DNA from: Bacteroidales bacterium
Lineage (GTDB): Bacteria > Bacteroidota > Bacteroidia > Bacteroidales > UBA932
Direction: 5' to 3'
Assembly: GCA_017477465.1 (NCBI GenBank)
Contig: JAFUVU010000009.1
Span: forward strand, 1-38,755
DNA: 38,755 nucleotides
Of the stretch, positions 1 to 38,755 are shown in pieces. The first letter of the stretch is position 1. The number at the start of each line of letters is the position of its first letter. The notes below the pieces were generated by a model. The model did no database searches. It had not been told where the DNA came from and saw only the letters and a program-made list of their open reading frames with translations. A program made the position numbers and the translations under genes.

Positions 1-110
1 GAGATGAATTTTCCCTTGAGGGTCGTGGGAGACTACCACGTTGATAGGCAGGATGTGTAAGTTCAGTGATGGGCTCAGCAGACCTGTACTAATTGCCCGA
101 GAGACTTTCT
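1..110 (+). rRNA. 23S ribosomal RNA, 3' end (partial)
   Basis: The stretch has the conserved 3' end of 23S rRNA, including the block gggtcgtgggagactaccac and the following 'gttgataggc' and 'gtactaattgccc' segments in the usual order. The 5' part lies outside the window. The exact 3' end is set only approximately, near the gagagactttc segment that would pair with the 5' end of the molecule. Recognition is from memory of Bacteroidota 23S sequences; a covariance-model search would fix the boundary. Confidence 0.93.
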
Positions 111-120
111 CTAGAGAAAG
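105..120. other. 16-bp perfect palindrome in the 23S-5S spacer
   Basis: The bases ctttctctagagaaag form a perfect palindrome just at the presumed 23S end. It may be part of the 23S processing stem, or a spacer hairpin cut during rRNA maturation. Nothing else recognisable lies in the spacer to 186. Confidence 0.4.
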
Positions 121-186
121 ATAAGCCTAAAGGTCTTTTGTCACCCGGAAGGATGACCTGTTAAGATTTTCTCTCAAGTAATATAT

Positions 187-298
<112 letters not shown>

Positions 299-303
299 TT
301 TCG

Positions 304-337
304 GAAGCCCTAGTCGATACACATCGACTGGGGCTTC
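304..337 (+). terminator. rRNA operon terminator hairpin, copy 1
   Basis: A 15-bp stem (gaagccctagtcgat with atcgactggggcttc, one G-U pair) closes on the loop acac, six bases after 5S. The T-run after it is weak (ttcttcgttta), but position and stem strength fit the intrinsic terminator of the rrn operon. An almost identical copy lies 132 bp downstream. Confidence 0.75.
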
Positions 338-362
338 TTCGTTTACCGACAGCTACCGCATC

Positions 363-420
363 TCTCTAACCCCCACCGCTTCGCGGAGCCCCCTTCCAGG
401 GGGCACATTCCCCAGAGGGG
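363..420. repeat. Hairpin-rich intergenic block
   Basis: Three compact hairpins follow one another: ccgc-ttc-gcgg (376-386), gccccct-tcc-agggggc (388-404) and cccc-aga-gggg (near 410-420). Blocks of this kind recur between genes in gut Bacteroidales, so it is probably a copy of a dispersed non-coding repeat. It lies between the two copies of the rrn terminator hairpin. Confidence 0.45.
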
Positions 421-435
421 ACCCCGGGTTCTTCG

Positions 436-469
436 GAAGCCCTAGTCGATAAACATCGACTGGGGCTTC
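436..469 (+). repeat. rRNA operon terminator hairpin, copy 2
   Basis: The same 15-bp stem as copy 1 with one loop base changed (aaac for acac). The identity extends on both sides, from ttcgg before the stem to ttcttcgttta after it. A shorter third trace (ccccgggttcttcg at 481, matching 423) follows. The arrangement points to local tandem duplication. Confidence 0.7.
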
Positions 470-497
470 TTCGTTTATGTCCCCGGGTTCTTCGAAG

Positions 498-530
498 TTT
501 ATGTAATTTCGGTTAAAATCATTATCTTTG
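498..530 (+). promoter_or_regulatory. Bacteroidota-type promoter for the ketosynthase operon
   Basis: TATCTTTG at 523-530 matches the -7 consensus TAnnTTTG. A TTTA at 498-501 sits 21 bp upstream where the -33 TTTG is expected. The start codon of the ketosynthase is 20 bases downstream. Confidence 0.55.
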
Positions 531-549
531 AAGAATTAATGATTGAGTA

Positions 550-1767
550 ATGAACAGAGTTGTTATAACCGGTATGGGAATCTGGTCTTGTCTTGGCCAG
601 AGCTTGGAACAGGTGCAGAAGTCGCTGTATTCCGGCGTGTCCGGAATTATCCTTGATCCTGCTCGTAAAGAAGCTGGTTTCAGAAGCGGTCTCACTGCTT
701 TTCTTCCTCAGCCTCTGCTGAAAGGAGAGCTTCCTCGCAGCCAGAGGGTCTATATGCCAGAACCTGCTCAATATGCTTACTGTGCCACCAGAGACGCCCT
801 TCTGCAGGCAGGCATCGACCAAGACTATCTTGACAGCCACGAAGTGGGCCTTCTGTACGGCAACGACAGTACCGCCGATGCAGTGTACAACTCCATAGCC
901 AAAATAATAGAAAAGAAGGACACAATGCTCTGCGGAAGCGGCGCCATTTTCCAGAGCATGAACTCCACGGTTACAATGAACCTTGGCGTTATCTTTCATC
1001 TTAAAGGTATCAATCTTACCGTCTCGGGCGCATGCGCCAGTGGTTCGCATGCTATCGGCCTTGGATCTTTGTTGATTCAGAATGGTTTGCAGGATATGGT
1101 AGTCTGCGGCGGCGCTCAGGAGGTTAATATGGCTGCCACAGGCTCGTTCGACGGCATTTCAGCCTTTTCCGTGCGTGAAGACGCCCCTCAAAAGGCCAGC
1201 CGTCCATTCGACCGTGACCGCGACGGACTAGTCCCCGGCGGTGGAGCCGCCACCGTCATACTGGAAAGCTATGAATCGGCAAAAAGGAGGGGAGCGAAGA
1301 TTATCGCAGAGGTGCTGGGATATGGCTTCTCCTCAAATGGGGACCATATTTCGTCGCCTAACGTGGACGGCCCGGCGCGCTCCCTGGAGATGGCGATTCG
1401 CCGTTCAGGAGTAGATCTCAAGGAGATCGGCTACGTGAATGCGCATGCCACATCTACCCATGTGGGCGATGCCAACGAGGCGAAGGCTCTTTTCCGCGTC
1501 CTCGGCGAAAAGACGGTCCCCGTCACCTCCACAAAAAGCCAGACAGGCCACGAAATGTGGATGGCAGGTGCCTCGGAGGTCATTTATTCCATCCTAATGA
1601 TGCAAGGCGGCTTTGTCGGCGGCAATATTAATTTCGAGAATCCGGACGAGGATTCGGCCCGTCTGTGGATTCCTCCTGTGACCATAGAGCATTCCTTCGA
1701 CACCTTCCTGTCCAATTCTTTCGGTTTCGGCGGCACCAACTCTACGCTTATCATCCGCAGTGTCTAA
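550..1767 (+). CDS. Beta-ketoacyl-ACP synthase (KAS I/II, FabF-like)
   Basis: A 405-residue decarboxylating condensing enzyme, full length for the family. The Cys-His-His triad is visible: Cys162 in GACASGSH, His299 in NAHATST and His334 in KSQTGHEMWMAG. The glycine-rich C-terminal signature SFGFGGTN is present. Family members join malonyl-ACP to a growing acyl chain in the cytosol. The two genes after it overlap (8 bp, then 4 bp) and encode an FAD oxidoreductase and a FabG-like reductase. This suggests a dedicated pathway for a modified or polyunsaturated acyl product, as in aryl-polyene or flexirubin-type clusters, rather than primary fatty acid synthesis. No ACP, acyltransferase or aromatic-starter genes are in the window, so the product is not known. 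Confidence 0.85.
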   Translation: MNRVVITGMGIWSCLGQSLEQVQKSLYSGVSGIILDPARKEAGFRSGLTAFLPQPLLKGELPRSQRVYMPEPAQYAYCATRDALLQAGIDQDYLDSHEVGLLYGNDSTADAVYNSIAKIIEKKDTMLCGSGAIFQSMNSTVTMNLGVIFHLKGINLTVSGACASGSHAIGLGSLLIQNGLQDMVVCGGAQEVNMAATGSFDGISAFSVREDAPQKASRPFDRDRDGLVPGGGAATVILESYESAKRRGAKIIAEVLGYGFSSNGDHISSPNVDGPARSLEMAIRRSGVDLKEIGYVNAHATSTHVGDANEAKALFRVLGEKTVPVTSTKSQTGHEMWMAGASEVIYSILMMQGGFVGGNINFENPDEDSARLWIPPVTIEHSFDTFLSNSFGFGGTNSTLIIRSV

Positions 1768-2713
1768 ACGCGCAATCATAATTGGCGCAGGCCTCGGCGG
1801 ACTTCTTTGCGCCCGTATCCTTAGTCGTAAAGGCCTGGATGTCACGGTCTTGGAGGCTGCCGATGTCCCGGGCGGCCTTTTGCACAGCGTCGATTGGGAC
1901 GGCATCCCCTGCGAACAGGGCTTCCATTCAGTGGGCGGCCTTGCACCCGGCGAAGCTTTGGAAAAAATCTTCCGCCCCCTCGGCCTCATGGACCTTCCAT
2001 GGTACAGGGCCAATGTCGACGAAGGCTTCCCATTTCTAAGGCTCAATGCAGATTCGGAGCTTGAAAAACAGCATATCCTTCACCCCTACCAGCAAAGTGT
2101 ATGGCGGCTGAAGGGAGGTGGCGACACCCTTGCAAACGCCCTTGCCGAGGGCCTTGACATCCGCTATGGAAAATGCGTTGTCTCTATTGATAATCAGGTG
2201 ATTACATGCGGAGATAACAGCAGTTTCGAGGCCGATGTCATAATTGCCGATCTTCCGCCCCGTCAGTGCCTGAAGCTAGTAAAAGACCATATACGCCCTT
2301 CTTTTATTCATAGGCTGGACAAGTTGGAAACAGGGAGGCCGATATTTACGCTGTACTGTCTTCTGGAGCCTGGATGCGTAGAATGGCAAAGCGGTGCCAT
2401 CTTCCTGGACGGAAAGCTGATGATACATTTCGCAGAGCCTGAAACGGGTATTCTTGAGCTGCTGTGCTTTGGAGAAGAATCTCCGGAAAAGATGCTCTCC
2501 CTTGCTCGGACGCGGCTTCCAGGTCTCAAGGTAACAAAATATCGCAGTGCGCTATTCCCCGGCTACGGAATCCTAAAGCACACCGGAACCGATTATTTGT
2601 CGGCCAAGACACCTTTGCCGTACTTGTACCTTACCGGACAAAATATTGGCCTTCATGGCATTTTGGGCACCGCTGTGTCGGCTTTAAATACTTGTAAATC
2701 AATTCGCTTATGA
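1760..2713 (+). CDS. FAD-dependent NAD(P)/FAD-binding oxidoreductase, short phytoene-desaturase-like
   Basis: A 317-residue flavoprotein. The N-terminus has the dinucleotide-binding motif GAGLGGLLCARIL, an acidic residue ending strand 2 (VLEAAD) and the PGG motif of the amine oxidase / CrtI superfamily. The C-terminal segment near YLTGQNIGLHG is the usual second FAD contact. Typical CrtI-like enzymes have 450-500 residues, so this is a compact version lacking much of the substrate domain. No frameshift is seen. The start is a GTG inside the end of the ketosynthase gene and the stop overlaps the next start (ATGA), implying translational coupling. It probably oxidises or reduces the acyl chain made by its neighbours; the substrate is unknown. 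Confidence 0.7.
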   Translation: MSKRAIIIGAGLGGLLCARILSRKGLDVTVLEAADVPGGLLHSVDWDGIPCEQGFHSVGGLAPGEALEKIFRPLGLMDLPWYRANVDEGFPFLRLNADSELEKQHILHPYQQSVWRLKGGGDTLANALAEGLDIRYGKCVVSIDNQVITCGDNSSFEADVIIADLPPRQCLKLVKDHIRPSFIHRLDKLETGRPIFTLYCLLEPGCVEWQSGAIFLDGKLMIHFAEPETGILELLCFGEESPEKMLSLARTRLPGLKVTKYRSALFPGYGILKHTGTDYLSAKTPLPYLYLTGQNIGLHGILGTAVSALNTCKSIRL

Positions 2714-3429
2714 AATATGCACTGGTAACTGGCGGCAGCCGCGGCATCGGCAGGGCAATATGTCAGAAACTTTATGCCATGGGCTATGAAGTCCTCATCA
2801 ACTTTGTGTCAAACCGCAAAGCGGCCGAAGAAACGCTCTCCCTTATCGAAGGTCATGGAGAACTTATTCCCTTCGATGTTGCCGATGCGGATGCAGTACA
2901 GGCTGCAATCGGGGCCTGGCAGGCAGCCCATCCCGACGATTACATCTCAGTTCTGGTGAACAATGCGGGAATTCGCCGCGACAGCCTCATGATCTGGCTG
3001 GAGGCGGCAGACTGGCACAAAGTCATTGATACCAACCTTAATGGCTGGTACAACGTTACCCGTGCTCTCCTTCAGCCGATGCTGCTTCGCAAATGGGGCC
3101 GCATTATCAACGTAACTTCCCTCAGCGGAATCAAGGGCCTTCCGGGGCAGACCAATTATTCTGCAGCCAAGGGCGGTCTCATCGCCGCTACCAAGGCCCT
3201 GGCCCAGGAAGTTGCACGTAAGAAAGTGACAGTGAATGCAGTAGCCCCGGGCTTTATACGTACCGATATGGTGGAAGGCCTGGACGAAGACAGCCTTAAA
3301 AAAGATATTCCTGCCGCCCGTTTCGGGGAGCCGGAAGAAGTTGCTGCGGTGGTAGGATTTCTGGCCTCGCAGGAATCGTCCTATATCACAGGAGAAGTCA
3401 TTTCAGTGAACGGCGGTCTGTACACTTGA
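2710..3429 (+). CDS. 3-oxoacyl-ACP reductase, SDR family (FabG-like)
   Basis: A 239-residue classical short-chain dehydrogenase. It has the cofactor motif TGGSRGIG at the N-terminus, NNAG near residue 88, the catalytic Ser in NVTSLSG and the YxxxK pair in NYSAAKGG, then PGFIRTDM and a C-terminal ITGEVISVNGG. FabG enzymes use NADPH to reduce 3-oxoacyl-ACP, the product of the ketosynthase two genes upstream. The neighbourhood suggests it serves the same specialised acyl pathway rather than housekeeping FabG. Last gene of a three-gene unit, followed by a strong bidirectional terminator. Confidence 0.85.
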   Translation: MKYALVTGGSRGIGRAICQKLYAMGYEVLINFVSNRKAAEETLSLIEGHGELIPFDVADADAVQAAIGAWQAAHPDDYISVLVNNAGIRRDSLMIWLEAADWHKVIDTNLNGWYNVTRALLQPMLLRKWGRIINVTSLSGIKGLPGQTNYSAAKGGLIAATKALAQEVARKKVTVNAVAPGFIRTDMVEGLDEDSLKKDIPAARFGEPEEVAAVVGFLASQESSYITGEVISVNGGLYT

Positions 3430-3439
3430 TGACTGTTAA

Positions 3440-3476
3440 AAAAAAGCTGCTTCAACGTTAATGAAGCAGCTTTTTT
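3440..3476. terminator. Bidirectional intrinsic terminator
   Basis: The stem aagctgcttca / tgaagcagctt with a 7-nt loop is flanked by A-runs on the left and T-runs on the right. It can therefore stop transcription from both the fabG-like gene and the convergent aminotransferase gene. Confidence 0.9.
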
Positions 3477-3485
3477 ATCGGCATA

Positions 3486-4688
3486 TTAAAAGACCGCACG
3501 GTGATTATAGGCCTTCAGGGCACCTCTGATAAGCATGAGGGAGCGCTGGAGGTCTTCTTTTTTGAGTACGTATGCAAGTCTCACCTGGTTGCGTCCCAGG
3601 TCGGGATTGCGGTAGAAACCTGCAGCAGGGGCCATCATGACGGTTTCTCCGTCCATGCGGTAGTCTGTAAGGCACCATCTGCAGAAATCTTCTGCATCGG
3701 CGACAGGAAGGCTGGCGACAGTGTAAAATGCGCCGTGAGGCATGGGAGAGAATACTCCGGGGATGCTGTTGAGCCCCTTGATGAAGAAGTCCCTGCGGGA
3801 TTTGTACTCGTCGAAGCAGGCTTTGGCATAGTCCTCGGTGCCTTCGATGGACGCATCTGCGACTATCTGGCCCAGAAGAGGCGGGCTCAGACGGGCCTGG
3901 CAGTATTTCATCACGGTATCGTGAACCATGCGGTTGCGCGTTACAAGCATGCCGATGCGAATGCCGCACTCCGAGTAGCGCTTGCTCACCGAATCCACCA
4001 GAATCACATTCTCCGGCAGGCCAAGGGTCATCGCGCTTACGTACGGCTCGTCGGTGTAAACGAACTCGCGATAGACTTCGTCGGCAATCAAATAGAGATT
4101 GTACTTGACTACCAATTCTTTAAGCTTTTGCAGCTCGGCCGGGGAATAGACGTATCCGGTAGGGTTGTTAGGGTTGCACAGCAGGATGGCCTTGGTGCGG
4201 GGAGTGATGGCCTCCTCGAAGGCTTCCATCGGCGGCAGGCGGAATCCGTCCTCGATATAAGAAGTGACGGTGGTCACCTTGATGCCTGCGGTAACAGCGA
4301 AGGAGATGTAGTTGGCGTAGCCGGGCTCTACCATAATCATCTCGTCGCCAGGGTTCAGGCAGGCCAGAAAAGCGAAAAGAATGGCCTCCGAGCCGCCGCA
4401 GGTGACAATGATATTATCGTGCGTTATATCGGTGATGCCGAATTTCGCATAATAAGCCGCAAGTTTTTCCCTAAGGCCGATGTAACCTTCGGAGGGACTG
4501 TATTCCAGCGTTTTGCGGTCGATGTGCTTTAGCGCGTCCAGGCCTTTCTGCGGGGTTGGCAGGTCCGGCTGGCCGATGTTGAGATGATACACTTTCACGC
4601 CCTGCTGTTTGGCTTCGTTTGCTAATGGAGCCAGTTTGCGGATAGGGGAGGAGGGCATCTCCAGACCGCGGTGAGATATTTGAGGCAT
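3486..4688 (-). CDS. PLP-dependent aminotransferase, class I/II (fold type I)
   Basis: A 400-residue aminotransferase of the AspC-like group, full length. It shows NPNNPTG (172-178), ADEVY with Asp203 and Tyr206 contacting the cofactor, and the Schiff-base lysine Lys236 in SVSKRYSECGIRIG. A C-terminal arginine for substrate carboxylate binding is likely in the NQVRLAYV segment. It acts in the cytosol on an amino acid / 2-oxo acid pair that the sequence does not specify. It lies 6 bp after the ROK gene on the same strand, so the two are probably cotranscribed. Confidence 0.85.
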   Translation of the reverse strand: MPQISHRGLEMPSSPIRKLAPLANEAKQQGVKVYHLNIGQPDLPTPQKGLDALKHIDRKTLEYSPSEGYIGLREKLAAYYAKFGITDITHDNIIVTCGGSEAILFAFLACLNPGDEMIMVEPGYANYISFAVTAGIKVTTVTSYIEDGFRLPPMEAFEEAITPRTKAILLCNPNNPTGYVYSPAELQKLKELVVKYNLYLIADEVYREFVYTDEPYVSAMTLGLPENVILVDSVSKRYSECGIRIGMLVTRNRMVHDTVMKYCQARLSPPLLGQIVADASIEGTEDYAKACFDEYKSRRDFFIKGLNSIPGVFSPMPHGAFYTVASLPVADAEDFCRWCLTDYRMDGETVMMAPAAGFYRNPDLGRNQVRLAYVLKKEDLQRSLMLIRGALKAYNHRAVF

Positions 4689-4694
4689 AGGCGT

Positions 4695-5897
4695 TTACAG
4701 CATTCCAAGCATGCGACTTCTGACCAGCAGCGAGGCGCCGATGGGAGCAGCTTTCTGTTTGAGTTGAGTGAGTTTGATGCTGGTGTCCTGGAAGGCGATG
4801 TTCAGCACATGACGGCGGATTGCGGTGCGGATGGGGAGCATCAGATAATCCCCGGCAGCGACGGCAAGCTTACCGCCTATCACAACCAGTTCGGGATTGA
4901 AGATGTTGATGAGGCCGGCCAGCCCTTTGCCCAGGTTGGTGCCGATTTTTTCCACAGTCTCGATGGCCAGGGTGTCCTCGCTCTGGATGGCACGGAAGAT
5001 ATCGTTCAGGTTTACCTTTCCGTCGGCCTTGTACTTGGCGCCGAGGGAGGATGTGCGTCCTGCCGACAATTTTTCCCCGATCATGCGCACGAGGGCCGAT
5101 CCCGACGCACCTGTTTCCAGGCAGCCGACCTTGCCGCAGCGACACATCTGGCTGTTGTCCAGGAGAGGGAAGTGGCCGAATTCGCCGCTGTATCCGGAGT
5201 GTCCGTAATAGAGCTTCCCGTTAAGGATGAGACCCATTCCAAGGCCCCAGCTCACGTTTACGAAGAGCATGTTTTTCTCTTTGTGCGAGCCGCCCAGGTA
5301 CTCCCCGTAAGTCATTGCACGTGAGTCGTTTTCCATCACTACGTGGATGTTCAGGTCCTCTTCAAGGATCTGCGGAATCGTGCGGTTCTCGTCAAATGAA
5401 AACAGGTTGCTGTAGCCTGTGGCCGGATTGACGCGCCCCGGAATGCTGATGCCGAGGCCCATTATCCTGTTCCAGTCAACGCCCGTGCGATTGAGGTATT
5501 CGCGGATATTGTCGGCAATGCTGTGGACCGCACGCTCGTTGGCTTCCATCTTGAAGGGGATATCGTCCTGGAAGGAGATAAGTCCGCCTTTGAAGTTTGT
5601 GATGGCCACGCTGGCGTGGGAATTGCGCAGATGCACGCCGATGAAATAGCCCGCCTCGGGATTAAGGCCGTAGATCGAGGGCCGACGGCCGCCCGAAGTG
5701 CCGGATTTTCCAAGGTCGATCATAAAGCCTTCATCCATCAGCTCTCCAATGAGTTTTGTGGCAGTGGGAACCGATGCGCCGATGGCTTCGCTTATAGCTG
5801 CTATGCTGTGCTCTCCATTTTCAATACAGAGGTACAGAATAGTCTTTTTTAGGATGGAGTTCTTATTGTCCTTTTTTTCAAGGAAAGTTTCTCGCAT
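4695..5897 (-). CDS. ROK family transcriptional regulator / sugar kinase
   Basis: A 400-residue ROK protein with an N-terminal winged helix (residues 15-65, ISEAIGASVPTATKLIGEL), as in NagC/XylR-type repressors, followed by the two-lobed sugar-kinase fold. Kinase residues look intact: END at 189-191 with Asp191, and GEFGHF. The zinc cluster CRCGKVGCLE (252-261) is complete. It could be a repressor, a kinase or both. With a promoter of its own and the aminotransferase directly downstream, it may control amino-sugar or sugar metabolism and itself. The effector sugar is unknown. Confidence 0.85.
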   Translation of the reverse strand: MRETFLEKKDNKNSILKKTILYLCIENGEHSIAAISEAIGASVPTATKLIGELMDEGFMIDLGKSGTSGGRRPSIYGLNPEAGYFIGVHLRNSHASVAITNFKGGLISFQDDIPFKMEANERAVHSIADNIREYLNRTGVDWNRIMGLGISIPGRVNPATGYSNLFSFDENRTIPQILEEDLNIHVVMENDSRAMTYGEYLGGSHKEKNMLFVNVSWGLGMGLILNGKLYYGHSGYSGEFGHFPLLDNSQMCRCGKVGCLETGASGSALVRMIGEKLSAGRTSSLGAKYKADGKVNLNDIFRAIQSEDTLAIETVEKIGTNLGKGLAGLINIFNPELVVIGGKLAVAAGDYLMLPIRTAIRRHVLNIAFQDTSIKLTQLKQKAAPIGASLLVRSRMLGML

Positions 5898-5918
5898 AGT
5901 ACTTTAATATTTAGCCTG

Positions 5919-5949
5919 CAAAAATATAAAAAATTTTCGCATAACCCAA
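5919..5949 (-). promoter_or_regulatory. Promoter of the ROK-aminotransferase unit
   Basis: Read on the minus strand, TATTTTTG (5926-5919) matches TAnnTTTG and CTTG at 5950-5947 lies 20 bp upstream as the -33 element. The start codon of the ROK gene follows after about 20 bases. Confidence 0.55.
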
Positions 5950-5994
5950 GCGGTTATGAATATTTTTTAAATAAAAGAATTACGGAAAATTGTG

Positions 5995-6002
5995 TATATT
6001 TG
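5995..6002 (+). promoter_or_regulatory. Candidate -7 element before the membrane protein gene
   Basis: TATATTTG matches the -7 consensus, but no clear -33 TTTG is seen. It lies so close to the start codons at 6006 and 6012 that the transcript would be nearly leaderless, so the assignment is weak. Confidence 0.3.
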
Positions 6003-6005
6003 CGG

Positions 6006-6845
6006 ATGCGTATGTTTGCAAAAATAAAGACTTGGTGGCGGGAATTCCGCCTTTCAGTAAAGATGAAAGTGACACTCTCGCTGAGCGCCATAGCAGTGGT
6101 CCTGCTAATGTCCAGCGTCATTTCCATCCTGGAATACAGGCACATGTCCAATTATGTGTCCTCGCTCATTGCGGGCAACATCCGCAACATCCATCAGACT
6201 CAGGAACTGATCGACGCAGTAGATACATACAACCTCCAGCTCCTTGCGGTAATCGGCGATGAAAGCCTTTCCACCCTTCCGGAAGTGGACCGCGGAGCTT
6301 TCCTGAACCACTGCGACTCCCTCCGCGAAGCCCTCGGCACCGGAAGAAGCGTCCCTCTGGCCGATTCTGTAGTATATGCCTATTCGGCCTATATGCTGGC
6401 CTCGCTTGAGTTGGAAGAAGTCCTGGAATCCAATTTCATAAACACCCGGGACTGGTACTTCAACCGCCTTCAGCCCCTATTCAACCGCATGAGAGGCTAT
6501 CTCAACCGTCTCAGCAACACAATGTATGCGGAATTGGAGCAAAACTCAAAAGACTTCGACAGCGGCTTCTTCCGCAGCATCATCCCCAGCGCCACGGCAG
6601 TTGCCATCGGCATTCTGCTTGTTTTCCTACTGCTGTTCTTCCTGCTGTCCTTCTACGTCAAGCCTCTTTACGGCATGCTGGCCTCGCTTAGGGATTATCT
6701 TGGCTACCGCCGGCGCTACACCTATACCTTCGACGGCAACGACCAACTGTCAGATCTTAACACGGCAATAACCGACCTGACCGAAGAAAACCGCACCCTG
6801 CGCAAGAGAATAGCCGATCTCAAAGAAAAAGAACGTGAATCTTAA
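6006..6845 (+). CDS. Two-transmembrane sensor-like protein of unknown function
   Basis: About 279 residues. A short basic cytoplasmic start is followed by a transmembrane helix (near 20-42, SLSAIAVVLLMSSVISIL), a helical extracytoplasmic segment of about 150 residues, a second helix (near 200-222) and a charged C-terminal coiled coil (LTEENRTLRKRIADLKEK). This is the layout of a chemoreceptor or histidine-kinase input module with a HAMP-like linker but no kinase, cyclase or DNA-binding domain. It overlaps the TrkH gene by 11 bp, so it may sense a condition relevant to potassium uptake; that is inference. ATG at 6006 is preferred to TTG at 6000; ATG at 6012 is also possible. Confidence 0.6.
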   Translation: MRMFAKIKTWWREFRLSVKMKVTLSLSAIAVVLLMSSVISILEYRHMSNYVSSLIAGNIRNIHQTQELIDAVDTYNLQLLAVIGDESLSTLPEVDRGAFLNHCDSLREALGTGRSVPLADSVVYAYSAYMLASLELEEVLESNFINTRDWYFNRLQPLFNRMRGYLNRLSNTMYAELEQNSKDFDSGFFRSIIPSATAVAIGILLVFLLLFFLLSFYVKPLYGMLASLRDYLGYRRRYTYTFDGNDQLSDLNTAITDLTEENRTLRKRIADLKEKERES

Positions 6846-8298
6846 AGTAATATCGCGGAATGTGGGCATAGCGCTTCTCGTAAGCGCCCTGTTCATGCTG
6901 CTGTCGGCCTTCGTATCACTTGCCGATGGCGGCGACAGCGCCCTTGCTCCGCTGCTGATAAGCTTCACCATCACCTTTGCGATGGGTATTTTCCCCTTCA
7001 TCTTTGTTCGCAAGGCGGCGCAGATTTCCCTTAAGGACGGCTACATGATTATCTTCCTGTCGTGGCTACTGTCCTTCGTGTTCGGCGCCATGCCTTACGC
7101 CATGTGGGGCGGCCCGTTCGATGTCATAAACGCCTGGTTTGAAAGCGTTTCGGGCTTCACTACAACCGGCGCTACAATATTGGAAGACGTGGAATCGCTA
7201 CCCCGGAGCCTGGTCTTCTGGCGGGCTTCCACGCACTTTATCGGCGGCTTGGGTGTCGTGGTTTTCCTGCTGCTCATTATCCCAACATCTTCGCCTGTGC
7301 GCCTGCGGCTTATGAATATGGAGCTTAACGCCCTGTCGAGGGAAGACCATCGCAACAGGGCTAACCGGACCGTATCCGTATTCGCATGGGTTTATCTTGG
7401 AATCTGCGGTGCGGCATTCCTTTCATACCTGCTTGTCGGCATGCCTGTTTTCGACGCTATATGCCATGCATTCAGCGTTTGTGCAGCCGGCGGCTTCTCT
7501 TCGCGGAATCTAAGTATCGGCGCATTTTCTTCCACCGCCGTTTCGCTGGTCACCATAGTGTTCATGTTCCTGGCTTCGGTCAACTTCGGCCTTATATTCG
7601 TGACGCTTGTTGGGCGCTCGGTAAGGCCGCTCCGCAACCCCGTACTGCGTTTTTATGTGACTTCGCTGGCTGTCATTTCAGTGATTACCTCGCTGTCCCT
7701 TAAGATGCAAGGAGTGGATACAAGCTGGGGCAAGGCTTTTCTTGACGGCACTTTCCATGTCGTCAGCTATGCTTCAACAACCGGTTTCGCAATCAGCGAC
7801 AATTCCACCTGGCCGGTGCTGCCATGCTTCATGCTCATTCTGGTCAGCCTCATCTGCGGCTGCGCTGGCTCCACTACCGGTGGTATTAAGGTGGACCGCG
7901 TGATGGTCCTTTTCAAGGCCATCCACATGCAAATCCAAAAGACTCTCTACCCCTCGTCGATATTCGAGGTGCGCATGGGACGCCGCGTCCTGCACAGCGA
8001 GGAAATATACCCTCAGGTGCTTTATATTGCGATGTTTATCATGCTCATCGGCCTGTCTTCAATAGTGTGCATGCTGCTTGGCGATCCTAACGGCCATGCC
8101 ATTACCGGCTCGCTCGCTTCGCTTGCCAATGTGGGGCCGTCCCTTGGCAGCATAGGCTCCATGGGCAATTACAATGCGGAACCGGCCGCCCTCAAATTCG
8201 TCTTTTCGCTGGATATGTTCCTTGGCCGTGTGGAGATTTATCCCATCTTCGCAGTGCTTTCCAGCATTTTTAACCGCAAGTACCAGGGCAGGGCATAA
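6835..8298 (+). CDS. trkH: Potassium uptake channel subunit TrkH/KtrB family
   Basis: A 487-residue integral membrane protein with the four pore-loop repeats of the Trk/Ktr/HKT superfamily: SGFTTTGATIL, CAAGGFSSRN, SYASTTGFAIS and NVGPSLGSIG. Each has the central filter glycine. It imports K+ together with a regulatory RCK subunit (TrkA/KtrA). No such subunit is in the window; instead the gene is fused by overlap to an uncharacterised sensor-like protein. Start is GTG inside the previous gene, and the stop overlaps the next start by one base. Confidence 0.9.
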   Translation: MNLKVISRNVGIALLVSALFMLLSAFVSLADGGDSALAPLLISFTITFAMGIFPFIFVRKAAQISLKDGYMIIFLSWLLSFVFGAMPYAMWGGPFDVINAWFESVSGFTTTGATILEDVESLPRSLVFWRASTHFIGGLGVVVFLLLIIPTSSPVRLRLMNMELNALSREDHRNRANRTVSVFAWVYLGICGAAFLSYLLVGMPVFDAICHAFSVCAAGGFSSRNLSIGAFSSTAVSLVTIVFMFLASVNFGLIFVTLVGRSVRPLRNPVLRFYVTSLAVISVITSLSLKMQGVDTSWGKAFLDGTFHVVSYASTTGFAISDNSTWPVLPCFMLILVSLICGCAGSTTGGIKVDRVMVLFKAIHMQIQKTLYPSSIFEVRMGRRVLHSEEIYPQVLYIAMFIMLIGLSSIVCMLLGDPNGHAITGSLASLANVGPSLGSIGSMGNYNAEPAALKFVFSLDMFLGRVEIYPIFAVLSSIFNRKYQGRA

Positions 8299-9713
8299 TG
8301 GACAGGTCGGGCTTCTTTTATAGCAGTTTTCTCCGCTTTTTCCCATACGAGCCAACAAGCTGTCAAACAGCTATGCTGCAGACAGTTGCCGATTTTTTGA
8401 CCTCCGACGACGGCGATATCCTGGTGGTTAACGGATATGCCGGAACGGGTAAGACGACGGCAGTGGCTGCCGTTGTATCAGCGCTCGCTTCGCTGGAACT
8501 GTCCACCGTGCTTCTGGCCCCTACGGGCCGCTCCGCAAAAGTGCTTTCGCAGTATGCCGGGCGCCCTGCTTCCACCATTCACAAGCACATTTATCGGCAA
8601 AAATCCTTTGGAGCGGACGGCTTCGGCCAGTTCTCGCTTGCGCCCAATAAAGCCCGTAATACTCTGTTCATCGTGGACGAGGTGTCGCTGATTGGAATCA
8701 CCTCCGACGGCGGCTCAGCCTTCGGCACGGGCGACCTTCTGGCCGATCTGGTGTCCTTCGTCAGGGCAGGGACGGACTGCCGGCTTCTGCTTCTTGGCGA
8801 CGCCGCCCAGCTTCCCCCGGTTGGCCTTGATGCTTCACCTGCGCTGTCGGAGGAGTACATGAGCGTATTCGGCGGGGTCTCTTTTGTGACACTGACCACC
8901 GTAGTGCGTCAGGAAGCCGGTTCCGGCATCCTCGAAAACGCCACGATGCTGCGGGAATTGCTGCGCAGCGCCTTCCAGGGAGGAGAGTTGCAGGCCGATG
9001 CCCTGGGGCTGAAAAGCTTCCCCGACGTGGTGCGCATATCGGGCGGCGAACTGCTTGAAACTCTGTCGGATGCATACGCCCGCTACGGAGAAGACGAGGT
9101 TGTTGTCCTTTGCCGCTCAAACAAGCGGGCCGGCCGCTACAACATGGGCATCCGGGCCCAGGTGCTTTATAGGGAAGAGCAGTTGGTGCGCGGAGACAAA
9201 CTCATGGTCGTCAAGAATCACTACCTGTCAGATTTCGAAGGGTCGGACTACATAGCCAACGGCGACATCGCCCGCCTTGTGTGGATACGTCATTTCGAAG
9301 AGCGCTACGGCCTTCACTTTGCCGATGCTTGCCTGGCCTTCCCGGACTACGGCAATCAGGAAGTGGAGTTGAAGGTGCTCCTGGACACGCTAACCTCCGA
9401 TGCCCCGTCCCTCGGATATGCCGAATCGCAGGCTCTGTATCAGGGCGTTATGGAAGACTATGCGCATATTACCACCAAGAAAAAGCGCTATGAGGCCGTA
9501 AGGTCGGATCCCTTTTACAGCGCCCTCCAGATCAAATACGCCCATGCAATTACGGGCCACAAAGCCCAAGGCGGCCAGTGGCCCTGCGTATTCATAGACA
9601 ATCCCATCTGGCAGGATGTCCTGACGGAAGATGACATCAAATGGCTTTACACGGCCATCACCCGCGCCCAGTCGCAGGTGTATCTTGTAAATTTCAAAGA
9701 CAGCCTGTTCTAA
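8298..9713 (+). CDS. SF1B DNA helicase, RecD/Dda-like
   Basis: A 471-residue ATPase. It has Walker A GYAGTGKTT (46-54), motif Ia LLAPTGRSAKVL, Walker B with IVDEVS, motif III LLLGDAAQLPPVG and the C-terminal helicase motifs TGHKAQG and YTAITRAQ. It resembles the RecD2/Dda/Pif1 group, which moves 5' to 3' on single-stranded DNA and acts in repair or replication restart. A widespread protein of this length in Bacteroidales. It is joined to trkH by a one-base overlap (TAATG), although no functional link is evident. Confidence 0.85.
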   Translation: MDRSGFFYSSFLRFFPYEPTSCQTAMLQTVADFLTSDDGDILVVNGYAGTGKTTAVAAVVSALASLELSTVLLAPTGRSAKVLSQYAGRPASTIHKHIYRQKSFGADGFGQFSLAPNKARNTLFIVDEVSLIGITSDGGSAFGTGDLLADLVSFVRAGTDCRLLLLGDAAQLPPVGLDASPALSEEYMSVFGGVSFVTLTTVVRQEAGSGILENATMLRELLRSAFQGGELQADALGLKSFPDVVRISGGELLETLSDAYARYGEDEVVVLCRSNKRAGRYNMGIRAQVLYREEQLVRGDKLMVVKNHYLSDFEGSDYIANGDIARLVWIRHFEERYGLHFADACLAFPDYGNQEVELKVLLDTLTSDAPSLGYAESQALYQGVMEDYAHITTKKKRYEAVRSDPFYSALQIKYAHAITGHKAQGGQWPCVFIDNPIWQDVLTEDDIKWLYTAITRAQSQVYLVNFKDSLF

Positions 9714-9729
9714 TTCAAGACGATACGTT

Positions 9730-11766
9730 ATGAAAGAAAAACATATCATCATTGCAGCCGCGCTGCTTTTTTGCACACTGGCATCGGCCCAGAACAATGC
9801 CTATAACCTGCAGCCTATTCCGCGCACATTTAAATGGCTGAATAACAATCAGGTAGTATTTTCTTTTGACGGCACCTACAAAGATGCGGAGTGCTTTGCC
9901 GTAAACGTCCCCAAACGCAATAAGGACTGGAAACAACTGAGCACCAGCGCAATGCAGGCGCCGGAAAAATACAGCGCATTCCCCATGAATCCGGAAGGCG
10001 CCGTCAATCTCACCTACAGCCCGGATTCCACCCTCCTTGCCTTCACAAGGGACAACGACCTTTGGGTGGCGGACATCGGCACAAAGGAGGAAAAGCGCCT
10101 GACTTATGATGGAAGCGAGACCGTCATGAACGGCTATGCAAGCTGGGTTTACTATGAGGAAATCTTCGGCCGGCCTTCCCGCTATCGTGCATTTTGGTGG
10201 AGCCCGGACAGCAAGCAGCTGGCATTCTACCGCTTCGACGATACCGAAGTGCCCATGTTCCCCATCTATTCTCCCTTCGGCCAGGACGGCACCCTCAGGC
10301 GCACTCATTACCCCAAGGCCGGCGAGCGCAATCCGGAGGTAAGAATCGGCATTGCAAATCTGGAAGACGGCGGCATAACCTGGGCCGATTTCGACCCTTC
10401 GCAGGACCAGTACTTCGGCACTCCTTTCTGGAGCGCGGACAGCCGCACTTTCTACGTGCCAAGGGAGCCTCGCATCCAGAATACGCTTGATTTATACGCA
10501 GTTAACCCTGCCGATGGTTCCAAGAAAGCCATCTACCACGAGCAGGTTCCCACCTGGCTGGACTGGATTGACGGCATGCTCTTCGGGGACAAAGGCCTGT
10601 ACATGGTTCGCTCCTTCGAGACCGGATGGCAGCAGATTTATTTCTTAAGCTACGACGGTAAGACCTTGAAGCGCCTCACCGATGGCCCCAACTGGCGTAT
10701 CGGCCTTGAAAAACTTGGCAAAGACGGCAGCGTTTACTTTACGGCAGAACGGGATTCACATGTGAGGAAGGCCCTTTACAAGGTGTCGCCAAAAGGTGTG
10801 ATTACGGCCCTGACGGACCTCTCGATGAACGTTGCAAGCGTCAGCTTCTCTCCTGATGGTGAGCACTTTGTCACTCTCTCTTCCAATCTTGCCACCCCGT
10901 ACGAATACCGCCTTCACAACCTTCGTGGGAAATCGCAGTTGATAGCTTCATCGGCAACAGAAGGATTTGCACCCGATGGTGTTGGCGAGCTGGTTTCAAT
11001 AACGGTTGACGGCCTTGAGCTTCCGGGCGTAATTTACTATCCAGAAGGCTTCGACCGCACAAAGAGATACCCCGTGCATGTTGACATTTACGGAGGTCCC
11101 GACACGCCCATGGTGCATGACCGCTGGGTACATCCCGCCCGCTACGCCTGGTATGCGCAGAACGGCATAATCGAACTTATAGCCGACTGCAGAGCCGCCG
11201 GCCACAACGGCCGCGAAGGCCTTGACGCCATCTATAAACACCTGAATACCATAGAAGTAAGCGACTTTGTAGAATGGGCTAAATGGCTGTGGAGCCTTCC
11301 TTACGTGCAAGTTGAAAAGATAGGTGTGGAGGGCTTCAGTTTTGGCGGAACCATGACGGCGGCGCTGGTTGCAACCGCCTCTGAGTATTATCATTACGGT
11401 ATTGCCGGCGGCGGAGTCTATGACTGGCGACTGTACGACAGCCACTACACCGAGCGCTTCATGTCCACGCCACAGGACAACCCCGACGGATACAGGGACT
11501 CCGCAGTCCTAAAGCTTATCAGCTCTTATCCTGTAAAATTCGGTAAGGACGACGGCTCTGTAATGCTTAAGCTGACCCACGGCACAGGCGACGACAATGT
11601 TCACTACCAGAATACATTGCAGCTGATCGACGTCCTGCACCGCCAGGGAGCCGTTTTCGATTTCATGGTTTATCCCGACGGAATGCACGGCTACTACGGA
11701 TATCAGGGACGCCATTTCCAGGAGGCGAACTATGCCTTCTGGAGCAAGTACCTTCTTGGAAAATAG
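9730..11766 (+). CDS. S9 family prolyl oligopeptidase, dipeptidyl peptidase IV-like
   Basis: A 678-residue secreted serine peptidase. The signal peptide is clear (IIIAAALLFCTLASA, cleavage before QNN). An N-terminal beta-propeller with many FSPDG/SPDS-type blades precedes an alpha/beta-hydrolase domain. The triad is Ser537 in GFSFGG, Asp in GTGDDNVHYQ (621/622) and His653 in PDGMHGYYG. Usual DPP IV has GWSYGG, so the nucleophile elbow is slightly altered. The family cleaves X-Pro dipeptides from peptides in the periplasm or at the surface, feeding peptide-using gut bacteria. It is somewhat shorter than the common 710-740 residues without sign of truncation. Confidence 0.88.
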   Translation: MKEKHIIIAAALLFCTLASAQNNAYNLQPIPRTFKWLNNNQVVFSFDGTYKDAECFAVNVPKRNKDWKQLSTSAMQAPEKYSAFPMNPEGAVNLTYSPDSTLLAFTRDNDLWVADIGTKEEKRLTYDGSETVMNGYASWVYYEEIFGRPSRYRAFWWSPDSKQLAFYRFDDTEVPMFPIYSPFGQDGTLRRTHYPKAGERNPEVRIGIANLEDGGITWADFDPSQDQYFGTPFWSADSRTFYVPREPRIQNTLDLYAVNPADGSKKAIYHEQVPTWLDWIDGMLFGDKGLYMVRSFETGWQQIYFLSYDGKTLKRLTDGPNWRIGLEKLGKDGSVYFTAERDSHVRKALYKVSPKGVITALTDLSMNVASVSFSPDGEHFVTLSSNLATPYEYRLHNLRGKSQLIASSATEGFAPDGVGELVSITVDGLELPGVIYYPEGFDRTKRYPVHVDIYGGPDTPMVHDRWVHPARYAWYAQNGIIELIADCRAAGHNGREGLDAIYKHLNTIEVSDFVEWAKWLWSLPYVQVEKIGVEGFSFGGTMTAALVATASEYYHYGIAGGGVYDWRLYDSHYTERFMSTPQDNPDGYRDSAVLKLISSYPVKFGKDDGSVMLKLTHGTGDDNVHYQNTLQLIDVLHRQGAVFDFMVYPDGMHGYYGYQGRHFQEANYAFWSKYLLGK

Positions 11767-11786
11767 CGGCCTTTTGGTTAACTTTG
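11756..11786 (+). promoter_or_regulatory. Candidate promoter before the HsdR_N-like gene
   Basis: TAACTTTG at 11779-11786 matches the -7 consensus and TTG at 11756-11758 is 20 bp upstream. The GTG start at 11791 is only 4 bases further, so a nearly leaderless transcript would result. It may drive the run of housekeeping genes up to holA. Confidence 0.3.
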
Positions 11787-11790
11787 GGCT

Positions 11791-12198
11791 GTGGTTCAAG
11801 ATGCATTTATATGGGACCCTCTACGGCGCAAAAGCGTACGCAACACGCCGGAAGAAGCAGTGCGGCAATGGTTTATCTCAGTGCTGCATCAGGGCATGCA
11901 CATCCCCGAGCACATGATGGACTCGGAAGTGTCCTTCACCCATGCCGGCAAAAAGTACAGGGCCGATATCCTGGTCTATGGAAGGGACGCCAACCCGCTT
12001 ATGATAGTTGAATGCAAAAGGCCGGAAGTGGCGCTTGACCAAGCAGTGGTGGATCAGGCAATCCGCTACAATAATGAACTGAATGTAAGATACATAGTAA
12101 TCACAAACGGCAACAAATCCTTCATCTTCGAAAGAACGGCCGATGGCTGGCAGTTCATGCCCCAGGCCCCTATGTGGGAAGACATGAACAAAGAGTGA
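11791..12198 (+). CDS. HsdR N-terminal domain-like protein (PD-(D/E)XK fold), stand-alone
   Basis: A 135-residue protein with the restriction-endonuclease core seen in the N-terminal domain of type I HsdR: an acidic residue in SEVSF, then RADILVYG and IVECKRP, the D...ExK triad. No helicase, HsdM or HsdS is near. In Bacteroidota a short protein of this type is commonly found in housekeeping surroundings, often near holA as here, so it is probably a core gene and not a relic of a restriction system. The start is a GTG (VQDAFIWDPLRRK follows); an in-frame stop at 11779 excludes longer forms. Confidence 0.75.
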   Translation: MVQDAFIWDPLRRKSVRNTPEEAVRQWFISVLHQGMHIPEHMMDSEVSFTHAGKKYRADILVYGRDANPLMIVECKRPEVALDQAVVDQAIRYNNELNVRYIVITNGNKSFIFERTADGWQFMPQAPMWEDMNKE

Positions 12199-12205
12199 CA
12201 GTGAA

Positions 12206-13726
12206 ATGAATACGATAACGAGCGGATATTTGGAGCACCCGGTTTTCTCATTGGTGGGGGAATCGGCAGGGGAGCTTGGCGTAAGGGCGTTTGTGATAGG
12301 CGGTTACGTAAGGGACTGCTTCCTTGGCAGGCCCAATACGGATATAGACATAGTGGTGGAAAGCCGGCCCGGGCTGCCGCACGCCGGCATAGCCCTGGCG
12401 GAGGCGGTGGCAGCAAAATGCCATGCCAAAGTGTCCGTTTTCAAGAACTTCGGCACCGCCATGCTCAAATATCACGGCATAGAAGTTGAGTTTGTAGGAG
12501 CAAGGAAAGAATCCTATAACAGGGATTCAAGAAAGCCGATAGTGGAAGACGGAACTCTGGAAGAAGACCAGCTGCGCAGGGACTTTACAATCAACGCCAT
12601 GGCCTTCTCCTTGCAGAAGGATGACTTCGGCGCTTTGGTGGATCCTTTCGGCGGAATTAAAGACCTGGCGGCAGGCATTATCCGCACCCCTCTGGACCCG
12701 GAGCAAACATACAGCGACGACCCTCTGCGTATGCTTCGCGCCATCCGTTTTGCTGCTCAGCTAAGCACTGAAAACCAGACGTTTACCATAGTTGAGGAAA
12801 GCCTTAAGGCCATGCGCGCAATGGCGCCCAGAATGCAGATTCTCTCCAAGGAACGCATAGTTGAGGAGCTTAACAAAATGCTCCTGTCGGCCCATCCTTC
12901 GATGGCGTTCGTGCTGATGGAAGAAACGGGCCTTCTGGAGCAGTTCATGCCGGAGCTCAGCCGCCTAAAAGGCGTGGAGACCGTGGATGGCAAAGGGCAC
13001 AAGGAAAACTTCACCCACACGCTTCAGGTGGTGGAAAATGTAATACTTTTCGAGGCGGAAGCAATAGCCGAAGGCAAGCTCCAAGACTACGATACCGAAG
13101 GCAACGCCACACCTCGCACCCAGCCCAACCTCTGGCTTCGCTGGGCTGCGCTTCTGCACGATATCGGCAAGCCCCTCAGCAAGCGTTTTGTGCAAGGACA
13201 AGGCTGGACTTTTCACGGGCATGAGGTTACGGGAGCGCGGCTTGTGCCAAAGATATTCGGCCAGTTGAAGATGCCTCTGAACGAGAAGATGAAGTATGTG
13301 CAAAAGCTTGTGAACCTGCATCTTAGGCCGATAGCCCTTGTCGATGACGAAGTGACGGACAGCGCAGTGCGGCGCCTTCTTTTCGACGCTGGCAACGACA
13401 TCGACGACCTGATGCTCCTCTGCAATGCCGACATCACCTCCAAGAATCCCGCAAAGGTGGCCCGCCTAAGGCATAACTTCGAGCTGGTGAAAGAAAAAAT
13501 GGTCGAGGTGGAAGCCAAGGACAACATCCGCAACTGGAAAAACCCCATCAGCGGAGATTACGTGATGCAGTTGTATGGAATCGAGCCTTGCAACACCATC
13601 GGCCAGCTTAAGGAAATGGTGAAAAATGCCATTCTGGACGGGGAGATTCCCTATACCTTCGAAGCTGCCGATGCTTTCATGCGTGAGAAGGCGGAAAGCA
13701 TCTTCGGCCTTGTTCCAAAGCAATGA
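12206..13726 (+). CDS. CCA tRNA nucleotidyltransferase / polyA polymerase family with HD domain
   Basis: A 506-residue protein with the class II nucleotidyltransferase head (GGYVRDCFLGRPNTDIDIV, with the DxD metal pair), the RRDFTINAMAF motif and the DDPLRMLRAIRFAAQL segment of the neck domain. An HD phosphohydrolase domain follows (LLHDIGKPLSKRF). The family adds or repairs the CCA end of tRNAs in the cytosol. The HD domain may give phosphatase or phosphodiesterase activity as in enterobacterial Cca. Ends in a 4-bp overlap with the recombinase gene. Confidence 0.9.
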   Translation: MNTITSGYLEHPVFSLVGESAGELGVRAFVIGGYVRDCFLGRPNTDIDIVVESRPGLPHAGIALAEAVAAKCHAKVSVFKNFGTAMLKYHGIEVEFVGARKESYNRDSRKPIVEDGTLEEDQLRRDFTINAMAFSLQKDDFGALVDPFGGIKDLAAGIIRTPLDPEQTYSDDPLRMLRAIRFAAQLSTENQTFTIVEESLKAMRAMAPRMQILSKERIVEELNKMLLSAHPSMAFVLMEETGLLEQFMPELSRLKGVETVDGKGHKENFTHTLQVVENVILFEAEAIAEGKLQDYDTEGNATPRTQPNLWLRWAALLHDIGKPLSKRFVQGQGWTFHGHEVTGARLVPKIFGQLKMPLNEKMKYVQKLVNLHLRPIALVDDEVTDSAVRRLLFDAGNDIDDLMLLCNADITSKNPAKVARLRHNFELVKEKMVEVEAKDNIRNWKNPISGDYVMQLYGIEPCNTIGQLKEMVKNAILDGEIPYTFEAADAFMREKAESIFGLVPKQ

Positions 13727-14673
13727 TTACAAGGTACATAGCTTATCTTCGGGATGTGCGGCGATATTCGCCTCGCACGCAGGATCTGTATGAAAGGGCA
13801 CTTACGGATTACGAGACCTGGTGCGGAGGAGATATGGACCTGATTCCCAGTCGTATAAGGCAGTACGAAGGCTACTTGATTGAGAAGGGGCTAAAGGCAC
13901 GGACGGTGCACCTTCAGATGAGCGCACTCAGCGGCTACTGCAACTTCCTTCTCAAGGAAGGGCAGTTGGACAGCAATCCGGTGCGGGTTGTCCGTCGGCC
14001 TAAAATGGAAAAACGCCTGCCGGAGTACTTCACCGAAGGCAGCCTCTCCGCCTATTTTGAGGAAACGGAATACGCCGCAGGGCAGGATGATCTGGAACTG
14101 CTGATGTCGGCCCAGCCTGACAGCGCCTTGGCTAAAGAGCTGTATGAGCGACGTCTCAGACGCCTGATAATCAGTATCCTATACAATACCGGCATAAGAA
14201 GGGCGGAGCTTATCGGCCTGCAGATTGAACAGCTTGATGCAAGCAGGCAGACGCTTCGCGTAAGGGGAAAAGGCGACAAAATGCGAGAAATTCCTCTGAT
14301 TCCTTCGCTAGTTAAAGAAATTTCGCTATATTTACAAGCAGCTAGTTATATGGTAGGGGAAAGGCCTGCAAGTGCCCCGCTCCTTGTAACGGTAAAGGGC
14401 AAGCCCCTGTATCCGGAATACGTGGACAGAGCAGTAAAAGCAGAGCTGGACGCCCGCCCGGGCATAACCGGGAGGAAATCCCCCCACGTGCTAAGGCACT
14501 CACTTGCAACAGCTTTGCTGGAAGAAGGAGCAGACCTTAACGCAATAAAACAGATGCTGGGCCACAGCAGCCTTGCCGCAACGCAGGTTTACACCCACAA
14601 CTCCATAGAACGGCTAAAGGCACAATACATGAACGCCCACCCAAGGGCAAAAAACGAAGAAAGTCATGATTAA
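13723..14673 (+). CDS. Tyrosine recombinase XerC/XerD family
   Basis: A 316-residue site-specific recombinase with an N-terminal SAM-like DNA-binding domain and a C-terminal catalytic domain. All catalytic residues can be placed: Arg159 (NTGIRRAEL), Lys183 (GKGDK), His255 and Arg258 (HVLRHS), His281 (LGHSS) and nucleophile Tyr290. The housekeeping context, immediately before hpf, matches the chromosome-dimer-resolution Xer of Bacteroidota and argues against an integrase. It acts at dif with a partner Xer protein. Confidence 0.88.
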   Translation: MITRYIAYLRDVRRYSPRTQDLYERALTDYETWCGGDMDLIPSRIRQYEGYLIEKGLKARTVHLQMSALSGYCNFLLKEGQLDSNPVRVVRRPKMEKRLPEYFTEGSLSAYFEETEYAAGQDDLELLMSAQPDSALAKELYERRLRRLIISILYNTGIRRAELIGLQIEQLDASRQTLRVRGKGDKMREIPLIPSLVKEISLYLQAASYMVGERPASAPLLVTVKGKPLYPEYVDRAVKAELDARPGITGRKSPHVLRHSLATALLEEGADLNAIKQMLGHSSLAATQVYTHNSIERLKAQYMNAHPRAKNEESHD

Positions 14674-14956
14674 CGTAAAATCCCTAAAGTTCGACGCAGA
14701 CGAAAAACTGCTGGATTTCATTGACAAAAAAGTAGGAAAAGTAGAGAAGTTCTTCGACAACATGGGCGACATCGAAGTCACCCTCAGCCTCCTCCCGGAC
14801 GCAGAAAACAAGAGCGTCAAACTCCAGACCCATATCCCTGGAGAAGACCTTATCATCGAGCGTCAAGCCAAAACCTTTGAGGAAGCTGTAACAGACGCAG
14901 CCGATGCCCTCAAAGAAAAGATTGTACGCGCCAAGGAAAAGAAATTCGCCAAATAA
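14666..14956 (+). CDS. hpf: Ribosome hibernation-promoting factor, short form (HPF/RaiA)
   Basis: A 96-residue protein of the short S30AE family that binds the small ribosomal subunit in stationary phase and supports inactive ribosomes. The order of features fits: an early VKSLKFDADEKLLDFI helix, the acidic GDIEVTLSL strand and a basic C-terminal helix (ALKEKIVRAKEKKFAK). It overlaps the Xer gene by 8 bp and touches holA. In many Bacteroidales hpf is followed by tRNA genes and tuf; here holA takes that place. Confidence 0.85.
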   Translation: MINVKSLKFDADEKLLDFIDKKVGKVEKFFDNMGDIEVTLSLLPDAENKSVKLQTHIPGEDLIIERQAKTFEEAVTDAADALKEKIVRAKEKKFAK

Positions 14957-15997
14957 GTGGCAGGTAAAAGTTTCCAGGAGCTGGACCGCCAGGTCCGCAG
15001 CATACTTGAAGATGTCCGCAGTGGCATCTTCAAGTATGTTTATCTGCTGATGGGTGAAGAACCCTATTATCCGGAGCTGGTCTGCAGCGAGATAATCGCC
15101 AACTGCCTCCAGGAATGGGAAAAAGACTTCAATGAAACAATCTGCTACGGGGCCGATGTGGATGCGGACAGCGTAATCACTGCAGCCCGTCGCTTCCCGA
15201 TGATGGCGGAGCGGCAGCTAGTGGTGGTGAAGGAAGCCCAGCAGATGAAATCCCTTGAGGACCTTGCCCTCTATTGCCAGAATCCGCTTGACAGCACCGT
15301 TCTGGTAATTCTGCTGCACGGAGCAAATGCCGACAAGCGCCGCGCCCTGTACAAGAGCGTCCTCAAAACCGGTGTAATAGTTGAGTCCCAGCCTCTTAGG
15401 GATTACGAAGTCCCTCAGTGGATCCAAGCTTATTATGAAGGCCGGGGGCTTAAGATTCATCCGGAAGCGGCCCTCCTGCTTGCAGAAAGCGCAGGAGCCG
15501 ACCTTGGAAAAATAGCGGTAGAGACAGAAAAACTCCTGAAAAATCTCCCCGAAGGCACAAAGGAAATATCAGTGCCGGACGTAGAAAAAAACGTGGGCGT
15601 AAGCCGTCAGTTCAGCATTTTCGAGCTTACTAAATGCCTCAGTTTCAGAGAATCGGCCAAAGCCCTCAGGGTGGCTGCCCATATCGGTGAAGCTCCGCGC
15701 TTTGCCCTTCCTGCGGCAGTCGCGCCCCTCTACACCCATTTTTACCGCATCCTCAAATATCACGCTCTTCTGCAGAAAGGCCGCCCCGCAGCCGGAGAGG
15801 TTGCCAGGGTGCTTGGCGTGAACCCTTATTTCATGAAAGAATATGACGCAGCCATCCGCAATTACCCTCTGCCCAGTTGCAGGCGGGTAATCTCCCTTCT
15901 TTGTGACTACGACTACAAAGGCAAAGGAGGCGAGGCGGGGGAGGCAAGCCCTGCGGAGCTTCTGACGGAACTGGTGTCTAAAATATTGAATTTTTAG
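14957..15997 (+). CDS. holA: DNA polymerase III delta subunit
   Basis: A 346-residue clamp-loader delta subunit, normal length. The N-terminal domain shows YLLMGEEPYYPELV and the RRFPMMAERQLVVVKEAQ segment typical of HolA, and the middle has FELTKCLSF. It opens the sliding clamp at the replication fork. Start is GTG immediately after the hpf stop codon. A perfect 14-bp inverted repeat lies about 45 bases into the gene and might affect its translation. Confidence 0.88.
   Translation: MAGKSFQELDRQVRSILEDVRSGIFKYVYLLMGEEPYYPELVCSEIIANCLQEWEKDFNETICYGADVDADSVITAARRFPMMAERQLVVVKEAQQMKSLEDLALYCQNPLDSTVLVILLHGANADKRRALYKSVLKTGVIVESQPLRDYEVPQWIQAYYEGRGLKIHPEAALLLAESAGADLGKIAVETEKLLKNLPEGTKEISVPDVEKNVGVSRQFSIFELTKCLSFRESAKALRVAAHIGEAPRFALPAAVAPLYTHFYRILKYHALLQKGRPAAGEVARVLGVNPYFMKEYDAAIRNYPLPSCRRVISLLCDYDYKGKGGEAGEASPAELLTELVSKILNF
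15001..15038. repeat. Perfect 14-bp inverted repeat inside the start of holA
   Basis: catacttgaagatg (15001-15014) and catcttcaagtatg (15025-15038) are exact reverse complements around a 10-nt loop. A smaller hairpin (ggacc/ggtcc, near 14983-14995) comes just before. Both are within codons 9-28 of holA. Confidence 0.85.
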
Positions 15998-16000
15998 GAG

Positions 16001-16036
16001 AATTTATTGTTTTGCAATAAATTATTATTATATTTG
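16001..16036 (+). promoter_or_regulatory. Promoter with overlapping palindromic operator, ABC exporter operon
   Basis: TATATTTG (16029-16036) matches the -7 consensus and TTG (16007-16009) lies 19 bp upstream. The palindrome aatttattg / caataaatt (16001-16009 and 16015-16023) covers the -33 element. A regulator bound there would block transcription; alternatively it is a weak terminator of holA. ATG follows 17 bases after the -7 box. Confidence 0.6.
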
Positions 16037-16053
16037 TAGCAAATTATCCTGCT

Positions 16054-16911
16054 ATGGCAATTATAGAAGTACAAAACGTAAGCAAGAGTTTCGGGCCCAA
16101 AGTGGCCCTTGAAAACGTTTCGCTGGAGATCCCGGAAGGCCAGATTTTCGGCCTGCTCGGCCCCAACGGAGCGGGAAAGAGCACCCTTATCCGTATCATC
16201 AACCGCATCACCATCGCAAGTGAAGGGCGCGTTCTTTTCCAAGGGCGTCCCATCACCGAGGAGGATGTAGCCCGCATCGGCTATCTTCCGGAGGAGCGCG
16301 GTCTCTACCGCAAAATGAAAGTAGGCGACCAGGCAATGTACCTGGCTCAGCTTAAAGGCATGAGCTCCCGCGAAGCGGCCGTCGAACTTAAGAAATGGTT
16401 CGTGCGCTTCGGCATTCAAGACTGGTGGAACAAGAAAGTTGAGGAACTTTCAAAGGGTATGGCCCAGAAGGTTCAGTTCATCACTACTGTCGTGCACAAG
16501 CCTTCCCTCATGATTCTTGACGAACCTTTCTCAGGCTTCGACCCGGTAAATGCCGATCTTATCCGCAAAGAAATCCTTCGCCTTAAAGAAGAGGGCGCAA
16601 CCATCATCCTGTCAACGCACGACATGGAATCAGTGGAAGAGCTCTGCGACAGCATCGCCCTTATCAACAAGGCCCATCTTGTGGTTACCGGCGGCACGGA
16701 CGAGATTCGCCATATGCACGGAGAAGACAATGTGGAAATTGAATATACATCGGTCACGTTGGAGCGCAAGACAATGGTGGTTCCCCGTTCGGAAGCCAAC
16801 GAAAAACTGCGCTCCATGATAGACGAAGGGGTGCGCATCAATGCCTTGAAGGAAGTTGTGCCCCGCATGCGCGACATATTTGTAAAACTTGTAACGGAGG
16901 AGGGTAAGTAA
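16054..16911 (+). CDS. ABC transporter ATP-binding protein, NatA-like
   Basis: A 285-residue ATPase with Walker A GPNGAGKST, signature LSKGMAQKVQ, Walker B LMILDEPFSGFDP and the switch histidine in LSTHDMES. The tail after residue 210 is the DUF4162-like extension found in ABC-2 exporter ATPases. It powers the membrane protein encoded one base downstream. NatAB-type exporters expel Na+ or other small compounds; the real substrate cannot be told from sequence. Confidence 0.88.
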   Translation: MAIIEVQNVSKSFGPKVALENVSLEIPEGQIFGLLGPNGAGKSTLIRIINRITIASEGRVLFQGRPITEEDVARIGYLPEERGLYRKMKVGDQAMYLAQLKGMSSREAAVELKKWFVRFGIQDWWNKKVEELSKGMAQKVQFITTVVHKPSLMILDEPFSGFDPVNADLIRKEILRLKEEGATIILSTHDMESVEELCDSIALINKAHLVVTGGTDEIRHMHGEDNVEIEYTSVTLERKTMVVPRSEANEKLRSMIDEGVRINALKEVVPRMRDIFVKLVTEEGK

Positions 16912-16912
16912 T

Positions 16913-18322
16913 ATGAATATCAAGAAGTTAGGGATAATTATCCAAAGAGAATACCTGAACAAGGTCAAAAAGAAGAGCTTCCTTCTCATCACGTTCCTGG
17001 CTCCGCTGCTGTTTGCCGGTATCGCCATTCTGCCTTCGCTTATCATGTACGGCACCAAGGAGGAGGCCAAGCAGGTGGGCGTGGTGGATCGCTCCGGCAT
17101 AGTGATGCCCTATCTGGAAAGCGGCGAAGTGCTGGAATACAGAGACTTAGGTAAATCGGCCGATATCGATGCAATAAAGGCCGACCTTGGCAAGGCGGGT
17201 ATCGACATCCTCCTTACCATCTCGCCGCTGGATTCGGTATCAAAGACTGTGACTGCCGATACTTACTCGGTGAAGCCGCTGGGCATGGATTCTTCCAGCA
17301 GCATCGACGATAAGATTAACGACGCTATCGAGGCTTATCGTATTGATTCATACGGCATTGACAACCTGGAGCAGATAATGTCCAGCGTCAAGTCCAATGT
17401 ACACGTAAAAAGCTATACCATAAGCGAATCGGGCGAAGAGAAGATCTCTGAATCAGGCGTTTACATGGCCATTTCCATGATTCTGGGCATGGCGCTGTAT
17501 ATGTTTATCGCCCTGTTCTCCGGAATGGTTATGAGCTCAGTTATCGAGGAAAAGAGCTCCCGCGTAGTGGAGGTGCTGGTCTCGTCGGTCAAGGCTACGG
17601 AACTTATGTTCGGTAAAATCATCGGCGTCGCCCTGGTTGCGCTTACGCAGTTCCTGCTTTGGATTCTGCTCACGCTCGTTCTTATCGGCGTTGCCGGCGG
17701 CATAATCGGCAAGGATAAGCTGATGGGCATGATGCAGGACGAGCCTACGACGGAAATGATGCAGCAGATGGCCACTCCTTCCGGCCTGCATCCCGGCGAT
17801 GTTTCGCTTGATACCGCTATTGCCGCTGCCGCCGATACTACGGCTGTCGCTGCCGATGACGCTTCAGGCATGCAAACCATCGTTAAGACCCTTGGAAACA
17901 TCAATGTCGGACAGATCGTGTTCGCTTTCCTGGTGTATTTCCTCTTTGGCTATCTGCTTTATGCATCGCTCTTTGCGGCCATCGGCTCGGCTGTAGAAAA
18001 CGAAGGCGACAGCAACCAGCTGCAGATACCTGTCACCATTCCTTTGCTGCTGGGTTTCTTCATCGCACTGTACGCTTTCAAGGCACCCGACAGTTCGCTG
18101 GTGTTCTGGGGCTCGATGATTCCGTTCACTTCGCCTATCGTGATGCTTGCCCGCATTCCCTTCGGCGTGCCCGGTTGGGAACTCGCGCTTTCCATGGTGC
18201 TTCTTGTGGTGACGTTCGTGCTGTGCGCTTGGGCATCGGCCAAGATTTATAAGGTCGGCATTCTGATGTACGGAAAGAAGAGCACCTTCAAGGATCTATG
18301 GAAATGGCTTAAGCAGAAATAG
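16913..18322 (+). CDS. ABC-2 type permease, NatB/YhaP-like
   Basis: A 469-residue membrane subunit. A first transmembrane helix (FLLITFLAPLLFAGIAILP) is followed by an extracytoplasmic domain of about 150 residues and then a group of helices. The hallmark of the NatB/YhaP group is present between helices: SSVIEEKSSRVVEVLVSS. An Ala/Asp/Thr-rich loop (near residues 300-320) resembles a flexible linker. It forms the channel of the exporter with the preceding ATPase. The next gene starts 2 bp later, so nucleotidase and exporter genes form one operon. Confidence 0.85.
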   Translation: MNIKKLGIIIQREYLNKVKKKSFLLITFLAPLLFAGIAILPSLIMYGTKEEAKQVGVVDRSGIVMPYLESGEVLEYRDLGKSADIDAIKADLGKAGIDILLTISPLDSVSKTVTADTYSVKPLGMDSSSSIDDKINDAIEAYRIDSYGIDNLEQIMSSVKSNVHVKSYTISESGEEKISESGVYMAISMILGMALYMFIALFSGMVMSSVIEEKSSRVVEVLVSSVKATELMFGKIIGVALVALTQFLLWILLTLVLIGVAGGIIGKDKLMGMMQDEPTTEMMQQMATPSGLHPGDVSLDTAIAAAADTTAVAADDASGMQTIVKTLGNINVGQIVFAFLVYFLFGYLLYASLFAAIGSAVENEGDSNQLQIPVTIPLLLGFFIALYAFKAPDSSLVFWGSMIPFTSPIVMLARIPFGVPGWELALSMVLLVVTFVLCAWASAKIYKVGILMYGKKSTFKDLWKWLKQK

Positions 18323-18324
18323 TT

Positions 18325-19209
18325 ATGGCAGACGTTAAAGAGAAGAACCAGTACTTCTGGTACCTGGCCTGGGCGCTGATTATCGTAGGGGCGCTCTTCG
18401 CCGGAATGGAGGCGTCCAAGGATAAAGGCCCTCAGCTTAGCTGGCGGCGCGTGGCCATGGACGGGCACAGGATTGGCGCCAAGTCGGTTACGCTGGAAAA
18501 TGTTAATACTGCGCTTGGCGTCTTTGACTCTCTTGGGTATGTGGCGCCCTCCGGTGCAAGGTATGACATCGATTCTCCCGTTGCAAATATTGCCTCGATG
18601 CTGATGGAGGCGCAGCCCCGCATGGCTTCGCTGAAAACCGTCGTCGGCCATTCGGACGGGATGTACATGAACCTGCGCACCCAGCCGGATCTTCCTCTCG
18701 GCAATCTTTTTGCCGATGCGCTGAAGGATGCCGGATCGGCCTACTTTGGCGTGCCGATGGACTTTGCCTTGACAAACTTCGGCGGCATCCGCTGCCCTCT
18801 GCCTCTTGGCGCCGTGACGCTGGAGGATGTCTCCTCCATGTTCCCTTTCAAGAACTACATGTGTTATGCCCGCATGAAGGGCTCTTCGCTAACTGCTTTG
18901 CTGGAGCAACTTGCTGGCACTAAGGCGTTTCAGGCTGTTTCCGGATGCAGGGTGGTCTGCAAGGGAGGCAAGCTTGTATCGGCGGAAGTCGGCGGCAAAC
19001 CCATCGACCCGGACCGCATTTATAACGTCACTACCGTGGACTTTCTGCTGGATGGCGGCGACAAGATAAACATCGGCGCCCTGTCGGAGAAGGTGACCCT
19101 TTCTCACGTGCTGCTTAAAGACGTGATGCTCAATTATGTAAAATCTATGGAGGCGGCCGGCAAGGTGTTGCATGCTGCATCCGACGGACGTGTAGTAATG
19201 GAGGACTAA
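18325..19209 (+). CDS. 5'-nucleotidase C-terminal domain protein
   Basis: A 294-residue protein with an N-terminal membrane anchor or uncleaved signal (YFWYLAWALIIVGALFAG) and then the 5_nucleotid_C fold. The substrate-binding landmarks LPLGNLFADAL, NFGGIR and the late FLLDGGD are present. In most bacteria this domain is the C-terminal half of one periplasmic 5'-nucleotidase; here it is a separate gene three bases before the catalytic half. The pair probably assembles in the periplasm to take phosphate from nucleotides. Splitting into two adjacent genes is common in Bacteroidales, so it is not a broken gene. Confidence 0.82.
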   Translation: MADVKEKNQYFWYLAWALIIVGALFAGMEASKDKGPQLSWRRVAMDGHRIGAKSVTLENVNTALGVFDSLGYVAPSGARYDIDSPVANIASMLMEAQPRMASLKTVVGHSDGMYMNLRTQPDLPLGNLFADALKDAGSAYFGVPMDFALTNFGGIRCPLPLGAVTLEDVSSMFPFKNYMCYARMKGSSLTALLEQLAGTKAFQAVSGCRVVCKGGKLVSAEVGGKPIDPDRIYNVTTVDFLLDGGDKINIGALSEKVTLSHVLLKDVMLNYVKSMEAAGKVLHAASDGRVVMED

Positions 19210-19212
19210 GGC

Positions 19213-20088
19213 ATGAAAACTTCGGATAAGATTATACGTATCGCGCTTCTTATCGGCGGCGCCCTTGTGCTTGGATGGTGTATCGGCCTTAGTTTGAAGG
19301 CCTCCAAAAAGGCTGAGCATAAGCTGACTATCGTGCATGTCAATGATTCGCATTCGCACCTTGAGCCTGTCCGCTCCGGCGAATATGCCGGCATGGGCGG
19401 CGCTCTGGAAAGGGCTGCGTATGTGGATTCCGTTCGCACTGCCGACGGTGCCGGGAATGTACTCCTGCTGCATGCAGGCGACTTTGTGCAGGGCACATCG
19501 TACTTTACAGAGTTTGGCGGCAAGCTTGAAGTTGGGGATCTGAATGCCCTGGGCTACGACGCAGTAACTCTTGGCAATCACGAGTTCGACAATGGCATCG
19601 AGGCTCTTGGCTCGCTGCTTTCGGGCTTGGAAATGCCTGTAGTTGTGTGCAATTACGACTTTTCACCCTTCGAGGCAGGCAAATACATCAAGCCTTACGT
19701 GATTGTTGAGAAGGCCGGCCTTAAGATTGGCATAATCGGCGTATTGTGCGGCCTTAAGGACATGGTAGCCGGCGACATTGCCGATCGTATCCCCGCCTTC
19801 GACACCATCCCCACAGTCCAAAAATATGCCGATGAGCTCCGTCCCCAATGCGATCTGGTGATAGCCTTGACGCACATAGGTTACGTAGAGCATAATCCCG
19901 GCGATCTGCTGGACCGCGACCTCTGTGCCGCCACCCGTGGCATCGACATCTTCGTAGGCGGCCACTCCCACACCTTCCTGGAGGCTCCGGACTACGTCCA
20001 GAATCTGGACGGCATCCCTGTCCCGATAGTCCAGGTAGGCTGGATGGGAACCTATATGGGTGAGTTCCATTACAGCGTGAAGCGGTAG
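19213..20088 (+). CDS. 5'-nucleotidase metallophosphatase domain protein
   Basis: A 291-residue calcineurin-like phosphoesterase with an N-terminal signal anchor (IALLIGGALVLGWCIGLSL). The dimetal motifs are complete: NDSHSH, HAGDFVQG, GNHEFDNG, a lone His in ALTHIGY and GGHSHTFLE. It is the catalytic half of a 5'-nucleotidase whose substrate-binding half is encoded just upstream. Expected location is the periplasmic face of the inner membrane. Last gene of the exporter-nucleotidase unit. Confidence 0.85.
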   Translation: MKTSDKIIRIALLIGGALVLGWCIGLSLKASKKAEHKLTIVHVNDSHSHLEPVRSGEYAGMGGALERAAYVDSVRTADGAGNVLLLHAGDFVQGTSYFTEFGGKLEVGDLNALGYDAVTLGNHEFDNGIEALGSLLSGLEMPVVVCNYDFSPFEAGKYIKPYVIVEKAGLKIGIIGVLCGLKDMVAGDIADRIPAFDTIPTVQKYADELRPQCDLVIALTHIGYVEHNPGDLLDRDLCAATRGIDIFVGGHSHTFLEAPDYVQNLDGIPVPIVQVGWMGTYMGEFHYSVKR

Positions 20089-20109
20089 GGGGCTTCCCAT
20101 AAGCGGAAC

Positions 20110-20164
20110 AGGCGTTTTACGCACCGGAGGCTGATGGCTTCCCGAAAGCGGAAACGCCTTTTTT
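20110..20164 (+). terminator. Probable terminator after the nucleotidase genes
   Basis: aggcgttt (20110-20117) pairs with aaacgcct (20152-20159), closing a 34-nt loop, and six T follow. The segment also contains two imperfect copies of the motif ggcttccc-aagcgg-a (from 20091 and 20136). Confidence 0.55.
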
Positions 20165-20181
20165 GTACCCGGGAGTTTCTG

Positions 20182-20694
20182 CTAAGGGCGGATGGTTTTG
20201 GCTACGATTGATAGAATCTCTTCGCCCCAGCGGGACATCAGTTTGGGGCCGAATCCGGGAATGGATAGCAGATCCTCCTCCGTGCGGGGGGCGTTGTCGG
20301 AAATGGAGAACAGAACTCTTTGATGAAGAATAAAGTATGGCGGAACATTCTGTTCCTTGGCTTTTGCCCTTCGCCAGAGGATAAGCTCCTGCGTCAGTTC
20401 GGGGTGCAGGTCTTGGTATTCCTGCGGGGGCAGTTTCACTCTTTTGTTGCCGTTTAAGGGCAGTGCAGCCACTGTCCGGCTTGGTAAACGTGTTGTGAGT
20501 GAGGGGTCTGTGTCTATCAGGAATTCCGCGAGCTCTAAAAAGCGGATGGACTCTGTGACCGAGTAGGGACATTCTTCCAGATGACTTACCAGAAGATCCA
20601 GAATGGTCTGGCGATCAAGCGGAATGTCCTGGATTTCGCTGAAGGAGTTAAGAACATGGTTTTCGTCCAATGTGATTTTTAAAAGCGTAAACAT
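20182..20694 (-). CDS. Stand-alone HRDC domain protein
   Basis: A 170-residue protein. The C-terminal 80 residues form an HRDC domain (LILWRRAKAKEQNVPPYFIL, then RTEEDLLSIPGFGPKLMSRWG), the helical nucleic-acid-binding module at the end of RecQ and RNase D. The first 90 residues are of unknown type. No helicase is next to it. It may bind DNA or RNA in repair, but its role is not established. Confidence 0.75.
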   Translation of the reverse strand: MFTLLKITLDENHVLNSFSEIQDIPLDRQTILDLLVSHLEECPYSVTESIRFLELAEFLIDTDPSLTTRLPSRTVAALPLNGNKRVKLPPQEYQDLHPELTQELILWRRAKAKEQNVPPYFILHQRVLFSISDNAPRTEEDLLSIPGFGPKLMSRWGEEILSIVAKTIRP

Positions 20695-21020
20695 AGCGGT
20701 TGAGTTTTAGGGGCCGCTCAGGAGCGGCACATCATTGTTACGCCGGCAAGATATGGACGATTATCCGTTTTATGAAATAATAAACGTTTAAGTTATAATG
20801 CTCTGATTAGCAGTTTGTTTTGGCGGTGGGTAAACGGAAATAACAGTCGTTTTCAGCAACCGCGCTCCCATAAGCGTTTGCAGCATAATGCTTTAACCGT
20901 TTATTTTGAAGTGGAAAAAAAGGGCAGGGACCAGTAGGGAAGTAAGTTTAAGTTGGTTCTACTGGACTATGATCAGGGGAGTCGTCATTATCTGGAATAA
21001 TGGTCCCGGCCCTAGGCTTG
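20695..21020. other. Intergenic region with candidate yicC terminator and nested stems
   Basis: No gene is seen. A small hairpin gccgctc-ag-gagcggc lies near 20713-20728. Near the end, ccagtag (20931-20937) can pair with ctactgg (20959-20965), and gggacca (20927-20933) with tggtccc (21001-21007). The two pairings share cca and exclude each other. On the minus strand a run of eight T follows about five bases after the stem, so this is probably the yicC terminator. Confidence 0.5.
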
Positions 21021-21899
21021 TCAGAGGATGTTCATTGACTGTTCCCGGATTTTCTCGAGCTCGTCTTTCATGCGCACTACGAGTTGCTGGATGCCGGAAT
21101 GGTTGGCTTTTGAGCCGGTGGTGTTGATTTCGCGGCCCATTTCCTGGATTATGAAGCCCAGCTTTTTGCCGGGATACGGCTCAGAGTCAATTACTTCCAT
21201 GAAGTATTTGCAGTGCTGGCGAAGGCGGACCCTCTCCTCGTTGATGTCGTATTTCTCAAGGTAGAAGATGAGCTCTTGCTCGAAGCGTTCGGGGTTGGGT
21301 TTTGCGGCAAGATCGGCCAGGGCTTTGCCAAGTTTTTCGCGGACCAGGGCAATGCGCTCGGGCTCAAGGGCTTCCACTTGCTCGTAAAGGGAAAGAATCA
21401 GTGCGACGCGGCCGGTGACATCGGCATAAAGGGCCTTGCCTTCGTCCTGCCGATAGCGGATTACCTGCTCCAGGGCGCTGTCGATGGCTTCTGCAACTGC
21501 CGGCCAGTCTTCGGGGGTGATTGCATCGGCCTTTTTTGATTCCACTACGTCGGGGAGGCGCAGGAGCGATGCCATGAGGGTGGCGGTGGCTACAGGGTCC
21601 CGCAACTCGACGGTGGACGCTTCGCGGATTTCATTCAGGTGGGACGTCAGGGCTTCGGTGTTCAAAGGCACCATTCTTCCTTCGTCGGAAGGCTCGAAAT
21701 TCAGGTACATGTCGATTGTGCCGCGCACTAGCTTGTCGGCCAGCAACTTTCTCACTACCAAGTCTTTGTCTTTGGGTAGGAGGGACGATTTTATTGAGAT
21801 GTCGGCGCTTTTTGCGTTGAGGGTGCGTATTTCGACGGTGAGTACTCCGCCGCTGAGCTGGGCCTGGGCTTTGCCGTAGCCGGTCATTGACTGAATCAT
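21021..21899 (-). CDS. yicC: YicC family endoribonuclease
   Basis: A 292-residue protein with the diagnostic N-terminus MIQSMTGYGKA and the family C-terminus (GREINTTGSKANHSGIQQL, ending in EKIREQSMNIL). YicC proteins are metal-dependent endoribonucleases implicated in RNA turnover and stress in enterobacteria. An earlier in-frame start would add 11 residues, but a promoter -7 box at 21929-21922 would lie inside that extension, so the start at 21899 is chosen. The usual neighbour gmk is not here. Confidence 0.88.
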   Translation of the reverse strand: MIQSMTGYGKAQAQLSGGVLTVEIRTLNAKSADISIKSSLLPKDKDLVVRKLLADKLVRGTIDMYLNFEPSDEGRMVPLNTEALTSHLNEIREASTVELRDPVATATLMASLLRLPDVVESKKADAITPEDWPAVAEAIDSALEQVIRYRQDEGKALYADVTGRVALILSLYEQVEALEPERIALVREKLGKALADLAAKPNPERFEQELIFYLEKYDINEERVRLRQHCKYFMEVIDSEPYPGKKLGFIIQEMGREINTTGSKANHSGIQQLVVRMKDELEKIREQSMNIL

Positions 21900-21921
21900 A
21901 TCTAAAAGCTGTTTTGACGCG

Positions 21922-21929
21922 CAAAGATA
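21922..21929 (-). promoter_or_regulatory. Promoter -7 element of yicC
   Basis: On the minus strand this reads TATCTTTG, a match to TAnnTTTG, 22 bases before the start codon. A TTTG at 21957-21954 is 24 bp upstream, slightly too far for a standard -33. Confidence 0.5.
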
Positions 21930-21982
21930 CAAATAGTTTTAAAAATGAGAGAACAAATGTACTTTCAATCTGTAATCAAAGG

Positions 21983-22014
21983 TTTGTTTAAGCCGATTCT
22001 TTTTCGTAGATTTG
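21983..22014 (+). promoter_or_regulatory. Consensus promoter of the nucleotide-sugar block
   Basis: TTTG (21983-21986), a 20-bp spacer and TAGATTTG (22007-22014) give an exact Bacteroidota promoter. No intact gene starts near it; the first full gene downstream is the UDP-glucose dehydrogenase at 22457. The transcript would have a leader of about 430 nt that includes a gene relic and four tandem repeats. Confidence 0.65.
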
Positions 22015-22171
22015 CATGCTAATCTATGTGAAAACTATATGATTGGCAGGCAGTCGCTAACGCTTGCTGGGTCAGTGGCGTTACGATGGAACGAAGTTCC
22101 GCTTGCCTCGCCTTCTCCGACCTGCTCTTTTAGGGGCGGGTGGGGGAATTAAAGAAGTGTGCCTTGTCGAA

Positions 22172-22315
22172 GGCTCTATGCAACCTGGCGACGCTCCTAC
22201 AACCTATGCAGATACATCGGCACTTGAACAAGACTTCGGGTTTGTTCCACGTATCGGTTTACGTACCGGTCTTAATAAGTTTATCGAGTGGTACAAATCG
22301 TACTATAAGAATTAG
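22172..22315 (+). pseudogene. 3' relic of a UDP-glucuronate 4-epimerase-like gene
   Basis: The last 46 or so codons, from MQPGDAPTTYAD through to a normal stop (FIEWYKSYYKN), closely match the end of the intact epimerase encoded at 23849-24940 (MQPGDVPTTYAD to AEWYKEYYG). Nothing upstream of 22172 matches the rest of that protein. It is therefore the end of a lost or recombined gene of the same family. Confidence 0.8.
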
Positions 22316-22363
22316 TATCACAAGCATATTGTATCCAGCTGGATTTCTTACGATATCCTACTT

Positions 22364-22459
22364 AAACACTTACAGGAAAACAATATGAAACACTTACAGG
22401 AAAACAATATGAAACACTTACAGGAAAACAATATGAAACACTTACAGGAAAACAATATG
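22364..22459 (+). repeat. Four tandem 24-bp repeats carrying start codons
   Basis: Four identical direct repeats of 24 bp occupy 22364-22387, 22388-22411, 22412-22435 and 22436-22459. Each contains acaggaaaacaatATG, that is, a Shine-Dalgarno-like AGGA about 7 bases before an ATG. All four ATGs are in one frame with the dehydrogenase gene; the first three add MKHLQENN units to the protein. Confidence 0.95.
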
Positions 22460-23737
22460 AAAATAGCAGTAGCAGGAACAGGATATGTGGGAATGAGCAT
22501 TGCGACGCTTCTTTCCCAGCACCACGAGGTGGTGGCCGTTGATGTGATCCCTGAAAAGGTGGATAAGATTAACCGCAAGGTTTCTCCTATTCAGGACGAG
22601 TATATCGAGAAGTATCTGGCCGAAAAGCCGCTTAATCTTCGGGCTACGCTCGATGGGCGTGCCGCCTATAAAGATGCTGATTTTGTGGTGATTGCGGCTC
22701 CTACCAATTACGACCCCAAGAAGAATTTCTTTGATACGTCGCATGTGGAGGAGGTGATCGAACTGGTCCTGGAGGTGAATCCGGATGCGGTGATGGTAAT
22801 CAAGAGCACGGTGCCGGTTGGTTATACGCGCAGTGTCCGCGAGAAGTTCTCGTATCGCGAGCGTCAGGCCGATGGCTCCTTCAAAGTTGTGGTTCCGAAG
22901 ATTATTTTTGCGCCGGAGTTCCTTCGTGAGAGCAAGGCGCTGTACGATAATCTTTATCCTTCGAGGATTATTGTCGGCTACGACAGCCCGACGGCCGAAG
23001 GAAATTCGCTGGCGGAGGCGGCGAGGGTGTTTGCCGGGATTATCAAGGAGGGGGCGATTAAGGAGGATGTGCCGGTGCTGCTGATGGGTTCGACGGAGGC
23101 GGAAGCGGTGAAGCTTTTTGCCAACACGTATCTGGCGCTAAGGGTGAGTTTCTTCAACGAACTGGATACTTATGCGGAGATGAAGGGCCTTGACACTCAG
23201 GCGATTATTGAGGGTGTGGGGTTGGATCCCAGGATCGGCACTCATTATAATAATCCTTCTTTCGGATATGGTGGATACTGCTTGCCGAAGGATACGAAGC
23301 AGCTTCTGGCAAATTTCAACGATGTGCCGGAGAATCTTATCAAGGCCATTGTGGATTCCAACCGCACTCGCAAGGATTATATTGCCGACAGGGTCCTCGA
23401 AAAGGCCGGATATTACACTGCCTCAAGCGCTTACGATGCGGTTAAGGAGAAGGAGGTTGTCGTCGGGGTGTATCGGCTCACTATGAAGTCTAATTCGGAT
23501 AACTTCCGTCAGTCGGCCATTCAAGGCATTATGAAGCGCATCAAGGCTAAAGGCGCGAAGGTGATTATCTTTGAGCCGACGCTGGAGGATGGGACGACGT
23601 TCTTCGGTTCGCGCGTTGTGAATGACTTAGTTGCTTTTAAAGAGCAGGCCGATGCGATTATCGCCAACCGCTACGACGCTGCCATGGACGACGTGCAGGC
23701 GAAGGTCTATACGAGGGATATTTTTAAACGGGACTAA
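22457..23737 (+). CDS. ugd: UDP-glucose 6-dehydrogenase
   Basis: About 426 residues from the last repeat ATG, a normal length. Rossmann motif [10 protein letters not shown] at the N-terminus, [18 protein letters not shown], the central-domain helix [20 protein letters not shown] and the catalytic cysteine in [10 protein letters not shown] are all present. The C-terminal UDP-binding domain has [17 protein letters not shown]. It oxidises UDP-glucose to UDP-glucuronate using two NAD+. The next gene is a UDP-glucuronate epimerase-like enzyme, which fits supply of a uronic acid for surface polysaccharide. Three earlier in-frame ATGs in tandem repeats could add 8, 16 or 24 residues. Confidence 0.9.
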
Positions 23738-23750
23738 TGCTGCTGTGCGG

Positions 23751-23837
23751 CGATACCCTACCAGCTTGGTGGACCGGTAGAAGCAAAAAGGGCTTAAAAT
23801 GACGATACCCTGCTAGTTTGATGGACCGGTATAAGCA
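23751..23837 (+). repeat. Two imperfect 35-bp direct repeats between ugd and the epimerase
   Basis: 23751-23785 and 23803-23837 share cgataccct, agt/ctttg-like middle and tggaccggta-aagca, with a 52-bp period and a few substitutions. They fill the spacer and end just before the epimerase start, so they may be part of its leader. Confidence 0.75.
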
Positions 23838-23848
23838 GTTTGAAAGAT

Positions 23849-24940
23849 ATGAAGACTATTTTAGTAACAGGATCGGCCGGATTTATAGGATCTAATCTGG
23901 TGCTGAGGCTACTGGAAGAGGGATTTCAGGGACAGCCTGTGAGCATAGTGGGATTGGACAACCTGAACAGCTACTACGATCCTTCCCTTAAGGAATACCG
24001 TCTGGGCGTTATTGCCCGGAAGGCCGAAGAGCACCCGGAGCATTCATACAAGTTTATAAAAGGCGATATCGCTGATAAAGGGCTTGTTGACAGCTTGTTC
24101 GCTGAGTCCGGCTTTGATATCGTAGTGAATCTTGCGGCTCAGGCTGGCGTAAGATATTCCATTGAGAATCCCGACGCATATATTCAGAGCAATGTAATCG
24201 GCTTTTACAATATTCTGGAGGCGTGCCGGCATTCTCTTTGTCATTCTGAGCAAAGCGAAGAATCTGACTACAAAGGTGTGCAACACCTGGTATATGCCAG
24301 CTCTTCAAGTGTTTACGGTGGCAACAAGAAGGTTCCTTTTTCGGTGGAGGACAGGGTGGACAATCCGGTGTCGCTTTATGCTGCCACCAAGAAGAGCAAC
24401 GAGCTTTTTGCCCACTGCTACAGCAAGTTATACGATATTCCCACTACCGGTCTTCGTTTCTTTACGGTTTACGGCCCGGCAGGCAGGCCCGACATGGCTT
24501 ACTTCGGCTTTACCAATAAGCTCCTGGCCGGCAAGACCATACAGATTTACAACTACGGCAACTGCCGCAGAGACTTCACTTATGTTGATGATATCGTCGA
24601 AGGCATAGTGCGCGTGATGGGTGGTGCTCCCGCTCGCAGTAAAGGCGAAGACGGTTTGCCCGTGCCGCCTTACGCCGTTTACAATATCGGCGGTGGTCAG
24701 CCGGAGAATCTTCTTGATTTTGTACAAACGCTTCAGGAAGAGTTGCTTCGCGCTGGCGTCCTCCCTGCTGATTATGACTTTGAAGCGCACAAGGAGCTGG
24801 TCCCTATGCAGCCTGGCGATGTGCCTACTACTTATGCGGATGCATCGGCCTTGGAAAGGGACTTTGGATTCACGCCCAAGATTACGCTCAGGGAAGGGCT
24901 GCGGAAATTTGCGGAGTGGTATAAGGAGTATTACGGATAA
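23849..24940 (+). CDS. UDP-glucuronate 4-epimerase-like NAD-dependent epimerase
   Basis: An extended SDR of 363 residues from ATG 23849; a TTG at 23840 would add three. It has TGSAGFIGSNL, NLAAQAGVRYSI, the catalytic Ser in ASSSSVYG and Tyr/Lys in SLYAATKKSNE, and RFFTVYGPAGRPDMA, typical of UDP-GlcA 4-epimerases. These make UDP-galacturonate from the product of ugd next door. A segment near residues 130-140 (CHSEQSEES) comes from a dispersed DNA repeat inserted in frame between the Rossmann strand partners; catalytic motifs are untouched, so activity is likely kept. Confidence 0.85.
   Translation: MKTILVTGSAGFIGSNLVLRLLEEGFQGQPVSIVGLDNLNSYYDPSLKEYRLGVIARKAEEHPEHSYKFIKGDIADKGLVDSLFAESGFDIVVNLAAQAGVRYSIENPDAYIQSNVIGFYNILEACRHSLCHSEQSEESDYKGVQHLVYASSSSVYGGNKKVPFSVEDRVDNPVSLYAATKKSNELFAHCYSKLYDIPTTGLRFFTVYGPAGRPDMAYFGFTNKLLAGKTIQIYNYGNCRRDFTYVDDIVEGIVRVMGGAPARSKGEDGLPVPPYAVYNIGGGQPENLLDFVQTLQEELLRAGVLPADYDFEAHKELVPMQPGDVPTTYADASALERDFGFTPKITLREGLRKFAEWYKEYYG
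24240..24266 (+). repeat. Dispersed repeat inserted in frame in the epimerase gene
   Basis: The stretch contains cattctgagcaaagcgaaga followed by atctg, a close match to a motif common between genes of Bacteroidota. Here it sits inside a coding region and adds about ten residues (CHSEQSEES) between EACRH and the VYASSSS strand. Confidence 0.7.
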
Positions 24941-24965
24941 AGGATAATAACAAAATACAATCCCT

Positions 24966-26111
24966 ATGTCAGATATGAAAAGAAGCATCATTATTACCGG
25001 CGGGGCCGGATTCATCGGCAGTCACGTTGTGCGGCTGTTTGTAAATAAGTATCCGGAGTATCGGATTATCAATCTGGACAAACTAACATATGCTGGTAAT
25101 CTTGCAAACCTGAAGGACATTGAAGATAAACCTAATTACAGGTTTGTCAAGATGGATATATGTGACTTTGAAGCTGTCTACAAATTGATGCAGGAAGAGA
25201 AAGTTGATGGTATAATCCATCTTGCTGCCGAAAGTCATGTCGACCGTTCCATTAAAGACCCGTTCACGTTTGCGCAAACTAATGTGATGGGTACGCTATC
25301 CATGCTACAGGCTGCGAAGACATATTGGGAAAGTTTGCCGGAAAAATACGAAGGCAAACGCTTCTATCATATTTCGACTGATGAAGTGTATGGAGCTCTG
25401 GAAATGACTGAGCCTGAGGGGATTGAGCCGCCGTTTAGCACTAAGGCTTCTTCCGGGAAGCATCATTTGGCTTATGGCACGAAGTTCTTTACGGAGGATT
25501 TGAAGTATCAGCCGCATTCTCCGTATTCTGCTGCTAAGGCTTCGTCGGATCATTTTGTGCGTGCATACCATGATACTTACGGGATGCCTACCATCGTCAC
25601 TAATTGCTCCAACAACTACGGCCCTTATCAGTTCCCGGAGAAGTTGATTCCTCTGTTTATCAATAATATACGTCATCGTCGGCCTCTGCCTGTTTATGGG
25701 AAGGGGGAGAATGTGCGGGATTGGCTCTATGTGGAGGATCATGCCCGCGCCATCGACCTTATTTTCCATGAGGGTAGCATCGGCGAGACTTATAATATCG
25801 GCGGATTCAATGAATGGAAGAACATTGATATTATTAAGGTGCTTATCAATACTGTTGACCGGCTTCTTGGTCGGCCTGAAGGTGTTGATATGGACTTGAT
25901 TACTTATGTTACTGACAGGGCTGGACATGACCTCCGCTATGCGATTGACTCTTCGAAGCTGCAGCGCGAGCTTGGCTGGGAACCTTCCTTGCAGTTTGAA
26001 GAAGGCATTGAAAAGACTGTCCGTTGGTATCTTGACAATCAAGACTGGATGGACAACGTCACCAGCGGTGACTATCAAAAGTACTACGATGACATGTATA
26101 AAGGACGATAA
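24966..26111 (+). CDS. rfbB: dTDP-glucose 4,6-dehydratase
   Basis: A 381-residue extended SDR with TGGAGFIGSHV, NLDKLTYAGNL (typical of RmlB), HLAAESHVDRSI, the catalytic segment STDEVYG, YSAAKASSDH with Tyr/Lys, and NCSNNYGPYQFPEKLIP. It removes water from dTDP-glucose to give the 4-keto-6-deoxy intermediate for rhamnose and other deoxysugars. It carries an extra loop after VYG (GIEPPFSTKASSGKHHLAYG), which is usual in Bacteroidales. RmlA, C and D are not in the window. It follows the epimerase by 25 bp and is likely in the same transcript. Confidence 0.92.
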   Translation: MSDMKRSIIITGGAGFIGSHVVRLFVNKYPEYRIINLDKLTYAGNLANLKDIEDKPNYRFVKMDICDFEAVYKLMQEEKVDGIIHLAAESHVDRSIKDPFTFAQTNVMGTLSMLQAAKTYWESLPEKYEGKRFYHISTDEVYGALEMTEPEGIEPPFSTKASSGKHHLAYGTKFFTEDLKYQPHSPYSAAKASSDHFVRAYHDTYGMPTIVTNCSNNYGPYQFPEKLIPLFINNIRHRRPLPVYGKGENVRDWLYVEDHARAIDLIFHEGSIGETYNIGGFNEWKNIDIIKVLINTVDRLLGRPEGVDMDLITYVTDRAGHDLRYAIDSSKLQRELGWEPSLQFEEGIEKTVRWYLDNQDWMDNVTSGDYQKYYDDMYKGR

Positions 26112-26123
26112 AACTCAAACAAT

Positions 26124-26660
26124 ATGAATCTCAAAGGAACTAAAACAGAAAAGAACCTCCTGGAAGCATTCGCAGGAGAATCCATGGCACGTAACAAGTA
26201 CACTTTCTTTGCCTCCAAGGCTAAGAAGGAGGGCTATGTTCAAATCTCCAAGATCTTCGAAGAGACTGCCGCCAACGAAAAAGAACATGCCGAGATATGG
26301 TTCAAATACCTCCACGGCGGCGTGCCTTCAACTACCGAGAACCTTGCCGCCGCTGCCGACGGTGAAAACTTCGAATGGACCGACATGTACGACCGCATGG
26401 CCGCCGAGGCCGATGCCGAAGGCTTCACCGAGATTGCCGCTAAATTCCGCATGGTCGGCGCCATCGAAAAGGAGCACGAAGCCCGCTATCGCAAGCTTCT
26501 TGCCAACATCGAAGGCGGCCTCGTCTTCTCCCGCGACGGCGACGCCATTTGGCAATGCTCCAACTGCGGGCATATCGTAATTGGCCCCAATGCGCCGGAA
26601 GTTTGCCCGGTGTGTGACCATCCGAAGGCATACTTCCAGCTGAAGGCGGAGAATTATTAG
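26124..26660 (+). CDS. Rubrerythrin
   Basis: A 178-residue non-haem iron protein. The N-terminal ferritin-like four-helix domain has the diiron ligands in [26 protein letters not shown] and [11 protein letters not shown]. The C-terminal rubredoxin-like domain has two CxxC pairs (CSNCGH and CPVCDHP). It reduces hydrogen peroxide in anaerobes, taking electrons through the rubredoxin site. It starts only 12 bp after rfbB, without a visible promoter in the gap, although the functions are unrelated. Confidence 0.93.
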
Positions 26661-26876
26661 AAGGTGAGCTTCAAATCCGTCAGAAATTCTGTTTCAGCGG
26701 AAAAGGATGCTGAGCTGGAGGCGGAATAGCATTCTCCGGTGAGGAAGGTGGCGCGGTTGCGTTTGAAGGGGACGGCCGGGACGTTGATGGCATTGGATTC
26801 GGTCCTCCTTGATGGAGCAGGATGCTGCGAGGAGCATGGTGGCGGATGCTGCCGCAAGGGAAAGATTGGGTCTCAT
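26657..26876 (-). pseudogene. Relic of a fimbrillin-type (FimA/Mfa) lipoprotein gene
   Basis: On the minus strand, ATG at 26876 opens a lipoprotein signal peptide (LSLAAASATMLLAASC) followed by SIKEDR, the start usual for Bacteroidales fimbrial lipoproteins. The frame then fails. In another frame from about 26805 the sequence NVPAVPFKRNRATFLTGE continues to a stop at 26657, resembling the last strands of the same family. The body of the gene is missing and the two ends are out of frame. The stop region overlaps the end of the rubrerythrin gene. No further feature is seen to 27097. Confidence 0.55.
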
Positions 26877-27097
26877 AATTCAAACATGTTTTAGGCTGGC
26901 AAGTTGGAGAAAAGAAAGTTTGCTGCTAAATAATAAACTTTTATTTTTATCTTGTTGAAAATCAGTTGTTTATCGCGCGTTTAACAATAATGTTATTATT
27001 CTCTTGTGGGAGGTGGACGATTGACAGTCAATGCCTTGCGCACTAAAATGCAGATAAACGTTTAATCCTTTGATTTGTCGATTGTTTTGTTACAGCC

Positions 27098-28300
27098 ATG
27101 GCGAAAAAATCCAAACCACAGCAGCCGCAGCAGCTCTCGCCTGAGCGGTTCATCCGGGAGCGGGGACGGAGCATCCCCGTGGAAAAGTGTTATCTGGACC
27201 TGGAGTCCATCAAGGAACTGGGCGAAGGGCAGGCCGTGATTGTGCGGCAGCATACAGGCGGGAAGAGGACGATTGGCGCCTTTTTGATTGATGCTTGGTG
27301 CAGGGGTGTCCGGGATGCGTTCTATGTGGCCCGGATGGAAGAAAGTGATTACGAGGACTTTATGGACCGGTTGCTTGGGAACCCCGCCCAGCATTTGGAG
27401 GAAGTGCCTTACGAGGTGCTCCACAACTGGGTGTTCGGCGCCGTGGAGTATGCGGCTGAGGCCGGTCTGGCACCGCACAAGGATTTCGCGGTGGCCCGCT
27501 ACCTGCTGGAAGACGATGAGGATGAAAGGTTTCCCATCATTGAGTATGAGTTCGGCCTAAACGGGAAGCACCATCTGGTGTGCAATAGTTATCAGGAACT
27601 GGAGCGTTTGAAGCCGGTTCTAGATGCCAATTTGGGAAAGGGAAACTATACTTGGGGGACGAATCCTTTCGGCGTTGCGGCGCAGGATGAGGATTGGGAC
27701 GATGATGAAGATGAAGAGGATGACGATTGGGTCGGCAGTGTGGATTTCCGGGCCGATGAGGAGGTGTTCCGCCTGACGCTGCGAATCGAGCTGGCAAACG
27801 TGAAGCCGCCCGTGTGGCGCAAGGTGGAGGTGCCATCCAATATGCTGCTGGACAGTTTCCATGAACTGATCCAGACCGTGATGGGCTGGGAGAATGCGCA
27901 TCTGCACGCATTCCGCACAAAGGAGCGCAACATCGAAGAAGGTGAAGAATGGGATCTCGCCGTGGGCGACCTGCTGGAAAAAGTGGGGAGCAAGTTCACC
28001 TACGAATATGACTTCGGCGACGGCTGGGTCCACAAGATCACGCTCCAGAAGATGGAAGCGGCCGACCCGTCCGACCACGCCATCCGTGTCCTCGGAGGCA
28101 AGGGGGCCTGCCCGCCCGAAGATATCGGCGGCCCCTGGATCTACAGCCGTATGGTGGAATTGTTGCTTTCTGGCGACAATAAGCGCCTGAAAAGCGAATT
28201 CGGCGCAAGGGCCGAACGCCTGCTTGACGAAGACTTCGATCCCGCTTGGTTCGACCTGGAAGAGGTGCAGGAGTATGTGGGGGATATGTTTGGGGAGTAG
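27098..28300 (+). CDS. Plasmid pRiA4b ORF-3-like family protein
   Basis: A 400-residue protein. Residues 1-200 form an N-terminal region also seen in longer members (VEKCYLDLESIKELGEGQAV). A very acidic linker (DEDWDDDEDEEDDDWVG) follows. The C-terminal part, from VFRLTLRIELANVKPPVWRK through HLHAFRT and YEYDFGDGWVHKI, is the PRiA4_ORF3 / IS1096 TnpR-like domain. The biochemical role of the family is not known; members occur in mobile and accessory regions. No transposase is next to it. It is followed by a small gene 2 bp downstream. Confidence 0.8.
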   Translation: MAKKSKPQQPQQLSPERFIRERGRSIPVEKCYLDLESIKELGEGQAVIVRQHTGGKRTIGAFLIDAWCRGVRDAFYVARMEESDYEDFMDRLLGNPAQHLEEVPYEVLHNWVFGAVEYAAEAGLAPHKDFAVARYLLEDDEDERFPIIEYEFGLNGKHHLVCNSYQELERLKPVLDANLGKGNYTWGTNPFGVAAQDEDWDDDEDEEDDDWVGSVDFRADEEVFRLTLRIELANVKPPVWRKVEVPSNMLLDSFHELIQTVMGWENAHLHAFRTKERNIEEGEEWDLAVGDLLEKVGSKFTYEYDFGDGWVHKITLQKMEAADPSDHAIRVLGGKGACPPEDIGGPWIYSRMVELLLSGDNKRLKSEFGARAERLLDEDFDPAWFDLEEVQEYVGDMFGE

Positions 28301-28302
28301 AG

Positions 28303-28662
28303 ATGACAGTTAAGGAACTGATAGACAGATTGTCCCCGTTGGATCCCGATGCAGAGGTGGTCGGTGGGGTATGGAACGGGAGGGTGGATACCTATACAGT
28401 TCTTGACGAAGTGCAAGTGTTCCCGTATGACCGGATTTCTGCCGACTTCTATGGAACGCCGGGGGCTTTCGACGAGAAGTTGTTGCACATTCATTCCCAG
28501 AATGTGGTTTATCTCGGGTCACTTTTCGACAGTTTGAACGACCAGGTATCGGAAGACCGGCGGGTGATTTGGCGGATGGAGCGGATACTCCGTATGCACC
28601 GCTCCAAGGAATGGAAGAAGGATATGGTTTACCAACTGTTACAAGATTTCGCTGACGAATAA
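28303..28662 (+). CDS. Small hypothetical protein
   Basis: A 119-residue soluble protein, acidic in its first half. The N-terminus TVKELIDRLSPLDPDAEV resembles short proteins common in phage and accessory regions. The rest is mixed and the C-terminal 40 residues are helical and charged (RMERILRMHRSKEWKKDMV). The ATG at 28303 lies 2 bp after the previous stop and gives the natural start; a longer frame from 28246 would overlap the upstream gene. No function can be assigned. Confidence 0.65.
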   Translation: MTVKELIDRLSPLDPDAEVVGGVWNGRVDTYTVLDEVQVFPYDRISADFYGTPGAFDEKLLHIHSQNVVYLGSLFDSLNDQVSEDRRVIWRMERILRMHRSKEWKKDMVYQLLQDFADE

Positions 28663-28688
28663 TTAGGCCGGAAACGGTTGGGGATTAC

Positions 28689-28731
28689 ATCAAGTAGTAT
28701 GAGTGCGGGGCAGAGGGTCTCGCCCCTTGAT
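28689..28731 (+). terminator. Candidate terminator before the defence operon
   Basis: atcaag (28689-28694) pairs with cttgat (28726-28731) and the inner gggg pairs with cccc. A T-rich stretch (ccgttttgttcctt) follows. It would separate the small gene from the operon at 29028. Confidence 0.4.
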
Positions 28732-28769
28732 CCGTTTTGTTCCTTAGATCCTCCTTTGGTGTTTTTGTG

Positions 28770-28920
28770 GGGATGGGAGAAAACTCAGCGAGCCTAGGCG
28801 AGCTCACCACCACGGCGATAGTCGCGGACTACTGAACGAGGAGGAAGAAGACGAAGTAAAGACGAGCCCGACGGGGCTAGAGGAGCGAATGACCCGCGGT
28901 GCGGGCAGGGAAGGGAGAAA
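28770..28920. other. GC-rich non-coding stretch before the defence operon
   Basis: This part of the 365-bp gap has no open frame of note. It has small hairpins such as agccc-gacg-gggct (near 28866-28879) and cccgc-ggt-gcggg (near 28892-28905) and contrasts with the AT-richer operon that follows. It may be a dispersed repeat or mark the edge of an acquired segment. The rest of the gap holds a terminator candidate and a promoter. Confidence 0.35.
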
Positions 28921-28996
28921 CAAAAACATGCTGGATGTCTAAAAGAAATAAATGTGAATGATGGGTCTGTATCCCTGCTATCTGAGAGAAAAGTCG

Positions 28997-29004
28997 TAAT
29001 TTTG
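28997..29004 (+). promoter_or_regulatory. Promoter -7 element of the seven-gene defence operon
   Basis: TAATTTTG matches TAnnTTTG and lies 23 bases before the first start codon. At the expected -33 position only CCTG is present, so the promoter may be weak or need an activator. No other promoter is evident before 37225. Confidence 0.5.
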
Positions 29005-29027
29005 CAAAATGATTAAATGACAAAGAT

Positions 29028-30509
29028 ATGACTGATCATTTTCCATACGTGCCTGACATTGACCGTCTTCTCAATACGCTACGAAAAATGGGTGGATCCC
29101 CAATAGGAGATTGGGAAGGGGATAGTTATGCCACTTTTTGGGTAAAAGAGAATGCTGTTGTATTAAACGGCGATAACTATGCCGTGGAAGCTTCTTTCCT
29201 TGCAATGGCCTCGAACGAGAAAGAAGTGGCACAGAATGCCTTCTGGAAGTGGATTGGTTCATCACAGCCGATAGAAGCTATCTTAGGTGCCATAGGAAAA
29301 GATGGTATTTGTATCTCAGATTTAATAACTAATCTTTCTGCTTATTACTCCGAGCAGGATACAAGGGTTCGTGTTGCGTGGATGGAACGACTCGGTATCG
29401 TTCGTGTAGAGCAAGGTAGATATGTTCTAAACGATGGTGAAATTGAGTATGATGAAGATGCGAAGGATGGAATATACCCTATAGACATAGAGGACACGAT
29501 TGACATCAAAGATGACAAATTCTCTGTGTTTGAATATATTCGCAAGGTGGACGGGGAAAAGATTGTAATGAACCCGGACTTTCAGCGTAATGAAGTTTGG
29601 ACGATAGAACAGAAGAGCCAGTTGATAGAATCAACTATGCTGGAGATACCTATCCCAGCTTTCTATATGAAGAAAGACGCCCAAGGACGCTTGGTTGTGG
29701 TTGACGGCTTGCAGCGCACGCTCGCATTGAGGGACTTTTTAAAAGACAAATTGCGGCTCACCGGACTTAATGCCTTGAGTAAGGTGAATGGGTACACCTG
29801 TTCGGAGATGCGCAATGATGACCGGCTTGCGAATCTTATTACAAGGGTTGAGGACAGGCAACTACTCTTTTATGTCATCTCCAAGGACACTCCGATGTCA
29901 ATTGTTTATGACATTTTCAATCGTATCAATACTGGAGGGACCAAGCTGGAGCGTCAGGAGATACGCAACTGTATCTTTATAGGCCATTCTACCAGACTCT
30001 TAAAGGAGTTGTCTGGTGAACAGGTTTTCAAGAAGGCGATTGATTATGGTATATCGGCGAAGCGAATGAAAGACAGGGAAGCCGCATTACGGTGTATTGC
30101 TTTTACTATTCTTGACTATCAGAAAACTTATTTCCGTTCGATGGATGATTTCCTTGAACGCGCAATGCGAAAAATCAACAAGGCAAGTCTTGTAGAAGTG
30201 GAGGATATGAAGAAACGTTTCCTGAACATTATGGAACAGACTCTGCGTGTGTTCGGGACTTCCAACTTTCGTATCCCATCAGACTATACCCGAGGAAGGA
30301 TAAACATAGCTGTGATGGAAACCATCTATTATGTTTTTTATAAGAAAGCAGAACTTGGTCAGACCATTGACAACAATTTAATGCGTCAGTCTTTCCGGAC
30401 GCTACTTAAAGATCCGGTGTATCTTGATGCAGTCAGAAACTCCACCGGTTCACCATCCAAGGTGGCTACAAGATTTAATTTGGCCAAACAAATATTCGAT
30501 GTGATATGA
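29028..30509 (+). CDS. DUF262 (ParB/GmrS-like nuclease) protein with N-terminal extension
   Basis: A 493-residue protein. Residues 175-320 show the DUF262 motifs: NPDFQRNEVW (182-191), VDGLQR (225-230) and FNRINTGGTKLERQE (297-311). DUF262 is a ParB/Srx-fold domain found in GmrSD-type restriction enzymes and other defence proteins, where it binds or hydrolyses nucleotides or nicks DNA. The first 150 residues are unusual for the family. They contain a segment (ILGAIGKDGICISDLI to GIVRVEQGRYVL, 85-134) that looks like a winged helix, possibly for DNA or partner binding. The C-terminal 170 residues are helical; no HNH (DUF1524) motif is seen. First gene of the operon; its stop overlaps the next start (ATGA). 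Confidence 0.8.
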   Translation: MTDHFPYVPDIDRLLNTLRKMGGSPIGDWEGDSYATFWVKENAVVLNGDNYAVEASFLAMASNEKEVAQNAFWKWIGSSQPIEAILGAIGKDGICISDLITNLSAYYSEQDTRVRVAWMERLGIVRVEQGRYVLNDGEIEYDEDAKDGIYPIDIEDTIDIKDDKFSVFEYIRKVDGEKIVMNPDFQRNEVWTIEQKSQLIESTMLEIPIPAFYMKKDAQGRLVVVDGLQRTLALRDFLKDKLRLTGLNALSKVNGYTCSEMRNDDRLANLITRVEDRQLLFYVISKDTPMSIVYDIFNRINTGGTKLERQEIRNCIFIGHSTRLLKELSGEQVFKKAIDYGISAKRMKDREAALRCIAFTILDYQKTYFRSMDDFLERAMRKINKASLVEVEDMKKRFLNIMEQTLRVFGTSNFRIPSDYTRGRINIAVMETIYYVFYKKAELGQTIDNNLMRQSFRTLLKDPVYLDAVRNSTGSPSKVATRFNLAKQIFDVI

Positions 30510-31684
30510 TAAGCGAACTGTTATTGGATAATTTCAAACTGTTTGGGAAAGAAACAAGGTTTTCTGGTTTGAAAAAAATCAATCTGCTTACGGGTGTCAA
30601 TGGACGCGGTAAGTCCTCTATGCTACAACCCCTATTGCTCTTTAAGCAAACATTACTCAGAAGCCGGTCGTCACGTCAGGTTTTTCTGTCGGGAAGTTTT
30701 GTCGACCTTGGTAATGCTGCTGACGTGAAGCACGTGGATGCTAGTATCACCAAGCCCATACGCTTTGGATTCCAAGACGAGGAGAACCGTTATGTTTATA
30801 CATTGGGTATTGCAGGAGAAAATAACCAGTCTCTTGACATCCAAAAGTTTGAGAGTGAAGGAAGCCAACAAGTCTCTGTAGATGTTGATGATAATACCAA
30901 CTTTCACGACCTTATACCCCAAACTGCCAATAATAACAAAGTGTTATTACCCTTTGAGGATGTCATCTATATTTCAGCAGAACGCATAGGACCTAAAATG
31001 AGTTTCTCTCCATCGTCAGATGATTGGATTGACAAACGAGGTGAACATACTATCCAGATGCTATATGAGCGTCAGTATGACAAAGTTGATGATAACATCA
31101 TAGAAGGGATGAAAGATATCTTCTATGATATAGATGAAGATGAATTGTCTCCAACTGTCAATGATATTCTTAATTTTTGGATGACAAGAATGTTTGGCCC
31201 CTCGTCTGTCACGGTTAACTATATTGAGGCGGCTAACATTTATGCCTTGGGTATAAGTACGGAACAAAAAGGTGGAAAGGCTGTGTTCAAGCCTACAAAT
31301 GTCGGTTTTGGCTACAGTTATGCTCTTCCTATTCTTATAGCAGGCCTCACGGCCGAAAAGGGCACTATTCTCATCGTGGAGAACCCAGAGGCTCATCTTC
31401 ATCCGTCTGCGCAGTCAATGATTACAAAGTTTCTTGGCTTAGTGGCAAATCGCGGCGTTCAGGTCTTTATTGAGACACATTCGGAGCATATCCTCAATGC
31501 ATTGCGTGTTATGGTGGTGCAAGAGAGTATGAAAGCCAGCGACATCAACGTAAAGTATTTTGATAGAGAGTTGAAGGATTATTTTGAGACGATAACCATT
31601 GAAGGAAATGGCAAATTGGATCATTGGCCCACAAACTTCTTTGACCAGGCGGAGAAAGACTTGAACGTGTTGCTGGGAATATAA
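30506..31684 (+). CDS. AAA/ABC-type ATPase with DUF3696, SMC/OLD-like
   Basis: A 392-residue ATPase with Walker A TGVNGRGKSS (29-38), an ABC-like signature region VGFGYSYALP (266-275), Walker B ILIVENPEAHLHP (288-300) and the His switch ETHSEH (323-328). The C-terminal DHWPTNFFDQ is typical of DUF3696. It belongs to the group of ATPases related to OLD, GajA and PtuA but has no TOPRIM domain, so a partner must carry the effector. The 4-bp overlap with the DUF262 gene and 3-bp gap to the next gene indicate a functional trio, with this ATPase as likely sensor or motor. Confidence 0.82.
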   Translation: MISELLLDNFKLFGKETRFSGLKKINLLTGVNGRGKSSMLQPLLLFKQTLLRSRSSRQVFLSGSFVDLGNAADVKHVDASITKPIRFGFQDEENRYVYTLGIAGENNQSLDIQKFESEGSQQVSVDVDDNTNFHDLIPQTANNNKVLLPFEDVIYISAERIGPKMSFSPSSDDWIDKRGEHTIQMLYERQYDKVDDNIIEGMKDIFYDIDEDELSPTVNDILNFWMTRMFGPSSVTVNYIEAANIYALGISTEQKGGKAVFKPTNVGFGYSYALPILIAGLTAEKGTILIVENPEAHLHPSAQSMITKFLGLVANRGVQVFIETHSEHILNALRVMVVQESMKASDINVKYFDRELKDYFETITIEGNGKLDHWPTNFFDQAEKDLNVLLGI

Positions 31685-31687
31685 GAT

Positions 31688-32491
31688 ATGAAGATCACGG
31701 TTTACATCAATGAGGAATCGTTGCAAGGCCAGTTGTGTGATCGTGTTGCCGAAGCTATCAACAACCTTCTTGCAGTCATCAATACCTTGGTAAGCAACCA
31801 GAGCGTGGAGGTGTCAGTACTTACCTCCAGTGCAATCTTTTCGAAACAGGTTTGTGCAGGGAGTGGCCTCACTTTGGCACAACTCGACAAGACAGACCAC
31901 GACCTGTTTATGAAATTCAAGGAAATACTTGACAAGGGGAAATATTGGGATAAAGCCAGTTCGGTTCAACATTCTGACGCACTCTATCTGTATAGAAAGC
32001 AACCAGTCAACGGGACGAGCGTAGCGGAGGCGAGAGAATCAGCAGAAAAAGGTTCGGCAGCTATGCTCGTCAGTTTGCCGGGCACTGACTATGTAGGCAC
32101 GACCATGAACATCGAAAAGGATGGAATAGGGATGGACGTCCCCCATGCTACGACTACGGCAGACGTGTTTGATTTCCTTTCGGGAAAAGGAGTTGCTTTG
32201 AAGTATGACCGTTCCAAGTTTTTGCGTGTGGATGATATGCAGACCGTACTTGTAGATTCTACTCAATTTGCGAAAACGAACCATAAGGTTCAAGGGCGTA
32301 CGGTTTATGAGCGGATTGGAAAAGACGAATATTGGTATGTGGATAATCTGCACAAAAATGGCTCTGTCCATTTGGAGGTGTTCCGTATGAGCGATGGCTT
32401 ATTCCTCGGCACTTGCGACATAGAGGATGTGAACAAATTCAAAGTAGCGACAAAGAGGGAGCAGACCAAGAAGGAACCGCTAAAGTTTTAA
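31688..32491 (+). CDS. Uncharacterised protein with colicin E3-like C-terminal domain, putative toxin effector
   Basis: A 267-residue protein. I do not recognise residues 1-180, which include a beta start (MKITVYINEE) and an Ala/Ser-rich helix near 110-125. From residue 203 the sequence resembles the 16S-rRNA-cutting domain of colicin E3: GRTVYER (203-209), then D219-x-x-H222, HLEVF (228-232) and RMSDGLFLG (233-241). Colicin E3 has, in the same order, GR-I-YE, a catalytic D-x-x-H-x3-E and YRASDGQHLG. Spacing between His and Glu is four residues longer here. A lysine-rich tail follows. If correct, it is a ribosome-inactivating effector held off by the ATPase or DUF262 protein until infection. 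The comparison is from memory, not a search. Confidence 0.6.
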   Translation: MKITVYINEESLQGQLCDRVAEAINNLLAVINTLVSNQSVEVSVLTSSAIFSKQVCAGSGLTLAQLDKTDHDLFMKFKEILDKGKYWDKASSVQHSDALYLYRKQPVNGTSVAEARESAEKGSAAMLVSLPGTDYVGTTMNIEKDGIGMDVPHATTTADVFDFLSGKGVALKYDRSKFLRVDDMQTVLVDSTQFAKTNHKVQGRTVYERIGKDEYWYVDNLHKNGSVHLEVFRMSDGLFLGTCDIEDVNKFKVATKREQTKKEPLKF

Positions 32492-32502
32492 ATATTTACG
32501 TT

Positions 32503-34365
32503 ATGTGGCACGATAACGAGACAGATAAGGATTTTCTTGGTTTTGTGGTACACGAGAAGTTGGTGCGCAGTGTAATCACAAATGATGCGAATTTGCCAGT
32601 GACATTTGGCCTTTTTGGTGATTGGGGTAGTGGAAAGTCGAGTATCCTTAAGATTCTGAAGAGCGATTTGGAGGACAAACCGTTTAAGGAGGACACTATT
32701 GTTATCTACTTTGACGGTTGGGTGTTTGAAGGGTATGATGATGCCAAGTCGGCATTGATGCAAGAGATAACAACTCAGCTTGTTGACCATAAGTCTTTAG
32801 CGAGTGAAGTAAAGGATAATGTTAAAGAAAAGGCGAAGAAGGTCTTCAAGTCCATCAAATGGCTTCGTGCACTGAAGTGGGGAGCCACAAATCTCGTCAT
32901 CCCGGGAGTCGCGGCTTATGCTACTGGTGGTTTCTCTTTAATCCCTTTTCTTTTGGGAAAACTGCGAGAAAACAAGGACACGCTTGTGGAGAAGGTAACA
33001 GGAGACGAGGGCGTAAAATTCTTGGAGGATATATTCAAAACCAGTCCTGCTGAGCCAGATTACTCTTCCGTTAGAGAATTCCGTGATAGTTTTTCGGAGT
33101 TGATAGATGCCACTGGCAAAAAACGTTTAGTCGTGTTAATCGATGACTTAGACCGGTGCAGCCCTCAGCGAATTGTCGAGAATCTTGAGGCAATAAAGTT
33201 GTTCCTGAATGTGGGCAAAACGGCATTTGTCATAGCAGCTGATGAGGCTATTATTTCTGACGCAGTGTATTCTGTATATACTACCTCGTTGGGAAATCGG
33301 ACATCCGAAGAGAAGCACAACCTTGGCAAAGACTATTTGGAAAAGCTAATCCAAGTGCCATATAATCTTCCTCGTCTTTCTTCAATGGAGGTTGAGACTT
33401 ATATCAATATGCTGTTGTGTAAGTCGTGTCTTAATAAAGATGAATTTGAAGAACTGAGGTTGAAGTTCCAAGAGTTTATCACCGAGAAGAAAAACAGTAT
33501 TTTCGATTGGGAGAATATATCTCCACTGATAAAGAGCGAAGAGATTAAGCAGAAGATCTTTCCACTTGTCAGTTTTATGGCTCCTGTGTCTGATATTATC
33601 GCAAGTAGTATGGATGGCAATCCTCGGCTTATTAAGCGATTTCTTAACGCCTATGAGTTGCGGACAAATCTATTAGAGGTTGGAGGGTTTGCTGACCAGA
33701 AGACAAGACTTGCTCTGCTGAAATTGATGGTAATAGAGCGTACCGACGATAAACTGTTTCAGCAATTATATGGTTGGCAAAAAATGCAAGATGATAAGCA
33801 CGTCGAAGATTTGGAGGCTCTTGCTGTGAAGAAAGACGCCAAATACGATGGAGAGCTAAAGGCATGGGATACCCCTTCGATGAGAAATCTGATGGCTCAA
33901 GAGCCCAAATTCAGTGAAGTGGATATGAAAACATTGTTCTGGGCCACACGGGCTTCATACGGCAGTGCAATGACAGGATTAACCTTGACTTCACAGGCTG
34001 TAAGAGATCTGATTTCAGCTGTGTTGGCCGATGCTACCACAGACAATATGATAGAACAAAGTTTTATCCCTAGGATAAAGGCGTTGACAGGCGGTGATTA
34101 TACTGATTTCTTTAAGTTGCTTGACAAGAAGATATTGTCAGATCCCTCACATAAGAGCGGGTACAATGTCTATTTCTTTTGTGTGGATGGAGACTTGCCA
34201 AATGCTTACACATCATTTAAGTCCTTGTTGAGTAGAGTGACTATCGATGATATACCGGGATCAATGGGGGCTAAGTTCAAGAAAATTAAAAAGAATCATT
34301 CACAAGATACTGCTTTCCAGAATTTATTTAAAGGAGATACTGAGATATCTAGAGCAATGAAATAG
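32503..34365 (+). CDS. qatA: QatA: KAP-family P-loop ATPase of the Qat defence system
   Basis: A 620-residue KAP NTPase with Walker A GDWGSGKSS (39-47) and Walker B with the KAP signature LIDDLDRCSP (212-221), followed by the ADE sensor (VIAADEAII). A hydrophobic segment near 125-150 (NLVIPGVAAYATGGFSLIPF) could be membrane associated, as in other KAP proteins. The start chosen is ATG 32503, 11 bp after the previous stop; the upstream frame from 32413 runs through the end of the preceding gene and is unlikely. The three following genes are QatB, C and D, which identifies the system. Its mechanism is not known in detail. Confidence 0.88.
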   Translation: MWHDNETDKDFLGFVVHEKLVRSVITNDANLPVTFGLFGDWGSGKSSILKILKSDLEDKPFKEDTIVIYFDGWVFEGYDDAKSALMQEITTQLVDHKSLASEVKDNVKEKAKKVFKSIKWLRALKWGATNLVIPGVAAYATGGFSLIPFLLGKLRENKDTLVEKVTGDEGVKFLEDIFKTSPAEPDYSSVREFRDSFSELIDATGKKRLVVLIDDLDRCSPQRIVENLEAIKLFLNVGKTAFVIAADEAIISDAVYSVYTTSLGNRTSEEKHNLGKDYLEKLIQVPYNLPRLSSMEVETYINMLLCKSCLNKDEFEELRLKFQEFITEKKNSIFDWENISPLIKSEEIKQKIFPLVSFMAPVSDIIASSMDGNPRLIKRFLNAYELRTNLLEVGGFADQKTRLALLKLMVIERTDDKLFQQLYGWQKMQDDKHVEDLEALAVKKDAKYDGELKAWDTPSMRNLMAQEPKFSEVDMKTLFWATRASYGSAMTGLTLTSQAVRDLISAVLADATTDNMIEQSFIPRIKALTGGDYTDFFKLLDKKILSDPSHKSGYNVYFFCVDGDLPNAYTSFKSLLSRVTIDDIPGSMGAKFKKIKKNHSQDTAFQNLFKGDTEISRAMK

Positions 34366-34366
34366 T

Positions 34367-35254
34367 ATGGGAACATCACAGAAATATAAAGCTTCTGTTT
34401 CCGGACAGCCTAATTGGGGAAAGATGACGGCTGCTTTGATGAGTCTGGCTGCAAGCGAGGCGAAGGAAGAAGAACTTGACCAGGAAGAACAGGAACTAGA
34501 AGAAGATAGTTCTTCAGACCAAGAACCAGCCCCTCAAACAACTCCGACTGATCAAAGGAAGAAAACAATTGAAAGGCGAAGGAGGAGGTTAAATACCCAG
34601 TTAGATAACAATTTACGTAAGTCTGTAAGCCACGCGGTTCGTGCTGCTGGTGGGAAAAAGGCGGTAGTATCAGGACGGTCGTTGGCATTTGGGCATAGTG
34701 GCTATGCGTTCATCAGCAATTTCGTCAATCGTATTGTTGAAATTGCTGAGGTCGGTCTGGTTCGCTGGCTTGAAGATAAAGGGGAAGGGCGGCTTGAAGA
34801 CAAAACTCCTCAAGAAGTTGTAACGACGATACTTGAGTTCTCGAAGGAATCGTTAAATACTATCGACAGTACTGCTGCAAGTGCTGCACTAGAAAGCCTA
34901 AATGACCTCCTAAGGAATAGATTAGGGGATGACCTGTCCAAATTCGATGAAAAGCTCCGGGGCTTACTTGCGCCCGGTGAAATGATAGAGATTATTGACA
35001 TTTTCTTTGCGGACTACATTTATAACCATCTTTCGACCTCCGTGTTTGAAAAGTTGGAGCGAAAATATGGACAGGAAAAGGCATTGCGCTTGATGTCAAA
35101 GATAAAAGATCAAATACGCGAGGATGTTAAAGCTCTTCCCCCAGATCAGCAATCTATGTCGATAGACTGGAAAAGGCAGTCAGGAAAAGATTTGCTTGAA
35201 CACGAGTTTAACAGGATAATAAGCATATACGTACCAGATGAGAATAACAATTAA
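34367..35254 (+). CDS. qatB: QatB: Qat defence system protein
   Basis: A 295-residue protein beginning MGTS, as QatB proteins commonly do. Residues 30-75 are of low complexity, first strongly acidic (EEELDQEEQELEEDSSS) and then basic (KKTIERRRRRLN). The rest is predicted helical (RSVSHAVRAAGGKKAV onward). QatB has no assigned enzyme activity. Recent work on Qat suggests that QatB is modified by QatC in a ubiquitin-like or peptide-modification manner; that is not provable from this sequence. It begins one base after qatA and overlaps qatC by 17 bp. Confidence 0.8.
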   Translation: MGTSQKYKASVSGQPNWGKMTAALMSLAASEAKEEELDQEEQELEEDSSSDQEPAPQTTPTDQRKKTIERRRRRLNTQLDNNLRKSVSHAVRAAGGKKAVVSGRSLAFGHSGYAFISNFVNRIVEIAEVGLVRWLEDKGEGRLEDKTPQEVVTTILEFSKESLNTIDSTAASAALESLNDLLRNRLGDDLSKFDEKLRGLLAPGEMIEIIDIFFADYIYNHLSTSVFEKLERKYGQEKALRLMSKIKDQIREDVKALPPDQQSMSIDWKRQSGKDLLEHEFNRIISIYVPDENNN

Positions 35255-36542
35255 TCAGTACGTCTTAAACGGGGCTCGGTTAAAAATTGAATCCCGGTCA
35301 GACACTGGCATAGATACCAGTGTGGATATAGATATGTGCAATCTGTCCTTTTTTGTGGATAAAATACCATCTTATCTAGTCGATTTGTTCTATCTGGCTT
35401 CTATAGCTTATGGCATTGATAGAGCTATTAGCAGGCATACAAGTTCCATAGATGGGTGGTCTAGAAAACTTGATGTCACCGTTAAGTCGCCCAACTCGGA
35501 ACTCTTTACAAGAAATAAGGAAAGGATAGATGCTATGCTGTCTTTTCTAACTGGCGACATTTGGGACATTGATTATGAATATACTGATCCGCCGGCTATT
35601 CAAGTATCTAATCTGCCTGAGATGGCTTGTGATTTCGGTCAAGTCAACTTGTTCTCAGGAGGTATGGATTCTTTCATAGGGGCTATAGATTATCTTGCTG
35701 GTCCTCATAACGGTAAGTTGTGCCTTATCTCACACTATGATCATAAAATGAGAGGGCCTCTGGAAGATCAGAATGTATCACTATGTGCATTGCAGCCATA
35801 TTCAGAAGATTACTATCATCTGCCGTCGGTCGCTATTTTCCCTGCGACATCCAATGAGAAGACTTGCCGTTCAAGGTCTTTTGTTTTTATAACAATAGCC
35901 TCATTAATCGCTTCGTATAAGCAGATTAAGCTTGTTGTGCCGGAAAACGGCTCTGTATCTTTGAATTACCCCCTGTCGCCTTCAAGAAGAGCCGCTTGTA
36001 GTACAAGAACTACTCATGTGCTTTTTATAAACGCATTGAAGGCATTATTTGCCTCTTTGGGAACTCCGATGGATATTGAGAATCCGTATGAGTTTAAGAC
36101 TAAAGGAACAATGGTTCGCGAATGTAAAGACCAGGCTTTGTTGATTGCCTCCGTCAATCGCACTAACTCCTGTGGTAAGAGGAATATGAAGCAACATATG
36201 ACAGATTCTTCTGCGTCACATTGTGGAAGATGTATGCCTTGTATGTATCGAAAGGCTGCATTGATAGGATACCTTGACGCTACTACATACGGTGACACTT
36301 TGGCGCAGTTGTTCCAAGATAATGGAGCGCGTTCCGACGATTTCTTTGCCATGTTAAACTTTCTTCGTGCCGACCTTACAGATGAAGATATCCGTAAAGA
36401 ATTGAGAATTGCAGGTCTTGGAAGATTAGACACCTTTGAACAGTATGTCCGATTGGTGAAGGCTACAAGAGAAGAATTGAAAGCAATGATACTGGCGCAA
36501 GAGAATTGCGATGAAGTAAAACGTTATGTTGGTCTGATATGA
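35238..36542 (+). CDS. qatC: QatC: QueC-like PP-loop ATPase of the Qat system
   Basis: A 434-residue protein with an N-terminal extension of about 130 residues and a QueC-like PP-loop domain. The ATP-pyrophosphatase motif is NLFSGGMDSF (137-146). The zinc site of QueC is complete: Cys312, Cys329, Cys332 and Cys335 (SCGK, HCGRCMPC). QueC makes the nitrile of 7-cyano-7-deazaguanine, but no other queuosine genes are in the window, so this copy belongs to defence. ATG at 35238 lies within the end of qatB; the stop overlaps the qatD start by 4 bp. Confidence 0.88.
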   Translation: MRITINQYVLNGARLKIESRSDTGIDTSVDIDMCNLSFFVDKIPSYLVDLFYLASIAYGIDRAISRHTSSIDGWSRKLDVTVKSPNSELFTRNKERIDAMLSFLTGDIWDIDYEYTDPPAIQVSNLPEMACDFGQVNLFSGGMDSFIGAIDYLAGPHNGKLCLISHYDHKMRGPLEDQNVSLCALQPYSEDYYHLPSVAIFPATSNEKTCRSRSFVFITIASLIASYKQIKLVVPENGSVSLNYPLSPSRRAACSTRTTHVLFINALKALFASLGTPMDIENPYEFKTKGTMVRECKDQALLIASVNRTNSCGKRNMKQHMTDSSASHCGRCMPCMYRKAALIGYLDATTYGDTLAQLFQDNGARSDDFFAMLNFLRADLTDEDIRKELRIAGLGRLDTFEQYVRLVKATREELKAMILAQENCDEVKRYVGLI

Positions 36543-37225
36543 TTATCGACACACATTGTCATTTCGATATGATGCCCAATCCTGAGGCATACATTAACGA
36601 GCGAGAGAAAGCTGGGGAAATAGTGATAGGAATGACAAATCTTCCTTCGCATTTTGCGATGGGTTTCTCTCATGTTAGGCAATATAAACACATTCGTTTA
36701 GCATTGGGATTGCATCCTTTATTGGCGGCTGAGAACAAAAACGAGGTAAACGGTTTTAAACGGTTTTTAGGGAATACATCATATATTGGAGAAATAGGGC
36801 TTGACTTTTCCAAAGAAGGTTATGCCACAAAAGACGGCCAGATAGATGTCCTGAGAGAATTGCTCATTGCTATTCGGAATAAGCGCAAAATAGTAAGTGT
36901 CCATTCCAGAAGGGCAGAAAAAGAATTGTTAGCCCTATTATGCGAATATGAGATTCCCAATGTAATCTTCCATTGGTACAGTGGTCCTGTCAGCTTGATA
37001 CCCGCAATATTGGAGCAAGGTTACTATTTCTCGGTGAACGAAGCGATGTGTTACTCCCAAAAAGGACGGCAAATTATTGATGCAATTCCTCGTTACAGAC
37101 TGTTGACGGAAACTGATGCTCCTTACAATGACAGGTGTAGTATCCCAAAGTTACTGGAAACAATTGGAGTTGAAAATAAAGTCATCTATAACAATTTTAA
37201 GCGGTTATTAGAGTCTGTAGGATAG
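36539..37225 (+). CDS. qatD: QatD: TatD-like metal-dependent hydrolase of the Qat system
   Basis: A 228-residue TIM-barrel amidohydrolase of the TatD DNase family, slightly shorter than the usual 255-265. All metal ligands are present: His6 and His8 (THCHFD), Glu85 (GEIGLDF), His122 (SVHSRR), His145 (IFHWYSG) and Asp193 (TETDAPY). TatD enzymes cut DNA; in Qat the protein is the presumed nuclease or an amide hydrolase acting on a modified partner. Last gene of the operon. Confidence 0.88.
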   Translation: MIIDTHCHFDMMPNPEAYINEREKAGEIVIGMTNLPSHFAMGFSHVRQYKHIRLALGLHPLLAAENKNEVNGFKRFLGNTSYIGEIGLDFSKEGYATKDGQIDVLRELLIAIRNKRKIVSVHSRRAEKELLALLCEYEIPNVIFHWYSGPVSLIPAILEQGYYFSVNEAMCYSQKGRQIIDAIPRYRLLTETDAPYNDRCSIPKLLETIGVENKVIYNNFKRLLESVG

Positions 37226-37603
37226 AATACTCAATTCTTCTATCAGACATTAACGCCCTGTAAACGGCCCATTCCTGGGAACTGGTGTTGAACAAAGTCG
37301 TTGAATGGTTTTTGACTGATCTGAATTTGATTTTCGATTGATTTCTACGCGAAGCGTATCACAAGTTATAAATGCCAACAACAAAGGGCCAACGCAGCGA
37401 ACCATTAACCAAAAGTTGACCCTTAACCATGAACCCTTAACCGTGAACCATAAGTTAAGGAGCCTGTAAGCAGGGTAGAAGCAGGGTATAGGCTATCTGC
37501 GTGACTTGAAACCTGAAACGTGGAACCTGAAACCGGTAGCTGAGTCATCAGTGTCCCCAGAAAAACGAAATAAACAATAACAAATTAAAATATTCAAATA
37601 CAA
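37226..37603. other. Repeat-rich spacer after the defence operon
   Basis: 378 bp without a gene. It holds a 14-bp tandem pair, cccttaaccatgaa (37420-37433) and cccttaaccgtgaa (37434-37447), then agcagggta twice (near 37469 and 37480), then gaaacctgaaac and ggaacctgaaac (37508-37519, 37522-37533), also with a period of 14. No terminator with a T-run is visible. The pattern resembles short repeats in Bacteroidales surface polysaccharide loci. Confidence 0.6.
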
Positions 37604-38359
37604 ATGATTAACGTTGGAATTATTGGATGTGGCTTCGTAGGCGGAGCCTTGAAAGATTGGTTGGAACATAACAACCCTGAGTGCAAACTGTTCATCAGCG
37701 ACCCTCCCAAGGGGTACTTCGATGACTTGAGCAAGATTGACATTGCCTTCTTGCAGATTCACGTGCCCACTGAGGACGACGGTACGCAGGACCTCACGCT
37801 GATGAAGGAGCTCATCACCAACCTGCCCGACGTTCCCGTGTTCGTTCGCACCACCATCCTCCCCGGAACCAGTGAGATGCTCTCGCGTGAGACCAAACAT
37901 CAGGTATGCTACATGCCAGAGTTCCTGACCGAGCGTACTTTCCTGGAGGATTTCCGCAAGCAGACCATGGTATTCACCGGAGCACAGGAACTGCTCACCA
38001 AGATCTTCGTCGGCAAGAAGTTCACCGTCATGACCCCGCTTGAGGCCGAGCTCACCAAATATATGCACAATGTCTTTGGCGCCTACAAAGTGACTTACTT
38101 CAACGCCTGCCGCGAGTATTGCGAACAGATGGGGGCCGATTGGCGCAAGGTGCACACAGGCATCCTTCTCTCCGGCTACATCAACGATACACACACTTAT
38201 GTCCCCGGTCCCGACGGCAAGTTCGGCTACGGTGGCAAGTGCTTTCCCAAGGACGTCAACGCCTTCGCCAAGATGACAGAAGGCACACCGCTCGGAACGC
38301 TGCTTGAGCACCTGCACGAGCTGAATGTGCATTTCCGTGGAGTCGAAGAGCATATCTAA
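37604..38359 (+). CDS. Short nucleotide-sugar dehydrogenase (UDP-glucose/GDP-mannose dehydrogenase family)
   Basis: A 251-residue protein with a Rossmann domain (GIIGCGFVGGALKDWL), the segment VRTTILPGTSEML, EFLTERTFLEDF in place of the usual APEFLREG, a central domain helix (LTKYMHNVFGAYKVTYFN) and the catalytic-cysteine motif GYGGKCFPKD. It stops soon after that motif and so lacks the roughly 100-residue C-terminal domain that holds the nucleotide sugar in Ugd. The stop is clean, and no downstream frame continues it. Short forms occur in capsule loci, so it may be functional, but catalysis is not assured. It is clearly different from the full-length ugd at 22457. Confidence 0.75.
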   Translation: MINVGIIGCGFVGGALKDWLEHNNPECKLFISDPPKGYFDDLSKIDIAFLQIHVPTEDDGTQDLTLMKELITNLPDVPVFVRTTILPGTSEMLSRETKHQVCYMPEFLTERTFLEDFRKQTMVFTGAQELLTKIFVGKKFTVMTPLEAELTKYMHNVFGAYKVTYFNACREYCEQMGADWRKVHTGILLSGYINDTHTYVPGPDGKFGYGGKCFPKDVNAFAKMTEGTPLGTLLEHLHELNVHFRGVEEHI

Positions 38360-38467
38360 TAAAAGGATTTCTGGCAGCACAGGTGAAACGTATGTTTGCA
38401 GTTCGATACTGCCTGCCAGAACCAGAGTTCAATAATTGAGTCTATTGAAACTTGGAATTAATACCTT

Positions 38468-38644
38468 ATGTCAACATTCAATAACAAAGTCATCCTCCTT
38501 ATTGGAGGCACACGATTAATAACAGAGGCGGTGGTGCGTCACTTCTTGGAGCAGGGAGTGGGGCAGGTACGTGCCTATAGTGGCGATGAAGAAGGGCTGA
38601 CGACGTTGTGGGACCGTAAGCCTCCGATAAACGACGTCTATTAA
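38468..38644 (+). pseudogene. 5' fragment of a CapD/FlaA1-type sugar-nucleotide dehydratase gene
   Basis: The first 50 codons resemble the N-terminus of UDP-GlcNAc 4,6-dehydratases (NNKVILLIGGTRLITEAVVRH compares with a TGGTGSFGNAVV-type start), but the cofactor glycines are degraded. Homology ends near LTTLWDR, exactly where a presumed IS66 left end begins (38616). The frame then runs to a chance stop at 38644. It is a decayed and interrupted gene. Confidence 0.6.
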
Positions 38645-38755
38645 GGCTGCCCGGTAGTGGCTACCTTTGCATCAAAGACTAAAAGCCATGATGACAAAGG
38701 AAGAAGTCGCCCAGGTGATTGCCTACTGCGACGAGAACAAGATCAGTTACAAACA
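38616..38755 (+). mobile_element. Left end of a probable IS66-family insertion sequence (partial)
   Basis: From 38616 the sequence reads GTAAGCCTCCG, close to the GTAA-starting terminal inverted repeats of IS66 elements, and it cuts into the CapD-like gene. A short untranslated leader is followed by the start of an open frame (38688) like the first IS66 gene. The other end, the target duplication and the transposase lie outside the window, so this is an inference from one end. Confidence 0.5.
38688..38755 (+). CDS. N-terminus of a putative IS66 accessory protein (partial)
   Basis: The frame starts ATGATG and encodes TKEEVAQVIAYCDENKISYK before the window ends. Similar starts occur in the first small gene (tnpA-like) of Bacteroidota IS66 elements, as I remember them. 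Either ATG could be used. Only about 22 residues are visible. Confidence 0.45.
   Translation, partial: MMTKEEVAQVIAYCDENKISYK

What the first reader, a model, noticed from the sequence alone, without database searches (positions are those of the whole stretch)
29028..37225. Seven-gene defence operon joining a DUF262-ATPase-toxin trio to a full QatABCD system
Seven plus-strand genes have gaps or overlaps of -4, +3, +11, +1, -17 and -4 bp and a single promoter candidate upstream. The last four match QatABCD by gene order and by catalytic motifs. The first three form a unit I cannot match to a described system. The pattern suggests either two systems fused into one transcript or an extended Qat with extra sensor and effector genes.
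Basis: partly seen in the sequence, partly recalled or inferred. Interest (0 to 1): 0.9.

Follow-up and report, generated by a model that had tools for sequence, protein, structure and literature searches.

The report
Two phage-defence systems joined in tandem
Two known bacterial anti-phage systems, Menshen and Qat, sit here as one tight seven-gene cluster, and comparison with relatives suggests that the Qat half is an exchangeable cassette that gets joined behind many different defence systems.

Summary
The seven genes and their spacing are real. The first three are not an unknown unit: they match NsnA, NsnB and NsnC of the named Menshen system. The last four are QatABCD, with the motifs reported as essential in P. 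aeruginosa. So this is two known systems in one operon-like cluster, not an extended Qat. The pairing was seen only here among 97 Qat loci (22 of them show under 3 kb before qatA). Against the nearest Qat (QatC 77%), DNA similarity starts one base before the qatA start codon; in front stands a different defence pair. In 26 of 79 assessable Qat loci a same-strand gene ends within 60 bp of qatA; 22 of those 26 belong to known or candidate defence or toxin-antitoxin families (AbiL-RloB, type I-III restriction, BREX, AbiE, Menshen, PDC families). Two locus pairs share 93% or 82% identical DNA in front that stops about 73 or 133 bp inside qatA, with QatA and QatC about 31% identical behind. Qat thus behaves as an exchangeable 3' cassette. 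NsnC looks like the effector; its C-terminus varies between loci (YoeB-like in one). Co-transcription and functional coupling are inferred. I found no description of the cassette pattern in the library searched.

The parts
29028..30509 (+). nsnA: DUF262 (GmrSD_N) protein, 493 aa, VDGLQR motif at residue 225; N-terminal extension outside the NsnA model
   Evidence: PADLOC NsnA E 2.4e-107 over residues 138-491; Pfam PF03235 E 5.4e-24; motif
30506..31684 (+). nsnB: OLD/PARIS-like ABC-type ATPase with C-terminal DUF3696, 392 aa; no TOPRIM domain found
   Evidence: PADLOC NsnB E 3e-98, end to end; Pfam AAA_15, AAA_21, DUF3696; Walker motifs
31688..32491 (+). nsnC: presumed effector, 267 aa; C-terminus differs between Menshen loci
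   Evidence: PADLOC NsnC E 2.1e-38, and NsnC models matching only N- or only C-terminal parts; third ORFs of 26 loci compared by eye
32252..32488 (+). C-terminal domain of NsnC, shared (40-49% identity) with three NsnC proteins of the same GTDB family; D219-x-x-H222 ... E230 pattern (32342-32419) like that of an E3-type rRNase domain, unproven
   Evidence: alignment A5; regular expression found in 4 of 3824 ORF segments, three NsnC and one E3-type domain; hhalign not significant
32492..32502 (+). joint of the two cassettes: 11 bp between the nsnC stop and the qatA ATG
   Evidence: DNA similarity to the nearest Qat locus L072 runs 32502-37135; no other blastn match of 60 bp or more
32503..34365 (+). 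qatA: KAP-family P-loop NTPase, 620 aa from ATG 32503
   Evidence: PADLOC QatA E 3.3e-94, NCBIfam QatA E 2.7e-107 under cut-off, KAP_NTPase E 2.9e-46
34367..35254 (+). qatB: presumed substrate of QatC, MGTS N-terminus, P15/W17 in the tail
   Evidence: alignment with seven QatBs, MGTS and P15 invariant; PADLOC QatB E 0.002; role of MGTS from PMC13279940
35238..36542 (+). qatC: QueC-like ATP-pyrophosphatase; SGGMDS, STRTTH and the C-x(n)-CGRCMPC zinc motif
   Evidence: NCBIfam QatC 291.5 bits over cut-off 280; PDB QatC 9zee E 1.6e-49; motifs
36539..37225 (+). qatD: TatD-family nuclease with HCH, GEIGLD, VHSR, ETDAP motifs
   Evidence: PADLOC QatD E 3.1e-51, Pfam TatD_DNase E 2e-42, NCBIfam QatD under cut-off, motifs
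28974..29004 (+). candidate Bacteroidota-type promoter, -7 box TAATTTTG ending 23 bp before nsnA, poor -33 box; not above chance

Best explanation
A composite operon of two separately functioning anti-phage systems. Menshen: NsnA (DUF262) and the OLD-like ATPase NsnB sense infection and release or activate the toxin NsnC, which kills or arrests the cell. [quoted passage not shown] The two are probably read from one promoter before nsnA. The pair arose because qatABCD is an exchangeable cassette whose left edge is the qatA start: Qat cassettes are repeatedly joined behind other defence operons or swapped there. Shown here: gene identities, motifs, the joint, the recurrence and the swaps. Inferred: one transcript, NsnC as the killing part, and any benefit of pairing, for which I favour layered defence with an OLD-type suicide module backing up Qat.
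For: Identities. Joint at the qatA start against L072. Neighbour survey: 26 of 79 assessable loci (window included) have a same-strand ORF of at least 120 aa ending within 60 bp of qatA, 13 of 76 have one behind qatD, 1 of 79 has an opposite-strand one within 60 bp (overlapping) of qatA (Fisher p 0.027 upstream vs downstream). 22 of the 26 match known or PADLOC-candidate defence or toxin-antitoxin families. Swaps L080/L121 and L084/L138. In the window's 16-member QatC clade (SH-aLRT 100, quick tree) 12 members carry seven different module types within 300 bp (L082, labelled none there, is a further restriction-type case). NsnC C-termini differ between Menshen loci and one is a YoeB toxin domain, E 6.5e-17. 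Qat chemistry: PMC13279940, sections Results and Discussion. OLD-type backup effectors within BREX operons: PMC12839542, passages.
Against: No transcript data. Menshen beside Qat was seen only here, so this particular pair may be a chance join. In the less window-centred subset only 5 of 21 loci have the close upstream gene (13 of 21 within 300 bp). On the QatC tree module labels are more clustered than in shuffles (23 changes vs mean 30.2, 0 of 200 as low; AbiL 5 vs 8.7), so modules and Qat also stay together for long stretches. Of ten family loci with an NsnA and an upstream ORF in view, four have a same-strand ORF within 60 bp before nsnA, one of them PADLOC-recognised, so chaining is not unique to Qat. 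The upstream/downstream contrast is modest. The window is from a draft genome, 82.5% complete; many compared loci are metagenome bins, L084 and L138 among them. The left edge of the Menshen half could not be found.
Confidence: 0.77

Rival explanations
1. Extended Qat: NsnABC are sensor and effector parts that this Qat needs, and the seven genes are one system.
For: Tight spacing, and OLD-type or related ATPase plus effector pairs recur within 300 bp before qatA: AbiL-RloB in 9 of 79 loci, Menshen in 1, the Septu-like PDC-M62AB in 1.
Against: QatBC alone protected against phage lambda-vir in both the P. aeruginosa and the E. coli version (PMC13279940). The nearest Qat has another module. Menshen in none of 96 other Qat loci (with the 3-kb caveat). 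Among the 31 labelled rows of the QatC tree the module changes at least 16 times, where 11 labels would force 10.
Confidence: 0.08
2. Chance juxtaposition in a defence island with separate promoters; the tight spacing has no functional meaning.
For: Defence genes cluster in islands (established). No co-occurrence excess of the two systems: 3 of 395 genomes hold both, expected 1.8, p 0.41.
Against: 11 bp gap with no room for a leader; no Bacteroidota-type promoter candidate within 300 bp before qatA. Recurrence of close same-strand defence genes before qatA and ends of DNA similarity at the qatA 5' end.
Confidence: 0.15
3. Guard arrangement: Menshen fires when a phage disables Qat (or the reverse), as PARIS reacts to an anti-restriction protein.
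For: NsnB is OLD/PARIS-like. PARIS-like and other OLD-ABC effector modules are described as backup effectors inside BREX operons (PMC12839542, passages). AbiL-RloB, an ATPase plus RloB pair, is the commonest recognised module before qatA here (9 of 79 within 300 bp).
Against: No trigger known; restriction systems, AbiE and BREX occupy the same slot, which a dedicated guard would not predict.
Confidence: 0.2

Closest known systems
Menshen (NsnABC)
   Same: Gene order, DUF262 NsnA with DG-x-QR motif, OLD-like ATPase NsnB and NsnC all match PADLOC models.
   Different: The C-terminal domain of this NsnC has no Pfam match at E up to 1; no TOPRIM family was found in the three proteins, although a review describes one in a Menshen component (PMC10952713, passages); nsnC is followed at 11 bp by qatA.
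Qat (qatABCD; Gao 2020, recalled; structure PMC13279940)
   Same: Four genes in order; MGTS start of QatB; SGGxDS, the T-x-T pair and zinc cysteines of QatC; KAP and TatD motifs.
   Different: Its QatC is about 50% identical to the next relatives apart from L072 (77%); joined behind Menshen.
AbiL-RloB + qat operons (for example L024/L075, L027/L138)
   Same: ABC-type ATPase plus effector directly before qatA, gaps of 5-63 bp in eight of nine and 149 bp in L086; five of nine in the window's QatC clade.
   Different: ATPase and effector families differ; no DUF262 protein in the pair.
BREX operons with OLD-ABC/TOPRIM backup effectors (PMC12839542)
   Same: A second, suicide-type module in the same operon as a primary defence system.
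   Different: There the host system is BREX; here Qat. In L130, L135, L162 and L113 Qat itself stands behind BREX genes.

Membership tests
Menshen | nsnA-nsnB-nsnC in this order, each matching its model | tested here: met
   PADLOC E 2.4e-107, 3e-98, 2.1e-38, best hit in each case
Menshen | DUF262 nucleotide-pocket motif in NsnA; Walker motifs in NsnB | tested here: met
   VDGLQR at 225; GVNGRGKS at 30, ILIVEN at 288
Menshen | OLD TOPRIM nuclease domain in a component (described in a review; not required by the 345-position NsnB model) | tested here: inconclusive
   No TOPRIM family at E up to 1 in any of the three; the NsnB model is matched end to end without it
Menshen | Phage resistance lost when a gene is removed | not testable with these tools
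   bench test
Qat | qatA, qatB, qatC, qatD adjacent in this order | tested here: met
Qat | QatB tail beginning MGTS with conserved P and W | tested here: met
   MGTS, P15, W17 present; MGTS and P15 invariant in eight QatBs, W17 not in all
Qat | QatC with SGGxDS, T-x-T substrate residues, four zinc cysteines, N- and C-terminal extensions | tested here: met
   over the NCBIfam cut-off
Qat | QatA over its curated cut-off as KAP NTPase; QatD over its curated cut-off as TatD nuclease | tested here: inconclusive
   Best hits to QatA and QatD models and intact motifs, but 360 vs 600 and 196.6 vs 230 bits
Colicin E3-type rRNase (NsnC C-terminus) | Profile match to PF09000 or to an E3-type domain | tested here: not met
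   No Pfam hit at E up to 1, none among six PDB hits at E up to 10, hhalign Prob 0.2 over one column against one E3-type domain (profile of only 4 sequences); only the residue pattern agrees

The most novel reading that the evidence does not exclude
qatABCD (sometimes just qatABC) is a general exchangeable 3' cassette of Bacteroidota defence operons: it is swapped by recombination in the conserved first ~25-45 codons of qatA, so that one upstream system (AbiL-RloB, type III restriction, BREX, Menshen) keeps its place while very different Qat alleles pass behind it, giving layered immunity under one promoter, with OLD-ATPase suicide modules acting as guards of Qat.
Probability: 0.5. Interest if true: 0.72.

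Novelty: new variant of a known kind. Interest (0 to 1): 0.55.

Why it matters
Defence genes are known to cluster in islands, but here two systems touch within 11 bp, and relatives show the seam to be a repeated exchange point. That gives a concrete rule to test (look behind any Bacteroidota defence operon for a Qat cassette) and a question: are Qat alleles traded like specificity subunits because phages escape them, and do suicide modules in front guard Qat? It also warns against reading such operons as new seven-gene systems. PADLOC already has models for all seven proteins.

Tried and rejected
Considered and dropped: (1) trio as unknown system: PADLOC names it. (2) Menshen and Qat as habitual partners: 3 of 395 phylum genomes hold both by NsnA E<=1e-40 and QatC E<=1e-20, expected 1.8; in the two besides the window they are on different contigs, and in one the QatC hit is under the cut-off. 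(3) Phage-borne origin: no relative of the window's NsnC, its C-terminal domain or NsnA in viral contigs; four Qat loci there, none with an ORF within 60 bp before qatA, their neighbours not scanned; two weak hits in Listeria phage records. (4) E3-type rRNase identity of the NsnC C-terminus: kept only as a hint. The regular expression was loosened by me to allow gaps, so its 4 of 3824 is not a clean test; a first count lost the window's own copy through my de-duplication and was redone. (5) Empty site: in 25 other genomes of the genus the upstream flank matched in 19, with one 43-bp exception only in its rubrerythrin gene, and the downstream flank in 2, on other contigs than the upstream match. 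(6) An RNA feature in the leader: none at Rfam gathering scores. (7) Six plasmid Qat loci outside Bacteroidota, chosen by hand from 30 listed of 132 records: restriction genes stand on the same strand before qatA in three (L197 at 124 bp, L198 at 222 bp, L199 with another gene between); the PLSDB gene table is incomplete.

The AbiL and RloB labels rest on my own four-sequence models, checked by Pfam and PADLOC for three loci (L024=L075, L025=L076, L027=L138). Four of the 22 recognised cases are PADLOC candidate families only (L078, L085, L104 by its copy L105, L134). L121, L135 and L082 were recognised by similarity to scanned L080, L130 and L081. Of the other four of the 26, L120 and L141 were not scanned, L155 gave nothing, and in L127 the adjacent ORF was not scanned (the one before it gave nothing, a type I methyltransferase stands further up). 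The tree is of the quick kind. Alignment A3 wrongly held a non-NsnC ORF from L062 and was not used. The literature search was useless (28,091 papers, nearly all listed ones about Qatar), and one search were broad and only one search was followed from them.
Full report
What is there. Seven + strand genes at 29028-37225 with gaps -4, +3, +11, +1, -17, -4. Their G+C is 39.9-46.3%, against 45.4-57.4% for 19 other ORFs of the window that I picked as likely genes, which points to acquired DNA. The window is one whole contig of a draft genome of 2.4 Mb, 82.5% complete, and starts with the end of a 23S and a 5S rRNA gene.

The trio is Menshen. PADLOC scores: NsnA 2.4e-107, NsnB 3e-98, NsnC 2.1e-38. 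NsnA has the DUF262 pocket motif; NsnB is an OLD/PARIS-like ATPase with DUF3696. The name Menshen for nsnABC (Millman 2022) is recalled; a review names Menshen as a DUF262 system whose DUF262 gene is needed (PMC10952713, passages). A paper on Menshen domain polymorphism (Li 2025, NAR gkaf357) was seen only as a reference-list entry and is not held.

The quartet is Qat. QatC passes its curated cut-off and is matched by solved QatC chains. QatB starts MGTS, and QatC keeps SGGMDS, STRTTH and the zinc cysteines. QatA and QatD are under their NCBIfam cut-offs and QatB is a weak model match. In P. aeruginosa Qat, QatBC alone protects against lambda-vir, the QatB glycine is essential, and QatA/QatD affect the range of phages (PMC13279940, Results and Discussion read).

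How often they meet. In 199 genomes of the window's family QatC is over cut-off in 9 and NsnA at E below 1e-50 in 12 (my count); only the window's genome is in both lists. In 395 genomes of the phylum: NsnA 40, QatC 18, of which 13 over cut-off, both 3, expected 1.8, p 0.41; the two others have them on separate contigs. Among 97 non-redundant Qat loci no other has an NsnC hit of my models; one has a 25-bit NsnA-like ORF behind its qat genes (L081) and five have NsnB-like ATPases of 20-44 bits. Only 75 of the 97, window included, show more than 3 kb before qatA.

What stands before qatA elsewhere. I used 109 Qat loci: the window, 9 from the family sample, 80 named genomes (the best 80 of 330, ranked by likeness to the window's QatC), 19 from order and phylum samples. 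Twelve were dropped as at least 95% identical in QatC; of the 97 left, 79 could be assessed. A same-strand ORF of at least 120 aa ends within 60 bp of qatA in 26 of 79, within 100 bp in 28, within 300 bp in 44; an opposite-strand one within 60 bp in 1. Behind qatD the same-strand figure is 13 of 76 (p 0.027; 25 of 78 vs 13 of 76 without the window, p 0.040). Without the window and counting only sampled genomes, 5 of 21 within 60 bp and 13 of 21 within 300 bp. By stretch of the 80-locus list: L072-L086 8 of 14, L087-L103 1 of 13, L104-L151 14 of 36.

Of the 26, 22 are recognised: RloB of an AbiL-like pair (7: L075, L077, L084, L112, L123, L138, L151), type III restriction (4: L080, L121, L148, L150), LlaJI-type restriction (2: L081, L082), BREX BrxL (2: L130, L135), PDC-S27 (2: L078, L085), type I specificity subunit (L153), PDC-S02 behind a type I enzyme (L134), AbiEii (L098), DUF3990/PDC-M13 (L104, read on its copy L105) and Menshen (window). 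PDC families are PADLOC candidates, not named systems. Not recognised: L120, L127, L141, L155 (two of them not scanned). Looser cases: AbiL in L076 (63 bp) and L086 (149 bp), BrxC in L113 (63 bp), type IIG in L157 (102 bp), PDC-S49 in L079 (166 bp), PDC-M62AB in L072 (288 bp), BrxL in L162 (298 bp).

A small comparison: of ten Menshen-type loci of the family with an upstream ORF in view, four have a same-strand ORF within 60 bp before nsnA (L030, L032, L062, L070); PADLOC recognises one of these (L070, a type I specificity subunit; that locus has no NsnB) and the methyltransferase at 137 bp in L063. So chaining is not peculiar to Qat.

The seam. Window against L072: DNA similarity (72%) spans 32502-37135, beginning one base before the qatA ATG; no other match of 60 bp or more was found, and L072 has PDC-M62AB in front. 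L080 (Segatella buccae) against L121 (Prevotella pallens), both named strains: type III restriction proteins 93 and 97% identical, DNA 93% until about 73 bp inside qatA; QatA and QatC then 31%, QatB unalignable, QatD 65%. L084 against L138: AbiL 94%, RloB 88%, DNA 82% until about 133 bp inside qatA, then no match until the start of qatD, from which DNA is 91% identical over 3 kb; QatA and QatC 31%. These two are metagenome bins. The ends are blastn ends; since the first codons of qatA are conserved, the true crossover may lie earlier. L075 against L084 is the mirror image: similarity starts 2 bp before qatA, the AbiL and RloB proteins being 30 and 32% identical. On a quick QatC tree the module label needs 23 changes over all 79 rows, or 16 over the 31 labelled rows, where 11 labels force 10; but labels are more clustered than in shuffles (mean 30.2, 0 of 200 as low), so modules also stay put for a time. 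The window and L072 are sisters (100), inside a 16-member clade (100) holding seven module types.

NsnC. In 26 of 34 Menshen loci examined a third ORF follows NsnB directly; by eye these end in different small domains; that of L173 is a YoeB toxin domain, E 6.5e-17, while most of the others scanned gave no confident Pfam match. The window's end is shared with three NsnC proteins of the same family, one of them cut short, and shows D-x-x-H ... E-V-F ... G-x-x-D, like an E3-type rRNase domain (4 of 3824 ORF segments match, three NsnC and one true E3-type domain), but no profile method confirms it.

Mechanism. Two autonomous systems under one probable promoter; exchange at the conserved 5' end of qatA brings new Qat alleles behind a resident system, or new systems before a Qat. 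AbiL-RloB pairs are the commonest recognised module; OLD-ABC/TOPRIM and OLD-ABC plus other nucleases are described as backup effectors encoded in BREX operons (PMC12839542, passages), so a backup role beside Qat is reasonable but untested.

Literature. Searches for Menshen, Nsn, Qat and qatABCD terms and passages of PMC13279940, PMC13329287, PMC10121019 and PMC12839542 showed no account of Qat as an exchangeable cassette; one search was swamped by papers about Qatar. Most listed papers were seen as listings only. Subscription papers are mostly missing from that library and it holds few or no preprints, so this is not proof of absence.

Noticed in passing
L084:7291-11350 versus L138:5283-9312: qatABC replaced between a conserved AbiL-RloB pair and a conserved qatD plus 732-aa downstream gene: an allele swap inside one operon.
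   Followed up: partly
L080 and L121, upstream of qatA: Nearly identical type III restriction proteins (93 and 97%) in Segatella buccae and Prevotella pallens followed by Qat systems only 31% identical in QatA and QatC.
   Followed up: partly
L173 (NsnC, 285 aa): Menshen third protein whose C-terminus is a YoeB toxin domain (E 6.5e-17).
   Followed up: partly
L076/L025, qatA: qatA is split into two ORFs (225 and 395 aa) in UBA1680: frameshift or assembly error.
   Followed up: no
L137:186-8756: Type IIG-like enzyme, OLD-like ATPase and an unscanned 1121-aa ORF where qatA would stand, then qatBCD; no QatA hit to my model.
   Followed up: no
window 28780-28940: G+C-rich, odd-looking leader before nsnA; single copy in the genome, no Rfam match.
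   Followed up: partly
window 37401-37446 and 37504-37531: Short direct repeats of 14 nt (ACCCTTAACCATGA and ACTTGAAACCTGAA types) behind qatD.
   Followed up: no
window 37604-38359: UDP-glucose/GDP-mannose dehydrogenase-like ORF of 251 aa without the C-terminal domain seen in the full-length paralogue at 22385-23737.
   Followed up: no
L104/L105, upstream of qatA: DUF3990 protein (PDC-M13A) with a small partner directly before qatA.
   Followed up: partly
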